Of a stretch of DNA of 64,000 bases, positions 1 to 64,000 are shown one piece after another; the first letter of the stretch is position 1, and each line of letters begins with the position of its first letter. Both the position numbers and the translations under genes were made by a program. This stretch comes from Reinekea marina (GTDB lineage Bacteria > Pseudomonadota > Gammaproteobacteria > Pseudomonadales > Natronospirillaceae). Below the pieces are notes generated by a model. That model was not told where the DNA came from. It made no database searches and was given only the letters and a program-made list of their open reading frames with translations. The stretch lies in NCBI RefSeq assembly GCF_030409715.1, contig NZ_JAUFQI010000001.1, positions 2,778,501 through 2,842,500 of the forward strand. Reading direction: 5' to 3'.

Positions 1-137
1 AGTGTTGTTTTGGGGGTGCTTTACAACTCAATTACAAGCCTCAAATGTCTATTGTTATTGGATTCGTTATCATTGTCTCATAGCTCATCATACAACAATT
101 AACTTTTACGCTGTATATTCACAGCCAAGGTGATTCA

Positions 138-1439
138 ATGCCATTGCGCCTGCTACTTATTTTCTTTGTTACATTTTACTTTGGCTTCGTACGTGCCGAC
201 TATGGTGACCGACCGGTAGACTGGACGGCGAAAGATACTGCAATTTTTCAAGATTATGCCATACGAGCCCTAAACGCTAAGAGTAGCATTAAAAATAATT
301 ATTGGGCGCATTATTGGTTGTCTGAGAAGCTGAATCAATTCCAGCTCTCAGAAATGCGTTTAACGAATACTCCAACGCCTTTACTCATAGACCAAAACAG
401 TATAAATGCCTTTGCACTGCCCGGTAATTTAATTGGCATACATACAGGCCTATGGCGGTTTGCTCAATCCGAAGACGAACTATTGTCCGTCCTCGCACAC
501 GAAATGGGCCATATATCTTTAGACCATTTTACGCGTTTAAGCGCAGATCGCGCACAAAAAGGCTGGTTAATTGCTTCCGGCATCGTGTTATCGTTTTTGT
601 TGGCGAATGAGAACCCAGAGGCCGCCAATGCAGCGCTTTTAAGCTCATTTGCCGCCGCTAGTCAGCAAAACTTGAGTTTTAGCCAAGCCATGGAGCTAGA
701 GGCCGATCAGTTCGGCCAAGATTTGTTGAAGCATCTGGGCTATGAACCCCACGCTGGGCGCCACTTCTTCACTCGGCTCGATCAACAAACTTTTGCTAAC
801 ACTCAAACTGAGTTTCTAAGATCTCACCCACTGGGTTCAACTCGCGCTTCTAAGTTGAGCAGCGCTGAAAAACAATCTCCTAGCTCTGAACAGCCTAAAG
901 TCTTTGATTTTATTAATCTACTGGTACTTCAACACGATCAAAACGGTACTTTTGAATTCCTTAAGAGAACGTTAGCCGAGCGTTCACTAACGCCTGTAAT
1001 GGGCGATGATCCTCATTTAGAATATGCACTTGCACTCTTTGCGTTAACACAAGATCAAAAGCAGGCTCCTTTTTTAGAGCGCCTCAGTCAAGTCACAAAT
1101 CGTTTTCCTAATTATTTCCCCGCGTGGCATAAACGGCTAGAAGTTGCCTTGGAAATAAATTCAAAAGACAAATGCGAAGTTTGGCAAAACTTACCTGCAG
1201 GATTTGCTCAATCCAATTTAAGTTTAGATGCGCTAGAAACTATTGCTCAAGGCGCACAGCATTGCCAACCGATAGCTTCGGTAGAATGGCAAGCTCGATA
1301 TTTTTGGCGTTCAGGACAAGAAGAAAAGGCGATGAGCTTGTTGAGAAATTCAATTATAAGAGAGCAAAATACGAATCAGCTGGCTCGATTAAAAAACCAG
1401 CTGAACACATTCAATGAACGTTATGAGCGCTTACGCTGA
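138..1439 (+). CDS. bepA: M48-family periplasmic metalloprotease, BepA-like
   Basis: Zinc metalloprotease of the M48 family, by homology a periplasmic protease/chaperone that removes stalled outer-membrane proteins during assembly. A signal peptide spans residues 1-20. The zinc motif HEMGH is at 121-125 and the third ligand lies in ELEADQFG (E188). The C-terminal half (about 240-433) has the helical, TPR-like composition of BepA, which is about 490 aa in E. coli, so this copy is somewhat short. A good ribosome-binding site (AAGGTGA) sits 5 nt before the ATG. The 3' end overlaps convergent nadA by 19 bp. The bepA-nadA neighbourhood also occurs in Pseudomonas. The exact substrate role is inferred from the family. 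Confidence 0.85.
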
Positions 1440-2473
1440 CTGGCAAAATCGAGCATTCGATTCAACGGAATCACCGCCTTCTCTATTAACGTATCATCGA
1501 CAAACACTTCATTCTTAGGCGCAATGAGTTCTTGCTTGATACGCTCTAAGTCATTCATGGCCATCCAAGGGCAGTGGGCACAACTGCGACATTGAGCACC
1601 TGAACCACCCGTTGGCGCTTCAATAAATGATTTCTGTGGCGACCGCTGCTGCATTTTATAAAAGATACCGCGATCAGTAGCGACTATAAACTGAGGGTTT
1701 GGCATTGTTGCTGAGGCTTCAAGTAGCTGCGTAGTAGAACCTACGACATCCGCAATCTCTATGACAGAATCGGGGGATTCAGGGTGCACGAGTACGGCCG
1801 CATCGGGATACATCGCTTTCATATCCATTAAGCCTTTCGCTTTAAATTCTTCATGCACAATACAGCTACCATTCCAAAGCAGCATATCTGCGCCGGTTTG
1901 TTTCTGAACATAACCGCCCAGGTGCTGATCTGGAGCCCAAAGTATCTTTTCACCTTGGCGATCTAAGTGATCGACAATATCCAATGCAACGCTCGAAGTA
2001 ACGACCCAATCAGCACGCGCCTTAACGGCCGCAGAGGTATTGGCATACACCACCACAGTTCGGTCTGGGTGGGCATCACAAAACGCCTCAAACTCATCGA
2101 TAGGGCAGCCTAGGTCAAGTGAGCAGGTGGCCTCTAACGTTGGCATGAGTATGCGTTTGTTAGGGCTCAGTATTTTTGAAGTTTCACCCATGAACTTGAC
2201 GCCAGCGACGATGACCGTGTCTGCCTCTACGTCCCGACCATATCGCGCCATTTCAAGTGAGTCACCGATAAAGCCACCTGATTTCTCGGCCAATGCCTGA
2301 ACCAAAGGATCCGTATAGTAGTGCGCTACGAGCACGGCATTTTGCTCTTTTAAACGCTCTATGATTTCGTCGTTTAACTGTTGAACTTCTTGCTGGCTAA
2401 GTTGCGACGTGCGCTGAGCAACGGGAACATCAAAATTAACGATGAGATCGGACAACTGGTTTTGAGTTTTCAT
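1421..2473 (-). CDS. nadA: quinolinate synthase NadA
   Basis: Condenses iminoaspartate with dihydroxyacetone phosphate to quinolinate in de novo NAD synthesis, using an oxygen-sensitive [4Fe-4S] cluster. At 350 aa it has family length. Visible signatures are [15 protein letters not shown] near residue 50, [10 protein letters not shown] around 116-124 (first cluster cysteine), a central cysteine in [10 protein letters not shown], and the C-terminal [13 protein letters not shown] that supplies the last ligand. Its partner nadB is not in the window. The gene stands alone on the minus strand, downstream of the tRNA-Lys terminator, and overlaps the convergent protease gene at its 3' end. Confidence 0.96.
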
Positions 2474-2521
2474 AGGGCTCGAATTAAATCAGGTAGGTGG
2501 AAAGGATATTCTAACAGGCAC

Positions 2522-2550
2522 AAAAAAGGAGAGCTAGGCTCTCCTTCTTT
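2522..2550 (-). terminator. Rho-independent terminator after tRNA-Lys
   Basis: A 7-bp stem, GGAGAGC (2528-2534) with GCTCTCC (2538-2544) and a 3-nt loop, is flanked by six A on one side and a T-rich tract on the other. On the minus strand the T run follows the stem, which ends the tRNA-Lys transcript before nadA. The element is roughly symmetrical and could also work on the plus strand. Confidence 0.75.
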
Positions 2551-2557
2551 TAAAAGT

Positions 2558-2633
2558 TGGTGGGTCGTGTGCGACTCGAACGCACGACCAATTGGTTAAA
2601 AGCCAACTGCTCTACCAACTGAGCTAACGACCC
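2558..2633 (-). tRNA. tRNA-Lys (UUU), copy 2
   Basis: A 76-nt cloverleaf with acceptor stem GGGTCGT/ACGACCC, D-arm AGCTCAGTTGGTAGAGC, anticodon loop CTTTTAA (anticodon TTT), a T-arm with GTTCGAGTC, discriminator A and an encoded CCA. It appears identical to the copy 75 bp upstream and is followed directly by a terminator. It is the distal member of the pair. Confidence 0.97.
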
Positions 2634-2708
2634 TAATCTTGTCGGTATTTTACAAAGCGAAATCCACAATTTCAAGTAAAATCAACCACTTACATTCAAT
2701 TTCTTAAG

Positions 2709-2784
2709 TGGTGGGTCGTGTGCGACTCGAACGCACGACCAATTGGTTAAAAGCCAACTGCTCTACCAACTGAGCTAACGACCC
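2709..2784 (-). tRNA. tRNA-Lys (UUU), copy 1
   Basis: Same 76-nt lysine tRNA as the next copy, with anticodon TTT and encoded CCA. It is promoter-proximal: a -10 and -35 with a GC-rich discriminator lie directly upstream. In Pseudomonas the tRNA-Lys after queC is a known genomic-island attachment site. Here no integrase or island is present between it and nadA. Confidence 0.97.
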
Positions 2785-2799
2785 CCGAAAGAGGCGCAT

Positions 2800-2827
2800 A
2801 TAATATTGAAATTTTCTGCTAACGCAA
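2800..2827 (-). promoter_or_regulatory. sigma70 promoter of the tRNA-Lys pair
   Basis: On the minus strand, TTGCGT (2822-2827), a 16-nt spacer, then TATTAT (2800-2805) followed by a GC-rich stretch ATGCGCC. A GC-rich discriminator after the -10 is typical of stable-RNA promoters under stringent control. It lies about 15 nt before the mature tRNA 5' end. Confidence 0.65.
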
Positions 2828-2914
2828 GCCTTAAATTAAAAAAAAGTCACCCAAGTTATTGTTTTTTAACGACATTAAAACAAAAACAGGGCTGCAGGCC
2901 GCGTTCTATAAGGC

Positions 2915-3592
2915 TTAAGCCTTCACATAACGAGTTTGATCGGGCACACCTGCATCGCTAAAACCTTTAATTCTTAAGCGGCAAGAGTCGCATTGACCAC
3001 AGGCTTCACCCTCATCATTGGCTTGATAGCAACTAACTGTCAACGAATAATCGACACCCAGCTTATGCCCAAGTTCAATGGTTTGCGCTTTGCTTAGGTC
3101 AATTAAGGGCGTCACAATCTTAATGGGGTGCCCTTCAACACCTCGCTTTGTGGCTAAATTAGCCAGCGTTTCAAACGCTGCGATGTATTCTGGACGACAA
3201 TCTGGGTAGCCAGAGTAATCTACTGCGCTAACACCAATGCAAATTGCGTCTGCATTGATCACCTCGGCCCACCCTAAAGCCACCGACAAAAACACTGTAT
3301 TACGGGCCGGCACGTAGGTAGAAGGGATTCCTTCAGACTCTTCAGTTGGCACATCTATTGAATCATCCGTTAACGCCGACCCGCCAATGCTGCGCAGGTT
3401 CATCGGTACAATTTTATGCTCTATCACCGAAAACTGCCGTGCGACTCGTCTAGCCGCCTCTAATTCAGAATCATGGCGCTGGCCATAATCAAAACTTAAC
3501 GCATAAACGTCATAGCCATCGGCTTGCGCCTTTGCAATAACTGTTGTTGAATCGAGTCCACCACTTAAAAGTACGACGGCTTTCGGCTTCAT
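2915..3592 (-). CDS. queC: 7-cyano-7-deazaguanine synthase QueC
   Basis: ATP-dependent conversion of 7-carboxy-7-deazaguanine to preQ0 in queuosine biosynthesis. The PP-loop ATP motif SGGLDST is at residues 10-16, and the C-terminal zinc-binding cysteines are in SCYQAN and [10 protein letters not shown]. At 225 aa it has normal length. In Pseudomonas queE lies between cpoB and queC. Here queE is absent from this place, and a terminator separates cpoB from queC, so queC probably has its own promoter. An AAGGA ribosome-binding site precedes the ATG. No preQ1 riboswitch is apparent upstream. Confidence 0.96.
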
Positions 3593-3698
3593 AGGAAGAT
3601 GTCCTTTTGAATGTTTTTTACAATGTTAAGTAAATTTTTGCGAATTAGATACGACAGGAGAACCATTGAGAAAAACCACGCAAGTCTTATCGCTGACT

Positions 3699-3731
3699 AA
3701 AAATACCTTCGCTTGGTGTCGGTATTTTTTA
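3699..3731 (-). terminator. terminator of the tol-pal-cpoB operon
   Basis: Nine-base-pair stem AAAAATACC (3699-3707) with GGTATTTTT (3721-3729), loop 13 nt. On the minus strand the stem ends in a run of T. It lies 26 bp past the cpoB stop and so closes the tolQRAB-pal-cpoB operon ahead of queC. Confidence 0.65.
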
Positions 3732-3756
3732 ACGCCTAAGGCTAACGTGGATTAGA

Positions 3757-4536
3757 TTATTGTGCGTCTAACCGTGCTTTTGCTAACTTCGCACTTTGAG
3801 TGTCTGCATACTCTTTGATGACTCGATTAAAATAATCAGCGGCTTTTGCGGCATTTCCAGATTGCTGTGCAATAACACCCAATTTGTAGAGTGAGTCGGG
3901 CGTTTTATCGTGGTCACTGTAGTCTTTTACAATACGCTCAAAAGCCTTTTGTGCACTGGCTGTGTCTCGCTGCACAAGGTAGATTTCGCCAATCCAATAC
4001 CATGAATTAGGCGTTAACGGGTGCTGCGGGTATTGTTTAGTAAACACAGAGAGCTGAGCAATGGCTTTATCAAAATCACGCTCTCGCATGAGATCTTTAG
4101 CCTGATTATATTGCGCTAAAATCTCTTCATCAGAGAGTGCTGCGTCATCTGGAGCATTGTTCGTGGCGGCAACAGGGCTTGCCTGTACTGTAGAGCGCTG
4201 CTCTTGCAATGACAGAATGCGGCGATCTAGGTCTACATAGCGCTCTTTTTGCTCTTGCTGCAACACCTGCACTTGATAATGTAACTCTTCGATCAACCCT
4301 CGCTGCTCAGCAACCATCGACTGAAGATCTTGCACCTGAAACAACAACGATTCTATAACCGCGTTATCAGCAGCTGCAACCGTAGTTTGCCGGTTTAACG
4401 GCACCGCGTCCTGGCTTTGAGCCACGTGATCGGCTTGAGACTGAACAATAGGGACATCTGCCCATAGTTGTGCGCTCATAAACGCAAAAGTGCCGCCCAC
4501 TAGGGCAGCACTTATTCTTTTATACATCAACTGCAT
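3757..4536 (-). CDS. cpoB: Tol-Pal cell-division coordinator CpoB (YbgF)
   Basis: Periplasmic protein that links the Tol-Pal machine to PBP1B-driven septal peptidoglycan synthesis. It has a signal peptide of about 26 residues, an N-terminal coiled-coil (roughly 60-115, heptad pattern with LQDLQSMVAEQRGLIEEL), a linker, then TPR repeats (about 140-259, for example NSWYWIGEIYLVQRDTASAQKAF and DSLYKLGVIAQQSGNAAKAADYF). At 259 aa it matches the family. It lies 11 bp after pal as the last gene of the operon. A second in-frame ATG at codon 4 is an alternative start. Confidence 0.93.
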   Translation of the reverse strand: MQLMYKRISAALVGGTFAFMSAQLWADVPIVQSQADHVAQSQDAVPLNRQTTVAAADNAVIESLLFQVQDLQSMVAEQRGLIEELHYQVQVLQQEQKERYVDLDRRILSLQEQRSTVQASPVAATNNAPDDAALSDEEILAQYNQAKDLMRERDFDKAIAQLSVFTKQYPQHPLTPNSWYWIGEIYLVQRDTASAQKAFERIVKDYSDHDKTPDSLYKLGVIAQQSGNAAKAADYFNRVIKEYADTQSAKLAKARLDAQ

Positions 4537-4547
4537 AATCGCTCAGC

Positions 4548-5117
4548 TTATTTGTAAACGATCTGAACTCGACGGTTTTCAGAGTAAGCAGCTTCAGTTT
4601 TACCTAAAGATAAAGGCTTCTCTTCACCGTAGCTCACTACGTCGATTTGAGCTGCAGAAACACCTTTCAACTGAAGGTATGTTGCAACTTGCTTAGAACG
4701 ACGCTCACCTAAACCTAGGTTGTATTCACGAGTACCACGCTCATCAGCATGACCTTCTAAAACAACGTTTTGGTTAGGGTTGTTCATTAAGAACATAGCG
4801 TGTGCATCTAGCATAGCCATGAAGTCTTTACGGATAGAAGACTGATCGAAGTCGAAGAACACTAACGTTTGGTCAAGCAATGCTTGATCGATATCGCTAG
4901 CCATGTCATCTACTTCAACCATTGCGTCAGATTCTACTTGTTCAACTTCTAGAACAATTTCATCATCAACAACTAGTTCAACAGTCGGTTCTTCAGTCGC
5001 TGTTCCTGTAGATTCTGTTGAGTTAGACGTATCTTCATCTTGGGTCTTACCGCCACAAGCGACAAGTACTAATGCTGAAGAGAATACCGCAGCTGTTAAA
5101 AGTTTGGATTTAGCCAT
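4548..5117 (-). CDS. pal: peptidoglycan-associated lipoprotein Pal
   Basis: Outer-membrane lipoprotein that anchors the envelope to peptidoglycan and is moved by TolB/TolA at the division site. A lipobox LVAC puts the lipidated cysteine at residue 21. An acidic, Thr/Ser-rich linker (about 25-75) precedes an OmpA_C domain with [28 protein letters not shown] and the diaminopimelate-binding Asp/Arg pattern. At 189 aa it is slightly longer than E. coli Pal because of the linker. An 87-bp gap after tolB holds an 8-bp inverted repeat (5187-5194 with 5207-5214) that may set mRNA stability. Confidence 0.96.
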
Positions 5118-5204
5118 GTTACTATCCCATTTCCTGTTTTATTGTTTGTCCGTTCACTTTATTCTAAGTTCGGTCGACTTGTCTATCTTGAACTGCTTTT
5201 AAAT

Positions 5205-6509
5205 TTAGTTCAAGTACGGAGACCAAGAGGGCTCCAACACATCGCCAAAATCAGATTTCATTTGGTTGGTGACCTGCCCATCTAAAGAGACCCAAGCTAA
5301 AACACCTTGCGAATCTCTTTGTGTAGCATACACCAACATCGTACCGTTTGGAGCGATCGATGGCGACTCATCTAAGTTTGTCTGCGTGAGAATTCGAACA
5401 TCTCTTGTCGCCAAGTCCATCGCGGCGATATGGAAACGTCCTTCTAGCTGATGAACAAAGACTAAATACTTACCATCGGTGCTATATCGAGCACGTAAAT
5501 TCTGTGATCCTTCGAATGTTAATCGCTCTGAACGCTTGCTGGCAAGGTCATATCTGTAAATTTGTGGCCTACCTCCCTTTTCTGAGGTAAAAACAAATGA
5601 TTTTGCGTCTGGAGCAAAGCTTGGCTCAGTGTCAATGTAGGTATTTCGCGTAATTCGATTCGATTTTCCGGTCTGAAAATCGTACAAATATATCTCAGGG
5701 CTGTTCTTGTTACTCGACACATAGGCTAAATAACGGCCATCGGGTGAAAATGAAGGCGCACTGGTATACCCACGTGCATCCGAAATGGATCGCACTTGGC
5801 CACTGGCTAACTCTTGTATGAATATTTTCCAACGATCTCCAACTTTATTGGCAAACGCGATTTTTTTACCATCGTGAGCCCAAGAAACAGAAATAATGGG
5901 CTCACGAGATTTATAGATAGTTCTGGCACGTTGGCCATCGGCATCGGCAATTTGTAATCGATAATCGAATTGATTTCCACCCAGCGATTTTCGCGTTACA
6001 AAGGCAATTTTAGTTGAGAAAATCCCTTTTACACCGGTTATACGCTCGTAAAATAAATCGGATATAGAGTGAGAGAACTCACGAAGCTGATACACCCCAA
6101 TATTCTGCGTCACTCGCACCATTCGGGTTTTCTTTACAACATCGTAGAGTGCAACCTGCACCTTTACTTGATTGTCCGGCAATGGCGTTAGGTTACCGAT
6201 CACCAGATACTCCTGCCCTAATAGCTGCCAATCTCGAAAGTAGATACCTTCCTCGGTAGAAGGCTGGCTTAACATTTCACTCGGGGCCAGCGGTTCAAAC
6301 CGTCCTGTTCGCACTAAGTTGTTAGTCAGGGTGTTTTCAATGCGCTCTGGTAGCACCGACGTACCAGACCAATAAAACGGCACCACCGCTATGCGGGTTT
6401 TTGTATCGTAGCCCTTAGTTACCACAATTTCGAGATCGGCCTGTGCAGGCAGCATTAAGAGCAGCAAACTCAGTAAGCTAAGGCTGGTGAATATTCGTCT
6501 TAAAATCAT
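5205..6509 (-). CDS. tolB: Tol-Pal translocation protein TolB
   Basis: Periplasmic beta-propeller that binds Pal and is pulled by TolA. A signal peptide covers residues 1-24 (cleavage after LPAQA). An N-terminal domain is followed by repeated six-bladed propeller motifs such as SWAHDGKKIAF, SFSPDGRYLAYVS, SFAPDAKSFVFTS and RYSTDGKYLVFV. At 434 aa it has standard length. Its start overlaps the tolA stop by 4 nt (ATGA), indicating translational coupling. Confidence 0.97.
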   Translation of the reverse strand: MILRRIFTSLSLLSLLLLMLPAQADLEIVVTKGYDTKTRIAVVPFYWSGTSVLPERIENTLTNNLVRTGRFEPLAPSEMLSQPSTEEGIYFRDWQLLGQEYLVIGNLTPLPDNQVKVQVALYDVVKKTRMVRVTQNIGVYQLREFSHSISDLFYERITGVKGIFSTKIAFVTRKSLGGNQFDYRLQIADADGQRARTIYKSREPIISVSWAHDGKKIAFANKVGDRWKIFIQELASGQVRSISDARGYTSAPSFSPDGRYLAYVSSNKNSPEIYLYDFQTGKSNRITRNTYIDTEPSFAPDAKSFVFTSEKGGRPQIYRYDLASKRSERLTFEGSQNLRARYSTDGKYLVFVHQLEGRFHIAAMDLATRDVRILTQTNLDESPSIAPNGTMLVYATQRDSQGVLAWVSLDGQVTNQMKSDFGDVLEPSWSPYLN

Positions 6510-7357
6510 GGCTGCATTAAATCCTCTGGAATAAAGGTAATGGATAAACTTCGAAAGCCACCGGCTTCGAATACTTCTGGGTCTTCGGGTACTTCAAAGC
6601 GCCGAACTCGTTCAATGGCTCGCAATACGGATTGATCATAAGTAGCCATACCACTGCTTTCAATGAGCTGGACCGATGACAATTCACCGGTAGGTAGCAG
6701 CTTAACAGACACCTTGGCTTCTAATCCGGTTAAGTCTTTTAAGCGTAACTCGGCAGGTCGTGACCATCGCGACGAAATTTGCTGAGTTATTGCGGCCCTG
6801 TAGTTATTAATCTCTGCACCAATTTGCTCAGCTCGGGCTTTGTCGGCCTCTAACTGCGCGAGCTTATTATCAATTTCAGCGTCTTCGGCATCGAGGTCTG
6901 CCAAAAAATCATCAAATAAAGCCGCTTCTTCAGCTGCGGCCTTGGCAGCAGCTTCTGCGGCCGCTTTTTCTAGCTCCGCCTGTGTTGGGCCGGCAGGTTT
7001 CGGTTCTTTTTCAACGGGTGGTGCCGTGGGTGTCGATGCCAGTTCCTTAGGTACGGTTTCTTTAGGCTTTGGCTGCTCTACTGGCTTAGGTTTAGGCTTT
7101 GGCGCGGGCTGGGTCTTTTCCACCGGCTTAGGCGTCGGCGTTGGCTTAGGCTTGACCACCGGCTTCGGTGCAGGTTTTGGCGCTTCTATGGTGACTACTT
7201 CAGCACGAATGGAATTAGGTATCTCAAAGGCTTTCGGTTCAGAGGTTGAAAACGACCAAGAATTAAACACGGCCACAGCCACAACCAAATGAACAACGAC
7301 GGAGAATGCGACAGGAACCCCAAAAATTTTCAGCGATTCCGGCAACGAATTACTCAT
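6506..7357 (-). CDS. tolA: Tol-Pal inner-membrane energy transducer TolA
   Basis: Single-pass inner-membrane protein carrying proton-motive force from TolQR to TolB-Pal. One transmembrane helix lies at about 12-32. A Pro/Lys-rich segment (about 58-115, many KPxPKP repeats) and an Ala/Glu helical region (about 128-185) follow. The C-terminal TonB/TolA-like domain (about 190-283) ends in SLSITFIPEDL. At 283 aa it is shorter than the 421-aa E. coli protein because domain II is reduced. The start overlaps tolR by 8 bp. Confidence 0.93.
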   Translation of the reverse strand: MSNSLPESLKIFGVPVAFSVVVHLVVAVAVFNSWSFSTSEPKAFEIPNSIRAEVVTIEAPKPAPKPVVKPKPTPTPKPVEKTQPAPKPKPKPVEQPKPKETVPKELASTPTAPPVEKEPKPAGPTQAELEKAAAEAAAKAAAEEAALFDDFLADLDAEDAEIDNKLAQLEADKARAEQIGAEINNYRAAITQQISSRWSRPAELRLKDLTGLEAKVSVKLLPTGELSSVQLIESSGMATYDQSVLRAIERVRRFEVPEDPEVFEAGGFRSLSITFIPEDLMQP

Positions 7358-7775
7358 TAGGTGCCTCTGTGATTAGGCCAACGGAATCCATTCCAGCCGC
7401 CTGCAAGCTCGACATAATAGACATAACACGTCCATAAGGCACATCGGCATCTGCACGCAACAACACCTGTAAATTAGGCTGCTGCTTTTTAATTCCGGCG
7501 ACGTAATTAGCCACACCTACATCATCTACCTTAGCGGGCTCTTCTTCGCCTCGTTCAATTAAGGCCTGACCTTCTTTGGTTAACGCTACGATAAGATGCT
7601 GCTCTTTCTCATCAATTGTTAATGGCGCAGAAGATACTTTAGGCACGTCAACTTCGACCCCTTGGATTAACATCGGTGCGGTGACCATAAAAATAATCAA
7701 CAACACCAACATTACATCGATATAGGGCACAACGTTCATTTCGGCGACAGGTTTACGGCGCTTACGAAGCAACAT
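7350..7775 (-). CDS. tolR: Tol-Pal motor subunit TolR
   Basis: ExbD/TolR family protein, stator partner of TolQ. A single N-terminal transmembrane helix (about 18-38) contains the proton-carrying aspartate in VVPYIDVMLVLLIIFMV, followed by a periplasmic domain ending LQAAGMDSVGLIT. At 141 aa it has family length. It lies 2 bp downstream of tolQ. Confidence 0.96.
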   Translation of the reverse strand: MLLRKRRKPVAEMNVVPYIDVMLVLLIIFMVTAPMLIQGVEVDVPKVSSAPLTIDEKEQHLIVALTKEGQALIERGEEEPAKVDDVGVANYVAGIKKQQPNLQVLLRADADVPYGRVMSIMSSLQAAGMDSVGLITEAPNE

Positions 7776-7777
7776 CT

Positions 7778-8482
7778 TTAGGCACCTTGTTTTTTGTTTT
7801 GATTTGCCAAAATATGCGTTTGCCGATGCAATATAGACGCAAACTCTTCAGCAAAGACTTCTAAGTTTCCGAGCATTTTATCGGATCGAGCTGAAAAATT
7901 GTTGTAGGCAATAACCGCCGGAATAGCCGCAAACAAACCCATGGCCGTTGCGATCAATGCTTCGGCGATACCAGGAGCGACTGTCGCCAAAGACACCTGT
8001 GCGACAGAGGCTAAGCCAAGGAAGGAGTTCATGATGCCCCAAACCGTACCAAACAGACCAATGTAAGGACTGGTTGAACCCACGGTGGCTAAAAAGTTGA
8101 GGTGAGCATCTAGCCGTTCGGCTTCTTTACTCAGTGCCACCCGCATTGCTCTCTGACAGGCTGCCATGATGGCATCAGAATCGGTCACGTTTTGCGCCCT
8201 TAAGCGCGAAAACTCTTTAAAACCGGCTCGGAATAAAACTTCACCACCATTCACTTCATCAGGGTTAGCATTAACCTGGCGATAGAGATGCGCCAAATCT
8301 ATCCCCGACCAAAAGCGTTCTTCGAACTCAGAAAATTTAGCGGACGCGGTATTCATCACTTTACGACGCTCATAAATGAACACCCAAGTAGCAATAGATA
8401 AACCCACTAAAACAAGCATGACTAGCTTAACTAAGAGTGACGCATTAGAAATTAAATGCCAGTACGACAAGGAATCGCCCAC
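7778..8482 (-). CDS. tolQ: Tol-Pal motor subunit TolQ
   Basis: ExbB/MotA-type proton channel subunit with three transmembrane segments (about 16-36, 136-160, 170-195). The family signature LFGTVWGIMNSFLGL is present. It is first in the tol operon and starts with GTG behind AAGGA. In most gammaproteobacteria ybgC, a thioesterase gene, precedes tolQ. It is absent here, and 119 bp without a gene separate tolQ from ruvB. The tol promoter presumably lies in that gap. Confidence 0.95.
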   Translation of the reverse strand: MGDSLSYWHLISNASLLVKLVMLVLVGLSIATWVFIYERRKVMNTASAKFSEFEERFWSGIDLAHLYRQVNANPDEVNGGEVLFRAGFKEFSRLRAQNVTDSDAIMAACQRAMRVALSKEAERLDAHLNFLATVGSTSPYIGLFGTVWGIMNSFLGLASVAQVSLATVAPGIAEALIATAMGLFAAIPAVIAYNNFSARSDKMLGNLEVFAEEFASILHRQTHILANQNKKQGA

Positions 8483-8601
8483 GAGAATGTCCTTTCAATA
8501 AATAGTGCCCTTAGGCTAAAGAACTTCTCGACCTAATTCCAGCCAATTAAAGCTTTGTAATGAATAATTTTCTAAGCCTTTGCAAAGCAAAAAAAAATGG
8601 C

Positions 8602-9621
8602 TCAGTTAGTTTCTTTATGTGGTGGCTTTAAATCAAAATGCAAATAGGCCAAATCGGTGACAATACGCCCTCTAGGCGTTCGCATTAAAAAGCCCTGTTG
8701 AATTAAATAAGGCTCTACAACATCTTCTATCGTATCTCGCTCTTCACTCAGTGCTGTGGCAATGTTTTCGACCCCGGCAGGGCCGCCATTAAATTTTTCA
8801 ATTAATGCCAACAACACTCGACGGTCTAATTGATCGAAACCAGCGCGGTCTACATTCAGTAAATTCAAAGCGCCATCAGCAATGGCTTCTGTCACAAAGC
8901 CATCGTGACGAACCTCGGCAAAATCTCTTACTCGCCGTAACAAACGGTTCGCAATTCGAGGCGTACCTCGCGAACGGCGCGCGACTTCTCTGGCACCAGG
9001 CTCGTCTATTTCAATGTTCATTTTCCCCGCAGAGCGCATCACAATCGTGGTTAAATCAGCCACACTGTAAAACTCGAGTCGCTCTACAATACCGAATCGA
9101 TCGCGTAGCGGTGAAGTTAACAACCCTGCACGCGTGGTAGCGCCGACTAAAGTAAAAGGCGGCAAATCTAATTTTATGCTGCGCGCAGCGGGTCCTTCAC
9201 CAATCATGATGTCAAGCTGATAATCTTCCATTGCAGGGTATAGTATTTCTTCGATATGCGCCGATAACCGGTGAATTTCATCGATAAAGAGCACATCGCC
9301 TTCTTCAAGGTTGGTCAGCATGGCCGCTAAATCACCTGCCTTTTCAAGCACGGGACCTGACGTTGTCTTGATATTTACACCCATTTCATTTGCGATGATG
9401 TTGGCTAAGGTGGTTTTACCTAAGCCTGGCGGCCCAAATATCAAGCTGTGATCCAACGGCTCTTCTCGCTTTTTAGCCGCGCCAAGGAAAATCTCCATTT
9501 TTTCGCGCACAACCGCTTGGCCAATGTAGTCAGCCAACGTATCGGGGCGAATAGCGCGATCCTGGCTAACTTCTCTAGGACTTTCCTCTACCGCACTGAC
9601 AAAGCGATCGGTTTCTATCAT
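8602..9621 (-). CDS. ruvB: Holliday junction helicase motor RuvB
   Basis: AAA+ ATPase that drives branch migration of Holliday junctions with RuvA. Walker A is GPPGLGKTT (about 63-71), Walker B FIDEIH, sensor 1 GATTRAG, and the arginine finger region is [10 protein letters not shown]-terminal winged helix ends with GRIVTDLAY. At 339 aa it has normal length. It follows ruvA by 49 bp as the last gene of the ruvC-TRIC-ruvA-ruvB run. No LexA-type box is evident upstream. Confidence 0.98.
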
Positions 9622-9670
9622 GTGTTTTTTCCTACCCGTGTCCGTCTAAGGCTTTTTTAAAAGTTTACCG

Positions 9671-10276
9671 TTAAATAGCTTTCAATGCAGCGCGAATAAT
9701 TTCTTCTGAGCTCATGCCGTCTAAGGCTACTTTTTCAACGGCTTTAGTGGCCTGCGCTGGCTTATAGCCTAATGCCAATAAGGCACTTTCGGCATCAGCT
9801 AATGCATCGTGACGCTCTACACGTGCCACTTGAGCCTCTAATGGCGTCATAAGTGCTTCGCCTGCTGAGCCCAATGCGGCTAGTTTATCTTTCATTTCAA
9901 CAATTAATCGCTCGGCTGTCTTTTTGCCAACACCCGGGATTTTAACCAGACCACCGGGGTCTTGATCTTGAATGCACTGGATAAAGCGCGGTGTTTCCAT
10001 GCCACTTAAAATAGCTAAAGCTAGTTTTGGCCCCACACCACTGATTTTTATGAGCGTACGAAAAAGCGTGCGCTCTTGTTGCGTGTTGAAGCCGTACAAA
10101 ACATGAGCGTCTTCGCGCACGGCAAGGTGGGTATGTAGGACGACGCTTTCGCCCACGTGTGGCAGTGCAAACGCTGTTGAAAGCGGTGCTTTTATGTCAT
10201 ACCCGACGCCGTGTACATCGACCAAAAGGTCAGGCGCTTTGTTTTCAATGAGAATGCCAGAGATTCGACCTATCAT
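9671..10276 (-). CDS. ruvA: Holliday junction DNA-binding protein RuvA
   Basis: Tetrameric protein that binds the four-way junction and loads RuvB. The OB-fold domain begins MIGRISGILIENK. Two helix-hairpin-helix motifs are visible in LIKISGVGPKLALAILSG and LVKIPGVGKKTAERL, and a C-terminal domain III contacts RuvB. The reading frame extends 23 codons further upstream, but the family always starts MIGR, and the ATG at 10276 overlaps the preceding stop as ATGA. I therefore chose it, giving 201 aa. Confidence 0.96.
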   Translation of the reverse strand: MIGRISGILIENKAPDLLVDVHGVGYDIKAPLSTAFALPHVGESVVLHTHLAVREDAHVLYGFNTQQERTLFRTLIKISGVGPKLALAILSGMETPRFIQCIQDQDPGGLVKIPGVGKKTAERLIVEMKDKLAALGSAGEALMTPLEAQVARVERHDALADAESALLALGYKPAQATKAVEKVALDGMSSEEIIRAALKAI

Positions 10277-10917
10277 AGTTCCCTCGGATGATTTTCTTTT
10301 CGATACGATGCTGTGTTTAAGAATGCGGGTAATGACAAGCGCCATTTAATGGCCGCAAAGCGAATAATGATGACGATGTTTAGCCCAATTAATGCCGCTA
10401 AGCTCATCGACATCCCTAATTTTTGAGCATAATACACCCAAATTGCGCCTGTTAAGGATGCTGTAGCATACACATCCCGGCGAAAGATAAGCGGAATTTC
10501 ATTGGCCATAATATCGCGAATAATGCCGCCGAAAATCCCCGACAACATACCCATCATGATGACAATAAGCCCTGGCAGCTCCATCGCTATCGCAGCTTGT
10601 GTGCCACTCACGGTAAATGCTGCGAGACCAATGGCATCAGCATAGAGCATCATCTGAAAGGGAACTCGGATAAATTTAGCCAAAACAAACATAGCAAAAC
10701 CAGAAACTAAGGCGGTATAAGCCAGGGTTAAATCACCGATCCAAGCCAAGGGCGATACATCGAGCAACAAATCTCGAAGTGTGCCCCCGCCAAGTGCGGA
10801 CACAAAAGACAGCACCAGAACGCCGAACAAATCAAAACGATTTCGCGCGGCTTCTATGGCCCCAGCCATAGCAAATACGGCCACTCCAAATAGATCAATC
10901 CAATATAGTACGGTCAT
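10273..10917 (-). CDS. TRIC-type cation channel family membrane protein (YicG-like)
   Basis: Seven-helix membrane protein of the trimeric intracellular cation (TRIC) family, formerly UPF0126. Two homologous halves are visible with paired glycine motifs: SALGGGTLRDLLLD (about 40-53) and MLSGIFGGIIRDIMANE (about 121-137). These are the kinked-helix GGG..RD signatures of the family, whose bacterial members conduct monovalent cations such as potassium. At 214 aa it has family length. It sits between ruvC (TAATG overlap) and ruvA (ATGA overlap), so it is translationally coupled to DNA-repair genes, an unexpected place. A functional link is not shown. Confidence 0.88.
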   Translation of the reverse strand: MTVLYWIDLFGVAVFAMAGAIEAARNRFDLFGVLVLSFVSALGGGTLRDLLLDVSPLAWIGDLTLAYTALVSGFAMFVLAKFIRVPFQMMLYADAIGLAAFTVSGTQAAIAMELPGLIVIMMGMLSGIFGGIIRDIMANEIPLIFRRDVYATASLTGAIWVYYAQKLGMSMSLAALIGLNIVIIIRFAAIKWRLSLPAFLNTASYRKENHPREL

Positions 10918-11438
10918 TAGACCACTCTTCCTCTGCGCGAGTGGCTGGCACCCGCTATGTTGACTAATCCTGCATGGTTATAGACATGACACAGGGCTAT
11001 GGCTAACGCATCAGCCGCATCTTCCTGTGGTACACCAGGCAGCTTTAAAATAGATTGCACCATATAGCCCACCTGTTCTTTATTGGCATTGCCGTTTCCG
11101 GCAACGGACTGCTTTACTTTACGGGCGGCATATTCGTAGACTTCTAATTTGGCTTGAGTGGCGGCAATTATTGCAGCCCCTCTTGCCTGACCTAATTTGA
11201 TAGCCGCATCGGGACCTTTGCCCAAAAACACCTGCTCAATGGCAAAACTCTGAGGGCAATGCTCTTCAATTATTTGCGTGATGCTTTCAAATATTAAATT
11301 CAAACGTGCCGCTAAATCGGGTTCTTTGTGCAGCCTAATAACACCACTAGTGACATAGGTCGCCTTTTGGCCTACCTGGTTAATAATTCCAAACCCAGTT
11401 TTACGTGACCCGGGGTCTATGCCTAAAATGAGTGCCAT
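10917..11438 (-). CDS. ruvC: crossover junction endodeoxyribonuclease RuvC
   Basis: Dimeric RNase H-fold resolvase that cuts Holliday junctions. It shows the first catalytic aspartate in [13 protein letters not shown] (residue 7), the acidic residue in [23 protein letters not shown], and the C-terminal pair in [14 protein letters not shown]. At 173 aa it has normal length. It begins 6 nt after the yebC stop, as in many gammaproteobacteria. Confidence 0.97.
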
Positions 11439-11444
11439 ATATGT

Positions 11445-12170
11445 TTATTCGCTTTCAACAAACGAAGCGTTGGTATAGACCGCTTGCACATCATCAAGAT
11501 CTTCAAGCATGTCGATCAGCTTTTGAACTTGCTCGGCTTGCTCTCCCTTCACCTCGGCTTCTGTGCTCGGTAACATGGTCACTTCTCCCTCGGGCTCGTA
11601 ACCTGCGGCAATAAGTGCCTGCTTAACCACAAGAAACTCTGTTTGCCCTGTACGAACTTCAAAGCTGCCATCGTCATTGCTTATGACATCTTCAGCCCCG
11701 GCTTCTAAAGCGACCTCCATGATGGCGTCTTCGTCGCCCTTTTCAATGAAGAGCTGGCCGGCGGTTTCAAACAAAAATGCGACAGACCCATCAGTGCCTA
11801 AATTGCCATTACTCTTTGTAAACGCGTGCCTAACATCTCCGACGGTTCTATTTTTATTATCTGATAAACACTTAACATATACAGCGACTCCGCCAACGCC
11901 ATAACCTTCATAGGTCATCACTTCATAAGCGTCGCCTTCCATATTGCCCGCGCCCCGAGCAATTGCTTTCTCAATCGTGTCACGCTTCATATTTGCAGTT
12001 AATGCTTTATCAATGACGCTGCGCAACGTTGGGTTGTCTTCAGGATTAGGCCCACCTTGCCGAGCGGCGACCACCAGCTCACGAATCAGTTTGGTGAATA
12101 TTTTACCGCGTTTGGCATCTTGTGCCGCTTTACGATGACGTATGTTTGCCCATTTACTGTGACCGGCCAC
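11445..12170 (-). CDS. yebC: YebC/PmpR/TACO1-family protein
   Basis: Conserved protein beginning [17 protein letters not shown], the family hallmark. YebC-type proteins have been described as transcription regulators (PmpR) and as translation factors that relieve stalling at proline runs. Which applies here cannot be read from sequence. At 241 aa it has normal length. The start is GTG behind GAGGA. It heads the yebC-ruvC-TRIC-ruvA-ruvB run, and its 280-bp upstream gap contains a palindrome at 12271-12290. Confidence 0.95.
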
Positions 12171-12270
12171 GATGTTTTCCTCGTTTTTTTTGCCTATTTT
12201 TGGGGTGCTTGGTTTAAAGTGGTGGTAAGCCTTTAAAAAGGACGCTGTGAACCCCTCCTTGGGCGCTCAA

Positions 12271-12290
12271 AGATGACATCCATGTCATCT
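12271..12290. promoter_or_regulatory. 20-bp near-perfect palindrome upstream of yebC
   Basis: Arms AGATGACAT (12271-12279) and ATGTCATCT (12282-12290) are separated by 2 nt. The site lies about 100 bp upstream of the yebC start, in the yebC-aspS gap. The length and symmetry fit a dimeric repressor operator. It could also form a hairpin in RNA, but no T run follows. The regulator is unknown. Confidence 0.4.
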
Positions 12291-12385
12291 CATGCCTTTA
12301 TATAGCCTCACCACCACGTATTCATCTAGTCGAGTGCTCAACTTTTATTAAGAGGTATAAAGTTGCGCTTAAAACTATACTGTCT

Positions 12386-12418
12386 TAAATAACAACGCCC
12401 GATGCAAGTCGGGCGTTG
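12386..12418 (-). terminator. Rho-independent terminator after aspS
   Basis: A perfect 10-bp GC-rich stem, CAACGCCCGA (12393-12402) with TCGGGCGTTG (12409-12418), has a 6-nt loop and is followed on the minus strand by TTATTTAAG. It lies about 33 bp past the aspS stop and separates aspS from yebC. Confidence 0.75.
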
Positions 12419-12450
12419 AGTTTAGCTATTGAGTTAGCAATGTTACTTGC

Positions 12451-14223
12451 TTAGCTTTCCGCGGCGGGCTTACGGACTCGAATACTGAGTTCTTTTAATT
12501 GCTCCGCTTCAACTTGGCCTGGAGCCTGTGTCATAACACAAGCCGCTGACTGTGTTTTCGGGAAGGCAATCACTTCACGGATTGATTCTGAGTTTGTCAT
12601 CAACATAACCAGTCGATCTAAACCGAATGCTAAACCACCGTGTGGAGGTGCACCAAACTGTAGGGCATCTAATAAGAAGCCAAATTTCTCTTGTTGCTCT
12701 TCTTTACTGATTTTCAGTACATCGAACACGGTATTTTGCATGTCTTGGTCGTGAATACGAATAGACCCACCGCCCAATTCAACACCGTTCAATACCATGT
12801 CGTATGCTCGAGACAACGCTGTATCTGGGTTTGCAACGAGCTCTTCAGGAGAACAAGATGGCATGGTGAATGGGTGATGCAATGCCGTTAGGTTGCCTTG
12901 GCTGTTTTCTTCGAACATTGGGAAGTCGACCACCCATAAAGGCGCCCACTCTTTGGTGTAAAGATTCATGTCTTCGCCAATCTTACAACGCAATGCACCG
13001 AGCGCATCGTTTACGATGTTAGCTTTATCGGCACCGAAGAAAATTAAATCACCGTCCTGGGCATCTAAGCGCTCAAGCAAGGCTTTGCGAACGTCTACCG
13101 GTAAGAATTTAACGATAGGAGATTGCAAACCTTCTTCTAAATCGGCTTTATTATTTACTTTAATGTACGCTAAGCCCTTTGCACCGTAGATGCTAACAAA
13201 CTTGGTGTAATCGTCTATTTGCTTACGCGTTAGACTGTTTCCACCTGGTACTTTTAATGCAGCGACTCGACCTTTAGGGTCGGTAGCTGGACCTGAGAAT
13301 ACTTTGAATTCAACGCCGGCCATTAAATCGTTTACAGAGACCAACTCTAATGGGATACGAAGGTCTGGTTTGTCGCTGCCGTATTTTTCCATGGCTTCAG
13401 AGAAAGGCATTTGCTCAAAATCGCCAAATTCAACATCAAGAACGTTTTTGAATAATTCACGCACCATGGTTTCAGTAATGCCCATGATACCTTCTTCATC
13501 CATAAACGATGTTTCGATATCGATCTGAGTGAATTCTGGCTGACGATCGGCACGTAGGTCTTCATCGCGGAAACATTTGGCGATTTGATAGTAACGGTCA
13601 AAGCCTGACACCATTAAAAGCTGTTTAAATAGCTGAGGTGATTGCGGCAACGCAAAGAAAGAACCAGGGTGAGTACGTGAAGGAACCAAGTAGTCACGAG
13701 CACCTTCTGGTGTAGCGCGGTTTAAGATCGGCGTTTCGATATCGATAAAGCCTTGATCTTCTAAGCTGCGACGAATAGCCGAGGTAATTTTACTGCGCAA
13801 AATAAGCTTTTGCTGCATCTCTGGGCGGCGTAAATCTATATAGCGATACTTTAAGCGGGTATCTTCGCCCACACCAGAATACTCATCTAGAGGAAACGGC
13901 GGTGTTGCTGCTTTATTAAGCACCTTAATTTCGCGACCTAGCATTTCTACTTCGCCAGTTCGCATGTTTTTGTTAATTGTCCCTTCTGGGCGCGCTCGAA
14001 CGAGACCGGTGATTTCAACGACATATTCACTGCGGACTTTATCAGCCGTATTAAAACTGGCTTCAGCATCTGGATCAAAAACAACCTGCATCAACCCTTC
14101 ACGGTCTCGCACGTCTAAAAATATCACACCACCGTGATCACGGCGACGATGGACCCAACCAGAAATGGTTACAGTTTGATCAATATATGAGCTATCTAAA
14201 GCTCCACAGTACTGGCTACGCAT
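12451..14223 (-). CDS. aspS: aspartyl-tRNA synthetase AspS
   Basis: Class IIb aminoacyl-tRNA synthetase. The N-terminal OB-fold anticodon-binding domain (1-110) carries [19 protein letters not shown], followed by class II motif 2 ([18 protein letters not shown]), a bacterial GAD insertion (about 285-420), and motif 3 ([13 protein letters not shown]) near the C-terminus. At 590 aa it has bacterial length. It is monocistronic with its own terminator. Its cognate tRNA-Asp genes are present in multiple copies at 36.4-37.3 kb. Confidence 0.98.
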
Positions 14224-14351
14224 GGATTATCCCGATTCAGTTTCTATTCGCAAAGGTCGGCTATTATACGGGAAAAAATAAAAGAATTAACCCGATTAAT
14301 GAATGATGTAAGATATAACTGTTTGATTTTATTAAATATGGCTCATTTTTT

Positions 14352-14924
14352 ATGAATCTAAGTCTAAAAATAGCTCTTGCTGGCCTTTTGTGGGTAGTAA
14401 TGTCTCCAGCATTTACTATGGCTGACAGCAATGAAGGTGTTGCGAATGCTCTTAAATCGGCATTAGAGCAAAGTACTTCCTTTGAAGACCCTTATATGGG
14501 GCAAGTTTGGCTTGCCACCATGTCTCAAAAGCTAGAGCGATGGGTAGAAGACCCTGAAGAACGCATTACGCTGCTCACGAAAATTCATGCCGAAGCCACT
14601 CGAGCCAACTTGGAACCCGGCCTAGTTTTAGCGTTAATCCAGGTAGAAAGCGCTTTCAATGGTTATGCGATTTCTTCAGCAGGGGCACGTGGCATGATGC
14701 AAATTATGCCTTTTTGGAAAAAAGAAATTGGCCGAGAAGATGATAACTTGCTAAATGTCGATACTAATTTAAGGTATGGCACCACTATTTTGGCGCACTA
14801 TATAGAAATTGAAAAAGGCCGTGTTATTCCGGCATTGGCCCGCTATAACGGCAGTAAAGGGCAAACTTGGTACCCAAGGCGGGTTCTCAACTACTGGTAT
14901 AAATATTGGCGATTCGATGATTAA
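14352..14924 (+). CDS. lytic transglycosylase, SLT domain
   Basis: Small periplasmic lytic transglycosylase that would cleave the MurNAc-GlcNAc bond in peptidoglycan. The signal peptide covers about 1-24. An SLT goose-type lysozyme domain (about 80-185) carries the catalytic glutamate in LALIQVESAFNGYAISSAGA and the GMMQIMP motif, then RYNGSKGQTWYPRRVLNYW. At 190 aa it is essentially a stand-alone catalytic domain. The 3' end overlaps convergent acyP by 4 bp. No strong ribosome-binding site precedes the chosen ATG. Confidence 0.9.
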   Translation: MNLSLKIALAGLLWVVMSPAFTMADSNEGVANALKSALEQSTSFEDPYMGQVWLATMSQKLERWVEDPEERITLLTKIHAEATRANLEPGLVLALIQVESAFNGYAISSAGARGMMQIMPFWKKEIGREDDNLLNVDTNLRYGTTILAHYIEIEKGRVIPALARYNGSKGQTWYPRRVLNYWYKYWRFDD

Positions 14925-15190
14925 CCAATCATGAACCCTGGTTTTTCCTCGGCCTTACAGGGTTCTACATCGACCCCAGCAACCACTGAAAAGCGTGGAC
15001 CTTGGTTTAAAGCTTCTATCATTTTTGACAAAGCTTGCTCCTGACCCGTCACCAACACCTCTACTCGACCATCGGGTAAGTTTACAGCATAACCTGTCAG
15101 CCCAAATTGCTTGGCCATCTTCTTACAAAACAAGCGATACCCTACCCCTTGAACTTTACCATAAACCGAAGCTTTCAATGTTTGTTGCAT
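14921..15190 (-). CDS. acyP: acylphosphatase
   Basis: Small alpha/beta enzyme hydrolysing acyl-phosphates. Signature 1 is YGKVQGVGYR, with catalytic Arg18. Signature 2 is GYAVNLPDGRVEV, with catalytic Asn at about residue 38. At 89 aa it is full length. It is convergent with the transglycosylase. Physiological substrates of bacterial acylphosphatases remain unclear. Confidence 0.95.
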   Translation of the reverse strand: MQQTLKASVYGKVQGVGYRLFCKKMAKQFGLTGYAVNLPDGRVEVLVTGQEQALSKMIEALNQGPRFSVVAGVDVEPCKAEEKPGFMIG

Positions 15191-15410
15191 TTATTCAATC
15201 CCTTAAATTAGCGACATGAGCATACCAGCAGACTTAAGAATCGCCAAAATCTTCAGCTATAAATCGGCCACACCCCACACTTTGAATAAAAACAGTGATC
15301 CAAACGTGACTCAGTTCACAGTACAGACATCACATGCTTCACACTTTTGAAAACCGACTACTTTAATAATGAACAAAGGGCGAAGTATTTCAACATGGAG
15401 GGGAAGGCTC

Positions 15411-16880
15411 ATGAGTATTGCATCTCTCAGACTGACGCTACCTGAACAAAATTTACATTTTAGTCGCGAAACGGCCGCTATGTATCGTGATGTTTTGGTC
15501 AATCAGGTTTTAAATTCTGGTGATTTTGAGCAACAGCTTGAAAAAATTACGATCAGCTTGAGCAACCTTAATCGGATGTCTCTGGATGGAGATACTCGCC
15601 TTTCATTAACAGAGAGCTTGATTAACCAATATTTGACGTTTATGAAACACGTCCGTACGGGTGATTTATCTCTAAAGGAACAATCAGCCTCTGGTCTTAC
15701 AGAACTGAATCGCGAGTTTGCATTTGCTACTAAACTTTTACTGCGAGACGCGGTATCTCACTCCAAAGAAGAACTGGCAAACTTTGTTTATTGGGTGGTA
15801 AGCGCCATCAGCGAACAACTGCAAGACTATAGCGTTACCAGAAGAAACCAGCCAGAAGGTTTGTGGGCAGAGCTTAATCGAATTTATCAATTTGCGGAGT
15901 CTCGCTATTTAACAGATTTTCACAACAACAAGCCCGACAAACGAGATATTGAAAGCCGCTACAAACAAGCCTTACTCTTTCAAGCCGCTCAACCGCATCA
16001 TTTAAACGACAAAGAGCAAATTCTGCTCAATGCTTATTTGACGAAATGGGCCTTTAGATCACACTTGCGCCACCAAGAGTCACGCGAGTTCAATTCGCGC
16101 TATTTTTATGTGGATCTCGACTCTCCAAAAGGCGCGGTTTCCTCGCGCAGCATTGAAGGCGTTGCTAACGGTGAGAGCATCAGAGCGCTCAACCCACTTC
16201 CCATCATTGAGCAGGTAAGATTGCATATGAGCCAGCTGCGTAAATCAATGTCGGCCGATAAAATCGGTTTTCAACCCAACACTGATAATATCGATGCCTT
16301 TATGACGCTCAAAAAAGTGCTGTTATCGTGGAAACAAGAGTCGACACGCCGTTTTGAACGAGCCTCTTGTGCGGTCAACGCTCGAACGGCGGTTGGACTG
16401 AACAACATCCACCATTATTTACGCTCTCCAAGATCTTACTCGGAGAGCCTAATTAACAGCTCAACCGTGAATATGAGCAAAACTGGAGCGTGTGTGAAAC
16501 TAGAATCTGCAAACTCTGGTTTGGAGTTATCCGTTGGCGATGTGGTCATGCATAAACACGCCAATGAGAGCAATGGTCGATTAGCGGTTGTTCGGTGGCT
16601 GCAACGTGCAGGCATGTCTATATTATTCGGCGTTGAATACATTGTCGGTAATTTGCAGCCGGTAACAATTCGAGTGCAAGATAAAATTGCTGAAGCATTA
16701 CTCATTTCTACATCTGATAACGATTCGTTAATAACCCACAAAGGATACTGCGCCAGTAATACGCCGGTGCGTCTAAAAAGTGTCCGCCACAATTTATCAC
16801 TCGATGCTCGAGTTCAAGCGCTCATTCAGCGAGGTCAACACGTTGATCAAATTCGCCTGAAACGGAGCCAAATGGCCTAA
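15411..16880 (+). CDS. PilZ-like domain protein of unknown role
   Basis: I do not recognise the full-length family. With the ATG at 15411, preceded by GGAGGGGA, the product is 489 aa. An upstream ATG at 15369 would add 14 residues but has no ribosome-binding site. The first 250 residues are mostly helical with no obvious motif. Near residue 310 is RRFER and some 40 residues later NMSKTGACVKL, matching the RxxxR and (D/N)xSxxG pattern of cyclic-di-GMP-binding PilZ domains. No signal peptide or membrane helix is seen, so it is probably cytoplasmic. It lies upstream of ccoN on the same strand, but 224 bp and a possible hairpin separate them. Confidence 0.6.
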   Translation: MSIASLRLTLPEQNLHFSRETAAMYRDVLVNQVLNSGDFEQQLEKITISLSNLNRMSLDGDTRLSLTESLINQYLTFMKHVRTGDLSLKEQSASGLTELNREFAFATKLLLRDAVSHSKEELANFVYWVVSAISEQLQDYSVTRRNQPEGLWAELNRIYQFAESRYLTDFHNNKPDKRDIESRYKQALLFQAAQPHHLNDKEQILLNAYLTKWAFRSHLRHQESREFNSRYFYVDLDSPKGAVSSRSIEGVANGESIRALNPLPIIEQVRLHMSQLRKSMSADKIGFQPNTDNIDAFMTLKKVLLSWKQESTRRFERASCAVNARTAVGLNNIHHYLRSPRSYSESLINSSTVNMSKTGACVKLESANSGLELSVGDVVMHKHANESNGRLAVVRWLQRAGMSILFGVEYIVGNLQPVTIRVQDKIAEALLISTSDNDSLITHKGYCASNTPVRLKSVRHNLSLDARVQALIQRGQHVDQIRLKRSQMA

Positions 16881-16912
16881 CCTTTTATTAGTATCCTAAA
16901 TATTCAAAATAG

Positions 16913-16944
16913 CGTCTTTCCATTGTAAACCGATTGGAAAGGCG
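16913..16944 (+). terminator. possible terminator hairpin after the PilZ-like gene
   Basis: CGTCTTTCCA (16913-16922) pairs with TGGAAAGGCG (16935-16944) over ten positions including one G-T wobble, loop 12 nt. What follows (TGTTGTATCT) is only moderately T-rich, so termination is uncertain. Confidence 0.35.
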
Positions 16945-17012
16945 TGTTGTATCTACTACAATTAGCGCTAGAACGCCTATTCTTATGTTGTAAATGCTTA
17001 TTCTAGAAAAGA

Positions 17013-17026
17013 TTGACCTAAGTCAT
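17013..17026 (+). promoter_or_regulatory. putative FNR/ANR box of the ccoNOQP operon
   Basis: TTGAC-CTAA-GTCAT, centred at 17019.5 and 85 bp before ccoN, matches the FNR/ANR consensus TTGAT-N4-ATCAA at 7 of 10 positions. A -10-like CATACT at 17050-17055 would place the box near -41.5, the class II activator position. An FNR/ANR gene lies 10 kb downstream. Microaerobic induction of cbb3 genes by FNR/ANR is well established in relatives. The match here is imperfect. Confidence 0.5.
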
Positions 17027-17104
17027 TTGCAATAACCTTACACTATAAGCATACTGGCGCCGTTTTTTTTACCCTTCCCTTTTCAAACGATCGGAAACGT
17101 ATCA

Positions 17105-18544
17105 ATGAGCAATGTATTAAACTCGTCCCAAGTACAGGAAACTTACAACTATAAAGTAGTTCGTCAGTTTTCTATTATGACGGTCATCTGGGGTGTCATC
17201 GGCATGTTAGTCGGTGTCATAATTGCTGCCCAAATGGCTTTTCCTGAATTAAATTTTGGACCCTATTTTCACTTTGGGCGACTCCGACCATTACACACGA
17301 ACGCTGTTATCTTTGCCTTTGGCGGCTGTGCTTTAATGGCCACTTCATATTACGTTGTTCAACGTACCTCTCAAGCACGTTTAGCTTTTGGACCTTTAGC
17401 CAGCTTTACCTTTTGGGGTTGGCAAGCCGTTATCGTAAGCGCTGTCGTTACACTGCCTTTAGGATTAACTTCTTCTAAAGAATACGCCGAGCTAATTTGG
17501 CCTATCGACATTTTAATTGCGCTTGTGTGGGTGTCTTATCTCATTGTCTTTGCGGGCACCGTTATGCGTCGCAAAATGCCTCATATTTATGTTGGTAACT
17601 GGTTTTACCTTGGCTTTATTATCACAGTTGCTGTGCTACACATTGTTAACAGTGCCGCGTTACCGGTTAGCGCGACTCAAGCTTATTCTGCCTACGCCGG
17701 CACCATGGATGCAATGGTACAGTGGTGGTACGGCCACAATGCCGTTGGTTTCTTTTTAACCGCAGGCTTCTTAGGCATGATGTACTACTATGTCCCTAAG
17801 CAAGCTGAAAGACCTATCTATTCTTACCGTTTATCGATAGTTCACTTCTGGGCATTGATCGCTGTTTATATGTGGGCTGGCGGACATCACCTACATTACA
17901 CCTCTTTACCAGACTGGGCACAGAACTTAGGCATGGTTATGTCTCTTATCCTATTAGCGCCAAGCTGGGGCGGTATGATTAACGGTATGATGACTCTATC
18001 TGGGGCTTGGCATAAATTGCGCACCGACCCTATTTTACGTTTCTTAGTTGTTTCACTTTCTTTTTACGGTATGTCTACGTTTGAAGGCCCAATGATGGCC
18101 ATTAAAACGGTGAATGCGTTGTCTCACTATACCGATTGGACCATTGGCCACGTGCATGCTGGCGCGCTTGGTTGGGTTGCCATGATCACCATTGGTGCTA
18201 TGTACCACACCATTCCAAAACTTTGGGGCAAAGACCAAATGTTCAGCGTGGCATTGATTAACGTGCATTTCTGGTTAGCCACCATAGGAACCGTATTGTA
18301 TATCGCTTCTATGTGGGTAAACGGTATTTTGCAAGGCTTAATGTGGCGTGCGATCAACAATGACGGAACCTTGGCTTACAGCTTTGTTCAAGGCGTTGAA
18401 GCCAGCTGGCCAGGGTATGTTGTGCGCTTAATCGGCGGCATCTTATTCTTATCTGGCATGATCTTAATGCTTTACAACGTCTGGAAAACTGTGAAAGACG
18501 GTGTGGAAGAAAAATCACTTAATTCAGCAGTACAAGCGGCCTAG
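17105..18544 (+). CDS. ccoN: cbb3-type cytochrome c oxidase subunit I CcoN
   Basis: Catalytic heme-copper subunit of the high-affinity terminal oxidase. It has about 12 transmembrane helices. Ligands are visible: H64 in RPLHTN (low-spin heme b), H211 in WYGHNAVGF and H261/H262 in AGGHHLHYT (CuB), and H349/H351 in [11 protein letters not shown] (high-spin heme b3 and low-spin heme b). At 479 aa it has standard length. It is the first gene of ccoNOQP. Only one copy of this operon is in the window. Confidence 0.98.
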
Positions 18545-18557
18545 GGAGATATAGAAC

Positions 18558-19163
18558 ATGAAACATGAACAGGTCGAAAAAAACGTTGGGTTAATGGCCT
18601 TTTTTATCGCCATTGCCATCAGCTTTGGTGGATTAGTTGAAATTGTTCCGTTGTTTTTCTTAGAAGACACAACGAAACCAGTCCCTGGTTTAAAGCCATT
18701 AACGGCAGTACAGCTTGAAGGGCGTGACATTTATATACGTGAAGGTTGCAGTAACTGCCACTCACAAATGATTCGTCCTTTGCGTGCTGAAGTTGAACGT
18801 TACGGACCTTACAGCCAAGCAGGTGAATCAGTTTATAACCACCCATTTTTATGGGGTTCTAAGCGTACCGGACCAGATTTAGCACGAGTCGGCGGTCGTT
18901 GGTCTGATGAATGGCACCGTTACCACCTTTTCAACCCTCGGTCTGTAGTACCAGAGTCAAACATGCCGGCTTTCCCTTGGCTGTTTGAAAACGAAGTAGA
19001 TGGCTCTAAGACTGCTCAGAAAATGAAAACGCTACAACGTTTGGGCGTGCCTTATACAGAAGATGATATTGCTAAGGCAGAGCAAGAAGCTGACGGCGTT
19101 AAAGAAGTAGAAGCGTTAATAGCTTACCTACAAAATCTTGGCACTGTCATGGCAGGTCAATAA
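18558..19163 (+). CDS. ccoO: cbb3 oxidase subunit II CcoO (monoheme cytochrome c)
   Basis: Membrane-anchored monoheme cytochrome c of the cbb3 oxidase. One N-terminal transmembrane helix (about 12-33) is followed by the heme motif CSNCH (64-68) and the methionine ligand region [11 protein letters not shown]. At 201 aa it has normal length. It starts 13 bp after ccoN with GGGAG upstream. Confidence 0.97.
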
Positions 19164-19165
19164 AA

Positions 19166-19336
19166 ATGGACCTTAATGACTTAAGAGCCCTAGCAACAGT
19201 TTTCACCACTGTTGCTTTTATAATTGTTTTCGTTTGGGCGTACAGCAGTAAAAACAAAGCTCGCTTTGACGAAGCGGCAAATTTGCCATTTGCTGATGAC
19301 CCAGAACAACAGCCCACAAAGGGAGAGAAAGAATGA
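19166..19336 (+). CDS. ccoQ: cbb3 oxidase small subunit CcoQ
   Basis: A 56-codon gene begins 2 nt after the ccoO stop, and its TGA overlaps the ccoP ATG (ATGA). One transmembrane helix (about 9-26, ATVFTTVAFIIVFVWAY) is followed by a charged tail rich in Asp, Glu, Lys and Pro. Size, topology and position between ccoO and ccoP identify CcoQ, which stabilises the CcoP-containing oxidase complex. Confidence 0.92.
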   Translation: MDLNDLRALATVFTTVAFIIVFVWAYSSKNKARFDEAANLPFADDPEQQPTKGEKE

Positions 19337-20223
19337 GTTCTTTTTGGAATGCCTATATTTTCGTACTCACCGGAATATTTTTATTAGGTATTATCGGCCT
19401 AATTTACTTCACTCGACGTATGCCGGGCGATGATAAAATAGGCGAAACAACTGGCCATAAATTTGATGACATTGAGGAATACAACAACCCAATGCCAAAA
19501 TGGTGGTTGAATTTATTTTACATCACCATCGTATTTGCTGTCGGATACATGATCTATTACCCGGTGGGCAATTGGGAAGGTATTAGTAAGTGGACATCTG
19601 CTAATCAACTCGAAGCAGAAACCGCGGCGTACAATGAAAAGTATGGTGATATTTACCTACGCTTTTTAGATACACCTGTTGAAGAATTGCAAAACAATGC
19701 TCAAGCAAAACGCATTGGCCAGCGCCTATTTGTTAACAATTGCTCTCTATGCCACGGTCAAAACGCGCAGGGCTATTATGGTTTCCCTAACCTAACCGAC
19801 AATGATTGGTTGTATGGCAGTGATGCCGATCAAATTAAACATTCCATTAATTTCGGTCGCATGGGTCAAATGCCAGCGTGGAAAGATACACTAGGTACAC
19901 AGGGTGTCTCTGCCGTGACAGAATATGTACTCAGCATTTCAGGTAATGAGTATATTGAGTCTCAAGCTAAGAAAGGCGAAGTCATTTACCAGCAAATGTG
20001 TGTGGCCTGCCACGGTGCCCAAGGGCAAGGTAATATAGCGTTAGGTGCACCTAACCTTACCAACAATATTTGGTTATACGACCTACCTGAGCAAGAACTG
20101 CGACGCGACATAATGACTACCGTTATGAATGGCCGTGCCGGCAACATGCCAGCTTGGAAAGATATTTTAGGGGAAGAAAAAGTCCATCTAGTATCTGGAT
20201 ACGTATATAGCCTACGTAATTAA
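19333..20223 (+). CDS. ccoP: cbb3 oxidase subunit III CcoP (diheme cytochrome c)
   Basis: Diheme c-type cytochrome that passes electrons from soluble cytochromes to CcoO. Two N-terminal transmembrane helices (about 7-27 and 57-77) precede two heme motifs, CSLCH (137-141) and CVACH (223-227). Methionine ligands are in GQMPAW and GNMPAW. At 296 aa it has normal length. It is the last gene of the structural operon and is followed by a terminator. Confidence 0.97.
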   Translation: MSSFWNAYIFVLTGIFLLGIIGLIYFTRRMPGDDKIGETTGHKFDDIEEYNNPMPKWWLNLFYITIVFAVGYMIYYPVGNWEGISKWTSANQLEAETAAYNEKYGDIYLRFLDTPVEELQNNAQAKRIGQRLFVNNCSLCHGQNAQGYYGFPNLTDNDWLYGSDADQIKHSINFGRMGQMPAWKDTLGTQGVSAVTEYVLSISGNEYIESQAKKGEVIYQQMCVACHGAQGQGNIALGAPNLTNNIWLYDLPEQELRRDIMTTVMNGRAGNMPAWKDILGEEKVHLVSGYVYSLRN

Positions 20224-20230
20224 ACCGTAA

Positions 20231-20256
20231 GGGAGGCAACGCCTCCCTGATTTTCC
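20231..20256 (+). terminator. Rho-independent terminator after ccoP
   Basis: GGGAGGC (20231-20237) and GCCTCCC (20241-20247) form a 7-bp all-GC-rich stem with a 3-nt loop, followed by TGATTTTCC. It starts 8 bp after the ccoP stop and separates the structural ccoNOQP operon from the assembly genes. Confidence 0.7.
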
Positions 20257-20321
20257 TGTTAAAGGCGAATACAATCCGCAAATAAGTCTTCACGCACGTT
20301 TATGACTGGAATCAATTTCTT

Positions 20322-21728
20322 ATGTCTAAGACCTCAAAAAGCTCCGCCTCCTCTCCTGAAATCATTTCAACTGACCTTTATCAAGCAAGAGAAAAAATTT
20401 ACATCCGTCGCGTTAATGGGTTATTTCGAAATTTACGCGTCATTGGTGGGCTATTTTTATTTGCGCTGTATTTTGGTGTGCTCTGGTTAGATTGGGATGG
20501 CAGGCAGGCGGTACTTTTCGATCTACCGGCTCGGCAATTTCACATATTTGGTATAACTTTCTGGCCTCAAGATTTTGCACTGCTGGCTTGGGCACTCATC
20601 ATAGCGGCTTTCGCACTCTTTTTTATTACGGTCTATGCAGGCCGAGTATGGTGCGGTTATACCTGCCCGCAAAGCGTTTGGACGTGGATCTTCATGTTCA
20701 TAGAAGAAAAAACTGAGGGCAAGCGCAACGCCCGTATTAAGATGGATCAAACTGGATTCACGCTTGAAAAACTGCTTAGGAAAACAGCTAAGCATATTTT
20801 ATGGACTTTAGTGGCTTTAGTAACGGCCATTACCTTTGTTGGGTATTTTGCGCCCATTAAGGAACTTATCCCTGATTTAGCAACATTCCAAGCTCACGGT
20901 TGGAGTGTGTTCTGGATAGCATTTTTTACCTTAGCGACTTACGGCAACGCCGGTTGGTTAAGAGAGCAAGTGTGCATTTACATGTGCCCTTACGCTCGCT
21001 TTCAGTCGGTCATGTTCGATGAAGACACCCTAATTGTGAGCTACGATGCCGCAAGAGGTGAAAGCCGAGGTACAAGAAAACGTGGTGTAGAGCCAGACAC
21101 TTTAGGTCTTGGTGACTGCATTGACTGTGAATTATGCGTTCAGGTTTGTCCTACGGGTATCGATATTCGAGACGGCTTGCAATACGAATGCATTTCCTGC
21201 GCGGCATGTATTGACGCTTGCGACAGTGTGATGGAAAAAATGGATTATGATAAAGGTCTAATCCGCTATACAACAGAAAACGAATTAGAAGGTAAGAAAT
21301 CGCATTTATTAAGACCGAGATTGGTAGGCTATGCCGTGGCGCTGTTGATCATGATTATTGCGTTTACTTGGGTGATTCTCAGTCGCGTTCCTTTAGAGTT
21401 GCATATTTCCCGTGATCGCAATGCATTACACCAAATGACCAGTGACGGGTTAATAGAAAATAACTACATGTTAAAAGTCATCAACATGACAAATGAACCA
21501 CAAACGTTTCAACTTTTTGTCGAGGGAATGGAAGGTTTAGAATTACGCAGCGATACCACCTTTACTGTTCGCGCGAGCGAATCAGAAGATATATCCGCTA
21601 CGTTAGTATTACCACCAGCCTTAAACAAGCTGCCGACGAATGAAATTTATTTCAGTATTCAAAGTATTGATGATGAATCTTTAAAGACCCGAGAAGAGAG
21701 CCGATTCTTTGGACCGGCCAATTTTTAA
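20322..21728 (+). CDS. ccoG: cbb3 oxidase assembly protein CcoG (RdxA-type)
   Basis: Membrane iron-sulfur protein acting as a cupric reductase that supplies Cu(I) for cbb3 assembly. About five transmembrane helices are visible (about 37-55, 84-107, 158-180, 196-214 and 337-358). Cysteine motifs are CGYTCPQSVW, CIYMCPYARF, and a ferredoxin pair CIDCELCVQVCP and CISCAACIDACD. A C-terminal immunoglobulin-like FixG domain spans about 365-468. At 468 aa it is full length and begins the ccoGHIS assembly operon. Confidence 0.96.
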   Translation: MSKTSKSSASSPEIISTDLYQAREKIYIRRVNGLFRNLRVIGGLFLFALYFGVLWLDWDGRQAVLFDLPARQFHIFGITFWPQDFALLAWALIIAAFALFFITVYAGRVWCGYTCPQSVWTWIFMFIEEKTEGKRNARIKMDQTGFTLEKLLRKTAKHILWTLVALVTAITFVGYFAPIKELIPDLATFQAHGWSVFWIAFFTLATYGNAGWLREQVCIYMCPYARFQSVMFDEDTLIVSYDAARGESRGTRKRGVEPDTLGLGDCIDCELCVQVCPTGIDIRDGLQYECISCAACIDACDSVMEKMDYDKGLIRYTTENELEGKKSHLLRPRLVGYAVALLIMIIAFTWVILSRVPLELHISRDRNALHQMTSDGLIENNYMLKVINMTNEPQTFQLFVEGMEGLELRSDTTFTVRASESEDISATLVLPPALNKLPTNEIYFSIQSIDDESLKTREESRFFGPANF

Positions 21729-21743
21729 TTTTGGAGTAAGCAC

Positions 21744-22256
21744 TTGATAAACGACACTACCCCTTGGTACAAACAATTTTGGCCTTGGTTCATTTTATCG
21801 CCGTTACTAATTGTCATCTGCGCGGGATTTTGGATGCTTTACATGGCCATAACGACCAACGATGGTGTCATCGTTGATAATTTTTATAAAGATGGCCTTG
21901 GCATTGAAGTCCGAACGGAACAAGATATGGTGGCCAGAAACCTTGGGTTAAATGCCAATCTAAAATGGACAGGGCGAACCTTAAGTGTTGAACTGAAAGG
22001 TTTAACCACCGGCTATCCTGATCAGCTTTCACTGTTAATCGTTTTTCCAACTAAAAGCTCACGCGATATTCAAGTCTTGTTAAATCACCAAGGTGCAGGT
22101 GTGTATAAAGGCGCATTAACGGAAGAAGTAACTGGCACTCGTCAATTACAATTAGAGCCTGTTTCTGGTTCCGTAAAAAACAGCTGGCGCCTACACGCAA
22201 AAGCTCAACTGCCCCCTCTTTCCAGTTATGTGGCACTTACCCCGAAAGCCCAATGA
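21744..22256 (+). CDS. ccoH: cbb3 oxidase assembly protein CcoH (FixH)
   Basis: Membrane-anchored FixH-family protein needed for cbb3 assembly and copper delivery. One transmembrane helix (about 13-33) is followed by a periplasmic beta-rich domain with the family's VDNFYKDGLGI. The start is TTG at 21744 with GGAG 7 nt upstream. The next in-frame ATG would remove the membrane anchor, so TTG is preferred. At 170 aa it has normal length. Its stop overlaps ccoI (ATGA). Confidence 0.9.
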   Translation: MINDTTPWYKQFWPWFILSPLLIVICAGFWMLYMAITTNDGVIVDNFYKDGLGIEVRTEQDMVARNLGLNANLKWTGRTLSVELKGLTTGYPDQLSLLIVFPTKSSRDIQVLLNHQGAGVYKGALTEEVTGTRQLQLEPVSGSVKNSWRLHAKAQLPPLSSYVALTPKAQ

Positions 22257-24637
22257 CCTCTTCTCACTGTTTTCACTGCGGGTTGCCTAACCCTAAGCAA
22301 CCCCATCTACTGACAATAGAAGGCGATCAACTCGCCTTTTGTTGTATTGGCTGCCAAGGCGCGGCGAAAACCATTATCGAATCAGGTTTGGGAGATTACT
22401 ATAAGTTTCATCAGCCCGACCAAAGCCCAGTCTTCATTGAATTATCGGACCGGCAACAGCAAGCCTTCCAAATTTTAGAGCGAAATGACGTTCAGGCTCA
22501 ATTTGTACATCAGATATCACCTAACGAACACCACGCTATTTTACTGATTGAAGGCATTAGCTGCTCGGCTTGTGCTTGGTTGATTGACAAACGTCTAACT
22601 CAACTAAACGGCGTAACTAAAGCGCACGTTAATTCAGCCACACATCGGCTGTTGCTGGAGTGGGACCCTAACCAAATCGGGTTGTCCGAAATTGCTAAAA
22701 CTCTCTTCTTTATTGGCTATCAAATCACGCCTTTCTTACCGAGTGAAGAAGATACTGTTATTAAACGCACGCAACGCCAATACATCTTAAGGTTAGGTAT
22801 TGCCGGGATAGGCATGATGCAGGCCATGATGAATGCTGTTGCGCTTTATTCAGGGCAAATCACCCAACAACATGAACAGTGGCTGTGGTGGGCGAGTTTA
22901 TTTTTGACGGTGCCTGTGATGCTGATATCGGCAAGGCCATTCTTCACATCCGCTTGGCAAGCGTTACGAGCAAAACAAATGTCCATGGATGTGAGCGTTT
23001 CTCTGGCCATTTTAAGTGCTTTTTTTGCGAGTTTATACGCAACAGTTATAGGGCATGGAGAGGTTTATTACGAATCGGTCAATATGTTTACCTTCTTCTT
23101 GGTGTTGAGTCGATTCTTAGAGTTTAGGGCTCGTACGCAATCGAATCGTAATCACCACAATCAAGTCACACTCCCGACTCTGTGTAAAAAAATACTGAGC
23201 GAAGGCGAGCTTCAAACTTGTTCGGTAACCGATTTAAACGTTAATGATTTGATTGAACTCCAAGCCGGTGAAGCCTGCCCTGTTGATGGTCAATTAGTGA
23301 GCGGCACTTCTGAGTTTGATGAATCTACTTTTACCGGTGAGTTTACTGGTGTCCGAAAAAGCGTTGGGGATTCAGTACTGGCAGGTTCCGTCAACTTGGC
23401 ACAGCCCATTACCTTAAAAGTAACGGCTCTAGGTGCCAACAGCAGTTACAACCTAATTCAAAGGCTCATTGAGCAAGCAAGCCAAAGCAAACCTCGATTA
23501 GCGTTAATGGCTGATCGCGGCGCACAGCAATTTGTGTGGTCGACGTTAATCATTACCTTATTCATTGGATTGTTCTGGCTTTATTATGACCCTGACCGTG
23601 CATTCTGGGTTGTGATCAGTGTTTTGGTTGTAACCTGCCCATGTGCATTGAGCCTTGCTACCCCCACGGCGTTATCACAGTCATTAAATCAGCTAAAAAA
23701 CATTGGTTTCTTGCTTACCAAAGGCTACACCATCGAGCGCTTAGCCTCTATTAGGACCATTGCATTTGATAAAACAGGCACCTTAACTGAAGGACATTTT
23801 GTAGTTGATCACTTAGAACGCTACCCTAAATTAGATTCGTTGGACTGGACGAATGATGAGGTGCTCGCCCTTTGTCATTTACTCGAAAAGCAAAGCGATC
23901 ACCCCATCACAAAAGCGTTTCCAAAACAAGCTAGCAGCAGCCCGATAGGCATAAACAACATAATTTACAATGCGGGTCTTGGCGTTTCTGCTGTCGCCTC
24001 TATTGGTGAAATTAAATTAGGAAACGCACAGTTTACCCATCAGTCTGAGCAGCCAAACAGCGATACCATTTTATTCTTAACGTTGAATTCAGAACGGCTA
24101 GCGGCTATTCGGCTGAAAGATAGGGCTCGTGCCTCATGCTCAGCGTTATTTTCGGAACTTACAAAATTAAATATTCAGACCAACATAATTTCCGGCGATC
24201 CAAACCCAAAAGCGGCGAATGCCTTTCAAGAATTGGGGTTTAAGGGTCACTACTTTTTCGGAGCGAAACCCGATGACAAGCTCACTATTTTAAAAAAAGC
24301 CGATAAAGACAGCGCTTTCGTTGGTGATGGGATCAATGATGGACCCGTCTTGGCCGGAGCACACCTTTCGATTGCCGTAAATAACGCAACAGACTTAAGC
24401 AAAACACAAGCCGATGCGATCTTACTCAATGATAACCTTTTGACGATTACGCAGGCCATCATCATTGCGAAGAAAACGCATCGCATTATTAAACAGAATT
24501 TAGCTTGGGCATTAGTCTATAATGTGGTGGCGCTGCCAGTGGCCGCTATGGGATTAATCACTCCGTGGCAAGCCGCCATTGGAATGTCGCTAAGCTCACT
24601 CATTGTCGTCGGCAATGCTGTTCGACTAAGGAAGTAA
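22253..24637 (+). CDS. ccoI: copper-exporting P1B-type ATPase CcoI (FixI/CopA2)
   Basis: P-type ATPase that moves copper across the inner membrane for assembly of the cbb3 CuB centre. The N-terminal region has HCFHCGLPNP and CCIGCQG, then a heavy-metal-associated domain with GISCSACAWL. Eight membrane helices include the CPC transport motif in TCPCALSLATPTAL. The phosphorylation site DKTGTLTEG and the ATP-binding GDGINDGPVL are present. At 794 aa it is typical of CopA2-type pumps. It is the third gene of ccoGHIS. Confidence 0.96.
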   Translation: MTSSHCFHCGLPNPKQPHLLTIEGDQLAFCCIGCQGAAKTIIESGLGDYYKFHQPDQSPVFIELSDRQQQAFQILERNDVQAQFVHQISPNEHHAILLIEGISCSACAWLIDKRLTQLNGVTKAHVNSATHRLLLEWDPNQIGLSEIAKTLFFIGYQITPFLPSEEDTVIKRTQRQYILRLGIAGIGMMQAMMNAVALYSGQITQQHEQWLWWASLFLTVPVMLISARPFFTSAWQALRAKQMSMDVSVSLAILSAFFASLYATVIGHGEVYYESVNMFTFFLVLSRFLEFRARTQSNRNHHNQVTLPTLCKKILSEGELQTCSVTDLNVNDLIELQAGEACPVDGQLVSGTSEFDESTFTGEFTGVRKSVGDSVLAGSVNLAQPITLKVTALGANSSYNLIQRLIEQASQSKPRLALMADRGAQQFVWSTLIITLFIGLFWLYYDPDRAFWVVISVLVVTCPCALSLATPTALSQSLNQLKNIGFLLTKGYTIERLASIRTIAFDKTGTLTEGHFVVDHLERYPKLDSLDWTNDEVLALCHLLEKQSDHPITKAFPKQASSSPIGINNIIYNAGLGVSAVASIGEIKLGNAQFTHQSEQPNSDTILFLTLNSERLAAIRLKDRARASCSALFSELTKLNIQTNIISGDPNPKAANAFQELGFKGHYFFGAKPDDKLTILKKADKDSAFVGDGINDGPVLAGAHLSIAVNNATDLSKTQADAILLNDNLLTITQAIIIAKKTHRIIKQNLAWALVYNVVALPVAAMGLITPWQAAIGMSLSSLIVVGNAVRLRK

Positions 24638-24638
24638 A

Positions 24639-24821
24639 TTGGATATCCTGCTGATTCTAATCCCTGTTACGCTCTTTTTATTAACCATTGGCGGCGTTTT
24701 ATTTTGGTGGACTGTTAAAACCGGTCAGTACGATGATTTAGACAGCCCAGCTCAACGGATTTTATTCGACGACGATCATCATATGGTTCCTACCAAAACT
24801 AAATCTTCTAAAAAGCAATGA
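24639..24821 (+). CDS. ccoS: cbb3 oxidase maturation protein CcoS
   Basis: A 60-residue protein with one N-terminal transmembrane helix (about 3-25) and the conserved motifs FFWWTVKTGQYDDLDSPAQRILFDD-like: here FWWTVKTGQYDDL and RILFDDD. CcoS is required for cofactor insertion into cbb3. The start is TTG, 1 nt after the ccoI stop, with AAGGAAG inside the ccoI end as ribosome-binding site. Its stop overlaps the next gene as ATGA. Confidence 0.92.
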   Translation: MDILLILIPVTLFLLTIGGVLFWWTVKTGQYDDLDSPAQRILFDDDHHMVPTKTKSSKKQ

Positions 24822-25456
24822 TCAGCACCCTTCTTTCAGCCTTTATCATTGGGTTAGTTTCGGCGGGTCATTGTTTTGGCATGTGCGGGGGCCTGGTTGT
24901 AGCTGCTGGTTTTAACAGCCAAGCACCTTCTTACATTTGGTATTATAATTTAGGCCGAATCTTAACCTATGCACTGCTCGGTGGCTTCTTTGGCCTAACC
25001 TTCGCGGCCTTACCTGCCGCGACCATACCTTGGCTTAAACTTATGTCCATCACGTTACTGGTGCTGACGGCATTGTATTTCATGGGCATAACATCGGCCG
25101 TCACTCAATTAGAGCGATTAGGGCTTCCTATCTGGAAAAAGTTACAACCGCTGACCAAGCAATTTTTACCGGTATCGTCCTCGGCTTCCGCCTTACGACT
25201 CGGGTTTCTTTGGGGATTTATTCCCTGTGGGTTAGTGTATACCGCACTGGCCTTTGCCATAAGCCTAGGTAGCTTAACTCAGTCCATTATAGCCATGCTT
25301 GCCTTTGGCCTGGGTACTTTACCAGCGATGGTATTCTCTGGGTTAGCGGCGAATCGAATTCGGCCCATTCTAAATAGGCACTCGGTAAGAGTCGCGCTTG
25401 GTAGTGTGTTGTTGTTCACTGCGTTATTATTAGCCTCAACGCTTATTCAACACTAG
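24818..25456 (+). CDS. sulfite exporter TauE/SafE-like membrane protein (cco-linked)
   Basis: Polytopic membrane protein of the SafE/DsbD-transmembrane superfamily, with about six helices. The signature SAGHCFGMCGGLVVA (about 15-29) has two cysteines and a histidine that could bind metal or act in redox. A second half has LGFLWGFIPCGLVYTAL, giving the GxC repeated pattern. At 212 aa, overlapping ccoS by 4 nt, it is part of the assembly operon, as in Pseudomonas cco loci. A role in copper or redox handling for cbb3 maturation is an inference from position. Confidence 0.82.
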   Translation: MISTLLSAFIIGLVSAGHCFGMCGGLVVAAGFNSQAPSYIWYYNLGRILTYALLGGFFGLTFAALPAATIPWLKLMSITLLVLTALYFMGITSAVTQLERLGLPIWKKLQPLTKQFLPVSSSASALRLGFLWGFIPCGLVYTALAFAISLGSLTQSIIAMLAFGLGTLPAMVFSGLAANRIRPILNRHSVRVALGSVLLFTALLLASTLIQH

Positions 25457-25465
25457 GGTTTATCC

Positions 25466-26065
25466 ATGCATTATATTTTCGGGTACGGCTCACTTATTTG
25501 CCAAGACAGCCGCAGTCGCACCGGAACAAGCTCAAAAGCTTACGCCATCGAAGTCAAAGGCATTAGCCGTAATTGGTCTGTTCATACGCCTGATTGGCCA
25601 GCCACGGCGGTCAGTGTGACGCAAAAACAATCCAGCCACTGTACTGGGGTTTATTTTGAAGTCGATGAAGCCAATTTAAAGCAGTTTGACCGCAGAGAAC
25701 AAGGTTATAACCGTGTCCAAATACCTTGGGAGTCGGTTGCGCCAAGCTGTACACAGCCTTTACCTGAATCTGGTAACTTATGGGTATATGTTGGCAAAAA
25801 CAACAATGTCACGCCTTTGCCCGAACGCCCTATCATGCAAAGCTACCTTGATGTGATCTTAAATGGCTGTTTAGACTTTAGCGAGCATTTTGCCGCTCGG
25901 TTCTTGCAGCTTACTGGGCATTGGCAGCATCTCATTGACGACCGCAGCAACCCGCAGTATGTGCGACCACTAAACTCAACCCACCGCCTTGAGTTGATAG
26001 ACAAGCTAATTGCTGAGAATCAGCCAGAGTTGTGGACTGAACGTAAGCCACTTGAACCTAAATAA
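25466..26065 (+). CDS. gamma-glutamylcyclotransferase-fold protein
   Basis: GGCT/AIG2-like fold. The N-terminal FGYGSLICQDSRSRTG (about 4-19) is the glycine-rich substrate loop, and FDRREQGYNRVQI (about 73-85) carries the candidate catalytic glutamate. Family members cyclise gamma-glutamyl amines or glutathione to 5-oxoproline, but many bacterial members are uncharacterised. At 199 aa it is longer than small AIG2 proteins. It begins 9 bp after the SafE-like gene and is probably co-transcribed. Confidence 0.75.
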   Translation: MHYIFGYGSLICQDSRSRTGTSSKAYAIEVKGISRNWSVHTPDWPATAVSVTQKQSSHCTGVYFEVDEANLKQFDRREQGYNRVQIPWESVAPSCTQPLPESGNLWVYVGKNNNVTPLPERPIMQSYLDVILNGCLDFSEHFAARFLQLTGHWQHLIDDRSNPQYVRPLNSTHRLELIDKLIAENQPELWTERKPLEPK

Positions 26066-26152
26066 AACTGAGGCTAACGCTGTTTTGGGCATTTACTGAA
26101 AGCTTCTCTCGTGTTACAACACGCGGCCAATTTATACCTAGACTGACATACC

Positions 26153-27058
26153 ATGAAAGATACACTGATCGGCAAAGATAAACTCGAATACAACAAGCTG
26201 CATAAGAGACTTCGTCGTGATGTCGGTAAGGCCATTGCCGATTATAAAATGATCGAAGATGGCGATAAAATCATGGTTTGTTTATCGGGCGGTAAAGACT
26301 CATTTACCATGTTAGATATTCTGCTAAATTTGCAAAAAAGTGCGCCTGTGTCCTTTGAGCTGGTCGCCGTGAATTTAGACCAAAAGCAACCTGACTTTCC
26401 TGAAGACATTTTACCAAATTACTTACAAAAGCTAGGCGTGCCGTACCATATCTTAGAACGGGATACCTATTCGATTGTTCAAGAAACGGTCCCTGAAGGT
26501 AAAACCACCTGTGGGATATGCTCTAGGCTAAGAAGAAGTACCCTATACGCTTTTGCAGATGAAATTGGTGCCACAAAAGTGGCTTTAGGGCATCATCGTG
26601 ACGATATTGTCGAAACACTGTTCCTTAATATGTTTTATGGTGGCAAATTAAAAGCGATGCCGCCGAAATTGCTCAGCGACAGTGGCACTAACGTGCTCAT
26701 CCGACCGATGGCTTATTGTAAAGAAGCCGACATCGCTCGCTTCGCTCAATATCAGCAATACCCTATCATTCCTTGTAACCTGTGTGGTTCTCAAGAAAAC
26801 TTGCAGCGCCAGAACATTAAAGCCATGTGTCAGGAATGGGAGAAGAGCTTCCCTGGCCGCGTAGACAGCATATTCCGCAGCATGGCGAATGTGTCACTTT
26901 CACAGTTGGCAGACCGAGAAGCATTTGATTTCGAATCGCTACAGATTTCCGGCATTCGTGCTGTTAATATTGACGAAAATAGCCAATACGCACCTATGGC
27001 ATCTACTACAGTGAATACTTGGGTACCAGAAGCTCTAAACACGAATACTGCAGACTAA
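26153..27058 (+). CDS. ttcA: tRNA 2-thiocytidine synthetase TtcA
   Basis: Iron-sulfur enzyme that thiolates cytidine 32 of certain tRNAs. The PP-loop motif SGGKDS is at 45-50. The cluster cysteines are in CGICSRLRR (about 123-131) and CNLCGSQ (about 213-219). At 301 aa it has normal length. The 2-thiocytidine-32 substrates include some arginine and serine tRNAs in enterobacteria, and such tRNA genes lie elsewhere in the window. Confidence 0.96.
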
Positions 27059-27120
27059 ACGCTTTAAGTTTTGGGTTCAATTGACTATTATCCAGTTACT
27101 TATAGAGTTGGAGCCTGTTC

Positions 27121-27858
27121 ATGTCTTTGTCAACGGCCTGCAAAAATTGCAGCTTACATCCCCTGTGTTTACCACTGGCTTTAAACGTTGAAGACATGGA
27201 TACGCTTGATGGCATCATAAACCGTGGTCGCCCTATTAAAAAAGGCGAACACTTGTATTATCAGGGCGATGAATTTAAAGCCATATACGCCGTTAGAACC
27301 GGAACCCTTAAAACCTATTCGCTAACTAATGATGGCGAAGAGCAGATTACCGGGTTTCATCTGGCCAGTGAGTTGGTGGGTTTAGAGAGCTACGATTCTA
27401 CGACATACCCTTCGTCTGCCAAGGCACTAGAAACCACCAATGTCTGTGAAATTCCAATCGAAAAGCTCGATGACTTGGCCGGTAAAATGCCAGAGCTTCG
27501 TCGCCAGTTAATGCGCCTGATGGGCAAAGAACTCAGAGATGAGCAAAAGATGATGCTGCTGTTAAGCAAGAAAAGCGCAGAAGAGCGTATCGCCTCCTTT
27601 TTGATTAATTTAGCCGCTAGATTTAAACGACGCGGCTTTTCTGGAACGTCCTTCCGCCTGACGATGTCCCGCGCTGACATTGCGAATTATTTAGGATTAG
27701 CGGTAGAAACCGTCAGCCGTGTGTTTACTCGTTTACAAAAGCAAGGTTTATTAGACAATTCTGGCAGCGCGAAAGATATCATCATCACAAACTTCGATGA
27801 ATTAACTAAAATGGCATCGTTGGCTGAATGTGAACGATTGGAGCTGGGTACCGCTTAG
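27121..27858 (+). CDS. fnr: FNR/ANR-family oxygen-sensing transcription regulator
   Basis: CRP-fold regulator activating low-oxygen genes through an O2-labile [4Fe-4S] cluster. Cluster cysteines are C7, C10, C16 ([11 protein letters not shown]) and C109 (TNVCEI). The cyclic-nucleotide-like sensory domain is followed by a dimerisation helix (about 125-150). The C-terminal helix-turn-helix has [17 protein letters not shown], with the E-SR recognition residues of the FNR class. At 245 aa it matches Pseudomonas ANR. Likely targets here are ccoNOQP (box at 17013) and the small membrane gene just downstream (box at 27906). A weaker box-like sequence at 27081-27094 precedes the gene itself. Confidence 0.96.
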
Positions 27859-27905
27859 AACACTGCTTAGTTATCACTCATTAGATCGGTTAATCGATGC
27901 ATTGA

Positions 27906-27919
27906 CTGATCTATATCAA
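27906..27919 (+). promoter_or_regulatory. FNR/ANR box upstream of the CcoM-like gene
   Basis: CTGAT-CTAT-ATCAA matches the consensus TTGAT-N4-ATCAA at 9 of 10 positions. A -10-like TACACT at 27941-27946 puts the box centre about 41 bp upstream of the expected start site, the class II activator position. It lies 48 bp past the FNR/ANR gene's stop and 62 bp before the small gene. Confidence 0.75.
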
Positions 27920-27981
27920 CACACTTAACTCACCTTTTAATACACTGGTTTCAACACATGTAAACCATTTAGAGGTGAGTT

Positions 27982-28101
27982 ATGTATTTAGACATAATTG
28001 TATTATCTGGCATTGGTGTCGTTGGCTTAATGGTCGCTTTTTTAGTAGGTTTTTTCTATATATTGCGCAAAGAAGGCCATCGTAACGACCCCGAATGCTA
28101 G
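27982..28101 (+). CDS. 39-aa single-helix membrane protein, CcoM-like
   Basis: Small gene with a strong ribosome-binding site (AGAGGTGAG, 2 nt before the ATG). The product has a short N-terminus (MYLDII), one transmembrane helix of about 25 residues containing VGLMVAFLVGFFYI, and a basic-then-polar tail. Size, topology and the GLMVAF core resemble, from memory, CcoM, the small subunit found in the Pseudomonas stutzeri cbb3 oxidase. The near-perfect FNR/ANR box upstream and its place just after the oxygen regulator near the cco locus support a cbb3 role. It overlaps convergent nudC by 4 bp. Identification as CcoM is tentative. Confidence 0.65.
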   Translation: MYLDIIVLSGIGVVGLMVAFLVGFFYILRKEGHRNDPEC

Positions 28102-28904
28102 CCTAATCGCTCTTTTTTATAAGCTTGAATCAACCAACCCGCTATCGTCATTCCCGGTGAATGCTTTGGCAAATTGTTTAATTCAAAGAATTGAGCATCG
28201 GCAATTTCTCCCGGTGCAGGGGTAATGTCACCGCCATCGTATTCGGCCATGAACCCTAACATTAACTGATTAGGGAAGGGCCAAGTTTGACTGTTCATGT
28301 AGCGAATATTTTTTAACTGAACGCCAACTTCTTCAAACACTTCTCTTGCAACGGCTTGTTCGGCTGATTCGCCCGTTTCGATAAAGCCCGCCAACGTGCT
28401 GTACCAACCACTCTTTTTGTGTCGCTCACCTTGCGCCAACAACACCTTATCTCCATGAGTAACTAATACAATGATGCAAGGCGAAATTCTGGGATAAAAT
28501 CGCAAGCGACAAGGCTGACAGGTTAAAGCAAATTCAGTGGCAATTTGTTGAGTCGGCTGCCCACATTGCCCACAATACTGATGCTGGCTTTGCCAATCCA
28601 GCAACCCTTTAGCTCTTGATGCGAGAGAGAATAGCGTTTCACTTTTAGAAGCAACATCCCTAAGCCCCAACAGCTCAGTATTACCTGGACTGGTGACGTT
28701 GGCGCAATAATAAGGCTTTCCATCTAACAACCCTACAAACAGTTCAGAACTCGTTTTAAAGGGGTGGTTGTGAGCTGGCCAAACGACATTATTCTGATCA
28801 GCCAACAATTGCCCTTCGAACCAAAGTAACATTCGCCCTTGCTCGTCAATAGGACCTTTTCGAAACGGCAACTCGATCGTATGTTGACCAAACTCGTATA
28901 ACAT
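28098..28904 (-). CDS. nudC: NADH pyrophosphatase / NAD-capped RNA decapping hydrolase NudC
   Basis: Nudix hydrolase acting on NAD(H) and on NAD-capped RNA. A zinc ribbon with CGQCGQ and CQPC (about 110-135) precedes the Nudix box GFIETGESAEQAVAREVFEE (followed by VGV). After it, SQTWPFPNQLM corresponds to the SQPWPFPxS motif that defines the NADH-specific subfamily. At 268 aa it has normal length. It is convergent with the CcoM-like gene and lies 14 bp downstream of the acetyltransferase gene. Confidence 0.94.
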   Translation of the reverse strand: MLYEFGQHTIELPFRKGPIDEQGRMLLWFEGQLLADQNNVVWPAHNHPFKTSSELFVGLLDGKPYYCANVTSPGNTELLGLRDVASKSETLFSLASRAKGLLDWQSQHQYCGQCGQPTQQIATEFALTCQPCRLRFYPRISPCIIVLVTHGDKVLLAQGERHKKSGWYSTLAGFIETGESAEQAVAREVFEEVGVQLKNIRYMNSQTWPFPNQLMLGFMAEYDGGDITPAPGEIADAQFFELNNLPKHSPGMTIAGWLIQAYKKERLG

Positions 28905-28918
28905 TCAATACCCTTTGC

Positions 28919-31552
28919 TTAAACAATTTTTTCGGCGCGAACCACTTCTTCTTCATGGTGAAACTCAAAACCAAATCGATTCGCTAAACCCAACATGGCC
29001 GTGTTTTCTGGAAGTATATCCGCCACTATTTTACTGGCTTTTATTTGTTGAGCATAACTGACCGTTTTTTGCATAAGCCGGCTGGCTAGCCCTGTTCCTT
29101 GAGCGAGAGGCGCGACCATAATGGCAAACTCTAACTCATTGTTATTAATATCAAACCAAAGCCGTTGCTCCCCAAGCATGGTATCGTGATCGACTGCGAT
29201 AAACACCATTTCACGTCGATAATCTATTTGGCTCATCGTCGCCAACTCTAAATGCTCAAAATTCATTCGGCTATAAAAAAAACGCAACCTGAGCGATTCA
29301 GCATCAAATGCGGCCATAAAGTTCTTAAGCATCGGCTCGTCTTCGCCTTTAATTGGACGAATAACTACCGTGCGCGCATCTTTCAATTTCACCGTTTCTT
29401 CATACTCGACGGGATACGGATTCAAAGCGGGTCTTATTTTTTCACCCTGATCGACAGCCACTCCTAACACTAAGGGCGCTTGATCATTTTGCAATAACAA
29501 GTTTACTTCTACACCCTTTAAACGGGGCAAATCAATAACCATTTGCGATAACGTAATGAGCGCTTTAATCAGCTTTGTTACATCCCCTTCAACATCTTCA
29601 CTGCGCTCTAACAATACTTGGTAGCTTTGCGATTTTAAAATGAGATGTTTGGCTAAAGTAGAATTGAGAGGCGCTAGAGACACTTGACGATCGGCCAGCA
29701 TGTTGGCATGCGAGCCACCCCCTCCGAAAAACACTAAAGGCCCATAGGTTTCGTCTCTGGTGATGCCTATACTATATTGTAGAGCGTCTACTTTTCTTCT
29801 CATGGGCTGAATGGAATAACCCAAGACTTTCGAGTGCGGCAATCGTTTTTGTTTTTCTTGTGCTAACTCTTTTTGCGCAGTCATCAGCGCTTCTCGATTC
29901 GGAATATCTGTTTTTGCGCCTCGCCATCGTGCGGCTGGAACGTGTTGGTATGCAAACGGATAACTGTAGGTTTCATGTATTATTCTCAGCGCTGCTGGAA
30001 AATAACGCTGATGGGCCTGATTAACCAAATGCTTAAAATCAACATCGAATAAGCTATCGACCAAGTTGAATCCATATAAGCGCAGCAACTGCCGCGACTC
30101 TGGCCAAGTGAGGTAATCTCTATTCGCTTTTCTAGCTTTATACAAAAGCGCTTTCGCTTGCTTTACATTCGCCACAAAACCGAGATCATCTGATGAAGGG
30201 GTTTCTCTTAATTGTTCTTGGGCCGATTGATATTTTGCCAGCGTAAGATAAGCGTCAACGGCGTCTGTGGGCGTATCAAAGCTCAATAAGCCAGCGCCAT
30301 CAAATGACTGTCGAGCATCTCGTGTCGAAAGTCCTCCTAAAAAACAGGTGAGAATTAAACGACGACTGCGTTTAAGATACGGCAATAAGGTTTGAGAAAA
30401 ATCGACACTGCGGGTCGCGCGATTCGGACTGTGAATAACTAGAATGACCCCTACTTCTTTGATTTGCTCGAGCTGTTTTAAGGCCTCTAGATAATCATTA
30501 CCCTGTGCTTGCGTTGGCAACACTATTGGATTGCCGGACACTTCCTTTTGATACCAAGCCATTTTAGAAAGCGTGGTATTGAGCTTAAACTGCGCAAGTT
30601 CACCCCCTTGGCTTTCCAAAAACTGTCGTGCCATCAATGCCGTGCCTAGACCATTACTGACTATCGTGAGGTTTCGGCGGTATATTGGTTTGGCTCGACT
30701 TAAAAACTCTAATCCAGAAAATAGTTCGTTGAGGGTATCTACTTTTAGAACACCCGCTCTAGAAAAGTATTCATCATCTACTTTAGTAATATCGATAATG
30801 CCAGCCGGTGCATCGTTGTTGGGTCGTGTACGTATTGCCAACACTTTTTTGGAGCGTGATGCTGCGCGTAAAGCAATGAGTAAACGATTTGAATCTCTTA
30901 TTTGCTCTAAATGGACCAAAATTGCCTTAACCCGCCTGTCTGAGGCTAAGTAGTCCACAAAATCAGAAATGCGCAAATCTGCGCTAGCTCCGACCGTTAA
31001 AAAATGCGAGAAACCTATGCCTCGTGCACCGGCCCAATCTAATAATGCAGAGCCCAGGGCAGCTGAGTGCCCAACATAAGCTGCATGCCCTGGCAGAGCG
31101 TCTATGTGGGTGTAGCTAGCATTCAAATGATGATCAGGAACTAAGATACCTAGGCAGTTTGGTCCTAACACGCGGATGCCAAGTTCTTTTGCCAAATGTC
31201 TAATTTTTCGGTTTTGTGTGTCCGATTGGCTAAGTTGCCGAGCCATTCCGCCTGTGAGAATCATTGCCGAGCGAAGCTTTTTCCTGCCCATTTGCCGCAA
31301 TACACTGGTGATGGCGTCTCCAGGTACACATATGATGACTAGATCGACTGAGGTTTGTAACTCTCTTAAATAACGAACGCATGGAATACCATGTACCTGT
31401 TTATAGCCTTTTAAATTGACCCCTGTTATTGGAAAATCATATCCAGAATCTTGCAGATTCTTAATAACGATACCGCCCAAGCTATCTTCTCGCTCAGACG
31501 CGCCGATGACCGCAATGGATTTCGGATAAAAAAAGGATGTTAAATTAGGCAT
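28919..31552 (-). CDS. Pat-type protein lysine acetyltransferase (NDP-forming acyl-CoA synthetase plus GNAT)
   Basis: Large two-part enzyme like E. coli PatZ/YfiQ and Salmonella Pat, which acetylates acetyl-CoA synthetase and other proteins. Residues up to about 690 form a catalytically degenerate ADP-forming acyl-CoA synthetase, with the CoA-binding start FFYPKSIAVIGAS and an ATP-grasp section with FFGGGGSHAN. A C-terminal GNAT domain (about 715-877) contains FAIMVAPLAQGTGLASRLMQ, the acetyl-CoA pyrophosphate loop. The frame begins at a TTG two codons upstream, but the ATG at 31552 is preferred (877 aa). The divergent neighbour is a deacetylase-family gene. Confidence 0.9.
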   Translation of the reverse strand: MPNLTSFFYPKSIAVIGASEREDSLGGIVIKNLQDSGYDFPITGVNLKGYKQVHGIPCVRYLRELQTSVDLVIICVPGDAITSVLRQMGRKKLRSAMILTGGMARQLSQSDTQNRKIRHLAKELGIRVLGPNCLGILVPDHHLNASYTHIDALPGHAAYVGHSAALGSALLDWAGARGIGFSHFLTVGASADLRISDFVDYLASDRRVKAILVHLEQIRDSNRLLIALRAASRSKKVLAIRTRPNNDAPAGIIDITKVDDEYFSRAGVLKVDTLNELFSGLEFLSRAKPIYRRNLTIVSNGLGTALMARQFLESQGGELAQFKLNTTLSKMAWYQKEVSGNPIVLPTQAQGNDYLEALKQLEQIKEVGVILVIHSPNRATRSVDFSQTLLPYLKRSRRLILTCFLGGLSTRDARQSFDGAGLLSFDTPTDAVDAYLTLAKYQSAQEQLRETPSSDDLGFVANVKQAKALLYKARKANRDYLTWPESRQLLRLYGFNLVDSLFDVDFKHLVNQAHQRYFPAALRIIHETYSYPFAYQHVPAARWRGAKTDIPNREALMTAQKELAQEKQKRLPHSKVLGYSIQPMRRKVDALQYSIGITRDETYGPLVFFGGGGSHANMLADRQVSLAPLNSTLAKHLILKSQSYQVLLERSEDVEGDVTKLIKALITLSQMVIDLPRLKGVEVNLLLQNDQAPLVLGVAVDQGEKIRPALNPYPVEYEETVKLKDARTVVIRPIKGEDEPMLKNFMAAFDAESLRLRFFYSRMNFEHLELATMSQIDYRREMVFIAVDHDTMLGEQRLWFDINNNELEFAIMVAPLAQGTGLASRLMQKTVSYAQQIKASKIVADILPENTAMLGLANRFGFEFHHEEEVVRAEKIV

Positions 31553-31627
31553 ATTCAACCAAAGTCGTGATGCAGATGCCCTACTCTAGACGTATAATGC
31601 CCTTAAAAACAATGGCCTATATCAAAA

Positions 31628-32554
31628 ATGATACCGACAGCGCTCATTTACCATCCTGATTGTGAATTACACGACATGGGTGAAGACCACCCTGAATCGC
31701 CCTTGCGAACGAAAGCAATCATGCAGCGCCTGCAGGATAAAGGGCTTTTCGAGCAGCTCAAAGTACACCAAGCTAAAATGGGCACCAGTGACCATGTACT
31801 CAAAATTCATCACGCCACCTATGTTGAACAACTTGAGCGCATAAATCCAAGCCATGGTCTCATTCAGGCCGACCCCGATACTCTTATGGGACCGCACAGT
31901 TACGATGCGAGCTATTTAGCCGTGGGGGCAGGTGTTCAGGCGGTCGATGGTGTTTTATCTGGGCAGTATAAGCGGGCATTTTGTAATATTCGTCCACCTG
32001 GCCATCACGCTGAACCGGCCGCCACCATGGGGTTTTGCTTTTTCAACAACATTGCTGTCGCTGTCGCACATGCACTTGAGCAAGAAGGTATAAATAAAGT
32101 CGCCATTTTAGATTTTGATGTTCATCAGTGTAACGGCACCATTGAAGCATTCGCTGACAAACCCGAAGTTATGGTCTGCACCAGCTTTCAACACCCTTTT
32201 TACCCAAATAGCCATTGGGCAAGTGAACACCCCCATATGATATTAACGCCTCTCGTTGCTTTTTCTGATATTCGAGATATGAAACATGCATGGGAAGCAC
32301 AATGGTTGCCAGAGTTAGAACGACATCAACCCGATATGATTTTTATTTCAGCTGGCTTTGATGCGCATACTTTAGACACGATGGGACAATTAAACTGGCA
32401 AAACGAAGACTACTATTGGCTAACCAAACAAATTACAGAATTTGCGGCCACACACTGTGACGACCGCATTATTTCGATGCTGGAAGGGGGTTATCACCTG
32501 CCTAGCTTGGCTGAATCGGCATCACTGCATATTCAAGCCTTACTTGAGGATTAA
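31628..32554 (+). CDS. histone deacetylase-superfamily protein (AcuC/HDAC-like)
   Basis: Zinc-dependent deacetylase fold of the class II HDAC-like bacterial group. Active-site signatures are RPPGHHAEPAATMGFCFFNN (tandem histidines), DFDVHQCNGT (zinc Asp and His), SAGFDAHTLD (zinc Asp) and GGYHLPSL. At 308 aa it has normal length. Substrates of this group include acetylated proteins and acetylpolyamines. It is transcribed divergently from the acetyltransferase gene, 75 bp apart, which suggests opposing roles in lysine acetylation by analogy with Bacillus acuA-acuC. The end overlaps the convergent GTPase gene by 4 bp. Confidence 0.9.
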   Translation: MIPTALIYHPDCELHDMGEDHPESPLRTKAIMQRLQDKGLFEQLKVHQAKMGTSDHVLKIHHATYVEQLERINPSHGLIQADPDTLMGPHSYDASYLAVGAGVQAVDGVLSGQYKRAFCNIRPPGHHAEPAATMGFCFFNNIAVAVAHALEQEGINKVAILDFDVHQCNGTIEAFADKPEVMVCTSFQHPFYPNSHWASEHPHMILTPLVAFSDIRDMKHAWEAQWLPELERHQPDMIFISAGFDAHTLDTMGQLNWQNEDYYWLTKQITEFAATHCDDRIISMLEGGYHLPSLAESASLHIQALLED

Positions 32555-33411
32555 TGCTCTAGCAGATCCCGATATAAAATTTCATTATCGGGCTCCTCTA
32601 AACTAATTCTACCTAAAGATCCATTTCGCAAATCTTTCAGTACAATTTCACTCACTTTATGCCAATCTACACTGCCGCCCTTCACACACGCTCGATGCTT
32701 TGCGATCGCTTCCATACATTCCATTGCCGTTTCAGCAATCGTATCTAACTTATAGCGTTGCTTTAACGCTTCAGGGTAACGTTGAGCTAAATAATCGATC
32801 GCAAACAGAGCAATATCTTCATATTCAACCGCCGTGTCTCTAATGGCCCCAGAAGCTGCTAAACGGTACCCGCCTAACTCACTCTCTGGCGATGGCCACA
32901 TAATTCCGGGCGTATCCATTAACGTAAAGTCATTGGCAATCTGAATGCGTTGCTGAGCTCTCGTGACAGCGGGTTCATCACCCACTCGGGCTACTTTTTT
33001 GCCCGCCAACCCATTAATCAGGGTAGATTTCCCAACGTTCGGGATGCCAACCACGACACTGCGCACAGGCTTTCCGATTCCGCCTCTAAAAGGGGCTAGT
33101 TTTCGACATAAATTAGGAATACGAGCCAACTGTTTTTTATCTTGCATCACTATGGGCAGTACGATGATGTTTTTTTCTTGCTCATAAAACCGCTGCCATT
33201 TTTCGGTAACGGTCGGATCGGCTAAATCACTTTTGCTGAGTAGGCGCAAAACTGGTTTATCTCGACGTACTTTAGTAAGTACCGGATTCATACTAGAAAG
33301 AGGGATTCGTGCGTCTAACACTTCAATAACAACGTCTATTTTAGGAATAATCTCACTAATTTGACGCTTTGCTTTGGCCATATGGCCGGGGAACCAGTTT
33401 ATTTTTGCCAT
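32551..33411 (-). CDS. ylqF: circularly permuted ribosome-biogenesis GTPase YlqF/RbgA-like
   Basis: YlqF/RbgA family GTPase, which acts in late assembly of the 50S subunit in Bacillus. Motif order is permuted: G4-like SKSDLAD (about 59-65) comes first, then G1 GIPNVGKSTLIN (about 122-133) and G3 DTPGIMWP (about 166-173). The N-terminus INWFPGHMAKAKRQI is the family hallmark. At 286 aa it has normal length. It is convergent with the HDAC gene with a 4-bp overlap and no terminator in between. Confidence 0.92.
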   Translation of the reverse strand: MAKINWFPGHMAKAKRQISEIIPKIDVVIEVLDARIPLSSMNPVLTKVRRDKPVLRLLSKSDLADPTVTEKWQRFYEQEKNIIVLPIVMQDKKQLARIPNLCRKLAPFRGGIGKPVRSVVVGIPNVGKSTLINGLAGKKVARVGDEPAVTRAQQRIQIANDFTLMDTPGIMWPSPESELGGYRLAASGAIRDTAVEYEDIALFAIDYLAQRYPEALKQRYKLDTIAETAMECMEAIAKHRACVKGGSVDWHKVSEIVLKDLRNGSLGRISLEEPDNEILYRDLLEH

Positions 33412-33449
33412 GATCTTTTTGTGTAACTAAAAAGGGTAGTGTAACACAG

Positions 33450-34316
33450 TTATTTTCGGTTCCCTTGTAATCCGCCGGTATGCAAAACGGCTATTTGCTG
33501 ACTTAGCAATGATTTGTCTTGATCTAACTTTGTTTGAACTGCGTGAAACACTTTTGAATTATAAACCGTATCGAGTTTTATTCGGTTATCTTTATAAAAA
33601 GTTTTAGAAAACTCGGCTTGTTCCAAACTCGGTTTGCCAAATTTTTTCCCAGCAAAACCTGACCAAAGTTCATATTGGTCTTGAGACACTCCTGCTTGAA
33701 TCATTTTTTGTTTTAGAGCGGAATAATTATCTGGATCTTGGAAAACGGGGATTCCGACGACCTTCACGTGCTTTGGTGCAGCCAATGCTAACCCGGCCAA
33801 CGTGGTACCTGAGCCAACAGCCGTAACAACTAAATCAGTGTCTGATGGGATTCCACTCCACCATTGCTGACTGCCTTTAATAGAGGACTCGCTCCAACCG
33901 CCCTCAAGAACGACTTCACTGTTGGGGTACTTTTCTTGCCATTTAAGCCAAAACTCGGGTTCGTAGCGTTTTTGGAACTCAACTTTATTGACCCAATGCA
34001 ACACCATGCCCCAGCGTTGACAATCTTTTAACGTGGGGGTGAGTTCTTGATCGGGATAACCTTGGACAATGCCAACAGAAGGAAGACCATATTCTTTAGC
34101 GACAAAAGCCAAAGCATGTAGGTGATTTGAGTAGCGCCCGCCAACCGATAGAATCGAATGAATATTTTGACTTTCGATTCGTTCAATTAAAGGCGCTAAC
34201 TTAAATAGTTTATTACCGGAAACAATGGGATGCAGTAAATCGCCTCTCACTATTTTCACATTTCGATAACCAAACCATGAGCTTGATAAAAGCGGCGCTA
34301 CGGCAATTTTCTTCAT
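33450..34316 (-). CDS. PLP-dependent D-cysteine desulfhydrase / ACC deaminase-like protein
   Basis: Fold-type II PLP enzyme of the ACC deaminase/D-cysteine desulfhydrase family. The PLP lysine lies in VSGNKLFKLAPLIERI (about 33-48), followed by SVGGRYSNHLHALAFVAKEYG and the glycine-rich phosphate loop TAVGSGTTLAGLALA. At 288 aa it is slightly shorter than the usual 325-340. It might degrade D-cysteine to pyruvate, ammonia and sulfide, but substrate cannot be assigned from sequence. It starts 6 nt after the coiled-coil gene and is probably in one operon with it. Confidence 0.85.
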   Translation of the reverse strand: MKKIAVAPLLSSSWFGYRNVKIVRGDLLHPIVSGNKLFKLAPLIERIESQNIHSILSVGGRYSNHLHALAFVAKEYGLPSVGIVQGYPDQELTPTLKDCQRWGMVLHWVNKVEFQKRYEPEFWLKWQEKYPNSEVVLEGGWSESSIKGSQQWWSGIPSDTDLVVTAVGSGTTLAGLALAAPKHVKVVGIPVFQDPDNYSALKQKMIQAGVSQDQYELWSGFAGKKFGKPSLEQAEFSKTFYKDNRIKLDTVYNSKVFHAVQTKLDQDKSLLSQQIAVLHTGGLQGNRK

Positions 34317-34322
34317 GAATTC

Positions 34323-36029
34323 CTAACTGGTTTTACGGAACATCGCTACATTGCCATTATCGACACGATGTTTGGTGCATCGGTCATTAACGCCAGCCTG
34401 AAAATCAGAAGGTGCATCAATACGTTTTACTGGGACATGGCATTCACCACACTCAGGATTGTCGTAATGTAGCAACCAGCTCTTATATTGACCCAAGGTT
34501 ACACTGCATTTTTGGGCCGCAAACACGAGCGGTTTTTCTAAATAATCTTCCAATTGCCTCGCGGGTAAACTGATATGCCCTGCTCCAGCGTGGTATGCAA
34601 CAAAGACTAACTCCAAGCTTTCCATTTTATCGAATAGATCAGTCGAAGATGCTTCTGCGGCTTCGACCTCTGAAAGCTCTTGCTTAATGCCTTCATATTT
34701 AGTGGTGAGGGCTGCCAATGCACGATTCGCTTCTTGCAACTTGAATTCGGCCGACTTCGAATTCTCTTGAAGCTTCTTGTTTTCGGATTCTGATTTCTTT
34801 AATTGCTGAACATGTTCCAAGCCTTCCGACTGGCTTGATTCTAGCTGAGCCGTAAGCTTTTCTACATTGGCTTCCAGTTGCGTAACCTTAGCGGCAAGCG
34901 CAGCTGCTTCGGATTGTTTATCGGATAACAATGAACGTAAATTTTCAATTTCTTCAGAACTGCTTTCAGACACTTGCTGATTTTGCTGTTCAAAGCTTGC
35001 AATTTTAGCCTGAAGCTCTGAAACCATTGCTTTTTGTGAGGTGACATCGTCTTTCAGATCGTCTATTTCCACACTTTTTAGAGTGAGCTGCTCTTTTAAC
35101 TCAACAACCTTTTCAGATTCTTCGTTCTCATTTGAACGTTGATTACGCAAAAGCCCCAAATATTCATCTTTCAGTTCGTCGTATTGAGCCTTTTGAGTTT
35201 CTGCTTGGTCGGCGAGCTGAATATGATCGCGCTCTAAACGAGTATTGCGAGATTGAATTTTCTCGAGCAATACTTTGTTGTGATTAGCTTGTTGCTCTAA
35301 TTCTTGTGCTTGGTGGCGATACGTTTGTGTTTCATTACGCATAGCTCGTTTAACTTGATCAATTTCGTCTTTATATTTTTCTTCTAAGCCATGCAAAGTT
35401 TGCTTTTGGCGTTGAACCAATTGATCGACTTGTTTTTGAAATTCTTTGGCTTGAGCTTCTAGGCGAGCATTAATGTCTTCTTCAGACGTAGCCGTTAGCG
35501 TTGGCACTTCTACTGTTTCGGATATTACCGGAACTTCCGGTGCCGGTGGCGGCGATAAAGTAGGGATTTCATCAAAGCCAAGGTCATCAACAATTAGGCC
35601 CAACTTATTGCGTTTCACAGCGTCTTTTAATAAAACAAAATGATTAACACCGTCTTGACTTGGCTCCCACAACTCTCGTTGATACCAAGAAACTGAACAT
35701 TGGCTTCGGCAAGCTAAACGAATAGGTCCCGCACCTAAGTCTGGTCCTGGCCCGGCATTATCTGCAAGGTGTCTTAAAGGTATGTTCCAATCTTCATCAG
35801 CAAAGCCGCGCTCGTTAAATTCAATGGTGAAGGTAACGATGCTATGAACCTGCAAAGAATGATTAATTTTCAAGTAGGCGGCATTGACGGTTTTATTCGC
35901 TAACTCAGAAACACCCACAACCCCATCGAGCACGGCTTCAAATTCTGAATAACGCATTTCTTTGATAACGGCCTTTTTGCCAAAAAAGCAGATCGCTTCA
36001 AAAAGTTCTTTGTTCTTCCTAGACGACAT
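34323..36029 (-). CDS. unrecognised long coiled-coil protein with C-terminal Cys motif
   Basis: Not recognised. With the ATG at 36029, preceded by GAGG at 8 nt, it has 568 aa. The frame extends 34 codons further upstream without a good ribosome-binding site. Residues about 1-150 form a globular domain with ANKTVNAAYLKINHSLQVHS and PGPDLGAGPIRLACRSQCS. Residues about 185-450 are a continuous coiled coil rich in Gln, Glu, Leu and Lys. The C-terminal 100 residues are globular and contain CGECHVP with a later CTKH, a possible zinc site (C-x2-C, C-x2-H). No signal peptide or membrane helix is seen. A scaffold role is only a guess. Confidence 0.7.
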   Translation of the reverse strand: MSSRKNKELFEAICFFGKKAVIKEMRYSEFEAVLDGVVGVSELANKTVNAAYLKINHSLQVHSIVTFTIEFNERGFADEDWNIPLRHLADNAGPGPDLGAGPIRLACRSQCSVSWYQRELWEPSQDGVNHFVLLKDAVKRNKLGLIVDDLGFDEIPTLSPPPAPEVPVISETVEVPTLTATSEEDINARLEAQAKEFQKQVDQLVQRQKQTLHGLEEKYKDEIDQVKRAMRNETQTYRHQAQELEQQANHNKVLLEKIQSRNTRLERDHIQLADQAETQKAQYDELKDEYLGLLRNQRSNENEESEKVVELKEQLTLKSVEIDDLKDDVTSQKAMVSELQAKIASFEQQNQQVSESSSEEIENLRSLLSDKQSEAAALAAKVTQLEANVEKLTAQLESSQSEGLEHVQQLKKSESENKKLQENSKSAEFKLQEANRALAALTTKYEGIKQELSEVEAAEASSTDLFDKMESLELVFVAYHAGAGHISLPARQLEDYLEKPLVFAAQKCSVTLGQYKSWLLHYDNPECGECHVPVKRIDAPSDFQAGVNDRCTKHRVDNGNVAMFRKTS

Positions 36030-36455
36030 ATTTAGCCTCAAAACACTCTTATCGTACAGCGGGTCATAGGGTAGATTTAGTCTATGAATAGTAGAATAAA
36101 ATCCATTTTCTAACTGTGACTTCCACAACACTTCCTACTTTCTTTTGTAGTTTTTATCGAAAGTGTGATCTTGTCGGCGCCAAAAATGCGAAATTAGGCG
36201 AATTTACCGCATTTAGGCAATCAATTGGACAAACTACTTTAGTTGAGTGGCATTTCGGGCGCAAGCTTTGATTTAGGGTCTAGAAGAAGAAGCGTTGAAA
36301 ATCATTGATTTTGAATAGAGATAATAGATAAAGAAAAGCACATGCAATATGCCGCAAAGGAGGGGCTTAGACCAAAAAAATACTTCGAACGGCGGTCACG
36401 CCAAAGAGGTTGTTTAAATATTCGAACGGAGGTTTCCCTTTATACTTAGGAAAAG
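36030..36455. other. 426-bp AT-rich gap between the coiled-coil gene and the tRNA array
   Basis: No gene is seen here. A 7-bp inverted repeat AAATGCG/CGCATTT (36184-36190 with 36208-36214) is present. The last 20 bp before the tRNA array partly match the 41-bp spacer repeat of that array. The gap must hold the promoter of the coiled-coil gene and the 3' end of the tRNA transcript. I see no convincing terminator. Confidence 0.5.
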
Positions 36456-36532
36456 TGGCGGAACGGACGAGACTCGAACTCGCGACCCCCGGCGTGACAG
36501 GCCGGTATTCTAACCAACTGAACTACCGCTCC
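36456..36532 (-). tRNA. tRNA-Asp (GUC), array copy 4 (distal)
   Basis: A 77-nt cloverleaf with acceptor stem GGAGCGG/CCGTTCC, anticodon loop CTGTCAC (anticodon GTC), T-arm GTTCGAGTC and encoded CCA. It is the last tRNA in the array in the direction of transcription and has no tRNA-Val partner next to it, unlike the other three aspartate copies. Confidence 0.97.
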
Positions 36533-36561
36533 AGGTAGTAATTTAAAGCCTTTCGGCTTGT

Positions 36562-36602
36562 TAAGTCGTCAAACTTAACGTTCCTTTTATACTTAGGAGA
36601 AG
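36562..36602. repeat. 41-bp spacer repeat of the tRNA array, unit 1
   Basis: The block begins TAAGTCGTCAAACTTAACG and ends ATACTTAGGAGAAG, directly abutting the CCA end of tRNA-Asp. Four near-identical copies lie at 36562, 36793, 37053 and 37165, differing by single bases. Unit 1 is flanked at 36545-36559 by an AAGCC/GGCTT hairpin with a GAAA tetraloop on the minus strand. Confidence 0.9.
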
Positions 36603-36679
36603 TGGCGGAACGGACGAGACTCGAACTCGCGACCCCCGGCGTGACAGGCCGGTATTCTAACCAACTGAACTACCGCTCC
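36603..36679 (-). tRNA. tRNA-Asp (GUC), array copy 3
   Basis: Same 77-nt aspartate tRNA with anticodon GTC and encoded CCA. It lies 6 bp downstream of a tRNA-Val in the transcript, giving a Val-Asp unit. Confidence 0.97.
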
Positions 36680-36685
36680 GCATTA

Positions 36686-36761
36686 TGGTGGGTGTGAACG
36701 GGTTCGAACCGCTGACCCTCGCCTTGTAAGGGCGATGCTCTCCCAACTGAGCTACACACCC
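36686..36761 (-). tRNA. tRNA-Val (UAC), array copy 3
   Basis: A 76-nt cloverleaf with acceptor stem GGGTGTG/CACACCC, anticodon loop CTTACAA (anticodon TAC), T-arm GTTCGAACC, discriminator A and encoded CCA. It is the promoter-proximal member of a Val-Asp pair. Confidence 0.97.
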
Positions 36762-36792
36762 ATAATGCTAAATTTAAAGCCTTTCGGCTTGC

Positions 36793-36833
36793 TAAGTCGT
36801 CAAACTTAACGTTCCTTTTATACTTAGGAAAAG
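36793..36833. repeat. 41-bp spacer repeat of the tRNA array, unit 2
   Basis: Second copy of the spacer block, ending in AGGAAAAG instead of AGGAGAAG. It is preceded by the AAGCC/GGCTT hairpin, as in unit 1, and abuts tRNA-Asp copy 2. Confidence 0.9.
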
Positions 36834-36910
36834 TGGCGGAACGGACGAGACTCGAACTCGCGACCCCCGGCGTGACAGGCCGGTATTCTAACCAACTGAA
36901 CTACCGCTCC
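36834..36910 (-). tRNA. tRNA-Asp (GUC), array copy 2
   Basis: Aspartate tRNA of 77 nt with anticodon GTC and encoded CCA, the same as the other copies over its visible length. Paired with the tRNA-Val 6 bp upstream in the transcript. Confidence 0.97.
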
Positions 36911-36916
36911 GCATTA

Positions 36917-36992
36917 TGGTGGGTGTGAACGGGTTCGAACCGCTGACCCTCGCCTTGTAAGGGCGATGCTCTCCCAACTGAGCTACACACCC
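36917..36992 (-). tRNA. tRNA-Val (UAC), array copy 2
   Basis: Valine tRNA of 76 nt with anticodon TAC and encoded CCA. The Val-Asp pair together with its spacer repeats the neighbouring unit almost base for base, a recent tandem duplication. Confidence 0.97.
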
Positions 36993-37021
36993 ATAATGCT
37001 AAATTTAAAGCCTTTCGGCTT

Positions 37022-37047
37022 GCGACCCTAAGCTCTGCTTTGGTCGC
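37022..37047. repeat. 26-nt hairpin insert in tRNA spacer, copy 1
   Basis: GCGACC (37022-37027) pairs with GGTCGC (37042-37047) around a 14-nt loop containing AAGCTCTGCTTT. It lies between the AAGCC/GGCTT hairpin and the 41-bp spacer block, a position where units 1 and 2 have no such insert. A second copy is at 37134. Confidence 0.75.
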
Positions 37048-37052
37048 AGTGT

Positions 37053-37093
37053 TAAGTCGTCAAACTTAACGCTCCTTTTATACTTAGGAGAAG
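37053..37093. repeat. 41-bp spacer repeat of the tRNA array, unit 3
   Basis: Third copy of the spacer block, with CGCTCC in place of CGTTCC. It abuts the truncated tRNA-Asp relic instead of an intact gene. Confidence 0.9.
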
Positions 37094-37111
37094 TGGCGGA
37101 ACGGACGAGAC
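37094..37111 (-). pseudogene. truncated tRNA-Asp relic
   Basis: Eighteen bases are identical to the 3' end of tRNA-Asp: CCA, the 3' acceptor strand and the start of the T-arm. After 37111 the sequence departs completely and the rest of the tRNA is missing. The preceding 41-bp spacer block is intact, so this is the stump of a fifth aspartate unit whose body, and its valine partner, were lost. The following 22 bp (37112-37133) are GC-rich and match nothing else in the array. Confidence 0.88.
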
Positions 37112-37133
37112 CGATGGTCCGGCATCCCGGCTT

Positions 37134-37159
37134 GCGATCCGAAGCTCTGCTTTGGTCGC
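37134..37159. repeat. 26-nt hairpin insert in tRNA spacer, copy 2
   Basis: GCGATC (37134-37139) faces GGTCGC (37154-37159), with the same loop core AAGCTCTGCTTT as copy 1. The C-to-T change in the left arm keeps a G-U pair, so the hairpin survives in RNA. Confidence 0.75.
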
Positions 37160-37164
37160 GATGC

Positions 37165-37205
37165 TAAGTCGTCAAACTTAACGCTCCTTTTATACTTAGG
37201 AGAAG
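37165..37205. repeat. 41-bp spacer repeat of the tRNA array, unit 4
   Basis: Fourth spacer block, same CGCTCC variant as unit 3, abutting the promoter-proximal tRNA-Asp. Shared variants between units 3 and 4 suggest they arose from one duplication. Confidence 0.9.
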
Positions 37206-37282
37206 TGGCGGAACGGACGAGACTCGAACTCGCGACCCCCGGCGTGACAGGCCGGTATTCTAACCAACTGAACTACCGCTCC
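37206..37282 (-). tRNA. tRNA-Asp (GUC), array copy 1
   Basis: Aspartate tRNA of 77 nt with anticodon GTC and encoded CCA. It is the first aspartate gene in the transcript, 6 bp after tRNA-Val copy 1. Confidence 0.97.
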
Positions 37283-37288
37283 GCATTA

Positions 37289-37364
37289 TGGTGGGTGTGA
37301 ACGGGTTCGAACCGCTGACCCTCGCCTTGTAAGGGCGATGCTCTCCCAACTGAGCTACACACCC
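37289..37364 (-). tRNA. tRNA-Val (UAC), array copy 1 (proximal)
   Basis: Valine tRNA of 76 nt with anticodon TAC and encoded CCA. It is the first gene of the array, about 50 bp downstream of a strong promoter at 37422-37449. Confidence 0.97.
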
Positions 37365-37421
37365 ATAATGCTCTTTTGAAGGGCAAAGATTCATTCTCTC
37401 GCTTCTTCAAAAGTGACGCGC

Positions 37422-37449
37422 ATTTTAGCGATTTCTTCAATGAAGTCAA
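37422..37449 (-). promoter_or_regulatory. sigma70 promoter of the tRNA-Val/Asp array
   Basis: On the minus strand, TTGACT (37444-37449), a 16-nt spacer, then TAAAAT (37422-37427), followed at once by GCGCGTC. Near-consensus boxes with a GC-rich discriminator are typical of stable-RNA promoters. It overlaps the 3' side of the TRAP permease gene's downstream gap. Confidence 0.75.
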
Positions 37450-37478
37450 ACATTTAGCGAACTTTTTAAAGAATTAAA

Positions 37479-38756
37479 TTAATTGACTAAAAACAATACC
37501 ATTCCAGGCCAATAGGTAATCAACAAAACAACCGCCATTAATACAACCATAAAAGGCAGGGTTGCTGCATAAAGTTCGGTAATAGATTTCTTAAATCGAT
37601 AGCTGGCAATAAATAAATTCATTCCCACCGGCGGCGTAAAATAGCCAATCTGCATATTAGCAACGAAGATAATACCTAGATGAATCGGATCTATGCCGTA
37701 ATCCATGGCAACAGGCAAGATTAACGGAACAATAATGATTAAGGCCGCAAAAATATCCAAAATGGCGCCCAGTGCTAATAAGCCTACGTTGAGACACAAT
37801 AAAAAAGCCCAACGGCTGTCGATATTATTTCGGATAAACTCGAACACTATGGAAGGAACTTCAAGGTCGACCAATAAATTGGTAAACGCTAAGGCAACCC
37901 CTAATATTAACAAGATGCCGCCGACCATCTTCATCGCATTGGCCGCAATACTTGGCAATGACTTTAGCGATACTTCTTTGTAAACAAATACTTCAATAAT
38001 CAGCACATATAAGGCCGTAATGGCGGCGATATCTGACACCACTAACCACCCACTGAGAAGGCCACCCAGCACAATGACAGGAATTGCTAGCTCCCATTTT
38101 GCGCGATTAAGCTGCCGTAACAGTTCGCTAAATTGAAAGGGTATTAGTGGAACCGCTTGGTGTCGCTGACTCCATACGCCATACCCCCACAACGCAAAAA
38201 TCATAATTACGGCCGGTATTAAACCAGCAATAAATAGATCTTGAATATCAACATTTGCAATATTCATTTGCTGAGCAACGATGCCATATAAAATCAAAGG
38301 AATGGCAGGAGGTAACAGCAAGCCAAGGCTGCCTGATGTAGTAATAAGTCCTAGTGAAAATCGCTCAGAGTAACCGGCTTGTTTAAGTGCCGGCAGTAAC
38401 AATGCACCCAGAGCAATAATGGTCACGCCACTGCCACCCGTTAGCATTGTGAAAAAAGCACAGGCTAACAATGAGATCAGTATCATTCCACCAGGTAGCC
38501 AGCCAAAAGCCGCGGCTGAAAGTGCAACCAGCCTATCGGCCGCTTTACTTTCGCTGAGTAAATACCCTGCGAATGCAAACAATGGCAACGCCATCAGCAG
38601 GGTATTTTCGGTTAGCCTATATAACTCAATAGGCAACACCATGAGGTCAATTTCAGCTACCCAAAAACCAGCCGCTGCGCCTCCTAAAATTACCGCAAAC
38701 AAGGGCGCGCCAACAAGGGCCGCAAGCAATACAATCAGCGTCAGTATAGAAGTCAA
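37479..38756 (-). CDS. dctM: TRAP transporter large permease DctM
   Basis: Large membrane subunit (12 helices) of a tripartite ATP-independent periplasmic transporter that uses a sodium gradient for uptake of an organic acid. Motifs include FFTMLTGGSGVTIIALGALLLPAL and HLGIIFVANMQIGYFTPPVGMNLFIAS, both typical of DctM. At 425 aa it has family length. Its start overlaps dctQ by 4 nt. The substrate is unknown. Confidence 0.94.
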   Translation of the reverse strand: MTSILTLIVLLAALVGAPLFAVILGGAAAGFWVAEIDLMVLPIELYRLTENTLLMALPLFAFAGYLLSESKAADRLVALSAAAFGWLPGGMILISLLACAFFTMLTGGSGVTIIALGALLLPALKQAGYSERFSLGLITTSGSLGLLLPPAIPLILYGIVAQQMNIANVDIQDLFIAGLIPAVIMIFALWGYGVWSQRHQAVPLIPFQFSELLRQLNRAKWELAIPVIVLGGLLSGWLVVSDIAAITALYVLIIEVFVYKEVSLKSLPSIAANAMKMVGGILLILGVALAFTNLLVDLEVPSIVFEFIRNNIDSRWAFLLCLNVGLLALGAILDIFAALIIIVPLILPVAMDYGIDPIHLGIIFVANMQIGYFTPPVGMNLFIASYRFKKSITELYAATLPFMVVLMAVVLLITYWPGMVLFLVN

Positions 38757-39226
38757 GATTGAGGCTCCTTTACTGTGCTGAATAAGCCTATCGTAAATCT
38801 CAGTGCCATTATTGAAAAGCCGACTGGCATAATGAGCTCAAATGGCCAAGCAGGCAGCTCAGAAAAAGTTTGAGTCTCATAAACGTATTCATCGTAAACA
38901 AAGCGGGCACTGTGATATGCCATTAACGCTGAAACCAACGAGGCAAACAATAAGGCTAACTTGGTTATCGCCCAAAGCTTCGCGCCTGTCCAATAATGCT
39001 TTAAAGCATCTATGGCTATATGCTCACCTTCTTTTGTTGCCACCATAGCCCCTAATACGGCCAGCCAGAGCACAAGCAGTCGATTAAATGGATCTATCCA
39101 AAATAGACTGGTACCAAATACATTGCGTAAGACAATTTGCAATACAGCCAGCAAAATCATACACAGCAAAATGGCCACCAACAGCCCTTTCTCAAAACTG
39201 GCCCAACGCTCAATCCAAACTCGCAT
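38753..39226 (-). CDS. dctQ: TRAP transporter small permease DctQ
   Basis: Four-helix small membrane subunit (helices about 14-34, 45-63, 83-103, 127-147). The conserved NRLLVLWLAVLGAMVATKEGEHIAID is the DctQ signature around helix 2. At 157 aa it has normal length. It lies 2 nt downstream of the binding-protein gene. Confidence 0.93.
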   Translation of the reverse strand: MRVWIERWASFEKGLLVAILLCMILLAVLQIVLRNVFGTSLFWIDPFNRLLVLWLAVLGAMVATKEGEHIAIDALKHYWTGAKLWAITKLALLFASLVSALMAYHSARFVYDEYVYETQTFSELPAWPFELIMPVGFSIMALRFTIGLFSTVKEPQS

Positions 39227-39228
39227 AC

Positions 39229-40221
39229 TTACCCTTTTGATCGAATCTCATTCAAAATTGCCATTATGCGATCGTAAAATTCTTGGCTGATTTCGCCCGA
39301 TTCAATTAATTTCGCAGTTGCCTTCGCCGATTCTTGTTCTAACGCAGCTCGATCTTCCGCACCCGGTTCTAAAATGGTAATCCCTAGGCTTTCTAAGGCT
39401 TTGAACGCTTTTTTGTTGTCTTCTCTAGCAATGTTATCGAGTACCTTGCTGGATTGGGTAAGTTCTTCTTCTAGAATCGCCATATCGGCGTCACTGATAC
39501 CTCGAAGAGCTTTGGTCGAAATACCGACAACACCGTAGGTGTACATAAACGGAGCGTTAGTTAGATATTTTGTTTTACTGTACCACTGTAACGTAATTGC
39601 CCCTACCGGAGGCGCAACAAAGGCATTAATGGCCCCAGTTTGTAAGGCTGTTAGCACATCCCCAATATTCAGTGCAATCGGGTTTATGCCAAATGATTTA
39701 GCAATTTTTTCAGTAAATGGATCATTGGCTGGCAACCAGATCTTCTGTTGTTTTAACGCATCAATAGACGTGGCAGGTTCTGTTGTCATGCCAAACGCAA
39801 AACCGCCTTCGACAACACCAAAGGTTTTCCAACCATTCTCTGTAAAGCCCTGGTTAATCTCTTCATCAATGAGCGCGCGAACCGCATCAACTTCACTGAA
39901 ATCTCTAAAAAGTAACGGCGCATTTAACACTTGGGAATCTTTATACACATCAGCTAAGCCTCCACTATGAATAAAGGCACCGTGCAATTGACCTATTCGC
40001 ACTTTCCGTTTCACTGCAACCGCGTCACCCATAACCCCACCTGGGTAAAACTTTAATTTGATTCGGCCTTCCGTTCGCTCTTCAATTCTTTTGCCTGAAG
40101 CTCTTAATTCATTTAATACTGAGTTGCCATCTGGATACTCAGTGGCAATTTTGAGTTGCTTTGCTTGCACGCCCGATACGAAAACGACGGTAAGCAATAC
40201 AATTAACGCAGTCCTAAACAT
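39229..40221 (-). CDS. dctP: TRAP transporter substrate-binding protein DctP
   Basis: Periplasmic solute-binding protein of the DctP family. A signal peptide (MFRTALIVLLTVVFVSGVQA) precedes a mature start KQLKIATEYPDG. Family features include RTEGRIKLKFYPGGVMGD, IWLPANDPFTEKIAKSFGINPI and NAFVAPPVGAI. The frame begins 8 codons earlier, but the ATG at 40221 has AAGGA at 7 nt and gives a clean signal peptide (330 aa). It clusters with a TatT lipoprotein, which suggests a TPAT-type transporter. Confidence 0.93.
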   Translation of the reverse strand: MFRTALIVLLTVVFVSGVQAKQLKIATEYPDGNSVLNELRASGKRIEERTEGRIKLKFYPGGVMGDAVAVKRKVRIGQLHGAFIHSGGLADVYKDSQVLNAPLLFRDFSEVDAVRALIDEEINQGFTENGWKTFGVVEGGFAFGMTTEPATSIDALKQQKIWLPANDPFTEKIAKSFGINPIALNIGDVLTALQTGAINAFVAPPVGAITLQWYSKTKYLTNAPFMYTYGVVGISTKALRGISDADMAILEEELTQSSKVLDNIAREDNKKAFKALESLGITILEPGAEDRAALEQESAKATAKLIESGEISQEFYDRIMAILNEIRSKG

Positions 40222-40231
40222 GGTGAATCCT

Positions 40232-41068
40232 TTAAAAATAATCATAAGATGAAGCTAGCAAAAGTTTCGCCTGTTGTTGGGCATACACATTCTGCAGCGT
40301 GTACCCCTCAACATACGGATCCAGGCTTAACACCTGCTGAAGCAATTGATCGTGTAATTCTTGGTCAAACATGAGTCGGGCGTAATTGGCCGCATAGTAC
40401 ACATAGATGATTAAGTTTTCTTCTTTTCCTGCCTTTAACGCTCTCTCATAATAGTCTTGAGCAACATCGGGCTTCCCCCCTAGGCTTGGCGGTAATATGC
40501 TATTCATAACGCCTAAATACAGTAGGCCCATGCCTTTTTCATAGCTTTCATCAATACTCACCAACTGCTTCAAGACGGCCTCTGCCTGACCAAGTTGGGC
40601 TACAGCCAGCCAATCGTCTGAGTTCGCTTGTATAAATGAAGCCCACGCGGTCCCTAGTGCGTATAAATACGGTACGTCGTCTTTATCAGACCACTGCTCT
40701 ATTTTGCCCACAAAATCATCACGATGCGTGTCTTTTAAGTCACAGGCATTCTCATCGTGTAAGCAAAATGCTTCAAACGCATAATTTAACGCTTTTGTGG
40801 ACATATTTTTTTTACGGATAGATTGTTCGGCCGGTATAAAGACTCCGGCATATGAGCCGTTCAAACTAGCGGCGGTAAGATGCATAGCCTCGCTATTTGG
40901 GTAAGTGCTCACTAACGCGTCGACCATGAGAAGATAGGCTGGTAACCCATCATTTACAGTTTCTAAGTCATCACTATTTAAAATGGCGCCCGAAAGATTT
41001 GCGGGCAGTTGAGTAGTAGCACAGCCGCTAATAATAGCGGCGCATACAAAAACAGATAACCGAAGCAT
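40232..41068 (-). CDS. TRAP-associated TPR lipoprotein, TatT family
   Basis: TatT-like component, known from the Treponema Tp0956/Tp0957 pair, in which a trimeric TPR lipoprotein binds the TRAP ligand-binding protein. A lipobox IISGC puts the lipidated cysteine at residue 16. Helical hairpins follow through the chain, with the family-like segments PNSEAMHLTAASLNGSYAG, LYALGTAWASFIQAN and MGLLYLGVMNSILPPSLGGKP. At 278 aa it matches the family. It is the first gene of the operon TatT-dctP-dctQ-dctM. Confidence 0.88.
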   Translation of the reverse strand: MLRLSVFVCAAIISGCATTQLPANLSGAILNSDDLETVNDGLPAYLLMVDALVSTYPNSEAMHLTAASLNGSYAGVFIPAEQSIRKKNMSTKALNYAFEAFCLHDENACDLKDTHRDDFVGKIEQWSDKDDVPYLYALGTAWASFIQANSDDWLAVAQLGQAEAVLKQLVSIDESYEKGMGLLYLGVMNSILPPSLGGKPDVAQDYYERALKAGKEENLIIYVYYAANYARLMFDQELHDQLLQQVLSLDPYVEGYTLQNVYAQQQAKLLLASSYDYF

Positions 41069-41128
41069 AGGCCTCTCTTAACATTAACATTAATAATGAC
41101 AGTATAACGAACTTCGATGACATTTCGA

Positions 41129-41626
41129 TTAACTAATGGATTTTCGTATCTCGCGTTTTTCAGAAACGGGGTACAGGGCGTAATGCCGCCAGAATTCAGA
41201 TAAAGTAAAGTTTTGTAAGACTTGCTGGCTGTAGGCTTCTTTTCGCGCTTTTAGAGGATCGTAACCTTTGTAATGGATAATTTTCAAACAATCAGGACAT
41301 ACTTGTTTTGGCATATTGACGGTGATGTTAGTCGCCACAAAAAGAGAGTCATCTATAGGGAATTGCTCACAATGGGCAACATGAAAGACGCTTTTGTCTC
41401 TTACAATACAGCGAGTATTTTTGTATACCAATGTAAAGTCGAGCAAATGCGATACCCCACTGCGAGGAAGTTCAGCGCCTTGTCTTTGCAGTAACGAACG
41501 CTCATCCCCCGTTAAGTGGTGCTTGGGGTCAAATAGCTCAAAGGCCCCTAGCTCGGAGGCGTTCATTTTTTCGCGAAGTTTATTAAATGGCTCAAACTCC
41601 GTGAAATCAGGTAAATGAATTGCCAT
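41129..41626 (-). CDS. unrecognised small Cys/His-rich protein in ZorAB-like cassette
   Basis: Not recognised. The 165-aa product has no signal peptide or membrane helix. A cluster C73, H82, H85, C86, C110 and C113 (in VCPDCLKII) suggests a zinc-binding or zinc-ribbon domain in the centre. The N-terminal 50 residues are polar and the C-terminus is basic. Its ATG overlaps the stop of the OmpA-like gene by 1 nt (TAATG), so translation is coupled. By position it is the third, probably cytoplasmic, part of a motor-like complex. Any effector or adaptor role is inference. Confidence 0.75.
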   Translation of the reverse strand: MAIHLPDFTEFEPFNKLREKMNASELGAFELFDPKHHLTGDERSLLQRQGAELPRSGVSHLLDFTLVYKNTRCIVRDKSVFHVAHCEQFPIDDSLFVATNITVNMPKQVCPDCLKIIHYKGYDPLKARKEAYSQQVLQNFTLSEFWRHYALYPVSEKREIRKSIS

Positions 41627-42324
41627 TATTTTTGACTCTCTAAAATAGCCGCAATGCGACTTTCAGCATCGGTCCGTAACCGAAACTCAACACGACGTGA
41701 GCCTTCTCTATTTTCCTCTCCTGCGGCTGTGTAAATTGGTTTAGAGGAGGAAAGCCCATTGGCTGTCATATGGGCTTTAAGCCATTGCTTTTCATTTTGC
41801 ACTGCAGGGATTTCCAATAAAAAGCTTAAAGTGGATCGAGTGCGCGCTTGCGATAATCCCATATTCAAAATATAGGCTTCATCTTCAGCCCGACCTAACC
41901 AACCACTAGAAGTGTGACCTTCTATTCGAACTTCTGCGATGTCATCGCGGTATTTTTCAGATGCAATAATGGCTAGGTATCGCGGGAAAAAATCTTCCAA
42001 AATGGCTTTAAACTCAGTTTTGAGTTCATTCTCTCCTTTATCAAAGATTAGCTCAGGACGCCCAAAACGAATACTCAAGTCTTCATTTATTTCCGCACCC
42101 CAGGCGTCTAGATCTGGCTGAAACTCAGTTAACAGGTCTTCATACAATTGAGTTCTTAATCGATCATATAAAACGGCAACATCACGAATTTTGTTCCGCT
42201 CAATTTCAGCGTTCACCATAAACACAATGGCGATCAACAAGAACACCATCATTAAACCTGCCATCAGGTCGCTGACTGATACCCAATGCTCTTCTTGCTC
42301 GATATGCTCTTCGGTATTGACCAT
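41626..42324 (-). CDS. MotB/OmpA-family protein, ZorB-like
   Basis: Inner-membrane protein with a short cytoplasmic N-terminus, one transmembrane helix (about 20-38) beginning SVSDLMAGLMMVFLLI, in which D19 corresponds to the proton/ion-carrying aspartate of MotB and ZorB. A periplasmic OmpA-like peptidoglycan-binding domain (about 90-228) has VRIEGHTSSG and LSQARTRSTLSFLL. At 232 aa it is similar to ZorB. It starts 1 bp after the MotA-like gene. Together they should form a peptidoglycan-anchored 5:2-type stator complex. Confidence 0.85.
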   Translation of the reverse strand: MVNTEEHIEQEEHWVSVSDLMAGLMMVFLLIAIVFMVNAEIERNKIRDVAVLYDRLRTQLYEDLLTEFQPDLDAWGAEINEDLSIRFGRPELIFDKGENELKTEFKAILEDFFPRYLAIIASEKYRDDIAEVRIEGHTSSGWLGRAEDEAYILNMGLSQARTRSTLSFLLEIPAVQNEKQWLKAHMTANGLSSSKPIYTAAGEENREGSRRVEFRLRTDAESRIAAILESQK

Positions 42325-42325
42325 A

Positions 42326-43564
42326 TTATTTCTCTGCAGCTGAAACGAGATCGCGGAGTTTATCGGTTAACGGGATGTAATCATTAACGAATTTTTCTGA
42401 TAACGAAGAAAGTTGGTAACCAAAACTCGTCAACGCTTTATTGAGCTCAGCCTCCATAGAAGATTCAAGGCGTTCAAATTGTTGGTTATTTTTTTCAAGC
42501 AATGATTCTAATTGCTTTCCTACCGCCTCTTGTGAACGAGTCGTTCCCTCGATCAGCAATTTACTTACCTCTTCAGAGGTGTCTTTTATGCCACTTGCGG
42601 TTTGCTCTAATATTGACCTCATTTGCTCAGTTTGGCCTTTCACTAGCTCTTGTAACCCTGTCGTGAGCGCTAAAATTCTATTTTCTATTTGAGGCAACCC
42701 TTCTTGCGCATCAACAATGAGCGTCGTAAACGTGGTTAAATATTCGCGCAGGTTTTCGCTTTGGCTCTGCAATGCATTGAGTAGCGTTTCCATATCTTCG
42801 GCGACTGTTGTAAAGGAGCTGGTTTGAGAGATTAGTTTTTCAAAAGACTCTGCTGCAATTTTTGAAGAATTCGCTGATCGCTCATTGGCTGACATTAAGT
42901 CCTCGAGTTGGCCTTTGTAGTTCGATTGCCACTCCAACATTTGTCCGACCGACTCATTTAAACGCTTGAAGTTGTCGCCATACTGATCTTCAATTCGCGT
43001 ATTAAATTCGCGCATAACATGGGTTATGGCTTGTTCTAATGCTACTTTATTGGCTTCGGTCATTTGAGTTTGATAGCCATTTAGCGTGTTCAGTAAGGCT
43101 TCGTGATGAGCCTTGGCTGTATTCGCTTGCTGTTCTCGCCAAGCCAACCAGTTATCTTTATCGTCTTGACTCACGGCGTTGGCAATTTTTTCTAAGTGCC
43201 AAGCAAGATCATCCATTGTGGCCGTTTGCTTTGCCTCTCTATGCGCACGAACTCGCATACTGGCAACGGCATAGCGAAACTTAATCGACAAGGCACCCAA
43301 TAAACCTGCGATCGATGTCCAAAAGGCTGTTTTCAATCCTTCTAAAAGGGTCGGAACACTATTTTCAACCGACTGAGTATCAAAATCATTTAACCCCAAA
43401 GCCACGCCGAGAAACGTTCCAAAAATTCCGATACTGGTTAAAATTGACGGTGAGTAATTAGCGGTATGCGCGGAATAGACAGGCCCGTGAAAATAAACCA
43501 GCAATGCTGCAATGATCGCTATAAACGCCCACGTGAGCGGGGGGAAAGACTGTAGCAGTTCCAT
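42326..43564 (-). CDS. MotA/ExbB-family protein with long tail, ZorA-like
   Basis: Motor protein with three predicted membrane helices (about 8-26, 40-58, 75-98). The sequence LTSIGIFGTFLGVALGL is the ExbB/TolQ/MotA channel signature. From about 105 to 412 it is a long cytoplasmic coiled coil (Gln, Glu, Ser, Leu-rich), a feature of ZorA, where the tail transmits a signal in the Zorya anti-phage system. At 412 aa it is shorter than classical ZorA. It heads a three-gene operon isolated by a terminator upstream. No ZorC, ZorD or ZorE homologue lies in the window. Confidence 0.85.
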   Translation of the reverse strand: MELLQSFPPLTWAFIAIIAALLVYFHGPVYSAHTANYSPSILTSIGIFGTFLGVALGLNDFDTQSVENSVPTLLEGLKTAFWTSIAGLLGALSIKFRYAVASMRVRAHREAKQTATMDDLAWHLEKIANAVSQDDKDNWLAWREQQANTAKAHHEALLNTLNGYQTQMTEANKVALEQAITHVMREFNTRIEDQYGDNFKRLNESVGQMLEWQSNYKGQLEDLMSANERSANSSKIAAESFEKLISQTSSFTTVAEDMETLLNALQSQSENLREYLTTFTTLIVDAQEGLPQIENRILALTTGLQELVKGQTEQMRSILEQTASGIKDTSEEVSKLLIEGTTRSQEAVGKQLESLLEKNNQQFERLESSMEAELNKALTSFGYQLSSLSEKFVNDYIPLTDKLRDLVSAAEK

Positions 43565-43651
43565 GTTATAACCTAAGTAATATCAACTCAGTTTAGTATG
43601 CCATTGCGCAGCACTTAGGACAAAGTTTTAGACAGCGATGAAGTTTTAGAC

Positions 43652-43684
43652 AAAAAAAACCGAAGCGCTGAGGCTTCGGTTTTC
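43652..43684 (-). terminator. Rho-independent terminator after oadB
   Basis: ACCGAAGC (43659-43666) pairs with GCTTCGGT (43673-43680) over 8 bp with a 6-nt loop, and a run of T follows on the minus strand. It ends oadGAB and isolates the downstream ZorAB-like operon, which must have its own promoter within about 90 bp. Confidence 0.85.
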
Positions 43685-43711
43685 ATTAATAGGCATAGCC
43701 TTAAAAAGGCA

Positions 43712-44842
43712 TTAGCCAAAGTAAGAGAGCATAACACCAGCCGCAACGGCTGAGCCAACAACACCAGCAACGTTAGGACCCATAGCGTGCATTAACAAGA
43801 AGTTTTGGTTATTGGCTTGCAAACCAACTTTGTTCGATACACGTGCGGCCATTGGCACGGCCGATACACCAGCTGAACCGATCAATGGGTTAATTGGAAT
43901 TTTAATGAACAGATTCATGAACTTAGCCATCAACACACCGGTAGCCGTACCGACACAGAATGCAACCAAACCAAGAGACAAAATTCCTAACGTCTCAACA
44001 TTTAAGAAGTATTCTGAGCTCATTTTAGAACCCACACCTAGACCTAACATGATGGTTACGGTGTTCATTAATGCATTCTGAGCTGTATCGCTTAAACGCT
44101 CTACTACGCCGCTTTCTTTCATTAAGTTACCGAAACAAAACATGCCGAGTAAAGGCGCTGCGGAGGGTAAGAACATAGCCACCAAGAATAACACCATAAG
44201 CGGGAACACAATTTTCTCTCGCTTCGAAACTACTCGTAGCTGAGTCATGGTAATTTTGCGCTCGGCTTCGGTAGTTAATGCTTTCATGATCGGCGGCTGA
44301 ATTAACGGTACCAATGCCATATAGCTGTAAGCCGCTACAGCAATAGCACCCAACAATTCAGGGGCCAACTTACTTGCAACAAAAATAGAGGTAGGCCCAT
44401 CTGCCCCACCAATAATACCGATCGCGGCGGCATCTTGCAGGCTAAAGTCTACCCACCCCATGCTGGTCATCCACATTGCACCAATGACGGTACCAAAAAT
44501 ACCGAATTGGGCGGCGGCACCTAAAAACAATGTTTTAGGGTTAGCCAGCAATGGGCCAAAATCGGTCATTGCGCCCACACCCATGAATATGAGTAGCGGG
44601 AAAACACCGGTTGAAATACCAATATTAGAAATGTAATACAGTAACCCACCCGGATCACCCATACCTGCGCCAGGAATGTTCACAAGCACAGTACCAAAAC
44701 CAATTGGCAATAATAGCAAAGGTTCAAATTGCTTATTGATGGCTAGGTAAATTAATACCAAGCCAATAATCATCATTGAGAATTGACCAAACTCTAAATT
44801 CGCCAACCCAGAATCGAGCAGTAACTGCTGAAACTTATCCAT
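43712..44842 (-). CDS. oadB: Na+-pumping oxaloacetate decarboxylase beta subunit OadB
   Basis: Integral membrane subunit that decarboxylates carboxybiotin and pumps sodium. About nine hydrophobic segments are visible. Family signatures are [25 protein letters not shown] and [24 protein letters not shown], with the sodium-binding aspartate in GGADGPT. At 376 aa it is shorter than the 430-aa enterobacterial forms, as in marine gammaproteobacteria. It lies 11 bp after oadA. Confidence 0.96.
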
Positions 44843-44853
44843 TGAGTGGCTCC

Positions 44854-46647
44854 TTATAGTGTGATCAATGTATCGCCAACAGCGACGGAATCACCTTCTT
44901 TGGCCGTTACCGAACTGACGGTACCTGCTTCAGGTGCACTGACTTCAGTCTCCATTTTCATAGCTTCAAGGATCATCACCACTTGACCTTCCTCAACGAC
45001 ATCGCCCGGCTTAACCAACACTTTGAAAATGTTCCCCGCAAGAGGCGCTGAAATTTCAGTTCCGGTGCTCGCTGGCGCAGCGGAAGTTGAAACCTCGCCA
45101 CCTTCTTCAATCGACGTTTGGTAGGTTTTACCATTAATGGTCACGGCAACCGCACCTTGCGCATCTACAGCCGCCACATAGTGTTTACCATTCACTTCTA
45201 CTGTATAGGTACCAGAATCTTTTGATTCCGAGCTGGCCTTTGAATCTTGGGCCGTAGGAGCAGGTTCAAATGCGTCTGGGTTACCCCGGTTTTGTAAAAA
45301 CTTAAGCCCAATTTGAGGGAACAGTGCGTAAGTAAGCACATCATCCACGCTTTCTTGAGCTAATTTAAAGCCTTTTTCTTGCGCTTGAGATTCTAGTTCG
45401 CTCGTTAACGCGTCTAGTTCATTGTCGATTAAATCGGCAGGTCGACAAGTGATTGGCTCCGCACCATCTAAAACTTTCTTTTGCAGTTCAGCGTCAAAAG
45501 GAGCCGGTGCTGCACCGTATTCGCCTTTTAAGATCGCCTGTGTTTCTTTAGAAATAGACTTATATCGCTCGCCCGTTAGAACATTTAAAACGGCCTGAGT
45601 GCCGACGATTTGTGACGTTGGCGTAACCAATGGAATATGGCCTAAATCTTTACGAACCTTAGGAATTTCGGCAATAACTTCATCGAATTTATCCGCCGCG
45701 CCCTGCTCTTTTAACTGCCCTTCCATATTGGTCAACATGCCGCCAGGCACTTGAGCAATTAAGATTCGTGAATCGGTTCCGCGCAATTGACCTTCGAACT
45801 TAGCGTACTTTTTACGAACGCCACGGAAGTAATCGGCAATTTCTTCTAACAAATCAAGATCGAGCTCAGGATCACGATCGGTGCCTTTAAGCGCGGCAAC
45901 GAATGATTCCGTTGGCGAATGACCGTATGTCATCGACATCGAGGAAATGGCTGAATCTATATGATCGATACCCGCTTCAATAGCCTTCAACAAAGTCATT
46001 GAAGATAACCCTGACGTTGCATGGCAATGCAGAGAAATAGGCACGTCTATGCTGGATTTTAGTTTTGTAACAAGATCATAAGCTTCGTATGGCGCTAAAA
46101 TGCCAGACATATCTTTTATCGCGATTGAATCCGCGCCCATGTCTTCAATTTCTTTTGCCAACGACAGCCATTTTTCTGTGGTATGAACTGGGCTCGTGGT
46201 ATATGAGATTGTACCTTGTGCATGCGCGCCGTTATCTCTAACAGCCTGCATCGCACGTTGTAAGTTTCGAGGATCGTTCATTGCATCAAACACTCGAAAA
46301 ACGTCGACTCCGTTCTTCACAGCTCGCTCAACAAACTTGTCTACAACATCATCGCCGTAGTGGCGGTAGCCTAATAGGTTTTGCCCGCGCAATAACATTT
46401 GTTGCTTGGTATTGGGCATGGCTTTTTTAAGCTCACGTATTCTATCCCAAGGATCTTCGCCTAAGAAACGTATACATGAATCAAAAGTCGCTCCGCCCCA
46501 AGACTCTAGAGACCAAAAACCGACTTGGTCTAATTTATCGCATATCGGCAGCATATCGTCGATACGCAGTCGCGTTGCAAACAAAGACTGGTGCGCATCT
46601 CGCAGCACTACGTCTGTGATTTTAATAGGATTTTTTTTATCAGTCAT
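44854..46647 (-). CDS. oadA: oxaloacetate decarboxylase alpha subunit OadA
   Basis: Biotin-containing carboxyltransferase that removes the carboxyl group from oxaloacetate. The N-terminal DRE-TIM barrel begins [17 protein letters not shown] and has the metal ligands in [10 protein letters not shown] and [10 protein letters not shown] flexible Ser/Thr/Ala linker (about 470-520) precedes the biotinyl domain with EAMKMETE, where K564 is the biotinylated lysine. At 597 aa it is full length. Confidence 0.97.
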
Positions 46648-46705
46648 GGCCTCTCGCCTTTCAAATTCTAAAAGTTAGTGGACTTAAATTGCATTGAATG
46701 CGCGT

Positions 46706-46930
46706 TCAGCGCTGATGCACAAGTTTTACGGCCGCTGCAACGGCAGCAACCTCAGCCATTTCTTCATCGCTGTTTCGACTTTGCGGACGAGCCACAACTT
46801 CTACTTCAGGCAATCGCATTAGGATCTGCGACATTATTGTGATGCCGAGCACCAATAATGCGAGGAATACAAAGACAGACCCCATCCCCATAACCATGAG
46901 GCTGACGCCATCCCACATAATATCGGACAT
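46706..46930 (-). CDS. oadG: oxaloacetate decarboxylase gamma subunit OadG
   Basis: Small assembly subunit with one N-terminal transmembrane helix (about 11-34, MVMGMGSVFVFLALLVLGIT) and an acidic cytoplasmic tail ending VKLVHQR. The MGMGSVFVFL motif is characteristic of OadG. At 74 aa it is short but complete. It is first in oadGAB, 58 bp before oadA. Confidence 0.93.
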   Translation of the reverse strand: MSDIMWDGVSLMVMGMGSVFVFLALLVLGITIMSQILMRLPEVEVVARPQSRNSDEEMAEVAAVAAAVKLVHQR

Positions 46931-47232
46931 AAGGTCGATTCCTGTGTGATCTTATTTAACAGTAATATGGTTAGTGCTTTTAGTTTTGCTAGGTCTATTC
47001 CTGACCTTTCTGAGCTACGTAGAGTACTCAAACAGTGGGTCAGGCGCAATAACTAGGGAGCAACCATTGTTGCAATGCTATATTTCAGACATCTTTAGCA
47101 TGTTCAATAATCAAACAATCTTATCCAGATGATCAAGATAAGTTATTCTCTGGAAATCGGATTTAATTCTCGAAAAGCAGTCTGCCTTGCACTACTATGC
47201 TGCCCTTATTTTATGCGGTATAGATACATTTA
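46931..47232. other. 302-bp divergent gap between oadG and dusC
   Basis: No gene is seen. It must hold the divergent promoters of oadGAB and dusC. A small inverted repeat GCAAC-CATT-GTTGC lies at 47060-47073, of unknown meaning. No other repeat or RNA structure stands out. Confidence 0.5.
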
Positions 47233-48165
47233 ATGAAAGTTTTACTTGCCCCGATGGAAGGCTTGGCCGATGCCTATTTAAGAGAAATTTTAAGTAATGC
47301 TGCTGGTTACGATTTGATCACTTCTGAATTTGTGAGAATTGTCGACCAACTCCTACCAAAACGTACATTTTTTGATCAAGTACCAGAGTTGAAGAATAAC
47401 AGCCAAACCTCCAATGGCACTCCAGTACGGGTCCAATTGCTTGGTAACCACCCTGAGATGATGGCCAGTAATGCATTAAGAGCAACAGAGCTGGGCTCGT
47501 TTGGCATTGACTTAAACTTTGGCTGCCCCAGCAAAACTGTCAATAAAAGCAAAGGCGGCGCAGTCATGCTGACTGATCCTGAATCGATTTACCAAACAGT
47601 ATCCGCGGTACACTCTGCCCTACCTCCCACACAACCGTTATCCGCAAAAATGCGGCTTGGGTACGAAGACAGCACGTTAATGATGGAGTGTGCGCAAGCT
47701 ATTGCTGATGGTGGCGCGCAAGCAATTACGATTCACGCTCGCACTAAAAGCCAAGGATACACGCCGCCAGCCTATTGGCATTTGGTCAAACACATCAGCG
47801 ATAAACTAGACATCGAAAAGACGATAAATGGCGATATTTGGACATTAGCCGATGCGCACCAAGCATTAAAAGACTCTGGTTGCGACAATGTCATGATTGG
47901 ACGCGGTGCAATTAAAAACCCTAAGCTCGCTGACTGCATAAAAAAGAATCAAGATAAGACGGCTCAATGGTCTCAAACGGCGCCATTAGTTAAACATTTT
48001 TGGATGAGTATTACGCAGGAGATGTCGAACCGATACTGTGCGGGTCGTTTAAAGCAGTGGCTAAATTATCTAAAAGATCAATACCCTGAAGCAGAAGCAC
48101 TCTTCGTAAGTGTTAGGCGATTAACAGACATCAACGACATTCAACCCTACATCGAGGCGCTTTAG
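47233..48165 (+). CDS. dusC: tRNA-dihydrouridine(16) synthase DusC
   Basis: Flavin enzyme that reduces uridine 16 in tRNA. The start VLLAPMEGLADAYLREIL and TSEFVRIVDQLLPKRTF match the DusC subfamily, then LNFGCPSKTVNKSKGGAVML carries the catalytic cysteine, and IHARTKSQGY and VMIGRGAIKNP bind FMN. At 310 aa it has normal length. It faces a cluster of tRNA-Arg and tRNA-Ser genes. Confidence 0.93.
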   Translation: MKVLLAPMEGLADAYLREILSNAAGYDLITSEFVRIVDQLLPKRTFFDQVPELKNNSQTSNGTPVRVQLLGNHPEMMASNALRATELGSFGIDLNFGCPSKTVNKSKGGAVMLTDPESIYQTVSAVHSALPPTQPLSAKMRLGYEDSTLMMECAQAIADGGAQAITIHARTKSQGYTPPAYWHLVKHISDKLDIEKTINGDIWTLADAHQALKDSGCDNVMIGRGAIKNPKLADCIKKNQDKTAQWSQTAPLVKHFWMSITQEMSNRYCAGRLKQWLNYLKDQYPEAEALFVSVRRLTDINDIQPYIEAL

Positions 48166-48240
48166 CGCTTCAAGCGGTGTACTAAAGGTATTAAAGAAAA
48201 CGAATAAGAAAATAAATCAGGAAAGATTTGAAAGTAGAAA

Positions 48241-48317
48241 TGGCGCGCCCGGCACGATTCGAACGTGCGACCGCCTGGTTCGTAGCCAGGTACTCTATCC
48301 AGCTGAGCTACGGGCGC
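48241..48317 (-). tRNA. tRNA-Arg (ACG), copy 2
   Basis: A 77-nt cloverleaf with acceptor stem GCGCCCG/CGGGCGC, anticodon loop CTACGAA (anticodon ACG, presumably edited to ICG by TadA), T-arm GTTCGAATC and encoded CCA. The same gene lies 40 bp upstream. The csrA-tRNA-Ser-tRNA-Arg order is conserved among gammaproteobacteria. Confidence 0.97.
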
Positions 48318-48357
48318 GCAAGGCATTAACACAGTTATACTCCGGTTAATAAGGAGT

Positions 48358-48434
48358 TGGCGCGCCCGGCACGATTCGAACGTGCGACCGCCTGGTTCGT
48401 AGCCAGGTACTCTATCCAGCTGAGCTACGGGCGC
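48358..48434 (-). tRNA. tRNA-Arg (ACG), copy 1
   Basis: Arginine tRNA of 77 nt with anticodon ACG and encoded CCA, apparently the same as copy 2. It lies 46 bp downstream of tRNA-Ser in the transcript. Confidence 0.97.
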
Positions 48435-48480
48435 GTACTTCTTGAGTTGCCTACCAACATTAAAGAAACTTTAATGTTGA

Positions 48481-48570
48481 TGGCGGAGAGTGAGGGATTC
48501 GAACCCTCGATAAGATTTCTCCTATACGCCCTTAGCAGGGGCGCGCCTTCAGCCACTCGGCCAACTCTCC
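48481..48570 (-). tRNA. tRNA-Ser (GCU)
   Basis: A 90-nt class II tRNA with acceptor stem GGAGAGT/ACTCTCC, anticodon loop CTGCTAA (anticodon GCT), a long variable arm and encoded CCA. A TAATAT -10 followed by a GC-rich discriminator (GCGCGCC) lies at 48585-48590 upstream, though the -35 is weak. Confidence 0.97.
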
Positions 48571-48686
48571 AAACAACGGCGCGCATATTACCATGTTTTT
48601 TCAAAAAGAAAAGGAAAAAACCTAATAAAATTAAACAATTAGCGCGTTTTCCTATAATTCAGACCCGCAATATAATATTGAGAGTT

Positions 48687-48878
48687 TTACTCGTCGTCTT
48701 GTTCAGGAGAGCCTATTTCGCGCTGGATACGTTGATAGATCTCTTCACGGTGCACAGCTACGTCTTTTGGCGCATTGACACCAATACGCACTTGATTCCC
48801 TTTTACACCCAATACAGTAACAGTAACTTCATCACCGATCATCAGTGTTTCGCCAACTCGACGGGTTAAAATTAACAT
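48687..48878 (-). CDS. csrA: carbon storage regulator CsrA (RsmA)
   Basis: Dimeric RNA-binding protein that controls translation by binding GGA motifs in hairpin loops. The start [28 protein letters not shown] region is canonical; the ATG at 48878 has AGGAG upstream, so the 23 extra codons open in this frame are excluded, giving 63 aa. The RNA-contact segments LTRRVGE and [10 protein letters not shown] are intact. It lies between lysC and tRNA-Ser, as is usual. Possible titrating RNA elements with GGA loops lie 6.5 kb away at 55.4-55.6 kb. Confidence 0.96.
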
Positions 48879-49060
48879 TAAACTTCTCCTAAATTTCTGG
48901 AATATTCCTGCAATCCAGTCACCCATCCTATCGCTGGGTAAGTGCACAACAATAGTTACTAGTATTGACTAAATTCCAAAAAAACAAACTTTTTAATTAA
49001 AAAAACTAATTCAGATTAACAACTTAACCTATGATTGGCGCTAATTCTACACCTTTAGAA

Positions 49061-50293
49061 CTAGACTTGCTCTTCTACAGCGTCTAAATCGAACGCAGTA
49101 TGAAGCGCTCTAACCGCTAATTCCAAATATTTCTCTTCGATAACCACAGAAACCTTGATCTCAGAAGTCGAGATTAGCTGGATATTTATATTTTCCGAGG
49201 CTAAGGCATCGAACATTTGCGAGGCCACACCGGCATGTGAGCGCATTCCTACCCCGACAATCGAAATTTTGGCTATCTCACTGTTACCCCGTACTTCCTG
49301 TGCTCCAAGATCTTGAGAGACTGAATTTAGCACCTTAGAAACACGCTGATAATCGTTTCGATGTACGGTAAAGGTAAAATCGGTCGTTTTATCTTCGGCG
49401 ATATTTTGAACGATCATGTCTACTTCGATGTTCGCCGCACTGACTGGTCCTAAAATACGACTGGCCGCGCCAGGAATATCGGGTACACCCACAAGCGTAA
49501 ATTTCGCTTCGTCTCGATTAAATGCAATACCTGAAATAACCGGCTGTTCCATTTTATGTTCACCTTCAAATGTAATCAAAGTACCTTCGCCATCGACAAA
49601 ACTCGATAAAACGCGCAGTGGTACGTGGTACTTACCTGCAAACTCGACTGCTCTAATTTGCAACACCTTAGAGCCCTGACTGGCCATTTCCAGCATTTCC
49701 TCAAATGTAATTTGAGATAGACGCTGAGCTTTTTCTACCACGCGAGGATCGGTGGTATAGACGCCATCGACGTCGGTGTATATCTGGCATTCATCTGCAT
49801 TTAAAGCCGCCGCAACGGCAACGGCAGAGGTATCGGAACCGCCTCTACCCAACGTAGTGGTATTTCCAAGCTCATCTACGCCTTGAAAACCCGCAACGAC
49901 TACGACTCGGCCTTTTTTAAGATCTTCAGAAATAGAGCTCACATCAATATCTTTAATGCGAGCTTTGGTGTGCGCACTGTCGGTCAAAATTCTGATTTGA
50001 TCACCGGTGTAACTTCTCGCATCACAGCCACGCGCCTGCAATGCCATGGTCAATAAAGCAATGGTGACTTGCTCACCCGTAGAAACCAAAACATCCATTT
50101 CACGGGGGCTTGGGTCATCGCTTATCTGATGTGCCAAGCCAATTAATCGGTTTGTTTCACCGCTCATGGCTGAGACTACCACGACGATATCGTGTCCTTG
50201 ATCTTTAAATTTCGTGATCTTATCGGCCACGGCTTCGATGCGCTCTGGGTTGGCGACAGATGTACCACCAAATTTCTGTACGTACAGTGCCAT
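49061..50293 (-). CDS. lysC: aspartate kinase LysC
   Basis: Phosphorylates aspartate in the first step of the Lys/Met/Thr pathway. The kinase domain starts YVQKFGGTSVANPERIE and has TLGRGGSDTSAVAVA. Two C-terminal ACT domains (about 265-410) with SHAGVASQMFDALASENINI suggest feedback control by lysine and threonine, as in Pseudomonas. At 410 aa it is the single-function class. It lies 2 nt after alaS and is co-transcribed. Confidence 0.97.
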   Translation of the reverse strand: MALYVQKFGGTSVANPERIEAVADKITKFKDQGHDIVVVVSAMSGETNRLIGLAHQISDDPSPREMDVLVSTGEQVTIALLTMALQARGCDARSYTGDQIRILTDSAHTKARIKDIDVSSISEDLKKGRVVVVAGFQGVDELGNTTTLGRGGSDTSAVAVAAALNADECQIYTDVDGVYTTDPRVVEKAQRLSQITFEEMLEMASQGSKVLQIRAVEFAGKYHVPLRVLSSFVDGEGTLITFEGEHKMEQPVISGIAFNRDEAKFTLVGVPDIPGAASRILGPVSAANIEVDMIVQNIAEDKTTDFTFTVHRNDYQRVSKVLNSVSQDLGAQEVRGNSEIAKISIVGVGMRSHAGVASQMFDALASENINIQLISTSEIKVSVVIEEKYLELAVRALHTAFDLDAVEEQV

Positions 50294-50295
50294 AA

Positions 50296-52902
50296 TTATC
50301 CGCCCAGCTTAGTGCGCACCCAATCAACAAGGCTCGCAAGTGCTTCATCAAGTTTGGCACTGTCTCCACCGCCGGCCATGGCCATATCTGGCTTACCACC
50401 ACCTTTAGCACCAATGGGCGCACCAATCGCGTTAACCACATCGCCTGCTTTAACTTGCGATATTTGATCTTTTGTCACACCCGCGGCTAATTGAACCTTA
50501 TTGTCATTTACGGCCGCCAATACAATAATGGCGCTGCCTAGCTTATCTTTCATTTGGTCCATCGTGGTACGTAATGACTTAGCGTCTACTCCGTCTAGTC
50601 GTGCGGCTAAAACTTTAACGCCATTAACATCGACGGCACTTCCCGTTAAATCACCGGCTGCGGCCGAGGCCATTTTAGCTTTCAGTTGCTCAATGTTCTT
50701 TTCCAGTTCTTTTATTTGCACTAAGCTCGCTTGAGCTTTACTGGGTAGCTGCTCAGTTGAACACTTAAATGTGCCTCGCAACTGGGAAATTAAATCATCC
50801 TCGGCGTGCAATTGCGCCATAGCATAAGGGCCAACTACCGCCTCTATTCGCCGGATACCTGCAGCAATACCGGACTCTGCCGTTATGCGCAACAATCCAA
50901 TATCACCGGTTCGCTCTACATGTGTTCCGCCACACAATTCTTTTGAAAAACCTTCCGTGCCCATAGAAAGAACGCGAACTTCATCATCGTACTTTTCGCC
51001 AAACAACGCCATTGCACCGGCATCACGGGCAGAATCAATATCCATCAACTCTGTCTTCACTGACGTATTGGCTTGAATTTGCTCATTAACGAGTCGCTCT
51101 ACTTCTCTTAACTCACTTGGAGTGACGGCTTCTAAGTTAGAAAAATCGAAACGAAGCTTATCAAAAGCAACCATCGAGCCTCGCTGCTGAACGTGCTCCC
51201 CTAATACTTTACGCAGCGCCGCGTGCAACAAATGCGTAGCACTGTGGTGGCGAGCGGTATTTAAGCGTTCTTCGCGCTTCACGGTAGCCGTTAGCTGAGT
51301 ACCTACGGTTAGCTCACCCTCTAAAACCGTTACTGTATGCAAGTGATGGCCTTGTAATTTTGTACAGTCAGAAACTTCAAGCTTAATTCCGGGCGCGGTT
51401 AGCTGCCCCATATCACCCGATTGCCCACCTGATTCAGCATAAAAAGGCGTTCTATCTAAAATAACAGTACCTGTGTCTCCCGCTTTTAACGAATCAACGG
51501 CATCTTGACCGCTTAAGAGCTTGAGAACCTGACTTTCAGCCACTAATGAATCGTAGCCTAGAAACTCTGTAGCACCGTCTAAGGCTAAATCCACGTCTCG
51601 ATCCATTTTAAACTTACTGGCCGATTGCGACTGTTTACGCTGTTCAGCCATAGCGGCTTCAAAACCTTCAACATCAATAGTTAAGCCATTTTCACGAGCC
51701 ACATCGGCCGTTAAGTCGGCTGGGAATCCGAAAGTATCGTATAACTTGAAAACCAATTCACCAGGGACCACATCTGAAGTAAGCGCTTTAATGCCATCAT
51801 TTAAAATAGCCATGCCGTTTTCAAGGGTACGTGCGAATTGCTCTTCTTCAATTTTGAGAACTTTTTTAATGTGATCCGAAAGCTTATCAAGCTCTGGGTA
51901 GGCATCACCCATTTCAATGATGAGATCATCGATGAGTTTATAGAAAAAGGTTTGAGTACACCCTAGTTGATGCCCATGACGAATCGCACGACGTATAATA
52001 CGTCTTAATACATAACCTCGGCCTTCGTTAGAAGGAACAACACCATCGACAATTAAAAAGCCTGCCGAGCGGATATGATCTGCGATAACGCGCAATGACC
52101 GGTTTTCGATATCGGTACAGCCTGTTTCTCTCATGGCCGCTTTAATTAAACTTTGGAAGATATCGATTTCGTAGTTACTGTGTACGCCTTGTAAAATAGC
52201 CGCTAACCGCTCTAGCCCCATACCTGTATCAATAGAAGGTTTAGGCAAAGGAACACGCTCCCCGCTTTCCAACGTATCGAATTGCATAAAAACTAGGTTC
52301 CAAATTTCAATATAGCGATCTAAGTCATCGTCTTTTGAACCTGGAGGTCCACCTGGAACATCTTCGCCATGGTCATAGAATATTTCGGAGCTCGGTCCAC
52401 AAGGGCCAGTATCACCCATCATCCAGAAATTATCTTTATCACCTAATCGAGACAACCGATTAGGGTCAACGCCAATTTTATTTACCCAGATATCAGCCGC
52501 TTCGTCATCGTCTTTATATACAGTTACCCAAAGCTTTTCTTTTGGTAAACCAAGCTCAACCGTTAAGAATGTCCACGCAAATCGAATTGCTTCTTCTTTA
52601 AAATAATCGCCGAAACTGAAGTTACCCAACATTTCGAAAAATGTGTGGTGTCGCGCTGTATAACCTACGTTTTCCAAATCATTGTGTTTACCGCCAGCTC
52701 TAACACAGCGTTGAGAGGTAGTTGCTCGCGTGTAATCCCGCTTTTCATTGCCTAGGAAAACATCTTTAAATTGATTCATTCCCGCATTGGTGAAAAGCAA
52801 AGTAGGGTCATTGTGAGGAACTAAAGAGCCTCCTGAGACGATTTTATGCTGGTTTTTTTCAAAAAAGTTTAAAAAGCGACTGCGAATTTCGGCGGTTTTC
52901 AT
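50296..52902 (-). CDS. alaS: alanyl-tRNA synthetase AlaS
   Basis: Class II synthetase. The catalytic domain (1-about 240) has [20 protein letters not shown], and motif 3 lies in [13 protein letters not shown]. The editing domain has the zinc motif [11 protein letters not shown] (HxxxH) and [11 protein letters not shown] (CxxxH). A coiled coil and glycine-rich C-Ala domain end with [12 protein letters not shown]. At 868 aa it is full length. Confidence 0.98.
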
Positions 52903-53073
52903 GAAAATGCTATCTCAATGTTAGTTTCGACTAAAAAGACCGCTAATAGTACACACATGATCAGGCTTATGAAACAGGGAATAGGCGAGGATAGCCCTAG
53001 AAATGAGCAAAAATAGAGCAAGAATTTTGATTGGATTACACAATGCAAACCAATGATGAGAATTGTATCAAGC

Positions 53074-53532
53074 CTAGAGTGGGTCTTGATGCTCTTTGAA
53101 TTGAGAATGGAGTTCATCAAAAGCAAATTGGATCATATTACCGCTGAACCCTCGGTAGCTTAAAAACCGATAGATTTTTGCTTTATCATCATAACTGGCC
53201 CCATTAGAGTACCGTCTCGAAACAGCATCAAGCGCTAATTGGCACCAATCGATTTCAGATTGGCTAAGTAGAGCTTCGATCCGGCTGGAAATACCCTTCT
53301 GCCGTGATTCATATTGAATGCGTTTAGGGCCTCTGTACTTTGCAATTTGCCCATTGAACCACATTTGGGCGTAGCGCTCATCGCTTTGCAACCCTTGCTC
53401 TTGTAAGCGCTCTAAAACATTCTCTATTTCATCAAGGCTTTCTGGAAACCGCGACTGCAACTTAGTCAATAGCTCCGACTGAGAATGCTCTCGTCGAGCT
53501 AAAATATTGAGTGCTGTATTCCAAATACTCAC
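53074..53532 (-). CDS. recX: RecA regulator RecX
   Basis: Small helical repeat protein that blocks RecA filament extension. The family motifs RREHSQSELLTKL (about 13-25) and LSYRGFSGNMIQFAFDEL near the C-terminus are present. At 152 aa it has normal length. The start is GTG behind AAGGTGA. It lies 84 bp after recA with an attenuator-like hairpin in between. Confidence 0.93.
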   Translation of the reverse strand: MSIWNTALNILARREHSQSELLTKLQSRFPESLDEIENVLERLQEQGLQSDERYAQMWFNGQIAKYRGPKRIQYESRQKGISSRIEALLSQSEIDWCQLALDAVSRRYSNGASYDDKAKIYRFLSYRGFSGNMIQFAFDELHSQFKEHQDPL

Positions 53533-53547
53533 AACCAGTTCACCTTA

Positions 53548-53577
53548 AATAGAAACGCCTTGCTTTCAACAAGGCGC
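53548..53577 (-). terminator. recA-recX intergenic terminator/attenuator
   Basis: CGCCTTG (53556-53562) and CAAGGCG (53570-53576) form a 7-bp stem with a 7-nt loop, followed on the minus strand by TTTCTATTT. A partly read-through terminator between recA and recX is known in E. coli and lowers recX expression. The same arrangement is likely here. Confidence 0.65.
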
Positions 53578-53616
53578 TGTAGGATTGTCATCCCTGACTC
53601 AGGTATTCCAAAAACT

Positions 53617-54699
53617 TTATTGGGCAGTGCTTTCTTTCGCTTTACCCTTCGCTTTTGCTGCTTTCGGTGCGGCGGCACCGTCTTCAGCAGAAGCTTCATC
53701 TTTATTACTGCCTTTATTTAAAAACTGAGCACGGATAGCGGTTTCAATTTCGTTAGCAATTTCTTTATTCTCTTCTAAGAAGCGAGCCGAGTTAGCTTTA
53801 CCTTGGCCAATCTTATTACCTTTATAGCTGTACCATGCGCCTGCTTTTTCAACTAGGCCAATTTTAACGCCCAAATCAATTACTTCGCCCATATGGTAAA
53901 TACCCTTACCATACATAATTTGGAATTCAGCCTGTTTAAATGGCGGTGAAACCTTATTTTTAACCACCTTAACCCGAGTCTCAGACCCGATCACTTCATC
54001 ACCGTCTTTCACGGTACCCGTTCGGCGAATATCTAAGCGAACAGATGAGTAGAATTTCAAGGCGTTACCACCTGTAGTGGTTTCAGGATTACCAAACATA
54101 ACGCCGATTTTCATACGAATCTGGTTAATGAATATCACCAAGCAGTTAGCTGTTTTAATATTCCCGGTAATTTTGCGCAGCGCTTGTGACATTAATCGCG
54201 CTTGCAAACCAACGTGGTGATCGCCCATTTCACCTTCAATTTCAGCTTTAGGTACCAAGGCTGCAACCGAATCGACAATGATAACGTCTACAGCATTAGA
54301 ACGAACCAACATATCGGTAATTTCTAGAGCTTGCTCGCCTGTATCTGGTTGAGACACTAATAAATCATCAACGTTTACGCCAAGCTTCTTAGCATAAGAA
54401 GGGTCTAACGCATGCTCTGCATCTACGAACGCACAGGTGCCACCAGCTTTTTGCGCTTCTGCAACAACTTGCAACGTAAGGGTTGTTTTACCAGAAGATT
54501 CAGGGCCGTAAATTTCAACAACACGACCTTTTGGCAGACCGCCTATGCCTAACGCAATATCAAGCCCCAAAGAACCGGTAGAAATGGCCGGCATAACGAC
54601 ATCTTGTTGATCGCCCATACGCATAACTGAACCTTTACCGAATTGACGTTCAATTTGCGATAAGGCGGCCGTAAGTGCTTTTTCTTTATTGGTTTCCAT
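53617..54699 (-). CDS. recA: recombinase RecA
   Basis: ATP-dependent strand-exchange protein and coprotease for LexA. Walker A is GPESSGKTT, with further signatures [14 protein letters not shown] and the L1/L2 loops around [20 protein letters not shown] and GNALKFY. The C-terminal tail is acidic then Ala/Lys-rich. The frame opens at a TTG 7 codons earlier, but the ATG at 54699 fits the family start [13 protein letters not shown], giving 360 aa. A perfect LexA-type box precedes it. Confidence 0.98.
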
Positions 54700-54723
54700 G
54701 GTTTTTGGTATCCTGGTCAAGTG

Positions 54724-54739
54724 CTGTATGAATAAACAG
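54724..54739 (-). promoter_or_regulatory. LexA (SOS) box of recA
   Basis: CTGTATGAATAAACAG on the plus strand, CTGT-N8-ACAG in either direction, matches the gammaproteobacterial LexA consensus. It lies 25-40 bp before the recA start. A candidate promoter, TTGTCA (minus strand, 54765-54770) with 17 nt to TAAAAA (54742-54747), places the box just past the -10, where LexA would block transcription. Confidence 0.9.
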
Positions 54740-54785
54740 TATTTTTACATGTTTAGAATTTAGATGACAAGCTTTTATTTGTTTT

Positions 54786-55247
54786 TTATCGCAAATAAAG
54801 CGTAAGCTGCTCCAATGCGAACTCAACCGTTTGACGGCGAATGGTTTCACGATCTCCTCTAAAGTAGCGTTTAAAGCTATAAACAGCCGATTTAGACGCA
54901 AGACCAAACCACACCAGCCCAACAGGCTTTTCAACACTTCCACCTCCCGGTCCAGCAACGCCAGTCACAGAAATTGCCCAATCGGCACCTGATTCTGCTT
55001 GCCCACTGGCCGCCATAGCCTCTGCCACTTGCTTACTTACCGCGCCATGATCATCAATCAAAACCCTTGGAACGCCTAGCTTCATCTTCATTTCATTCGA
55101 ATAGGTCACCCAGCCACCGTCAAACCAAACTGAGCTACCCGGAATAGAAGTACACAAAGCGGCTATACCGCCACCCGTACAGGATTCGATGGTCACTAAA
55201 GTCTCATTTCTGAGCTCCAGCAACCTAGCCACTTCACTGAGGTTCAT
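54786..55247 (-). CDS. pncC: nicotinamide-nucleotide amidase PncC (CinA C-terminal family)
   Basis: Deamidates nicotinamide mononucleotide for NAD recycling. Family signatures are TIESCTGGGIAALCTSIPGSS (with the catalytic Ser in ESCTGG), GGWVTYSNEMKMKLGVP, GAVSKQVAEAMA and SVTGVAGPGGGSVEKPVG. At 153 aa it is the stand-alone CinA C-terminal domain. It lies directly upstream of recA, as in many gammaproteobacteria, and its 3' end borders the recA promoter. Confidence 0.95.
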   Translation of the reverse strand: MNLSEVARLLELRNETLVTIESCTGGGIAALCTSIPGSSVWFDGGWVTYSNEMKMKLGVPRVLIDDHGAVSKQVAEAMAASGQAESGADWAISVTGVAGPGGGSVEKPVGLVWFGLASKSAVYSFKRYFRGDRETIRRQTVEFALEQLTLYLR

Positions 55248-55329
55248 CGCATGTACTCCGATTGTTTGTGGTGATTTTAGCGGCCTTGGTTATGGAGCTG
55301 CAAGTTATTAGCTGCAAGCTGATAGTAAG

Positions 55330-55465
55330 GTCAAAACCTTTAAACCGTCGCGGCTTCGCTTTGGTGGGTGGCTTTACTGGAGCGGGCATCTGAGCCAGGG
55401 ATGGCGAAGTTGAGCGGCGCAAGGATGCGCGAACAGCGACCCGCGGAAGTGAAGCCAGTCACCAA
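55330..55465 (+). repeat. structured repeat with GGA-loop hairpins, copy A
   Basis: Begins GTCAAAACCTTTAAACCGTC. An 18-nt imperfect outer stem (55361-55378 with 55448-55465) encloses an inner GCGGG/CCCGC stem (55382-55386 with 55440-55444) and two hairpins: GCC-AGGGAT-GGC (55394-55405) and GCGC-AAGGAT-GCGC (55417-55430). Only the plus-strand RNA places A(A/G)GGAT in the loops, the ANGGA core recognised by CsrA/RsmA. It may be a non-coding RNA or a mobile intergenic repeat. No promoter is obvious. Confidence 0.7.
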
Positions 55466-55517
55466 GGCGGAAACTTATATCCGAGGTTTTGGCTGTAGGC
55501 TGCGGGCTGCGAGTTTA

Positions 55518-55679
55518 GTCAAAACATTTAAAACCGTCGCGGCTTCGCTTTGCTTTGCGCGCTTCTACTTAGGCTTGGTGGGTGGCATTTCTGGAGCGGG
55601 CATCTGAGCCAAGGATGGCGAAGTTGAGCGGTGTAGGGATGCGCGAACCGCGATCTGATGAAGTGAAGGCAGCCACCGA
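55518..55679 (+). repeat. structured repeat with GGA-loop hairpins, copy B
   Basis: Second copy, starting GTCAAAACATTTAAAACCGTC, with an extra stretch of about 24 bp (from about 55551) not in copy A. The outer stem (55575-55592 with 55662-55679) is weaker. Hairpins are GCC-AAGGAT-GGC (55608-55619) and GTGT-AGGGAT-GCGC (55631-55644). The second has two base changes from copy A that both keep G-U pairs. Loop sequences switch between AGGGAT and AAGGAT yet keep GGA. Confidence 0.7.
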
Positions 55680-55821
55680 GGTTGGTTTGGAGAGGGTTGT
55701 CGTTGATTGTTTTTCGTTTTAGGTGGAAATTTGCTATTCTGTGCGCCGCTTTTGACTTTGTAAATTTAGGCGACTCTATTCAATATTCAGGTTTGAATTC
55801 ATTTTTTTATAAGTAGTGATC

Positions 55822-58449
55822 ATGACAAAAACAGCTCGTAACGCCCAAGCATCTGCCAGTGACGCACCAAAACATACGCCAATGATGCAACAATACTTCC
55901 GCTTAAAAAAGGATCACCCAAATGACCTCCTTTTTTATAGAATGGGCGATTTCTACGAACTGTTTTTTGACGATGCTAAAAATGCGGCTCGGTTACTCGA
56001 CATTACACTGACAAAGCGCGGCCAAAGTGGTGGTCAACCTATCCCTATGGCTGGCATTCCCTATCATGCCGCTGAGAATTACATCGCCAGATTAGTGCAA
56101 GGTGGGCACACCGTTGCGGTGTGTGAGCAAGTTGGAGACCCAGCCACAGCAAAAGGTCCTGTAGAGCGCAAAGTAGTTCGCGTACTCACACCGGGCACAC
56201 TCAGCGACGAAGCTTATTTGCAGGATCGGCAAGAAAACTTATTAGGCTGTGTCTTTTTAAGCGAAGCAACTTGGGGGCTAGCGACGCTTGATATGGCCGG
56301 GGGACGGTTTTCTGTACAAGAACTATCAGACAACGCCAGTTTAGAAGCCGAATTAGAACGCTTAAAAATACGTGAGTTGCTTCACCCAGAAGACTTAGAC
56401 CTACCAACTACTCAGACTGAAAGCGCATTGCGCAGCCAACCCATCTGGCAGTTTGACTACGACACAAGTGTAGATGCCCTAACCACTCAATTTAAAACCA
56501 AAGACTTATCCGGCTTTGGTATTGAAAAAATGCATACCGCCATTCGTGCGGCTGGCTGCTTAATACAATACGCCAAAGAAACACAACGAGGCGACCTGCC
56601 GCATATTCGCGCCATAACCGCAGAGCGCTACGAAGAAAGCGTATTGTTAGATGGCGCGACGCGACGAAATTTAGAAATCGATATTAATGTTCGCGGCGAA
56701 GATGGCAATACCCTTTACGCCCTAATGGACAACACTTCAACTGCAATGGGAAGCCGAGCGTTAAGACGTTGGTTAAATCGCCCGTTGCGTGATCAGCAAG
56801 TGCTAAAAGAACGACAACAGGCCATTAGCTCACTGCTCGAATGTTTTCGTTACGAAACACTCGAACAACAACTCAAACCTATTGGCGATATTGAACGGGT
56901 TTTGACTCGAGTTGCACTTGGTTCCGCTCGCCCACGCGACCTAATTCGACTGCGCGAAGCACTGATAGCCGTGCCCGATCTAAAATCATTATTAGCGGAG
57001 ATAGACTCCCCTCTTTTAACCAATATCAGTGGACAGTTAACGGCCGACTCAAAATGGGTAGACGAACTTCAGCGGGCCATAATCGATAATCCGCCAGTCA
57101 TCATCAGAGAAGGCGGGGTTATTGCCGATGGTTATGATAACGAGCTAGATGAACTGCGTAACTTAGACGCCAATGCAGCTGAGTTTTTATCAAAACTGGA
57201 AGCCGACGAAAAAGAACGAACCGGATTAGCCTCTTTAAAAGTCGGTTATAACCGTGTTCACGGTTACTACATAGAAATCAGTAAATCGCAATCGGCTGAC
57301 GCGCCCGTTGAATATGTTCGTAGGCAAACTCTGAAAAACGCAGAACGTTTCATTATTCCCGAGTTAAAAGCATTCGAAGACAAAGCTCTCAGTGCAAAAA
57401 GCCGAGCACTCAGCAAAGAAAAAGCCTTGTACGAATCTCTCGTCCAACGACTAGGGGCCGACATAGAAGCATTGCAGCAGACCTGTAATGCCATCATAGA
57501 GTTAGACGTTTTATGTTGCTTAAGCCATTGTGCTGATCAACTAAACTGGGTGGCCCCTTCTTTGGTAGAGCGCGCTGGTATTGATATTGAAGCCGGTAGA
57601 CACCCTGTCATTGAATCACTTTCGACGGTACCTTTCGTGCCGAATGATACATTACTCAACGCAAGCTCTAGCTTGCAAATCATTACCGGGCCAAACATGG
57701 GCGGTAAATCAACCTATATGAGGCAAGTCGCCTTAATAACCTTACTGGCTTGTATTGGCAGTTACGTGCCTGCGCAAAAAGCAACAATTGGCGCAATAGA
57801 CCGCATATTCACCCGCATGGGCTCTTCAGATGATGTGGCTGGCGGGCGCTCAACGTTCATGGTGGAAATGACCGAAACAGCCAATATTTTGCACAATGCT
57901 ACACAAAATAGCTTAGTGATCATGGATGAAGTTGGTCGCGGCACCAGTACTTTTGATGGCTTATCTTTAGCTTGGTCAACAGCAACTCAATTAGTCAGCC
58001 AAGTAAAAGCCCTAACTTTGTTTGCGACGCATTATTTTGAAATGACCGCCTTAGCAGAGGCTAATCCAGAAGTCGCAAACGTGCACCTGGATGCGACCGA
58101 ACATGATGATAGGCTGGTGTTTTTACATCGAGTGCAACCAGGGCCTGCTAGCCAAAGCTATGGTATTCAAGTAGCCCGATTAGCTGGCGTCCCAGAATCT
58201 GTCATCAGCCACGCTAAGCAAAAACTCGCTGAGTTAGAAGCGATCAGTTTAGGTACAGAACACGCGCCGAAAGCTTTAGAGGCTGACAGCTCACATTCGC
58301 CTAGCCAACCAGCAGCAGGTCCTATGCAAGCCGATCTCTTTGCTGTATCAGCGCACCCGTTAGTCGATGCACTGCAGTCATTGGAGCTCGACAACATGAC
58401 AGCAAAACAGGCACTAGACTGGTTGTACGAAAGCAAAAAACGGCTATAG
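55822..58449 (+). CDS. mutS: DNA mismatch repair protein MutS
   Basis: Mismatch recognition ATPase. The mismatch-binding Phe-x-Glu motif lies in [12 protein letters not shown] (N-terminal). The ATPase has Walker [14 protein letters not shown], Walker [21 protein letters not shown] and a helix-turn-helix dimer end. A C-terminal extension of about 50 residues ends with [13 protein letters not shown], the tetramerisation/beta-clamp area. The ATG at 55822 (875 aa) is chosen; a GTG two codons upstream is possible. It is followed by fdxA and rpoS, as in Pseudomonas. Confidence 0.97.
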
Positions 58450-58580
58450 TCATTAAAAACAGCTTTTATATAACCGTTAGAAATATCTATGAGATATAAT
58501 TGAATCAATATCACCTTGAGACTCTGCCGCTAGATCACTAGAATAGGCGCATTGTCCCAATTTACTTAGAGAGAAAGTTC

Positions 58581-58904
58581 ATGGCCTTTGTTGTCTTAGA
58601 AAACTGCATCAAGTGCAAGTACACCGACTGCGTTGAAGTATGCCCTGTCGATTGCTTTTATGAAGGCCCAAACTTTTTGGTCATTCATCCAGATGAGTGT
58701 ATCGATTGTGCGCTTTGTGAGCCTGAGTGCCCTGCAGAAGCCATTTTATCTGAAGATGAAATACCCGCAGATCAGATCGATTTTATTGAATTAAACGCTG
58801 AACTAGCAGAAGTTTGGCCAAATATAACCGAACAAAAAGATCCGCTCCCAGAAGCCGATGAACAAAATGGCGTTCCTGGAAAGCGCGAAGCACTCGAACG
58901 TTAG
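58581..58904 (+). CDS. fdxA: 7Fe ferredoxin FdxA
   Basis: Soluble electron carrier with one [3Fe-4S] and one [4Fe-4S] cluster. Cysteine motifs are [20 protein letters not shown] and [12 protein letters not shown]. At 107 aa it matches the Azotobacter/Pseudomonas ferredoxin I type, with the usual C-terminal extension. It starts 131 bp after mutS with a GAGAGA ribosome-binding site. Confidence 0.96.
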
Positions 58905-58921
58905 ACCTAATCGTTAAACTC

Positions 58922-58950
58922 AAAAAAGCCGGCATTAGCCGGCTTTTTTT
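58922..58950. terminator. bidirectional terminator between fdxA and rpoS
   Basis: AAGCCGGC (58926-58933) and GCCGGCTT (58938-58945) form a perfect 8-bp stem with a 4-nt ATTA loop, flanked by six A upstream and seven T downstream. It serves fdxA on the plus strand and rpoS on the minus strand. Confidence 0.9.
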
Positions 58951-58972
58951 ATACATGGGTTTGAATCAATCG

Positions 58973-59989
58973 TTATGCGCCAAATAACGCCACAGCTGAT
59001 AACCCCTGTTTTTCCATAATATCTCGAAGTCGCTTCAAAGATTCTACCTGAATCTGACGCACTCGCTCACGAGTTAATCCAATTTCTCGGCCCACATCTT
59101 CAAGAGTGGATGTTTCATGACCTCTTAAACCAAAACGGCGCGCAACGACTTCACGTTGTTTTTCCGATAATTCGTCTAACCAGCGATCAATCGATTGCTT
59201 TAAGTCTTGCTCTTGTAAGTCATCAGATGGGTCGTTAGCGTGCTCATCTGCAACGGTGTCTAACAGACTCTTTTCTGAGCTCGGACCAACCGGAGTATCA
59301 ATTGACGTTACTCGCTCATTCAGTGAAAGCATTTTTTTAACATCAGATACCGGCTTACCTAATAATTCCGCGATATCTTCAGGTGTTGGCTCATGATCCA
59401 GCTTCTGAGCCAGCTCACGTGCCGCACGCAAATATACGTTTAGTTCTTTAACCACATGGATGGGCAAACGAATGGTGCGCGTTTGATTCATAATCGCGCG
59501 TTCAATGGTTTGACGGATCCACCAGGTAGCGTAGGTTGAAAAACGGAAACCTCGCTCAGGATCAAATTTCTCAACCGCTCGGATCAAACCCAGATTACCT
59601 TCTTCGATCAAGTCTAATAATGTAAGACCTCGATTTAGGTATCGTCGGGCAATTTTTACCACAAGACGTAAGTTACTTTCGATCATACGTTTCCGGCCCG
59701 ATGGCTCACCTTTGCGTACCAGTCGAGCAAAGTAGACTTCTTCTTCAGGACTCAGTAACGGCGAAAAGCCGATTTCGTTTAAATAGAGCTGCGTGGCATC
59801 CAGAGAGCGCTGCATGTTGCCATTAGCATTGAGAGCGTCTTGAAACTCTCCATCTTCTTCATTGGCATCAAATTGGGATGGCTCAGCTTCGACTGCGTAA
59901 GCCGATTCTTCTGGAGCATTAATTAGGTTAGTGAAACTCTTAATGTGTTCTTCTGCGATAGCAGTATTGGCTTCCCTGAGTTCTGTCAT
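58973..59989 (-). CDS. rpoS: stationary-phase sigma factor RpoS
   Basis: Group 2 sigma70-family factor. Region 1.2 begins near [21 protein letters not shown], region 2 has [20 protein letters not shown] and [15 protein letters not shown], and region 4 has [20 protein letters not shown] with the [23 protein letters not shown]. At 338 aa it matches RpoS, not RpoD. It lies downstream of nlpD, whose coding region usually contains the main rpoS promoter. Confidence 0.97.
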
Positions 59990-60041
59990 AGTGTTGCACC
60001 TGTGCTTTATACTTTCTATATCGGAACGCTGTCCAAAATCT

Positions 60042-60923
60042 TTAGCGCTTTGGCAAAAAAGACTGTGGATTAACTGGTTTCCCGTTCCGTCTTATCTCGA
60101 AGTGCAAGCCGGGCTGGTCTCCCTGCTTACCCATCTTAGCAATTTGCTGCCCGACAGAAACTTTGTCGCTTTCTTTTACCAGTATTTGTTGAGCGAATGC
60201 GTAAGCGCTTAACAAAGACCCAGAATGTTCGACAATAATCAAGTTTCCATAGCCTGGTAACCCATTACCTGCATAGACGACAACTCCACTCGCCGCTGCA
60301 GTGATAGAATCGCCAATTGAGCCCCTGATATCAATGCCCTTCTGGGTAGACGAACCAGACTTATATGTTCGCACTATATTCCCATTATGTGGCCACTTCC
60401 ATTGCCCTGGTGATTCAGAGCCCAATTCATTGACTGCTTTGGTAATTTTGGCACTACTACTGTTAACTTTTGTAACTGACTTCGAGGGACTACTTGAGGC
60501 AGGCTTCGTGACCGGTTTAGCCGCAGGCTTTGCGGTGATTTGTGGTGCAGATGCTTCTTTTAATGCCAACGCCTGCCCTTCATAAATGGCATAGTTGCGA
60601 TCAATATTATTGGCATTGGCGAGCTTTTTATAATCCAGTCCAAAGCGAAAAGCTATAGAGTACAAGGTATCTCCAGGCTTAACCAAATAAAATTGAGGGT
60701 TAGCATTACTGTATACCGTAGATTCAATTTCAGGCTCACCGGTGGCACTCAATACCGATTTATCATGATCTATTGAGGTAAACCGCGAATGGTTGACGCA
60801 TCCGGCTATTATTACAACCAAAATACCGACAAGCAGTTTTTTTGACGCTAATACCACAGGTTTTTTATCCTCAAATAGAGACGCTGTTCTCACATTTTTT
60901 GCGGACTGAACAGCGTTAAACAT
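60042..60923 (-). CDS. nlpD: murein hydrolase activator lipoprotein NlpD
   Basis: Outer-membrane lipoprotein that activates the amidase AmiC at division. It has a lipobox IIAGC, a LysM domain (about 77-120, [20 protein letters not shown]) and a C-terminal LytM/M23 domain (about 180-293). In that domain some catalytic positions are replaced (GIDIRG, AYAFAQ), with only LHFEIR retained, as expected for an activator and not an enzyme. A GTG at 60857, with GAGGA 9 nt upstream, would give a more normal lipoprotein signal of about 20 residues and may be the true start. Confidence 0.92.
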
Positions 60924-61037
60924 AATTTCTTATAGCTAAGGGCATCTCAAACAGGGTTTCAAATGACAAATCTATCTAATTAAATCAATATAAATATTCA
61001 AAATTTTTATTTTCTTTACATAAACCTGCAGTAAGAG

Positions 61038-61910
61038 TTAGTTTTTTGACCATTTTGTCAACAACCAGACTAATCCACTTCCGAAAACAAATGTAATAAC
61101 AGATAGCATTAAAAAGCTCGGCTGTGTGGTTTGCTCTGTAAACTGGCTCGGCAGCAACCAAAGGCGTTCGGTTTCTATTTGCCAAGGCCAAACTTTGACT
61201 AGTGCTCCCACGACAAAGCCCAACATAAAGCTCATCACAGAGTCGTGCCAGCGGCGTAACAACCATTGCAGTAGCTGCGCAAAGCTTAAAATTCCTACCA
61301 AGCAACCTACAGCAACCCAAGCAATGATACTAAACTCTTTATCGTGCACAGCATCTACGACCACACTATACAACCCAAGCAATAACAACATAAACGATCC
61401 AGAAATACCGGGTAACACCATTGCTGAAATAGCAATAGCGCCTCCGAGCATCAAAAGCAACGGCGTTGGCTCAAGGCTCGCTGGCGTTGCAAATATTAAT
61501 CCCACTGCAATACCGGCACCCATTAACAGCAAGATGACATCCCTAATGGTCCAGTGTTTTCCGGAACACATAAACCATAAAGACACCACAATAACACCCA
61601 TGAAAAATGCCCATACCGCGGGCGCATAGTGCTCTAACAACCAATGCATCGCCGAGAGTGTACTAAACAGGCTTACCAAGATTCCTATGCCTAGAGACAA
61701 TAAGAAGGTGCCATCGATGGCTTGCCAAAGACCCTTAAAATCTTTTCGTTTAATGAATGCCCATAGAGATGGTTTAAAAGACGCAATGGCTGCAATAAAC
61801 CGTTCATATATCCCTGTAATTAATGCAATGGTACCGCCCGATACGCCAGGTACACCGTCCGCAACGCCCATGGCTGCGCCTTTAAGCACCCAACTGATGA
61901 TGTTTTTCAT
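61038..61910 (-). CDS. DUF368 membrane protein, likely undecaprenyl-phosphate translocase (PopT-like)
   Basis: Polytopic membrane protein of the DUF368 family with about eight helices. The N-terminal motif GVADGVPGVSGGTIALITGIYERFI (two glycine-rich reentrant segments with later MVLPGISGSFMLLLLGLY) is typical. DUF368 proteins (PopT) have recently been shown in Vibrio cholerae and Staphylococcus to return undecaprenyl phosphate to the cytoplasmic face. At 290 aa it has normal length. It overlaps pcm (ATGA) and lies before nlpD, inside a cluster where it is not normally found. Confidence 0.88.
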   Translation of the reverse strand: MKNIISWVLKGAAMGVADGVPGVSGGTIALITGIYERFIAAIASFKPSLWAFIKRKDFKGLWQAIDGTFLLSLGIGILVSLFSTLSAMHWLLEHYAPAVWAFFMGVIVVSLWFMCSGKHWTIRDVILLLMGAGIAVGLIFATPASLEPTPLLLMLGGAIAISAMVLPGISGSFMLLLLGLYSVVVDAVHDKEFSIIAWVAVGCLVGILSFAQLLQWLLRRWHDSVMSFMLGFVVGALVKVWPWQIETERLWLLPSQFTEQTTQPSFLMLSVITFVFGSGLVWLLTKWSKN

Positions 61911-62575
61911 GACTCCCTTTTTACTCCTTGCAACATGGGTACAAATACCACCGGCTCAATTTTTTGAATATCAAGTTCATCTCCGTGTTTATCGATAACC
62001 GTTAAGTATTGTTCCTCTTCGCCTATCGGCATAATGAGGCGGCCACCATCAGGTATGAGCTGATCAACCAATTCTTTAGGTGGCTCAGAGGGTGCGGCTG
62101 TTCCGATGATGACATCGAAGGGAGCCTGGGTAGGCCAACCTAAGAACCCATCGGCCATTTTTAATTGTGTATTGTAAAGCTTTAACGCTCTAATCCGAGC
62201 TCGAGCCTTTTGCTGTAATGGTTCAATTCTTTCAACACTGAAAACCTCACTCACCACATTGGCCAGCACGCAGGTTTGAAAACCAGAACCAGTTCCAATT
62301 TCTAAAACTGTCTCATGATGTGGTGCTTGTAAAACTAATTCTGTCATTCGGGCAACAATGTAAGGTTGCGATAAGGTTTGTGCATAACCAATAGGGACAG
62401 ATATGTCTTCGTACGCTTTGTGCCCTAACGCCTCATCAACAAACAGGTGTCGAGGCACTTTATTAAAGCAATCTAATACTCTTGGGTCTCTTATACCCTG
62501 CTCAAAAAGCCGTTCTATCAACCGCGCTCTAGTCCGCGCCGATGTCATACCTATGCCATTCAATTGCTCTTTCAT
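61907..62575 (-). CDS. pcm: protein-L-isoaspartate O-methyltransferase Pcm
   Basis: Repairs isoaspartyl damage in proteins using S-adenosylmethionine. Family signatures are PIGYAQTLSQPYIVARMTE, the SAM motif LEIGTGSGFQTCVLA, and IIGTAAPSEPPKELVDQL. The frame opens 13 codons further upstream inside truD, but the ATG at 62575 overlaps the truD stop as TGATG and gives 222 aa, the usual length. In most gammaproteobacteria surE lies between truD and pcm. It is missing here. Confidence 0.94.
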   Translation of the reverse strand: MKEQLNGIGMTSARTRARLIERLFEQGIRDPRVLDCFNKVPRHLFVDEALGHKAYEDISVPIGYAQTLSQPYIVARMTELVLQAPHHETVLEIGTGSGFQTCVLANVVSEVFSVERIEPLQQKARARIRALKLYNTQLKMADGFLGWPTQAPFDVIIGTAAPSEPPKELVDQLIPDGGRLIMPIGEEEQYLTVIDKHGDELDIQKIEPVVFVPMLQGVKRES

Positions 62576-63621
62576 CACTCGTTCCAATCCGAACTCAACA
62601 GACCAAGCTGCCAATCAAATAGCTCAGTCATTACCGCAGTTGCGTAGCATCCTGCAGGTAAGAAAAAAGAAAAAACCGGATCGCCGTTTTCAAAGTGCAA
62701 GGCGGGTGACTCAGGGAACACTCTTAATTTTCGAAAGTGCCGTGCCACCCGTTTGTTTATCAACGCGGTGGTTAGCTCCTGAAAAGGTTCAAGTGTATTC
62801 TGCTCTCGTGCGTCTAAAGCAGCAAATTCATCTCGGCTTTCACCAGGCAAGCTAGCACTGGGCGAAATCTCACCGTTTTTACAGCGCTCTATTTCAGCAG
62901 GTTCTATTATTTCACAGTAAAAGCCTGCCTTGCCTGCGTTAAATTGCGCAAAGTCACCTGGAATAAGCGTACTCCAACTCCCTTCGGCAATGCGCTGAGC
63001 CAAAAGGTTATTAAATAAATAAGAGCGAACGGCCGACAAGCAAATAGATTGCAAATGTTTAGGCAGCTTTTTTTCTCCGAGCAACCATTGCGAACCATCT
63101 TCTACATTTCTACCTTGCCGACCAAATCGTTGCGGACCAAAATAGTTAGGGATGCCATGCTCACAAACCTGAGACCAGTTTTTCTCGATAATGTCCTTAG
63201 ATTGTTCAACATTTCGAACCCTTATGGTGAAATTGTTCCCAATAAGTTGCCCTGTACGAAGCTTTTTACTATGCCGCGTGGCGTTGATGATCTTGACGCC
63301 ATCTATTTCAAGCAGGCTGGTATCTGGGGATTGCAAACCAGGCAGGTGAACAGAAAAAGTTTGAATAGTAATGGCTTGACGGTCTTTTAACCCAGCATAA
63401 CTAACGTGCCTGGGTTGAACATTCGCCCACTTTGCAATTTGCTTGGCGACCCACGCGGTGTTTTGATTTGTTTTTTCGATTGTAAGCCAAAGGTGCTCAC
63501 CTTCACCACTGGGGCTTTCAGGAAGTTTTTCAATTACTTTAAAGTCTTCAGGGTATTGTTTTAATACCCCTTTAACGCGTTCAAATGAATAGGCGTGTGG
63601 CCAATCTAAAGAAAATTTCAT
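62575..63621 (-). CDS. truD: tRNA pseudouridine(13) synthase TruD
   Basis: Forms pseudouridine 13 in tRNA. The catalytic aspartate is in [15 protein letters not shown] and the family [18 protein letters not shown] motif is present. At 348 aa it has normal length. It overlaps ispF upstream (ATGA) and pcm downstream (TGATG), so the three are translationally coupled. Confidence 0.96.
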
Positions 63622-64000
63622 GGCTCAGCCTTCATAAGTAAGCACACGGCATCCACGGCGATGCCTTCTTTTCGTCCAACAAAGCCTAACTTTTCAGTCG
63701 TAGTTGCTTTGACATTTACGCAACTGGCTTCAACGCGCAAATCAGCCGCAATGGTATTGGCCATTGCCTGTTTGTAATCTTTTAGGCGAGGCGCTTGGGC
63801 CGCTATTGTTATGTCTACATTCCCCACTCGATAGCCCTGTTCTTGAACCAAATCGACGACATGCCTTAATAAGACACGTGAATCGGCACCCGCATACTGA
63901 GCATCGGTGTCTGGGAAGTGTTCACCTATATCACCGGCGGCAATAGCACCTAACAAGGCGTCACACAAAGCATGCAACACCACATCTCCGTCGGAATGTG
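63618..64000 (-). CDS. ispF: 2-C-methyl-D-erythritol 2,4-cyclodiphosphate synthase IspF (5' end beyond window)
   Basis: MEP-pathway enzyme for isoprenoid precursors. The frame is open to the window edge, which cuts off the first 30 or so residues, including the GHGFDVH metal ligands. Visible are [18 protein letters not shown] (with metal-binding His), [11 protein letters not shown], and the C-terminal [19 protein letters not shown]. The part shown is about 127 codons of the usual 157. A frame-internal ATG at 63983 is not the start. Confidence 0.96.

Follow-up and report, generated by a model that had tools for sequence, protein, structure and literature searches.

Dispersed repeats with paired GGA-loop hairpins between pncC and mutS of Reinekea marina, candidate MITE-like elements related to TwoAYGGAY

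CsrA/RsmA is a global RNA regulator. In the available excerpt of PMC7652899, the CsrA dimer is described as having two RNA-binding surfaces, its SELEX consensus is given as RUACARGGAUGU in hairpins of mostly no more than 4 pairs, the CsrB repeats are CAGGA(U/A/C)G and the RsmE site is an ANGGAN hexaloop; the CsrA antagonist described there for the firmicute B. subtilis is a protein, FliW. As of 2014, CsrA-titrating sRNAs had been identified solely in Gammaproteobacteria, according to the accessible section of PMC4333381, which also presents TwoAYGGAY, a motif with tandem GAs in one stem, as proposed to bind CsrA. The same motif is listed for the human gut, gammaproteobacteria and Clostridiales and is rated as probably an RNA (PMC2864571, in part), and it stands among the families with improved structures (PMC11701678, in part). 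In E. coli, several nearly identical loci that contain GGA sites give rise to the RNAs RrA, RrB and RrF, which are encoded between the two terminators of rRNA operons; RrB binds CsrA in vitro (PMC8144298, excerpt). CsrA was weighed for a different repeat and judged unlikely in the consulted passage of PMC4679880. Among the titles and abstract openings of the open-access literature, none was found that describes TwoAYGGAY or the repeats considered here as mobile or multi-copy CsrA-type elements.

The repeats in question lie in the spacer between a pncC-like gene and mutS within the window, i.e., the whole analyzed stretch of 64,000 nucleotides. By a narrow balance of judgement, and from sequence comparison, we favor the explanation that they are non-autonomous MITE-like mobile elements of the TwoAYGGAY kind that would carry a portable dock for the CsrA dimer.

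Structure of the repeats at the pncC–mutS locus

A preliminary description had claimed two structured tandem copies at this place. Sequence comparison within the window revealed a 114-nt direct repeat (55354–55467 and 55568–55681) with an identity of 85%, and the genome BLAST matches and covariation reported below place the two copies beyond chance. The features of the locus, together with the csrA match of the same window, were as follows:

48723..48878 (C1:2827223-2827378), minus strand: csrA domain match (PF02599, 91.4 bits; the single PF02599 match in the genome)
54786..55247, minus strand: pncC-like gene, divergent from mutS (open reading frame list; name from the preliminary description)
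55330..55353, plus strand: leader ahead of copy 1, running straight into the outer stem (sequence; alignment of array leaders)
55355..55473, plus strand: element copy 1, with outer stem, inner stem and two GGA hairpins (R1 match L055:2356-2474, 130.5 bits; MFE -65.9 kcal/mol)
55394..55405, plus strand: copy 1 hairpin 1, GCC-AGGGAT-GGC, with flanks TGA/GAA (sequence; column conservation)
55417..55430, plus strand: copy 1 hairpin 2, GCGC-AAGGAT-GCGC (sequence)
55518..55568, plus strand: leader ahead of copy 2 (sequence; alignment of array leaders)
55569..55687, plus strand: element copy 2, part of its outer stem apparently decayed (R1 match L055:2570-2688, 85.4 bits; MFE -46.2 kcal/mol)
55608..55619, plus strand: copy 2 hairpin 1, GCC-AAGGAT-GGC (sequence)
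55631..55644, plus strand: copy 2 hairpin 2, GTGT-AGGGAT-GCGC with G-U pairs (sequence)
55822..58449, plus strand: mutS (open reading frame list; name from the preliminary description)

The structured unit was about 119 nt long in both copies, and the GGA of the loops was located at positions 55399 and 55423 in copy 1 and at 55613 and 55637 in copy 2. All four loops consisted of six bases, AGGGAT or AAGGAT, as had been read earlier, and the change of the second hairpin from GCGC/GCGC in copy 1 to GTGT/GCGC in copy 2, still paired through G-U, was confirmed. The TGA/GAA flanks of the first hairpin of copy 1 possibly form tandem G.A pairs. It had also been stated that the copies share a leader and a fold; the leader GTCAAAAC...AAACCGTCGCGG, starting at 55330 and 55518, was indeed common to both, and it is not part of the fold. 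The reverse complement of the leader of copy 2 (55518..55568) appears to resemble REP sequences of pseudomonads. The array is flanked at 55296–55323 and 55493–55512 by short AGCTGCAAG / GCTGCGGG repeats, which also accompany many other copies.

The fold of copy 1 was more stable than that of shuffled sequences (z = -4.0; 1 of 200 shuffles equally good). For copy 2, no excess stability was found when it was considered alone (z = -0.45; 55 of 200 shuffles equally good); changes in part of the outer stem are the apparent cause, and this copy looks partly decayed. At the gathering level, a search of the entire window against Rfam gave nothing at the repeats. The PF02599 match confirmed csrA at about 6.5 kb from the array. 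Elsewhere in the window, a borderline match to PhrS (38.2 bits, threshold 37) was observed at 27949–28121 on the plus strand, along with repeated tRNA genes, all on the minus strand: an Asp/Val cluster at 36456–37364, an Arg pair with Ser at 48241–48570 and a Lys pair at 2558–2784.

High copy number in the genome and empty sites in relatives

BLASTn with 55330–55500 as a query yielded 72 matches in the 3.70-Mb genome of the same strain, some of them to the leader only, which indicates a dispersed family. An iterated profile search, performed after 30 regions of this genome had been fetched, gave 70 non-overlapping rows, eight of which were halves of four copies split by insertion sequences, so that the fetched regions contained 66 copies. 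Indels kept the outer stem from being recovered in a plain MAFFT alignment of 31 copies analyzed with RNAalifold; a seed alignment of 16 copies was used in its place, and the covariance model R1 was built from it. With R1, at least 62 matches were obtained in the genome (best 64 of 1399 candidates scored), and the 59 matches listed stood at 59 separate places. Matches to R1 were present in 15 of the 57 genomes of the same order, the genome under study included, and one genome had at least 64.

When the 70 rows, including the halves of split copies, were grouped at gaps of less than 500 bp, they formed 41 clusters, of which 21 had a single row, 13 had two rows, 5 had three and 2 had four. Predicted open reading frames of at least 100, 200 and 300 aa wholly contained 9, 3 and 0 of the 70 rows, respectively. 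The orientation of the clusters relative to neighboring genes was even (11/11/8/7 of 37 clusters, omitting three mixed-strand clusters, one without both neighbors, and cluster-overlapping ORFs shorter than 300 aa), and no gene-orientation bias was thus found among these 37 clusters.

Several arrangements were observed among the dispersed copies. In four copies, an insertion sequence interrupts the second hairpin, always at the same position. These insertion sequences are nearly identical (98.6–99.6%), and the frame of one of them matched PF01548 and PF02371, both models of IS110 transposases; REP and attC are known targets of IS1111/IS110-type elements (PMC11187229, in part). The interrupted copies in the genome under study (G000, contig C1) were as follows:

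C1:987629-989147: copy interrupted by an insertion sequence
C1:1225491-1227013: copy interrupted by an insertion sequence
C1:2537925-2539412: copy interrupted by an insertion sequence
C1:2755570-2757089: copy interrupted by an insertion sequence

Elements were also located downstream of all five 5S rRNA genes present in the fetched regions (L037, L038, L043, L048 and L050), as a close minus-then-plus pair in three cases, 1.6 kb apart in L048 and as a single plus-strand copy in L050. Terminator-like sites lie between the 5S gene and the elements at L037. Neither a rule linking the elements to rRNA operons nor co-transcription is claimed, because the regions were picked for holding elements and because of the terminator-like sites at L037. 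Close head-to-head inverted pairs, with the 5' ends facing, were found in several genomes, the one under study included, for example:

G014:C44:77931-78319: head-to-head pair
G018 (S. salsuginis):C2:349453-349820: head-to-head pair
G076 (Lachnospiraceae):C47:139778-140356: head-to-head pair

The corresponding loci of relatives were found with the pncC-like protein and the first 140 residues of mutS as queries. No match to the covariance model was detected at the pncC locus of 22 relatives (0 of 22), of which 16 also had mutS, so that the empty site expected of a MITE insertion was seen. The pncC–mutS spacer was 574 bp in the window. For the 16 relatives in which both genes were seen, gene starts extrapolated from alignments put it at 45–94 bp in 11 and at 185, 219, 237, 508 and 897 bp in the other five; among the five relatives of the same genus, it was 45–62 bp in four and 897 bp in one. 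As judged from these sequences, the simplest reading is that the window elements were inserted in this lineage.

These data bear on the suggestion that the locus encodes a small Csr sponge. A stretch of about 250 nt with four GGA hairpins on the same strand and the presence of csrA in the genome would suit a dedicated CsrB/RsmY-like sponge sRNA gene, which we nevertheless consider very improbable: a scan for sigma-70-like promoters over 55200–55830 gave no match on the plus strand and two on the minus strand, copy 2 is apparently decayed, about 60 similar copies lie elsewhere in the genome with clusters of even orientation, and the pncC–mutS locus of the relatives gave no match. Thus, of the interpretations offered in the preliminary description, the local sponge gained no support, whereas a family of mobile intergenic elements is supported by high copy number and empty relative loci, jointly with a relationship to TwoAYGGAY that is considered below.

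Strand-specific pairing and the GGA loops

Pairing was assessed in an alignment (A4) of matches up to E = 1e-8 from 77 loci, this limit being used because antisense matches of the palindromic elements (best 41.7 bits) had to be removed. Its 120 rows (61 from the genome under study, 25 from R. forsetii, 16 from S. salsuginis loci and 18 others; two rows were cut by the end of a locus) gave 116 distinct gammaproteobacterial copies, identical rows being counted once. Of the 3505 pair cells in these copies, 96.4% were paired, and 30 of the 31 pairs varied on both sides; in the outermost helix, this applied to all 10 pairs, with 95.1% of cells paired. Fitting A4 to the covariance model biases it toward pairing, but the margin over slid controls was large, since pairing fell to only 35–43% when the partner was moved by 1–3 columns. 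G-U/U-G cells numbered 275 versus 19 for A-C/C-A cells (120 versus 4 for G-U and A-C with one copy per locus), and G-U was in excess in 55 of 62 loci and A-C in none of the 62. Because a G-U pair reads as A-C on the complementary strand, the structure functions as a single strand of plus sense. Copies from Clostridia (35 of 39 fetched loci) behaved in the same manner: 34 of 35 folded better in the sense direction, in which two GGA hairpin loops were present in 29, one in 5 and none in 1, compared with 0 in antisense.

The proposal of selection, originally drawn from the two window copies, is thereby supported far beyond them at the level of a single strand of this sense. The simplest reading of single-strand function is RNA, a single DNA strand being the alternative. 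In the latter case, a single-strand transposase would act on the hairpin of one DNA strand, much as RAYTs act on REP sequences, and the folds would serve transposition only. Strand-specific pairing would fit one DNA strand equally well, the leaders contain an apparently REP-like repeat, and an IS110-type element targets the second hairpin. However, the Y1 (RAYT) transposase model PF01797 had no match in the genome under study, leaving an origin from RAYTs without support; strongly diverged copies stay paired through two-sided changes, many of them to G-U; and the vehicle in one Lachnospiraceae genome is an element with terminal inverted repeats. A purely DNA-level role is accordingly judged improbable. 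There is good support for a dispersed repeat family that is structured as a single strand, keeps its paired GGA loops nearly constant and has no copy at this site in relatives.

In the 116 copies, loop 1 was AUGGAU in 90, AGGGAU in 8 and AAGGAU in 6, whereas loop 2 took the form AUGGAU in 38 and that of a pentaloop, AGGAU, in 29. GGA was kept in both loops of 106 copies and was absent from one or both in 10. The commonest loop of the family was ATGGAT, unlike the AGGGAT and AAGGAT of the window. In both loops, the most variable position was the base before GGA, the N of ANGGAN, so that the variation seen at this base in the window extends to the family. The distance from GGA to GGA within a unit was 20–21 nt. 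Junction positions (UGA, GAA, AGCG and GCGA) were about as conserved as the loops, which is not explained by CsrA alone, as CsrA would not need those bases. In Clostridia, the hairpins were often long and some loops were without GGA, unlike the short SELEX hairpins.

The paired loops of the family mostly keep to A-N-GGA-U or A-GGA-U, the published types of CsrA site, and docking of CsrA by the element is likely on this sequence evidence. In the MITE-like explanation favored here, the plus-strand RNA would form a long outer stem that caps a pair of short hairpins, each with a C-(ANGGAU)-G loop, the GGAs about 21 nt apart; each transcribed copy would most likely offer its pair of sites to one CsrA dimer, the portable dock could place neighboring transcripts under CsrA, and many copies, summed, could compete for it. 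Transcription, CsrA binding, an effect on genes and a mobilizing enzyme are the parts that we infer in this explanation.

Relation to TwoAYGGAY and other known systems

TwoAYGGAY (RF01731, clan CL00106) has the same long variable outer stem around two GGA-loop hairpins, and a 21-nt core, ATCTGAGCCANGGATGGCGAA, is exactly common to the window family and to copies from Lachnospiraceae. Exact matches to this core occurred in 68 stretches of named genomes, the carriers being Reinekea forsetii, R. marinisedimentorum, Saccharospirillum salsuginis, several Lachnospiraceae and Desulforadius tongensis. The S. salsuginis copies had near-perfect outer stems that differed between copies. In Lachnospiraceae bacterium B84_9_MI_BP, 20 copies were aligned, and their similarity ended outside the terminal inverted repeats GGATTCGGGTGTCAAAAGGT...ACCTTTTGACACCTGAATCC; the unit is MITE-like, of about 310 bp, and one copy (L104) matched RF01731 with 107 bits. 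Shortness, multiple copies and terminal inverted repeats, which are traits of MITEs, were thus found both in this unit and in the genome under study, where the outer ends of the copies are paired and at least 62 matches occur. Other elements, very different in sequence, show this design too: a pair of GGA hairpins enclosed by a long stem that varies.

The loops of TwoAYGGAY are AYGGAY, whereas those of the window are ARGGAU; the family consensus AUGGAU fits AYGGAY. The RF01731 model gave no match to 55300–55720 at E values up to 10 and, at E = 0.001, none among the best 40 of 104 candidates in the genome under study; the best score among the eight loci of this genome that were scanned was 30.6 bits against a gathering threshold of 43, and the S. 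salsuginis loci scanned also scored below the cut-off. At E = 0.001, RF01731 was matched in 13 of the 57 genomes of the same order, 7 of them over the cut-off, with 22 matches in one genome. In many carriers among Lachnospiraceae, TwoAYGGAY was multi-copy (best nine candidates per genome scored). The TGA/GAA-flanked hairpin stands first in the window and second in L104 (Rfam alignment). Because the model scores lie below the cut-off and the hairpin order is reversed relative to L104, the window family, with its variable outer stem, is best regarded from its sequence as TwoAYGGAY-like and not as a member; the earlier suggestion of a GGA-hairpin motif related to, and not identical with, TwoAYGGAY agrees with the shared core and the missed RF01731 threshold. 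The preliminary interpretation is therefore supported as regards the TwoAYGGAY-related motif and the mobile family and not supported as regards the local sponge.

In predictions from a simple ORF caller, the following gene had the same direction as the element in 8 of 9 S. salsuginis copies; in Lachnospiraceae, the preceding gene was opposite in 16 of 22 copies and the following gene was in the same direction in 13 of 22. The numbers are small and point to no common position. No clear leader role emerges, because of these Lachnospiraceae counts and the even orientation in the genome under study.

The csrA gene was present in 12 of 12 named carrier genomes. In a sample of 299 Lachnospiraceae genomes drawn evenly, csrA was detected in 154 (152 over the cut-off) and TwoAYGGAY in 45 (43 over the cut-off); 44 of the 45 carriers had csrA compared with 110 of 254 non-carriers (p = 1.7e-13, shared ancestry uncorrected). 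A class sample of 391 genomes gave a similar picture, with csrA in 31 of 36 carriers (27 of the 36 over the Rfam cut-off) compared with 94 of the remaining 355 genomes (p = 2.2e-12, shared ancestry uncorrected), or in 25 of 30 carriers and 91 of 352 others after removal of the nine genomes present in both samples. No csrA match was obtained in 5 of the 36 carriers (4 of the 27 over the cut-off); since these are many-contig assemblies, the gene may be missing from the assembly only. Among 19 loci of these five genomes, no decay of the GGA loops was found except in one loop of one copy. The flagellar control gene flhA was found in 155 of the 299 Lachnospiraceae genomes, 151 of which also had csrA; every one of the 45 carriers had flhA, even the single csrA-negative one. 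Because flhA follows the same pattern, csrA is not separable from motility as a correlate.

This bears on another explanation, according to which the repeat is mobile and structured and some protein other than CsrA, e.g., one required for the spread of the repeat, reads its tip as RNA; CsrA would then play no part, and the link to csrA would reflect motile lineages. In agreement with it, the junction is conserved about as well as the loops, flhA tracks the carriers as well as csrA does, five class-sample carriers gave no csrA match and the element is plainly dispersed. On the other hand, the most variable loop base is the N of ANGGAN, as in CsrA sites, and paired GGA hairpins are common to elements of quite different sequence; we know of no candidate for such a protein. 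We regard this explanation as unlikely, although less so than a purely DNA-level role, and retain the MITE-like element with a CsrA dock. As a tentative extension, to which we give somewhat less than even credence, TwoAYGGAY and its relatives may be a cross-phylum class of mobile elements with a paired CsrA dock as cargo, in which different vehicles would have carried the same two-hairpin module; they would persist in bacteria with csrA for one of two reasons: CsrA binding would render an insertion tolerable, or the hosts would exploit the copies, whether to extend CsrA control or to buffer CsrA.

Should each genome indeed have dozens of mobile elements with CsrA docks, their jumping could rewire the targets of CsrA and alter its free level. 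The CsrA-dock reading, if true, would moreover define TwoAYGGAY, an orphan Rfam family, as mobile and multi-copy and supply it with a partner that can be tested, both in Gammaproteobacteria and in Clostridia.

Compared with the CsrB, CsrC and RsmX/Y/Z sponges, the array appears alike in having several GGA hairpins on one strand, with loops of the CAGGAUG/ANGGAN type. Unlike them, the window element is dispersed and multi-copy, has two sites per unit and no plus-strand promoter match, and occupies a locus that is empty in relatives. RrA, RrB and RrF of E. coli are comparable in their multiple, closely similar loci with GGA sites, but they sit in rRNA operons, whereas the elements of the window family are scattered. 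REP/BIME and MITE repeats are, like the window family as far as its predicted reading frames indicate, mostly intergenic; both are of high copy number, palindromic, arranged in tandem or inverted pairs and targets of IS110-type elements; unlike them, the window family has an asymmetric conserved tip with paired GGA loops.
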